From the NCBI GenBank assembly GCA_023485205.1, contig JAMCZX010000004.1, positions 1-17,251 on the forward strand: a stretch of DNA of 17,251 nucleotides. The letters are read 5' to 3'. This document shows, piece by piece, positions 1 through 17,251 of this stretch. The notes below the pieces were generated by a model. That model saw only the letters and a list, made by a program, of their open reading frames with translations. It did no database searches and was not told the DNA's origin. The stretch comes from Candidatus Omnitrophota bacterium. Its GTDB lineage: Bacteria > Ratteibacteria > UBA8468 > B48-G9 > DTJG01. Within the stretch, counting starts at the first letter, position 1; every line of letters begins with the position of its first letter. The position numbers and the translations under genes were made by a program.

Positions 1-100
1 TACATTCCATTACATCAAATGCATTTGCAATTAAAATATCTTCATCCGCCAAAGCAGCTCCTATTCTTTTTTCTCCCAAATCAAGTCCAAGAATTTTCAT
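1..100 (-). CDS. ruvX: RuvX/YqgF-family pre-16S rRNA nuclease, 5' part only
   Basis: Only the first 33 codons are inside the window; the gene runs off the left edge. The reverse strand from 100 translates as MKILGLDLGEKRIGAALADE followed by DILIANAFDVMEC. The opening MKILGLDLGEKRIG with Asp7 is the hallmark first strand and loop of the YqgF/RuvX RNase H-like fold, where this Asp is one of the metal-binding catalytic residues. The family trims the 5' end of 16S rRNA precursor and was earlier called a putative Holliday junction resolvase. Its start lies 20 bp inside the end of folP, so it is probably co-transcribed and translationally coupled with folP. No Shine-Dalgarno is visible in front of the ATG, in keeping with coupling. 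The rest of the protein cannot be judged. Confidence 0.85.
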   Translation of the reverse strand, partial: MKILGLDLGEKRIGAALADEDILIANAFDVMEC

Positions 101-926
101 AATTTATTTTATATACAGTATTAAGTGCTCTTTTGATTTCTTTTACATCATGAACACGAAATATTTTTGCTCCATTAATATAAGCAACTACACAGCTGGC
201 AATGCTACTTTCTAACCTTTCCTCCACAGGTCCATTATCCCCCTGTATTTTCCCTAAAAAAGATTTTCTTGATGTTCCAATAAGTATTGGTTTCTCTAAA
301 AAAGTAAATTCTTTCAGCCTGTTTAAAATTAAAAGATTATCTTCCACTCTTTTCCCAAAACCAATACCAGGGTCTATTATAATATTTTCAGGATTTATTC
401 CTCTTTTTTCTGCAAAATCAATTCTTTCTTTAAAAAAATCCTTAACTTCTTTTATAACATCCTTGTAAAATGGATTTTTTTGCATAGTTTCAGGTGTTCC
501 CTGCATATGCATTAAAACTACAGAACATCCGGCATTTTTAATCACTTCTGCCATCCTATTATCATATCTCATTGCATAGATATCATTAATAATACCAACT
601 CCGTTTTCAAGTACTTTTTCTGCAACTTTACTTTTATAGGTATCACATGAAATTGGAATTTTTATCTCTTTTTTTAACGAAGAAATTAAAGGAACCAGTC
701 TATCTATTTCATCTTCTTCTTTTAAAGGTAAAGAACCAGGTCTTGTTGATTCTGCTCCAATATCCACTATATCTGCACCTTCAGATTGTATTTCTATAAC
801 ACGATTATAGGCTTTATCAAAATCAAAATATTTGCCACCATTAAAAAATGAATCTTTGGTAATATTAACAATACCCATTACCAAAGGCTTATTAGTTATT
901 GATATTTTAATTGTCTCTAAATTCAT
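81..926 (-). CDS. folP: Dihydropteroate synthase
   Basis: A 281-residue protein of normal length for DHPS, which condenses 6-hydroxymethyl-dihydropterin diphosphate with p-aminobenzoate in cytoplasmic folate synthesis. All the TIM-barrel signatures are present in order: MGIVNITKDSF (17-27), DIGAESTRPG (55-64), the CDTYK strand (94-98), ND (114-115), MHMQGTP (139-145), DPGIGFGK (185-192), GTSRKS (217-222) and RVHDV (257-261). These supply the pterin pocket (Asp95, Asn114, Asp185, Lys221) and the diphosphate-binding Arg257 and His259. The start codon lies 1 base after the stop of the class II aldolase, and the 3' end overlaps ruvX by 20 bp, so aldolase-folP-ruvX look like one transcript. Two pieces of a folP-like sequence recur at 2815-2891 (see there). 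The identification is firm. Confidence 0.96.
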   Translation of the reverse strand: MNLETIKISITNKPLVMGIVNITKDSFFNGGKYFDFDKAYNRVIEIQSEGADIVDIGAESTRPGSLPLKEEDEIDRLVPLISSLKKEIKIPISCDTYKSKVAEKVLENGVGIINDIYAMRYDNRMAEVIKNAGCSVVLMHMQGTPETMQKNPFYKDVIKEVKDFFKERIDFAEKRGINPENIIIDPGIGFGKRVEDNLLILNRLKEFTFLEKPILIGTSRKSFLGKIQGDNGPVEERLESSIASCVVAYINGAKIFRVHDVKEIKRALNTVYKINYENSWT

Positions 927-927
927 T

Positions 928-1578
928 TTATAATTTTTTTAATAAGGTCCTACGAAAATCTTCAGCCGGCAGATTATCAATTGCATCTGCTTCCTGTTCT
1001 GTAAAATATCTCATCTTACCAGCAAGTGTTCCTGCCAAAATTGTTTTAGCGCTATCTTCTACTACCCAGCTTCTGGAAAAAGCCTCCTTCAAACTTTCTC
1101 CTACACAAACCACTCCATGGTTTATCAAAAGAACCACATTATATATTTTTATTTGTTCAACGACTACTTCTCTAAGTTCCTGGCCTCCAGGAACCACATA
1201 AGAAACAATTGGAACTTTCTTGCCAAGTAATGCCACAAAATCCGGACAAAATGGTTTAAAATCTATACCAGCAGATATTAAACCAATAGTTAACGGGGGA
1301 TGTGTATGTATTACTGCTTTTATTTCTGAACGCTGAAGATAACATCCAAGATGCATAGAAACTTCACAGGTTGGTTTTAGTCCCTCTACAGCACCTGTTT
1401 TAATATTCAATTTAACCCATTGTTCAGGGGCTATTTCATCAAGAGCAAATCCTGTGGGGGAAAGATAAATAAACTCTCCATCTCTTGCGCTTATATTACC
1501 ACCCGGTCCCACAGCCAAACCTTTTTCAATAATTTTTTTACCATACAAACTTAGATGTTCTCTTATTTCTTTTTCCAT
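928..1578 (-). CDS. Class II aldolase/adducin family protein (fuculose-phosphate aldolase-like)
   Basis: A 216-residue single-domain protein of the zinc-dependent class II sugar-phosphate aldolase/epimerase family (FucA, AraD, MtnB). The fold markers are GPGGNISAR (24-32), the phosphate-loop SPTG (40-43), Glu72 in CEVSMH, the zinc ligands His91 and His93 in the HTHPP motif, and the third ligand His154 in LINHGVV. Members cleave or epimerise short sugar phosphates such as L-fuculose-1-phosphate (to dihydroxyacetone phosphate and lactaldehyde) or L-ribulose-5-phosphate. The sequence alone does not settle which substrate applies, so no symbol is given. An AAGGA Shine-Dalgarno sits 5-9 bases before the ATG. 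The gene follows the VapC-like toxin by 21 bp and precedes folP by 1 bp. Its placement with folP could instead point to a pterin-related aldolase role, but the zinc and phosphate motifs look like the sugar enzymes. Confidence 0.88.
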   Translation of the reverse strand: MEKEIREHLSLYGKKIIEKGLAVGPGGNISARDGEFIYLSPTGFALDEIAPEQWVKLNIKTGAVEGLKPTCEVSMHLGCYLQRSEIKAVIHTHPPLTIGLISAGIDFKPFCPDFVALLGKKVPIVSYVVPGGQELREVVVEQIKIYNVVLLINHGVVCVGESLKEAFSRSWVVEDSAKTILAGTLAGKMRYFTEQEADAIDNLPAEDFRRTLLKKL

Positions 1579-1599
1579 TTTTCTTCCTTTCTATATTTA

Positions 1600-1998
1600 T
1601 TAAGGTTTTATTACTTTGATACCTAAATTTTGAATACCTTTATCATAAGTGAAAATTTCTTTATCTCCTGAATTTTCCATATAAGCAGCAATATAACAAT
1701 CAACAATATCTCCTGAATGGATTTGCCATATTTCCAAAGTTCGTTCCATAATTTTTTTGTTTTTCATGTAAATGCCATTTAAGAAAAGAATTCTTTTTAA
1801 ATTTTCAATAATTTCTATTTTTTTTATTTTATAAAAACTTTTTAATACGAATATTACTTGTAAAAAAACTATGTCTAATAATTCCACATTAAGATTTCCA
1901 TTATCCAATTGTAAAAAAAATTTTTCTAAATCTTCCGGTTGTTTTTCTTTTTCTTCAACAAGATATCTTACAATTACATTTGTATCTAAAAATTTCAT
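1600..1998 (-). CDS. vapC: PIN-domain toxin, VapC-like
   Basis: A 132-residue protein of VapC size whose N-terminus (MKFLDTNVIVRYLV) is the PIN-domain first strand with the metal-binding Asp5. The C-terminal acidic cluster is Asp97 and Asp100 in SGDIVDCYIAA, and Asp119 lies in the TYDKGIQ strand. VapC toxins are Mg-dependent ribonucleases that cut tRNA or rRNA. One expected acidic residue is not seen: helix 2 normally reads like LAEVVWVL with a catalytic Glu, while here it reads FLQVIFVL with Gln47 (codon CAA at 1858-1860). Activity may be reduced, or another acid may substitute. The start overlaps the antitoxin stop in an ATGA arrangement (1995-1998), the usual coupled layout of such modules. 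The family call is firm; toxin activity is uncertain. Confidence 0.88.
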   Translation of the reverse strand: MKFLDTNVIVRYLVEEKEKQPEDLEKFFLQLDNGNLNVELLDIVFLQVIFVLKSFYKIKKIEIIENLKRILFLNGIYMKNKKIMERTLEIWQIHSGDIVDCYIAAYMENSGDKEIFTYDKGIQNLGIKVIKP

Positions 1999-2243
1999 AT
2001 ATATTTTTTTGTAAATTCTTTCACAGTTGCTTTTTCAATTTCTTTTTTGGTAAGTATTTTATTTTTATTATATTTACTTAATGCCCCTTGTATTTTTCTA
2101 ATATCTTTTTCTTTTACAGGAACAAGTACAAGTCTGTTTTTTTCTTCATATATCTGTACTTTTTCACCTATTTGAAGACCATATTTCTTTCTTAAAAAAG
2201 CAGGAATTACAACCTGCCCTTTGTTAAATATTTTGGTAAGCAT
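1995..2243 (-). CDS. vapB: AbrB/MazE-type antitoxin, partner of the PIN toxin
   Basis: An 82-residue protein beginning MLTKIFNKGQVVIPAFLRKK, the swapped-hairpin SpoVT-AbrB DNA-binding fold (about residues 1-45, with QVVIPAFLRKKYGL and GEKVQIY as its signature). The lysine-rich C-terminal half (about 46-82) would be the toxin-binding arm. The ATG at 2243 is chosen because a good Shine-Dalgarno (GGAAGGAA) lies about 10 bases upstream. The reading frame continues up to a TTG at 2303, but that stretch coincides with the promoter and a palindrome, so it is not coding. Such antitoxins repress their own operon, alone or with the toxin. The stop overlaps the toxin start by 4 bp. The gene lies just after mscL but has its own promoter. 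Confidence 0.88.
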   Translation of the reverse strand: MLTKIFNKGQVVIPAFLRKKYGLQIGEKVQIYEEKNRLVLVPVKEKDIRKIQGALSKYNKNKILTKKEIEKATVKEFTKKYI

Positions 2244-2264
2244 ATATTTTTTATTTCCTTCCAG

Positions 2265-2284
2265 GTTATACTCTATAGTATAAC
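2265..2284. promoter_or_regulatory. Perfect 20-bp palindrome, likely antitoxin operator
   Basis: GTTATACT-N4-AGTATAAC: 8-bp arms without mismatch around a 4-bp centre. It covers the -10 box of the toxin-antitoxin promoter, exactly where an autorepressing AbrB-type antitoxin dimer would block RNA polymerase. That it is the operator is an inference from position and symmetry. Confidence 0.65.
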
Positions 2285-2303
2285 ATAATATAAAAACAGT
2301 CAA
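2277..2303 (-). promoter_or_regulatory. Promoter of the AbrB/PIN toxin-antitoxin operon
   Basis: On the minus strand TTGACT (2303-2298) is followed by TATACT (2282-2277) after 15 bases, or by TACTAT (2280-2275) after 17 bases. The -35 box matches the consensus at five of six positions. It starts 15 bp beyond the mscL stop codon and leaves a 5' untranslated stretch with a clear Shine-Dalgarno before the antitoxin ATG at 2243. Confidence 0.65.
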
Positions 2304-2318
2304 ATTTAAGAACAGAAA

Positions 2319-2777
2319 TTATTTTTCAATAGGGTTAAGTTCTGTTGTACAATATGGACAACGAATTGCCTTTATTGGAATAGTTGACATGCAGAATGGA
2401 CATTCTTTTGTATTTGAAACTGCAGCCGCCGCATCAGCACGTTTCAATCTATTTATAGCCCTGACAATAAAAAAAACTACAAAAGCAATGATAAAAAAAC
2501 TTACTATTGTATTCAGAAATAATCCATAGTTTATAGTAATAGCACCCGCCTTTTGAGCTTGAACAAGGGAGGCATAAGGACCAGGAATTACCCCCTGTTT
2601 AAGTACTATAAAAAAGTTTGAAAAATTAACCTTTTTTAGTAAAAGACTTATAGGCGGCATTACAATATCAGAAACCAAAGATTTAACTATTGAACCGAAA
2701 GCCGCTCCAATAATTATTCCAATGGCCATATCAACAACATTTCCTTTCATTGCGAACTCTTTAAATTCTTTTATCAT
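2319..2777 (-). CDS. mscL: Large-conductance mechanosensitive channel MscL
   Basis: A 152-residue inner-membrane channel that opens under membrane tension to release osmolytes. The N-terminal amphipathic helix and TM1 read [20 protein letters not shown], and the constriction-zone sequence [23 protein letters not shown] (20-42) is canonical. A periplasmic loop (about 50-83) and TM2 (about 84-107) follow. Instead of ending in the usual helical bundle, the cytoplasmic tail carries CPFC (126-129) and CPYC (140-143), a zinc-ribbon-like knuckle known in a subset of MscL proteins. The start codon is unusual in its surroundings: no Shine-Dalgarno precedes it, and the ATG and the next five bases lie in a sequence that also matches the 3' part of tyrS. 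The start is still right, because MscL proteins open with MIKEFKEF. Confidence 0.95.
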
Positions 2778-2812
2778 ATGATTTTAACGGCTTTTTGTTT
2801 AATGAGTTTTTT
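2770..2812 (-). pseudogene. tyrS-derived fragment (S4-domain codons) abutting mscL
   Basis: Plus-strand 2770-2803 matches 3572-3604 inside tyrS at 31 of 33 aligned bases, with one extra A. On the minus strand the fragment reads [11 protein letters not shown] against [11 protein letters not shown] (residues 358-368 of the tyrosyl-tRNA synthetase in this window). The differences keep or nearly keep the protein: TTA/CTC (Leu), AAG/AAA (Lys), GCA/GCC (Ala) and one Arg/Lys. This suggests the fragment comes from a diverged but once functional tyrS rather than from random decay of the copy nearby. The match runs through the mscL ATG. It is too short to encode anything. Confidence 0.75.
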
Positions 2813-2814
2813 TT

Positions 2815-2891
2815 AAATTAAAAGATTATCTTCTACTTTTTTACCAAAGACTTATTAGTTATTTGTATTTTGATTATCTCTAAATCCATTT
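2815..2891 (-). pseudogene. Chimeric folP remnant (5' end joined to an internal piece)
   Basis: Two folP pieces lie head to tail. Plus 2844-2889 matches folP 881-926 at 40 of 46 bases and reads MDLEIIKIQITNKSLV against the folP N-terminus MNLETIKISITNKPLV. Plus 2815-2847 matches folP 326-358 at 30 of 33 bases and reads GKKVEDNLLI against folP residues 191-200 GKRVEDNLLI. Some 170 codons that separate these pieces in folP are missing. The junction falls at a shared TTTGG, as in a deletion or template switch at microhomology. The reading frame breaks at the junction. The tyrS-like fragment follows directly on the mscL side. Confidence 0.8.
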
Positions 2892-3163
2892 CTCATTTCT
2901 TTGAATTTTCCATTAACAAACTTATGAATTATACTGGAAATATATGTCTGATATGGTAAACCCTCAATTATCGCTTTCTTCTGCAATTCAAGTAAATCCC
3001 TTTCTGAAATTCTAATGTTTAATCTTTTATCTTTCTTTAAAGTAGTTCTTGCATATCGTATCAAGTCGGATTTTCTTTTTGATGGGTTTTTAACGGTAAC
3101 CCATTCTCCTTTTTCAAAACTATCCAGTATTCGTTTTTCTTCTTTTGACAATCTTATTTTCAT
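2855..3163 (-). CDS. CopG/ribbon-helix-helix antitoxin (BrnA-like)
   Basis: A 102-residue antitoxin of the type that follows BrnT toxins. The N-terminal region carries EEKRILDSFEKGEWVTVKN (8-26), then a basic linker (RYARTTLKKDKRLNIRIS, to residue 53), whose RLNIRIS strand (47-53) starts the ribbon-helix-helix DNA-binding domain. Helices RDLLELQKKAIIEGLPYQTYISSIIHKFVNGKF (55-87) complete it. The start overlaps the toxin stop (3160-3163) and is preceded by GGAG seven bases upstream. Homologues usually end shortly after the helix. Here the last 11 residues (NGFRDNQNTNN) are encoded by the folP remnant read out of frame, so the natural stop has been lost and a tail gained. The body of the domain is intact, so function is likely retained. 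Confidence 0.85.
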   Translation of the reverse strand: MKIRLSKEEKRILDSFEKGEWVTVKNPSKRKSDLIRYARTTLKKDKRLNIRISERDLLELQKKAIIEGLPYQTYISSIIHKFVNGKFKEMRNGFRDNQNTNN

Positions 3164-3438
3164 GATTTTTCTCCAAAATAAATTTTTGTTGCTTTTCTAC
3201 TCGGTATTATTGTTTTTAAAAATATTTCTTCATCATTTTCAATATAAGGAACAAGATATGCATATTTATTTATTCCGATTACCAATATCCGTTGCCCGGT
3301 ATATTTATTTTTATTAGGATGTTCATAATCATCCAGTATATTCCCATTTTCTATATGCAAAATTATATCTTCAAAACAAATTCCTCTGGTTTTCTTAAGA
3401 CGTGTACTTTTATCAGAATTCCAGTTTATGTGTTTCAT
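3160..3438 (-). CDS. BrnT-family toxin (COG2929/DUF497)
   Basis: A 92-residue protein whose layout fits the BrnT RNase-like fold: an opening INWNSDK strand-helix (4-10), LKKTRGICFEDIILHIENG (14-32), HPN (40-42), two strands (QRILVIGINKYAYLVPYIE, 49-67), and the closing EIFLKTIIPSRKATKIY (71-87), which is the family's most recognisable motif. BrnT toxins inhibit translation by cutting RNA and are neutralised by the antitoxin encoded immediately downstream, which is the order seen here. The -10 box of its promoter lies 7 bases before the ATG and there is no Shine-Dalgarno, so the transcript may be leaderless. The family call rests on motif recognition; activity is inferred. Confidence 0.8.
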   Translation of the reverse strand: MKHINWNSDKSTRLKKTRGICFEDIILHIENGNILDDYEHPNKNKYTGQRILVIGINKYAYLVPYIENDEEIFLKTIIPSRKATKIYFGEKS

Positions 3439-3445
3439 TTATTTG

Positions 3446-3466
3446 ATTATATCACATTATCACATT
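3446..3466 (-). promoter_or_regulatory. BrnT-operon promoter region with two tandem 8-bp direct repeats
   Basis: A perfect -10 hexamer TATAAT occupies 3451-3446 (minus strand). Two adjoining copies of AATGTGAT occupy 3466-3459 and 3458-3451, touching the -10 box. No clear -35 is present (TGCACA at a 16-base spacing is the best candidate). Ribbon-helix-helix repressors often bind closely spaced short repeats, so these are good candidates for the antitoxin operator. A start point about 7 bases after the -10 would fall at or next to the ATG at 3438. Confidence 0.5.
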
Positions 3467-3484
3467 GTGTGCATTTTGGAAAAA

Positions 3485-4684
3485 TTATAATATTTTTATT
3501 TTTGCGAATTTGCCTTTGCCATATTTTATAACTGAACCGTCAGAAACATATTCATTAAAATTCTCAACTAATTTATCATTGATTTTAACTGCCTTTTGTT
3601 TAATTAATCTTTTTGCTTCAGAGTTTGAATAATTAAATCCCAAAACAAGAACAGAAATAATATGAATTCTACCATTTATTAAGGCTTCTTTAGAGATTTT
3701 AATTTCGGGTATATCTGTTGGATTTTCTTTATTTTTAAAAATTTTATCAAACTCAATTCCAGCCGTTTCTGCTTCCTGTTTCCCAAAAAATTCTTCTACA
3801 ATAGTCTTTGCTAAAAAAAATTTACCATCTCTTGGATTTGTTTCTATAACCTTTTTAAAATCATCTATAGGGATTTTGGTAAGAAGAGTAAAGTAATGCT
3901 CCATTATATTATCAGGTATAGACATAATCTTACCAAACATATCCTGTGGTGTTGTATTTACAGGTATATAGTTTTTATAACTTTTGCTCATTTTCATTTT
4001 ACCATCTGTTCCAACAAGTATTGGCATGGTTATAACAATCTGTTTTTCCTGTCCAAAAAACTCCTGTAAAGACCTGCCTGCAAGAAGATTGAATTTTTGT
4101 TCTGTCGCACCGATTTCAATATCTGAATTTAATGCAACAGAATCATATCCCTGTAAAAGCGGATAAAAAAATTCATGCAAAAATATCGGTTTACCTGATT
4201 TATATCGTGCGGAAAAATCATCTCTTTCAAGAATCTGGGCAACAGTAAAAACAGAAGCAACCTTTATAAAATTCTCAAGAGAAATTTTTTTTAACCAGTC
4301 TGAATTATAAACAAATTCGGTTTTTTCAATAGAAAGTATATTTGAAATCTGTTCCTTATATGTCTCTAAATTATTTTTTATTTCTTTTTCAGAAAGGATA
4401 GGTCTGGTTTCATTTCTCCCTGTCGGGTCCCCAATTCTTGCAGTAAAATCACCTATTAGAAAAAGAATTTTATGTCCTAATTCCTGAAAATCTTTTAGTT
4501 TTTTTATAACCACTGTATGACCAAGATGTATTTCCGGACTTGTTGGGTCAATACCATATTTTATTCGTAAAGGTTTTCCGATTTTAAGAGAATCTGTAAT
4601 TTTAAGTTTTAATTGATTTTCATCAATAATATCAACTGTTCCCCTTTTAATAATTTCTATTTGCTTTTCAATATCTTTTTCCAT
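3485..4684 (-). CDS. tyrS: Tyrosyl-tRNA synthetase
   Basis: A 399-residue class I aminoacyl-tRNA synthetase that charges tRNA-Tyr in the cytoplasm. The Rossmann core begins around KYGIDPTSPEIHLGH with the HIGH-equivalent HLGH at 53-56. Further core motifs are IGDFTARIGDPTGR (77-90), the tyrosine/tRNA region YPLLQGYDSVALNSDIEIGATEQKFN (174-199), and KMSKS at 231-235. The C-terminal S4 RNA-binding domain (about 335-399) contains [15 protein letters not shown] (356-370). This belongs to the TyrRS branch with HLGH and KMSKS signatures, and length and motifs are complete. The gene diverges from lacI across a 195-bp AT-rich gap; no leader such as a T-box is visible there. A piece of a closely related tyrS sequence is found again at 2770-2812. 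Confidence 0.96.
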   Translation of the reverse strand: MEKDIEKQIEIIKRGTVDIIDENQLKLKITDSLKIGKPLRIKYGIDPTSPEIHLGHTVVIKKLKDFQELGHKILFLIGDFTARIGDPTGRNETRPILSEKEIKNNLETYKEQISNILSIEKTEFVYNSDWLKKISLENFIKVASVFTVAQILERDDFSARYKSGKPIFLHEFFYPLLQGYDSVALNSDIEIGATEQKFNLLAGRSLQEFFGQEKQIVITMPILVGTDGKMKMSKSYKNYIPVNTTPQDMFGKIMSIPDNIMEHYFTLLTKIPIDDFKKVIETNPRDGKFFLAKTIVEEFFGKQEAETAGIEFDKIFKNKENPTDIPEIKISKEALINGRIHIISVLVLGFNYSNSEAKRLIKQKAVKINDKLVENFNEYVSDGSVIKYGKGKFAKIKIL

Positions 4685-4792
4685 ATATAAAATAGTGAAC
4701 CTTATAAAATCATATTTATTTACTATAATATTTTTATTTATTTTACTATAATTTTAAAAATTACTAAAATTGTAAATAATTTCTATCAGGTA

Positions 4793-4821
4793 TTGACTTG
4801 GCAAAAAAATATAAGTATAAT
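4793..4821 (+). promoter_or_regulatory. Sigma70-type promoter of the lacI-led gene cluster
   Basis: TTGACT at 4793-4798, a 17-base spacer and a perfect TATAAT at 4816-4821, the best promoter match in the window. Transcription would start near 4828, giving a leader of about 50 bases before the LacI ATG at 4880. It probably feeds lacI and the pseudopilin gene, and perhaps the genes after it. Confidence 0.75.
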
Positions 4822-4825
4822 ATTT

Positions 4826-4840
4826 TATAAACAGTTTATA
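4826..4840. promoter_or_regulatory. 15-bp palindrome at the transcription start, candidate LacI-family operator
   Basis: TATAAAC-A-GTTTATA, perfect 7-bp arms, begins 5 bases after the -10 box. A repressor dimer bound there would block initiation, which would give autoregulation by the LacI-type protein encoded next. LacI-family operators often have a CG centre, which is missing here, so the assignment rests on position and symmetry. Confidence 0.5.
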
Positions 4841-4879
4841 GAAATAGTTCATAATTATAAATATTATTAAAGAAAAAGT

Positions 4880-5893
4880 ATGAAAAAAATATCATTATCT
4901 TTAATAGCCAAAGAAGCAAGGGTTTCAAAAAGTGTTGTTTCAGCGGTTCTATCAAAACAGGAAAATAAAAAGATATTTGTAAGCGATAAAACAAAAGAAA
5001 AAATTCTCAATATTGCCCAACAATATAATTATATATTACCAAAAAGCGGAAAAGAACTTGTATCAGGACGGAGTGATACAATCGGAATTATGTTTCATAT
5101 GTTTACTCCATTTTTTGGAGAAGTTCTAACAGAAATTCAGAAAAAAGCATTCAAAAAAAATCTTGACATATCCATATACTTTACAAGCCATAGAGCTGAT
5201 TTAGAAGAACAATTTTTAGAACAAAGCAGGGATGGAAGAGTGGATGGTCTGATTATACTTGGTTGGGTAAATAAAGAAAGCCCGGAAAGATATAAAAAAT
5301 ATTTTGAATATCCTTATAACATAAAAATTTTAAATTATGGTGCTGTATTTGTAGAAGGTTTACCCACAATCTCTTTTGATGAAAAACAAGCAGGGATTCT
5401 TGCTTATCAGCATTTAAAAGAAATAGGATGTAAAACATTTGCAGGTTTTGGCGGAAGTCAAGAGAATAGTAGAATTGATTCTTTTTGTAAGGAAGCAGAA
5501 AAAGATGGAGCAAAAGTAAAAAATTTCTTTCAGTCTCAATTTATAGGCAATTGGGAAGAAGAAGGTAAACTTGCAAGTAAATTTTTTGAAACTACAAAAA
5601 ACATACCTGAAGGCATATTTTGTTATAATGATTTATATGCATTAGGTCTTATTTCTGAAGCACAAAAAAGAGGTATAAAAATTCCCAGGGATATTGCAAT
5701 TATAGGTTGTGATAATACCCAGATATGTTTGTACTTAAACCCTTCTATTACCAGTATAGATACAAATAAAGCGGAATCTGCAAAAAAGATGATAGAAATT
5801 ATCACAAATCTTATAAATGGAACAGAACCGAATCCTATAAATACAATAATTCCTGTCAGTTTAGTGGAAAGAGAAAGCACAAAAAGGAGGTGA
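4880..5893 (+). CDS. LacI-family transcriptional regulator
   Basis: A 337-residue repressor-type protein of standard length. The N-terminal helix-turn-helix reads [22 protein letters not shown] (4-25), followed by the hinge (about 50-63, KELVSGRS, with Leu60 in the lever position). The periplasmic-binding-protein-like sensor domain spans about 66-334: [19 protein letters not shown] (68-86), VDGLIILG (121-128), the FDEKQAG motif (166-172), [10 protein letters not shown] (247-256), IAIIGCDN (272-279), SITSIDTN (289-296) and the closing VERES (329-333). Such proteins bind a sugar or sugar derivative and release or grip an operator. The palindrome in its own promoter suggests autoregulation. The stop codon lies inside the Shine-Dalgarno of the pseudopilin gene, so the two are co-translated. 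The ligand is unknown; the neighbouring GH42-like genes suggest a polysaccharide breakdown product. Confidence 0.92.
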
Positions 5894-5966
5894 AAAAGAT
5901 ATGAAAGAAAAAGAAGAAATTTTAAAAGAAAAAACAAATAATAAAACAGAAAAGGAGGAAGAAATC
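5885..5966 (+). promoter_or_regulatory. Two tandem strong ribosome-binding sites with in-frame starts
   Basis: AGGAGG at 5885-5890 precedes an ATG at 5901, and AGGAGG at 5953-5958 precedes an ATG at 5967. Both starts are in the same frame, so the first adds 22 residues made almost only of Lys, Glu, Thr, Asn and Ile. The stretch is almost pyrimidine-free. The first site overlaps the lacI stop (5891-5893). The second start gives a canonical short prepilin leader. Confidence 0.7.
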
Positions 5967-6791
5967 ATGCAAAAACAAAAGAAAAATAAAAAAGGTTTTA
6001 CCCTCATAGAGCTATTGGTAGTAATAGCCATCATTGCTATACTTGCGGCAATGTTGCTACCAGCTTTAGCAAAAGCAAGACTTGATGCAGAAAAAACAGT
6101 ATCTATGAATAATTTATATCAATTAACTCTTGCATCACTTCTTTATACACAGGACTATAATGGATGGTTTCCTATCAATTATGCCAATGCTCCTTTATAT
6201 ACCATTCAAGGTACAGCTCAAATACTTGCGGTACAAGGATATATACCAAGTTTTAATTGGGGAGGTGGAGTATGGCCTGCACCGGGAAATGCCACTCAAA
6301 ATTGTTTAGTAATGGATCCGACCGTATTTAATCCAAATCCTTATGAACCCGTATGGTATAGCAACGTTTATTGGAATTATGCTTTTGGAGATTATGAACT
6401 AAATGGATACCTTTATTCACAAGTAGGTAATTATCCATTTGCTAAATTAGATCTTATTTCTCCACCCTCTCAAATTTTTCTTTGGGGCGCACCTATGGCC
6501 ACTTATGGAGATGATAATATATTTGCAAGAAAAGATGAAGAAGCAAATGCTGGCATATACCAGACATTATGGAATTGGGATGGGGGAACAGAAAGAGGAC
6601 CGTATTCTGTAACAAATCCAAATATGGGTGGAGGAGTAAATTTATCATTTCTTGATGGGCATGTAGAATATGTGCCATATAGTAAAATTTCACCGACATG
6701 GTTCAATTCTAATAGTGCAGTTGCTCATAATTTTGCTGATACAGCTCAATCTTTTTACCCATGGAAAGGACCATATGACTTTGGTTGGTAA
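5967..6791 (+). CDS. Type II secretion/type IV pseudopilin-like protein with DGH motif
   Basis: From the ATG at 5967 the protein has 274 residues: a basic leader [10 protein letters not shown], the prepilin peptidase site after Gly10, then [20 protein letters not shown] with Glu15 as Glu5 of the mature protein. The hydrophobic helix (11-31) anchors it in the membrane and packs into a pseudopilus. The rest is a Trp/Tyr/Asn-rich extracytoplasmic domain ending with [17 protein letters not shown] (Asp230-Gly231-His232), the processing-associated DG region common in Planctomycetes and Lentisphaerae. The His expected ten residues before Asp230 (H-X9-DG) is Met220 here. An upstream start at 5901 would add a 22-residue charged extension; I prefer 5967 because prepilin leaders are short. 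Its position between a LacI regulator and huge exported proteins suggests a substrate-specific secretion or surface-display role, which is inferred. Confidence 0.88.
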
Positions 6792-6828
6792 TATATTATG
6801 ATAAATATTAAGACTTAGTATAAACTGA

Positions 6829-6854
6829 AATCTATCCCGTAGAATGGGAAGATT
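6829..6854 (+). other. Intercistronic hairpin between pseudopilin and first GH42-like gene
   Basis: AATCT-A-TCCC pairs with GGGA-AGATT: nine base pairs with one bulged A and a 7-base loop. It is followed by TAAAAAA rather than a run of T, so it is not a standard intrinsic terminator on this strand. It could trim or stabilise the messenger between the two cistrons. The rest of the 99-bp gap shows only the Shine-Dalgarno before 6891. Confidence 0.4.
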
Positions 6855-6890
6855 AAAAAACTGGTTTTGATAATTGTCAAAAGGAAAAAG

Positions 6891-9800
6891 ATGAAAAATA
6901 TTGGTGGTGTGATATGTGGAATTTTTTTGTTTACTGTTGTCTGTTTTGCCGCTAAAAGCCTGCCTGTCGGTTCTAATTTATGGAAAGCAAAAATAAGTCT
7001 TGGACAGGGAAAAGGAACAGTTAAAAAACTTGGGAATAACACATTGGAATTTAATGTTTTCATAAACAGTGTCAGTAATTATTCTGAAGATACTGAAATG
7101 AAAGCAGGTATTGTAGATTTCATTCTTAAAAATCCTGTGAAATTACCTTCTGATGTTACTGGATTTTCATACTGGATAAGGTCAAACAACTACGGTGGAA
7201 TATTTCGTTTTTTAATAAAGGATAAGACCGGTGCATTATATGCTCTTGGCACAAAGTTTAGCGGTCTAAGTTCTATTCCTGACACTTCCACCTGGTGTTA
7301 CGGTGAAAGTTTTCATTTTAATGATACTGAAATGGGCAGGGTTGACCCATGGGTAATGATAAGACTGGATAAAAAGGATTATTATTCTATTCCGCATGGA
7401 AAAATCTTTCTTGTAGGATTCCGATTCATTCTTACTCATACAGGTAATTTGCAAACAGATATTTCCGATGTTTCATTTTTAAAATTGAATAAAAAGCCAG
7501 GGAATTATTGGGTTATAAACCCTGATACTGCATGGTGCAACAGAACCAATAGCGTGGGATTATCCGCTTACGGCTGGAATGGTATGAGCCAATCCATGCA
7601 ATTAAACAGGCCTCATATACTAATATCAGATATGGGTCTGCCACCTGGCAAATATATGATAAGATGGGAAATACTTGCAGTTGATGACTGGAAGATAATA
7701 ACAACTGGTAAAAACATTATAAATGTATCAGAAAAAATTCCAATTTCTCCATCCACAGAAAAGGTTATTTCTTTTCCACTTTTACCAAGAGGAATTTATC
7801 ATTTAAGAATAATTGCAATCCCTGAAAATGGAGGAAATCCAATAGAAAAGTTTTGTTATTATAAAATCATTCGTACTAACATTAAAAAATTTATCAGAAC
7901 AAATCTCTCAGGAAAACTTATAAATTTCTCAGGTATCAATATATTTCCAAATTCCAAAAATGCTATGGCAAAAATCAGAATCTCTGGTATTAAACAGTAC
8001 AAAAATGTTGTTTTAATATACAAAGTTTATTCCACTTCTGAAAATCTACTGAAATCCGGACAAATTTTCGTTAATACCAACAAACAGGTTATTATTCCAT
8101 TAAATTCTTGTTTTAACATGAGTCCCGCAATAAGAATGCTTGTAGAATTAAAAACTTCCTCTGGTAGGCTGCTGGACGAAAGTGACCGTATGTTTGGAAT
8201 TAAATCTGTAGAACCTGTTTTTGGTCCTGCAGTATCAAAACAGGGATTTTTAAAAAATTCCATATTACGTGATAAACAGGACTGGAATGAAGGAACCACA
8301 CCATTTTATTCTGATTTTTCCAAATATTCAAAAGACTTAAAAGTGTGGCTAAAAGAAGCTAAGGAAGATGATTATAATGCAGTAGAATTATCTGCACCAT
8401 GGGTTGAAATGGAACCTATGCCTGGAATATATGATTTTTCATGTCTTGATAGGATTACTAATATGGTTTCAAAATATGGATTGAAAGTTATATGGCGTAT
8501 TCATGCTCTTGCAGAAAATACTCCAATCTGGGATTATGGCTCATTCCAGGAAAATCAGTATGGTTGTGCACAGGGTTTATGGTCTGGCAGTTCAAATCTG
8601 ATTTTCGGACCAACTAATAAAAATTATAATCATGCAATTGACAGATTTTGCCTGGAGATTTCCCGACATTATGCAGGGAATTCTACAGTTTTAGGTTATT
8701 CAGTGGAAGGATTATTTTTTGACCATGGATACCTTGATATGCCATGGTTAAATCAATATGTAGATTATTCACAAACCAGCAAAAATGCATTTGTCAGATA
8801 CCTGAAAGCAAAAGGTTATACACTAAATAAAGTCAACAGACTTTTCCACAAAGATTACAAAACATGGGCTGATATGTCTTTGCCAATACCTTCGTTTCAT
8901 TTTTCTTCACAGGGAAATCTTCTTCCTAATTATAGTCAACAATGGAAGGAATTCATAAATTATAAAATCAAAGTTATCGGTGACTATTACATGAATATGT
9001 TGAAATCTTTGAGAAAAGGAGATAATTCCTGTCTAATATATGTATATGCTGTTCCTGAAATATGGGAATTTCAAAGCAGCAGATTTGTAAAAAATAATAT
9101 TTTCCTGGCAGGAGGTGGTATGGAAAAACCTTTTCCATATCGTGCTAATATTGTAAGAACAAGATATGAACCCATAGGTAAAGTTGCCAGAACAAAAGAA
9201 CTTGTGGATATTGGATATTCCAATCTGCTTTTCAACAAACCAGGATGGAATGCTTTTGGAAATTACTGGTTTCTTCACTGGACATTAAACAATGTCACTG
9301 CTGATATAAAAGCCGCTGAGCTTAGGATAAAAGACTGGAACTCTGTTTGTGACCAGATTGCAGGAGTAAAACAGATTGTTGCCTCAGGTTCAAACAATCC
9401 AATTTTTTTATATTCTCCTGATGTTCTGCTTTATGTTTTCCAAAGTACATTTGTCCCACGCCTTTATGATTACTGGAGTCCTCTGGATTTTATGATAAAT
9501 AAAAACAATCTTAACATTGAAATTGTATCAACAAAAGAATTGCCATTTATGCATATATACCGTGCACCTTACATAATACTTCCTTATTTTTCTACAGTCG
9601 TTGGAAGTCAAACGAGAAAAAGAATAATAAAGTATGTAAAAGATGGAGGAACACTTTTCATGGAAGCAACATTTGGCAGATATGACATAAATAAACCCGG
9701 GCAGAAAAATATTTTCCTAAAAGAACTCGGACTTCCGGGTATAGCCAATGAATCTACTGACTGGAGTAAAAATAATGTGCCTGTATACCTAACCGGAAGT

Positions 9801-10409
9801 AAATTCTTTCCTAAAAAAACAGATATTTATTTCAGGACAAACGGCTGGAATCCTCCAATAGAAAAAGAGATTACCCCATGGATATTTACTACCAATAGAA
9901 GTTTTTTTAAGATTTTTTATCCTTTACCAGGAAATTATAAAACTATCGGCACACTATCAAACGGGTCTCCAGCAATAACCTATTCTAAAATAGGTAAAGG
10001 CAGAGTTATAATTTTCTGGGGAGTAATAGATTGGGCGGCATCATCTAATCTTTTACCGGCAATAAATAAATTAGTATACGGAAGTACAAGCAATAGAAGT
10101 TTTGCCGGAGGACTCATAGTTAATTTTTATAAGAAAGACGGCATTTATTTCGCAATGGGCAGAAGGTTTGCTTCATATAATATTATTTCCCAATTAGAAA
10201 ACGGGAACCAGAATATGGTAAAATCTGCTGGTCCTCGTGTTTTGTATGTAAAAACATCCAACCTTCCAGAAGGCAATTATAAAATCACAGATATCCTGAA
10301 CAAAAAAGAATATGGGATTTTCAGTTCTGAAAAAATAAAGAAAAAAGGAATTCCAATCAATCTTTTTAAAGGTCAGGCATTTCTGTTAAAAATAGAAAAA
10401 ATACAATAG
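6891..10409 (+). CDS. Large exported GH42-like glycoside hydrolase, first of a tandem pair
   Basis: A 1172-residue protein. The ATG at 6891 is chosen because AAGGA lies about 6 bases upstream and it gives a clean signal peptide (MKNIGGVICGIFLFTVVCFA, cleaved near residue 21). The TTG farther upstream at 6867 has neither. After N-terminal beta-rich regions (about 25-440) a TIM-barrel typical of GH42-type beta-galactosidases spans roughly 470-800. It includes APWVEMEPMPGIYDFSCLDR (503-522) and the helix SKNAFVRYLKAKGYTLNKVNRLF. Likely catalytic acids are Glu606 in GYSVEG (acid/base) and Glu760 in RTRYEP (nucleophile). A Rossmann-like trimerisation/glutaminase-like domain (about 833-1000, with YVKDGGTLFMEATFG) and a C-terminal beta domain follow. 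Substrate is unknown. Sequence is distant from classical GH42, so activity is inferred from fold motifs. Confidence 0.75.
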   Translation: MKNIGGVICGIFLFTVVCFAAKSLPVGSNLWKAKISLGQGKGTVKKLGNNTLEFNVFINSVSNYSEDTEMKAGIVDFILKNPVKLPSDVTGFSYWIRSNNYGGIFRFLIKDKTGALYALGTKFSGLSSIPDTSTWCYGESFHFNDTEMGRVDPWVMIRLDKKDYYSIPHGKIFLVGFRFILTHTGNLQTDISDVSFLKLNKKPGNYWVINPDTAWCNRTNSVGLSAYGWNGMSQSMQLNRPHILISDMGLPPGKYMIRWEILAVDDWKIITTGKNIINVSEKIPISPSTEKVISFPLLPRGIYHLRIIAIPENGGNPIEKFCYYKIIRTNIKKFIRTNLSGKLINFSGINIFPNSKNAMAKIRISGIKQYKNVVLIYKVYSTSENLLKSGQIFVNTNKQVIIPLNSCFNMSPAIRMLVELKTSSGRLLDESDRMFGIKSVEPVFGPAVSKQGFLKNSILRDKQDWNEGTTPFYSDFSKYSKDLKVWLKEAKEDDYNAVELSAPWVEMEPMPGIYDFSCLDRITNMVSKYGLKVIWRIHALAENTPIWDYGSFQENQYGCAQGLWSGSSNLIFGPTNKNYNHAIDRFCLEISRHYAGNSTVLGYSVEGLFFDHGYLDMPWLNQYVDYSQTSKNAFVRYLKAKGYTLNKVNRLFHKDYKTWADMSLPIPSFHFSSQGNLLPNYSQQWKEFINYKIKVIGDYYMNMLKSLRKGDNSCLIYVYAVPEIWEFQSSRFVKNNIFLAGGGMEKPFPYRANIVRTRYEPIGKVARTKELVDIGYSNLLFNKPGWNAFGNYWFLHWTLNNVTADIKAAELRIKDWNSVCDQIAGVKQIVASGSNNPIFLYSPDVLLYVFQSTFVPRLYDYWSPLDFMINKNNLNIEIVSTKELPFMHIYRAPYIILPYFSTVVGSQTRKRIIKYVKDGGTLFMEATFGRYDINKPGQKNIFLKELGLPGIANESTDWSKNNVPVYLTGSKFFPKKTDIYFRTNGWNPPIEKEITPWIFTTNRSFFKIFYPLPGNYKTIGTLSNGSPAITYSKIGKGRVIIFWGVIDWAASSNLLPAINKLVYGSTSNRSFAGGLIVNFYKKDGIYFAMGRRFASYNIISQLENGNQNMVKSAGPRVLYVKTSNLPEGNYKITDILNKKEYGIFSSEKIKKKGIPINLFKGQAFLLKIEKIQ

Positions 10410-10417
10410 AGGGAAAT

Positions 10418-13400
10418 ATGAAAAAAATATTGCAGGTCTTTATAATTACTGTTTTAACAGTTTCTATTAATTGTATGGCTTTTTCTTTTTCTCAGTACCA
10501 GATTTTGCATCGCTTAAGCATTCCTGATAATTGGAAACCTGCAAAATATATAAGTCTTAATCATATTGCAGAAAAAAACATATTAAAAATATCTTTTACA
10601 GGAGTCAGAGTAAATACAAACCTTAATTTTTATCTTAAAAAACCTCTTCCACTTGATACAAAAGTAAAATCAATTGACCTGTGGGCATATCATCCTGCTA
10701 CAGAAATTAATCAAGACACAGGTTTTTCACTTAATGCAATTTTTTTGGATAAGACTGGTAAAAAAATAATCTCAGGTTTTCAATGGGATAATACATTTAT
10801 AGCCAGCCATATAGGACCTCCAAATGTGAGAGAATCTGATATCTGGAAATATCTTTGGTGTAAACCCCCTAAAAATGCTGTAAAATTCATCGGATTCAAT
10901 ATTAATATTTTTTATATAGAAAATGTTCCTGTTCTGACAGAAAAAAAGAGTTTATTTATTAAGGATATAGCGTTTGACAGGATTAATTATTCAAAAACAA
11001 AACTGTATTATGTTGTATTGGGACCACAAGCAACCAGCAGTACATCCTATGCTTTGACAGAACAAAGTGGTGGAAGTAATATTCCTTATGTATTACTGAA
11101 TGACCTTATTGATCCGATAAAAGGAACTGACCCAAATCAGATAAAATTCTGTGAGAGACCCAGCATAATAAATCTTTGTGTTTCTGTTTACAATGCTTCA
11201 GACACGTGTGTTTATTCATCTATATACAAAAATATCAGAATAAATAATTCACCAGAAAATTGTGCCCCGGATTTTTTTAAAAAAATACTAATACCAATAA
11301 CAGCACCCGGTACATACTGGATAACAGGCAGAAGTTATAATGCGATAAATGATACATATTTCACAACAGACAGGGTAAGACTTGTCATTATCAAAGGAAA
11401 TGGACCTAAACCTGCAAAAACTGAAAATAAAGACCTGTTAACTATTAACCCAGAAAAGCCATGGGATGTTTTGACCAGACATGATAAAAAACAGATACAT
11501 TTTCATATACGAATTTCAGAATTGCCAAAAGAAAAAGGGCCTTTTACTATACACTATACACTAATTCCTTATTCAGTATGGTTTCCTGGTTTTAATGAAA
11601 CAAATAGACCTGTAATACTAAATAAAACTATTACAGTTAATAAATCCGGGAATATAACGGTTCCGTATAAACCGAAAATGGATGTGGAGATTGTTGCTGC
11701 TGAATTATGGGATGGAAATAAAGTGATTGACAGAGAAGATAGACCCATAGGCATAAAAAATAGTATAAACACTAATCCTAAGTTTACTGAAAAAAATAAA
11801 ATACCATCATTGAAAAACCTTACAAAAAATACAATTTGGATAAACACTACATGTTGGCCATATACCAGATTTTCTTCAGAACTATATAAAGAACTTGCAG
11901 AAAACATTGACCAGTTAAAAAAATTAACTCCCAATATAGGAATATCTTTTCCCATAACTGAATTTGAGCCATTACCCGGGGTATATAACTGGTCCAGTTT
12001 AACACCTATATTTAACCTTGCAGCAAAATATGGATGCAGAATTATTCCTTATATGGCGGAAAAATATCCATTTAAATGGGAACCTGTGGAATTCTGGCAA
12101 AGAAGTGATGGATGTGTAAGCAGAAGTACTATATTATGGGGATATGGTGTGGGAAGAGAGTTGTTTTTCAATGGCAAATACAATCCTGGTAATGTAAAAC
12201 AATTCAATCAACAATTTGCAAGAAGATATTTAAATAACCCTGGTCTTGGAGGATACTATTTTGAAGACGAGCATATTGATACAAGATGGATACCGCCATG
12301 GCCGGCATCCTATGATAGTGCCAACCATACCCGTTTTTGTAATTATCTTAAAAGAAAATATAAGAATATCAGCAAACTGAATACTGTTTATAATACAAAT
12401 TACAAAAATTTTTCAGAAGTTAAGATTCCAATAAGCGGAAACCCTATGTTTCCCAAAAAAATTATGTTTGTTGACTGGATGAGTTATCAGGTATGGCAGG
12501 TTAATAAATTCATATATACAGACCAGGTAAAAGTAGTACGGGATATTGACCCCAAAAGACCCATTATATTTTATCTAATCGCATATCCATATTATAAATT
12601 TCTCAAATATCTTGCCACTCATGACTGTATGATTGCCAATGGCGGAGTTAATTCAAGTTCTATGTCAATATTTAATAATGATAAATACTATGATGTAAAG
12701 GGACTTTTTTACAGGATGGAACCCATTAGTATGTGGTACTACAATTCCAGATCATCTGTAAGCAATTATCCACAGGCAGGTTTTGACTCAATGATATTTG
12801 GTCAGATTACAGTAGGAGGAAGAGGACTAAACTTTCATATATTTATGTCGCCTTCTCATTTTATTTATAAAGATGCCCTAAAACCTGACCATGGGACAGG
12901 CATAGATAAAATAGTCCAATATCTTCCAATTTTCAAGGAACTTAGAGATGCCAGAAAACTGACTGACCCTGTGGTATTGATGAATTTATATAATAGCTGT
13001 GACTATTTTGATGGACCATTTCAATGGAATACATGGCCAATGTTTTTTGCTTTGTATAACAGGCTTCATTATGAACCCTATGTGGTTTGGCCTGGTTTTC
13101 CTTTAAATTATATGAAAAAAGCAAAAATTGTTTTTGTAGCTGGAGCCATAATTGATAATCAAGAGTTGGAAGATATTAAAAACTTTCTACAGAAAGGGGG
13201 AAAAGTGGTTCTACAGAACAATGCGGCAAAATACAGCCTTGAAAATCCGGATGGTAATTATACTTATTATCTGTTTAATGCTCTTGGAATAAATTATAAA
13301 AACCCAAGCGGAGAACATCTTAAAGGAGTAGATATTCCTTATGCCATATATAATTATGGAAAAGGACAGATTTTTCATGTGAAGAACTTTTGTTATGACT

Positions 13401-13759
13401 GGATAAAAATAATACCAGTAATCATGAAGTGGGCAAATTTTAATGAAAATGAAAGACTGTTTGATTCTAATAATGAATTTACAATGATGCATGTTCTTAA
13501 AAAAGGAAATACTTATTATCTTGTGACAACTTATAGAGTTGATGACCCAATGACTGGAGTTGTGGGTCCTTTGCAATCTAAAAATATCAAATTAAAATTT
13601 CTTAAAAAACTGCCTAAGGGAAAATATAAGGTGACCAAAATATGGAATCATGAAAATTTTATAGGGATATTTACACATACTCAACTGGCTTCAGGGTTTA
13701 ACGCAGAAGTATATGAAAACCATCAAATGAAAATATTCAAAATAGAACCTATAAAATAA
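10418..13759 (+). CDS. Large exported GH42-like glycoside hydrolase, second of a tandem pair
   Basis: A 1113-residue homologue of the preceding protein, starting 8 bp after it with a GAGGG Shine-Dalgarno. A signal peptide occupies about residues 1-22. N-terminal beta domains (to about 470) are followed by a GH42-like barrel (about 485-840): FEPLPGVYNWSSL mirrors MEPMPGIYDFSCL of its neighbour, and NHTRFCNYLKRKYKNISKLNTVYNTNYKNF mirrors its helix. The candidate acid/base is Glu616 in GYYFEDEH and the candidate nucleophile Glu768 in YRMEP, 152 residues later, close to the spacing in the first protein. The trimerisation-like domain (about 850-945) contains AKIVFVAGAIID and FLQKGGKVVLQNNAAKY. The pair clearly arose by an old duplication but differs throughout, so the two may act on different linkages of one polymer. 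Its substrate is unknown. Confidence 0.75.
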   Translation: MKKILQVFIITVLTVSINCMAFSFSQYQILHRLSIPDNWKPAKYISLNHIAEKNILKISFTGVRVNTNLNFYLKKPLPLDTKVKSIDLWAYHPATEINQDTGFSLNAIFLDKTGKKIISGFQWDNTFIASHIGPPNVRESDIWKYLWCKPPKNAVKFIGFNINIFYIENVPVLTEKKSLFIKDIAFDRINYSKTKLYYVVLGPQATSSTSYALTEQSGGSNIPYVLLNDLIDPIKGTDPNQIKFCERPSIINLCVSVYNASDTCVYSSIYKNIRINNSPENCAPDFFKKILIPITAPGTYWITGRSYNAINDTYFTTDRVRLVIIKGNGPKPAKTENKDLLTINPEKPWDVLTRHDKKQIHFHIRISELPKEKGPFTIHYTLIPYSVWFPGFNETNRPVILNKTITVNKSGNITVPYKPKMDVEIVAAELWDGNKVIDREDRPIGIKNSINTNPKFTEKNKIPSLKNLTKNTIWINTTCWPYTRFSSELYKELAENIDQLKKLTPNIGISFPITEFEPLPGVYNWSSLTPIFNLAAKYGCRIIPYMAEKYPFKWEPVEFWQRSDGCVSRSTILWGYGVGRELFFNGKYNPGNVKQFNQQFARRYLNNPGLGGYYFEDEHIDTRWIPPWPASYDSANHTRFCNYLKRKYKNISKLNTVYNTNYKNFSEVKIPISGNPMFPKKIMFVDWMSYQVWQVNKFIYTDQVKVVRDIDPKRPIIFYLIAYPYYKFLKYLATHDCMIANGGVNSSSMSIFNNDKYYDVKGLFYRMEPISMWYYNSRSSVSNYPQAGFDSMIFGQITVGGRGLNFHIFMSPSHFIYKDALKPDHGTGIDKIVQYLPIFKELRDARKLTDPVVLMNLYNSCDYFDGPFQWNTWPMFFALYNRLHYEPYVVWPGFPLNYMKKAKIVFVAGAIIDNQELEDIKNFLQKGGKVVLQNNAAKYSLENPDGNYTYYLFNALGINYKNPSGEHLKGVDIPYAIYNYGKGQIFHVKNFCYDWIKIIPVIMKWANFNENERLFDSNNEFTMMHVLKKGNTYYLVTTYRVDDPMTGVVGPLQSKNIKLKFLKKLPKGKYKVTKIWNHENFIGIFTHTQLASGFNAEVYENHQMKIFKIEPIK

Positions 13760-13807
13760 AAAATATCATCAATATACCCAAATTATAAATTATATAACGC
13801 ATTGATA

Positions 13808-13826
13808 GAAATAAATATTTTATTTC
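13808..13826. promoter_or_regulatory. Palindrome in the gap before the URO-D-like gene
   Basis: GAAATAAA-TAT-TTTATTTC, perfect 8-bp arms around 3 bases. A possible -10 hexamer TATAAT follows at 13836-13841 without a convincing -35. It could be an operator or an AT-rich coincidence. The rest of the 137-bp gap (13760-13896) shows no terminator and no gene. Confidence 0.3.
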
Positions 13827-13896
13827 CTTTCGGTATATAATGTTATAGTATAAATGTAAATATTTAGTGGAGCACATAGAAAAAAGGCACAAACAA

Positions 13897-15075
13897 ATGG
13901 AAAAAAAATACATTCAGAGTCTTGAAGAAACAGCAGAATATTTTAAATTTATGATAAAAAGCAATCCTCATCGAAATTCTTTAGAAGCAACATTGTCGGC
14001 AATGAATGGAAAATCAAGAAAAAATCCTGTATTTTATCTTGGATATATCAATAACCCTGATGATAAAACTACTGGAGAAGATGCATTGATATTACAGAAA
14101 ATAAAAATAAAAAACCCTAAAGAACAAGATTTGGCTAATGAAATTATTCAATTACTTGCTCCTCTTAAAATGCTAAATCCTATTACTCCTGCACTTGATT
14201 TAGGTAGAGGAACTGGGACTTTAATTCCTTCATTTGGAATTCCGCTCAATCCCAGACTTAATGATGCACCATCTTATACCTTAACCCTTGACCAGATTCT
14301 TTCTTTACCAGAACCTGACCCTGCTATATCTGGATTAATGTCTGAAATACATGAAAAAATAGATTTTATCAAAAGCAAAATATCAATTAAAGATGGAATC
14401 TATATTCATTTACCTGATATGCAAGGACCCTTTAATATTGCTCATATGATTGGCGGTGAAGATGTTTTATCCGGTCCTTATATTGATCCGGAAAAATTTC
14501 ACAGGGTTATGGATAAAATTACAAATTTCTGGATTTCTGCTGAAAAAATGTTAAGACAATGGATAGGTTCAGAATGGTTATATCCTGTTGAAAAACAAAC
14601 TGTTAGAATTGCAGAATGTTCTACAAATCTTGTGTCAAGAAATATATATGAAAAATTTATTCTTCCATATGATTTAAAAATTGCTAACTATGCTGAACAA
14701 ATGAATTTACCTTTAAATATTCATACATGCAGTGGCCCACATGTTTTTCATGAAACTATGGATAATATCCCGAATATACTTTTTACTGAAGCCGGATTTA
14801 TTAAAAATGCTGTTGCTGGCTGGACACCTATAGATGAAGCATTAAAAACTATTAATGACCGTCCAATTGTTTTAAATATTGGTCAGGAAATTTATAACAC
14901 AGAAAATCCTGAAACAATTATTAAAAAAGATTTTGATCTTTATGAAAAAAACCACCACCTTCTATTTGGATATACTTTAATGGAATGGAAAACAAAAGAC
15001 AAATCAAAAATTTGTAATTTACATAGAAAAATGGATGAATACTGGTTAGAAAAAGGCGGGCTAAATTTGATTTAA
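13897..15075 (+). CDS. Uroporphyrinogen-decarboxylase-superfamily protein, not HemE
   Basis: A 392-residue protein. The ATG at 13897 is chosen because an AAAGG lies 10 bases upstream; the GTG at 13867 in the same frame has no ribosome-binding site. The URO-D/methyltransferase barrel is recognised from its C-terminal half: SRNIYEKFILPYDLKIANYAEQMNLPLNIHTCSG, where His276-Thr-Cys278 is the H-x-C pair that binds zinc in the corrinoid methyltransferases MtaA/MtbA, followed by the IPNILFTEAGF strand and a GWTPIDEALKTINDRPIVLNIG segment. The arginine-rich PVWxMRQAGR opening of true uroporphyrinogen decarboxylase is absent, so it is not a heme enzyme. A third zinc ligand is not obvious; Cys373 near the end is a candidate. 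Similar proteins often accompany sugar-degradation genes in Lentisphaerae-type genomes, with unknown reactions. It may handle a methyl group or a related C1 unit. Confidence 0.75.
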   Translation: MEKKYIQSLEETAEYFKFMIKSNPHRNSLEATLSAMNGKSRKNPVFYLGYINNPDDKTTGEDALILQKIKIKNPKEQDLANEIIQLLAPLKMLNPITPALDLGRGTGTLIPSFGIPLNPRLNDAPSYTLTLDQILSLPEPDPAISGLMSEIHEKIDFIKSKISIKDGIYIHLPDMQGPFNIAHMIGGEDVLSGPYIDPEKFHRVMDKITNFWISAEKMLRQWIGSEWLYPVEKQTVRIAECSTNLVSRNIYEKFILPYDLKIANYAEQMNLPLNIHTCSGPHVFHETMDNIPNILFTEAGFIKNAVAGWTPIDEALKTINDRPIVLNIGQEIYNTENPETIIKKDFDLYEKNHHLLFGYTLMEWKTKDKSKICNLHRKMDEYWLEKGGLNLI

Positions 15076-15151
15076 GAATTCATACATGATAAAATCAAAA
15101 ATACACTATCAGCATATTAGTTAAAAACAATCAAAAAGGAGAAAGAGACAA

Positions 15152-17242
15152 ATGTTTCAGGATTTTTTTAATCCATCATCTATTGTTGTTATTGGAGCAT
15201 CAAGAGAACCTCAAAAAGTAGGATATGCAATTGTAAAAAATTTAATTGAGGGAAATTTCAAAGGAAAAATATATCCTGTTAACCCAAAAGCAGATGAAAT
15301 ATTAGAAATTAAATGTTTTGATTCCATAAAAAATGTTTCTGAGACACCTTCACTTGCTGTAATTGTTCTTCCTGCCAAAATTGTAAGTCAAACTGTAGAA
15401 GAGTGCTGTCAAAAAGGAATAAAATCTTTGGTTGTCATAAGCGCAGGTTTTAAAGAAACAGGAAAAGAAGGGGAAGAAAGAGAAAAAGAACTATTAAAAA
15501 TTGCAAATAAATATAATAGTAGAATTATAGGCCCAAATTGTCTTGGAATTACAGATACATATTCAAATCTTAATGCTTCATTTGGCCCGTTTATGCCAGA
15601 CAAAGGAAAAATTGCTTTTATTTCTCAATCAGGAGCCATAATCTGTGCTGTTATTGATTGGGCAAAGCAAGAAAAAATTGGTTTTTCCAGGGTTATAAGT
15701 ATTGGAAATATGGCAGATGTTTCTGAAGCAGAATTAATAGAAGATTGTGGAAACGATGAAAACACAAAAGTAATTCTTTTATATATGGAAGGAGTAAAAA
15801 ACGGAAAAGATTTTATTCAAAGAGTATCAAAAATAACAAATAAAAAACCTGTTTTGGCAATAAAATCAGGGCTTACTGTCTCAGGGTCAAAAGCAGTTTC
15901 TTCTCATACAGGAAGTCTTGCAGGATCTGCTTCTGCATATAAAGCCGCTTTTGAAAAAGCAGGAGTAATTCAGGTGGAAACATTGTCAGAACTTTTTGAT
16001 TCGGCTCTTTTATTAATTTCACAGCCAATAATTAAAGGAAATAATATCGCAATAGTTACAAATGCCGGTGGAGCATCTGTCCTTGCAACTGACACCACAG
16101 AAAAGTTAGGACTTAAAATGGCTCAATTATCCGAATCCACAAAAACAATCCTTAAAGAAAATCTTCCTTCATCAGCCAATATACACAATCCTGTTGATGT
16201 AATTGGAGATGCTGACGAAAAAAGATATGCTATTGCTATTGAAAATGTTTTAAAAGATGAAAATGTAAACGGTTTACTAACTATTTTAACTCCACAGGTC
16301 ATGACAAAACATTATGAAACTGCAGAAAAATTAATTGAATTATCTAAAAAATTTAATAAAACAGTAGTTTCAAGTTTTATTGGCGGAACAGTTATGGAAA
16401 AAACCCTCTCATTTCTTCAAAAAAATAATATTCCAAACTATAGTTTTCCGGAGACCGCTGTTAATTCATTAAAATCCATGGTAATGTTTAATAATATAAA
16501 AAACAGAAAAACATCAGTAAAAAAAGATTTTACTGTTGACAGTCAACGGATAAATGAAATACTTTCTATCGCAGCAAAAAGTGATAATAAATATCTCACA
16601 GATTTTCAGGCAAGAGAAATTTTTACTCTTTATAATATAAAAAAACCCAATACATACCTTGCCAAGACCTTAGAAGATGCTATAAAAAATTCTGATAGTA
16701 TTGGATTTCCAATGGTTGCCAAAATTGTCAGCCCGGATATTCTACATAAAACTGAAGCAGGAGGAGTAAAAGTAAATATAAAAAATAAAGAAGACCTTGA
16801 GAAATCCTATAATGAAATTATCCAATCCATAAAAAAGTATAATCCAAAAGCCAATATAGAAGGCATAGAAATACAGGAGATGGTAAAAGGAGTTCAGGAA
16901 GTAATAATCGGAGCAAAAAAAGACCCTCAGTTTGGACATCTTATAATGTTTGGACTTGGAGGTATTTTTGTTGAACTGTTAAAAGATGTAATATTTAAAA
17001 TTATACCTGTAACACAAGATGAAGCTTTTCAAATGGTATCAGGTATAAAAGAAGCAAAACTACTTACAGGTTATAGAAACACCCCCGAAGCTGATATAGA
17101 AGAAATCGTTGAAACAATATTAAAAGTTTCTCATCTTTGTGAAAATCATCCGGAAATATCAGAAATAGACCTGAATCCTTTAATAGTAAAAGAAAAGGGC
17201 AGGGGACTTGTAATGGTAGACACCAGAATAATAATAGGATAA
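15152..17242 (+). CDS. ADP-forming acetyl/acyl-CoA synthetase, fused alpha-beta
   Basis: A 696-residue single-chain enzyme that converts acyl-CoA, ADP and phosphate to acid, CoA and ATP, conserving energy during fermentation. Residues 1-130 form a CoA-binding domain (SSIVVIGASREPQKVG, YPVNPKAD, GPNCLG). The succinyl-CoA-synthetase-like alpha part follows, with SQSGAI (158-163) and the phosphohistidine His252 in SSHTGSLAG. The C-terminal beta part (about 470-696) is an ATP-grasp domain with His532 in DILHKTEAGGVKV and GLGGIFVELLKDV (601-613). The alpha-beta order matches the fused form found in many anaerobic bacteria. A good Shine-Dalgarno (AAGGAG) precedes the ATG by 10 bases. It ends the cluster, 76 bp after the URO-D-like gene, and no terminator is seen before the window ends. 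Acyl-group preference (acetate, propionate, aryl acids) cannot be read. Confidence 0.92.
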   Translation: MFQDFFNPSSIVVIGASREPQKVGYAIVKNLIEGNFKGKIYPVNPKADEILEIKCFDSIKNVSETPSLAVIVLPAKIVSQTVEECCQKGIKSLVVISAGFKETGKEGEEREKELLKIANKYNSRIIGPNCLGITDTYSNLNASFGPFMPDKGKIAFISQSGAIICAVIDWAKQEKIGFSRVISIGNMADVSEAELIEDCGNDENTKVILLYMEGVKNGKDFIQRVSKITNKKPVLAIKSGLTVSGSKAVSSHTGSLAGSASAYKAAFEKAGVIQVETLSELFDSALLLISQPIIKGNNIAIVTNAGGASVLATDTTEKLGLKMAQLSESTKTILKENLPSSANIHNPVDVIGDADEKRYAIAIENVLKDENVNGLLTILTPQVMTKHYETAEKLIELSKKFNKTVVSSFIGGTVMEKTLSFLQKNNIPNYSFPETAVNSLKSMVMFNNIKNRKTSVKKDFTVDSQRINEILSIAAKSDNKYLTDFQAREIFTLYNIKKPNTYLAKTLEDAIKNSDSIGFPMVAKIVSPDILHKTEAGGVKVNIKNKEDLEKSYNEIIQSIKKYNPKANIEGIEIQEMVKGVQEVIIGAKKDPQFGHLIMFGLGGIFVELLKDVIFKIIPVTQDEAFQMVSGIKEAKLLTGYRNTPEADIEEIVETILKVSHLCENHPEISEIDLNPLIVKEKGRGLVMVDTRIIIG

Positions 17243-17251
17243 AATAAGTGT

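Follow-up and report, generated by a model that had tools for sequence, protein, structure and literature searches.

A patch of 113 bases, at positions 2779-2891 of a 17,251-nucleotide stretch of Candidatus Omnitrophota DNA that was analysed as a whole (hereafter the window), consists of three overlapping matches to the genes tyrS and folP, all on the strand of these genes, and is flanked on both sides by their complete working copies (Table 1). The three scraps are genuine fragments of tyrS and folP, and the patch is a genuine and tidy scar of a known, ordinary kind. It is rather likely to be what is left of a tandem duplication, since deleted, that had covered the segment tyrS-(mscL-TA1)-fucA-folP, where TA1 is the PIN-domain toxin pair of Table 1, TA2 below is the BrnT-like toxin with its CopG/RHH-type antitoxin, and primes mark scraps or putative lost copies. 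Such a scar would show a bacterial gene cluster that was doubled and then pared back almost to its old order, and two side effects are visible, namely a tail newly added to an antitoxin and the absence of a Shine-Dalgarno motif before the channel gene mscL.

Table 1. Features of the window between folP and tyrS, in window coordinates
Feature	Position	Strand	Remarks
Intact folP	81..926	-	Only copy found in the genome (on contig C75)
Class II aldolase (fucA-like)	928..1578	-	Conserved neighbour between tyrS and folP
PIN-domain toxin / MazE-AbrB-fold antitoxin pair (TA1)	1600..2240	-	Between mscL and fucA
mscL	2319..2777	-	GGAGG preceding the sister allele is missing here
TTTATCAT, 8-bp microhomology, joint mscL/tyrS'	2770..2777		Common to mscL 5' end and tyrS 3572-3579
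tyrS' scrap, S4-domain region	2779..2813	-	30/35 identical to intact tyrS 3580-3614
folP' internal scrap (GKKVEDNLLI)	2811..2848	-	34/38 identical to folP 322-359
folP' 5' scrap including start codon	2841..2891	-	45/51 identical to folP 878-928
CCAAA, 5-bp microhomology, joint folP' internal / folP' 5'	2844..2848		
CopG/RHH-type antitoxin, 102 aa	2855..3163	-	Last ~10 residues from folP' scrap
BrnT-like toxin, 92 aa	3160..3438	-	Pfam PF04365, E 3.4e-6, 27.7 bits, below gathering score 34.5
Intact tyrS	3485..4684	-	

On the minus strand the genes run in the order tyrS, BrnT-like toxin, CopG/RHH antitoxin, mscL, MazE/AbrB-fold antitoxin and PIN toxin, fucA-like gene and folP, with mscL and the PIN/AbrB-like pair sitting between tyrS and fucA. 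The aldolase gene is fucA-like, and the antitoxin is BrnA-like by its neighbour. The assembly from which the window derives comprises 2.0 Mb in 86 contigs and is estimated to be 90.8% complete; a second full folP or tyrS was not found in it.

The three pieces were detected by a plus-strand BLASTN comparison of the window with itself, with E-values of 3.5e-12 for the folP 5' piece and 7.7e-8 for the folP internal piece over the extents of Table 1, and 2.7e-7 for the tyrS piece when nine joint bases are included (3572-3614 against 2770-2813, 38/44, one gap). Beyond these, one 24-base pair (E 0.006) was the sole direct self-match at E<=0.01. The significance of the matches was assessed by using positions 2779-2891 as query against the window with 2701-2950 masked, which gave bit scores of 66.2 for the folP 5' piece, 51.8 for the folP internal piece and 41.9 for the tyrS piece. 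When the patch was shuffled 1000 times with its dinucleotides preserved, the best scores were 28.6 +/- 2.8, with a maximum of 44.6 and none reaching 50. Both folP pieces thus score higher than any of the shuffles; the tyrS piece by itself falls in the far tail of the distribution, below its maximum. Tiles of 113 bases from both strands of the window scored at most 38.3 bits once those connected with the patch or its sources were set aside. The tyrS piece in addition matches the tyrS of a sister lineage (see below) over 26 bases at 92%. The permutation check on chance similarity suggested by a first-pass annotation of this DNA was thereby run. The view expressed there is right in that the patch contains fragments of tyrS and folP joined at microhomologies, being neither a chance resemblance nor an intact element.

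The base counts of that annotation were reproduced for the folP internal piece (30/33, against 326-358) and the folP 5' piece (40/46, against 881-926), and its count of 31/33 for the tyrS piece is made up of 23/25 ungapped bases over 3580-3604 and the eight bases TTTATCAT at a one-base offset. The indel that it placed in the tyrS piece is unneeded, since positions 2770-2778 are the 5' end of mscL itself, which occurs in contig C75 without any scrap; the apparent indel is the joint. Its placement of the patch between the antitoxin and mscL requires amendment, for the patch is not only intergenic: its part 2855-2891, read in another frame, doubles as the 3' end of the reading frame of the antitoxin. 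The two folP pieces are joined at shared bases as it had described, the exact bases common to both sources being CCAAA.

The joints differ in the extent of their shared sequence, and that between folP' and tyrS' has only about three shared T. When pairs of breakpoints were drawn at random between 100 and 4600, at least eight shared bases were found in 0.07% of the joints, at least five in 1.4% and at least three in 9%. With the scraps included, the minus-strand order is tyrS - TA2 - folP 5' - folP internal - tyrS 3' part - mscL - TA1 - fucA - folP. The scraps lie on one strand and in the order of a tandem duplication, an arrangement into which a random placement of three pieces falls once in 48. 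This collinear order and single orientation, of which the first-pass annotation made no use, point to tandem duplication.

Gene order was surveyed in stretches spanning tyrS and folP from 20 of the 28 genomes considered (own included), all 20 from relatives within the same taxonomic order, by locating only eight of the window proteins in each stretch and leaving other genes between them unannotated. The order tyrS-fucA-folP on one strand was found in all 20, two of which have a gene cut at the contig end; in one stretch (L141) fucA and folP are 1.4 kb apart. The genomes left out were G021 and G022, in which tyrS and folP lie about 0.7 kb apart on one contig by their coordinates, G026, with the two genes on different contigs, and G018, G024, G027 and G001, which lack a match to tyrS, to folP or to both. 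A single folP match was obtained in 25 of the 28 genomes (own included) and none in the other three, which are 54-79% complete; a complete second folP, which had been proposed for a search of relatives, was found in none of the 28. The only congener among these genomes, G001, has no match to folP, mscL, the antitoxin or tyrS and is uninformative. A tyrS scan of genome contigs yielded 75 loci, the best being from Candidatus Omnitrophota MAGs at 64-65% identity.

Two further contigs overlap the locus. Contig C71, which starts at window position 2565, agrees at 13993 of 14000 compared positions. Of the seven differences, four lie in 2580-2850, and one of these, at 2850, is in the patch, where C71 carries the folP base. 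Contig C75 equals window positions 1-2503 with one mismatch (2502/2503), beyond which identity drops to 83%, with 46 mismatches in 2504-2778. After 2503 come a different half of mscL, 31 bases of spacer and the end of a tyrS with 79% identity to that of the window over 239 bases; tyrS thus ends 31 bases before mscL, which is preceded by a strong Shine-Dalgarno motif (GAAGGAGG), and neither a TA pair nor a patch is present. The mscL of C75 is a hybrid, with residues 1-99 equal to those of a database mscL on a 3.2-kb contig (P0123) and the rest equal to that of the window. In the protein database the hybrid is listed on one contig only, which has the length of C75, and the mscL of the window on five. 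The mscL of P0123 shows 86% identity, and a database tyrS on a 57-kb contig (P0242) shows 82%. The last ~570 bases of C75 (about 11800-12341) are probably sister-lineage DNA joined by the assembler and less likely a real recombinant; the tail shows the mscL-tyrS arrangement of the sister either way, but nothing of the sister DNA beyond mscL. Recombination within mscL at 2503, first considered because of the drop to 83%, was set aside once the C75 mscL proved to be a hybrid found on a single contig. The exact antitoxin with its scrap-derived tail is present on 10 contigs and the mscL of the window on 5 (longest 117,234 bases in both cases, presumably one and the same contig), and although these may include the contig of the window and C71 and may not be independent samples, their number argues that the structure is not an error of a single assembly.

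Under the tandem-duplication reading, the duplicated order on the minus strand would have been tyrS - ... - folP' / tyrS' - mscL - TA1 - fucA - folP, with a novel joint at which the inside of folP' (about 322) was fused to the 3' part of tyrS' (about 3605-3614). The middle of folP' would then have been lost between two CCAAA sites, and the last ~90 bases of tyrS', together with the spacer to mscL and the Shine-Dalgarno motif of mscL, between two TTTATCAT sites. TA2, the antitoxin of which now reads ten codons into folP', would have taken the place of the sequence that once separated tyrS from folP', where fucA' would be expected. The scraps are beyond chance and lie on one strand in the order that this reading predicts, the unduplicated order is kept in all the stretches from relatives, the close spacing of tyrS and mscL in the C75 tail is the adjacency expected of the second unit, and the joints share eight, five and about three bases. 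On the other side, an intact duplication was seen in none of the 28 genomes, the key joint between folP' and tyrS' is the one with the fewest shared bases, and BLASTN revealed no remnants of mscL', TA1' or fucA' in the stretch from the antitoxin to tyrS. The chance value of the order is not overwhelming, the tyrS piece alone stays below the best shuffle, and an identity of 86-90% between scraps and working copies means that the event is old or the source not local.

The same joints and fragment lengths could have arisen from templated filler DNA, if TA2 was inserted between tyrS and mscL and a template-switching break repair copied nearby pieces of folP and tyrS into one of its junctions. Pieces of 35-51 bases with microhomology at their joints at one edge of a TA pair, and both sources within about 2.5 kb, are in keeping with this explanation; it is considered somewhat unlikely, since nothing would align copied pieces on one strand in collinear order, as all three are, and since the place of the tyrS piece is that at which the sister has tyrS bordering mscL, a position that a deletion accounts for without any copying. 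That the patch is a functional element, such as an RNA or a regulatory site, merely resembling tyrS and folP is barely credible in view of three coding-sequence matches of 66, 52 and 42 bits; its conservation in relatives, once raised as a possibility, found no backing, as no match at E<=0.01 was obtained in the 20 stretches and base 2850 is not the same in the window and C71. A search of Rfam over 2600-3600 led to the rejection of an RNA element: its two matches (E 0.25 and 0.68) fell far short of the respective gathering scores. A more elaborate form of the duplication reading, and a highly improbable one, is that TA2 landed between the two copies, that any collapse of them by recombination would have removed the pair and been punished by its toxin, and that the duplication was therefore lost only piecemeal at microhomologies, the patch being a fossil of an addiction module that protected it; if true, this would be a mechanism, open to test, by which addiction modules shape genomes.

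It may also be envisaged that a diverged folP/tyrS segment from a related species was recombined in and then mostly deleted, a course of events that is possible and yet distinctly unlikely. The scraps differ by 10-14% from the working copies, and the TA2 antitoxin has no relative at E<=1e-3 in the 27 other genomes, so that this pair probably came from outside. Codon by codon, the base changes (synonymous plus other) are 4+1 in the tyrS piece, 2+1 in the folP internal piece and 1+5 in the folP 5' piece. Synonymous changes thus number 7 of 14 against an expected fraction of about 0.2 (P 0.012 for at least 7 of 14), and P is 0.001 for at least 6 of 8 in the first two pieces. The first-pass annotation had described the differences as mainly synonymous or conservative; the synonymous excess holds for the three pieces together, but in the folP 5' piece only one of six changes is synonymous. 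Its reading of this pattern as a sign of imported, diverged homologues rather than local copies is not supported. When the sister tail served as outgroup for 35 bases, the scrap agreed with the local tyrS against the sister at five sites and with the sister against the local gene at three; of two further sites, one is changed in the scrap only and one differs in all three sequences. Three of the five differences in the tyrS piece, all synonymous, are thereby placed most simply on the branch of the working copy and one on that of the scrap, and one is compatible with either; the scrap is slightly nearer to the local tyrS than to the sister allele (28/35). Most of the difference between the tyrS piece and the local gene would thus, most simply, have accrued in the working gene, and because of this even a local duplicate should show an excess of synonymous changes. 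Such an excess in a gene scrap is no proof of a diverged donor, as the working copy evolves too. The private change in the tyrS scrap turns a codon for R in both working genes into one for K, and the R-to-K change in the folP scrap affects a residue that is R in 18 of the 19 relatives covering the position; scraps in decay would be expected to change amino acids at conserved positions in this way. With counts this small, and with an outgroup comparison confined to tyrS, import may yet have been the source.

The TA2 antitoxin has 102 residues against 91-93 in most of the best 120 homologues listed. Its extra tail, GFRDNQNTNN, is a read-through into the folP' scrap, the last ten codons being derived from the folP 5' piece. 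Eleven of 13 aligned homologues end near residue 92 and the other two (P0034 and P0043) carry other tails, so that a tail is tolerated. The usual stop has been lost, the reading frame running on into the scrap. Homologues are named as CopG/RHH proteins or antitoxins, some with PF12441 or PF21983, and neither the BrnT-like toxin nor its antitoxin has an NCBIfam match. The homologues, up to 82% identical, are named from several other phyla. An origin of the pair as a local gene family was rejected, the antitoxin being found in one of the 28 genomes, namely its own.

At mscL, no motif comparable to the Shine-Dalgarno of the sister allele precedes the ATG; a clear Shine-Dalgarno is also lacking at folP, the PIN toxin, the BrnT-like toxin and tyrS in the window. 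The gene was found in 14 other genomes, 12 of which also have tyrS, on another contig from tyrS in all 12, and the mscL of the window resembles the copies in another family of the order, f3 (65-68%), more closely than those in its own family (54-61%). These observations indicate that mscL is a later insertion between tyrS and fucA, and the PIN pair probably one with it. Inspection of the translation by eye revealed a zinc-ribbon-like tail, CPFC...CPYC, at the C-terminus of MscL.

Filler DNA of microhomology-mediated end joining is stitched together from short local pieces that share microhomologies where they meet, and mixed order and orientation of the pieces are typical, though not strictly required. 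Papers on templated insertions appear to concern repair by the eukaryotic polymerase theta (PMC5068794, PMC12426944), which does not predict the collinear order of the patch. A further likeness is offered by mitochondrial gene order, where tandem duplication followed by (random) loss (PMC5745709) doubles a segment, the copies of which are lost piecemeal and may leave non-coding remnants between working genes. The present case differs in concerning a bacterial chromosome, in keeping the ancestral order save for a new TA pair and in having about 0.1 kb left. Bacterial tandem gene duplications likewise double a chromosomal segment in tandem, but those described are recent events in laboratory populations (PMC7661048), whereas here nothing but scraps with a divergence of 10-14% is left. 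Within the term combinations used, none of the titles and openings of abstracts listed dealt with this locus or with a patch of this kind.

Other features were noted in passing. In one relative (L127, 3625-4839, 404 aa), and in G004-G008, where the open frames that contain folP are of similar length, folP carries about 130 extra N-terminal residues, which are absent from that of the window and are covered by no NCBIfam model. Further along the window, positions 5901-13759 encode a prepilin-like protein and, after it, two large proteins of 1180 and 1113 aa whose starts resemble signal peptides.
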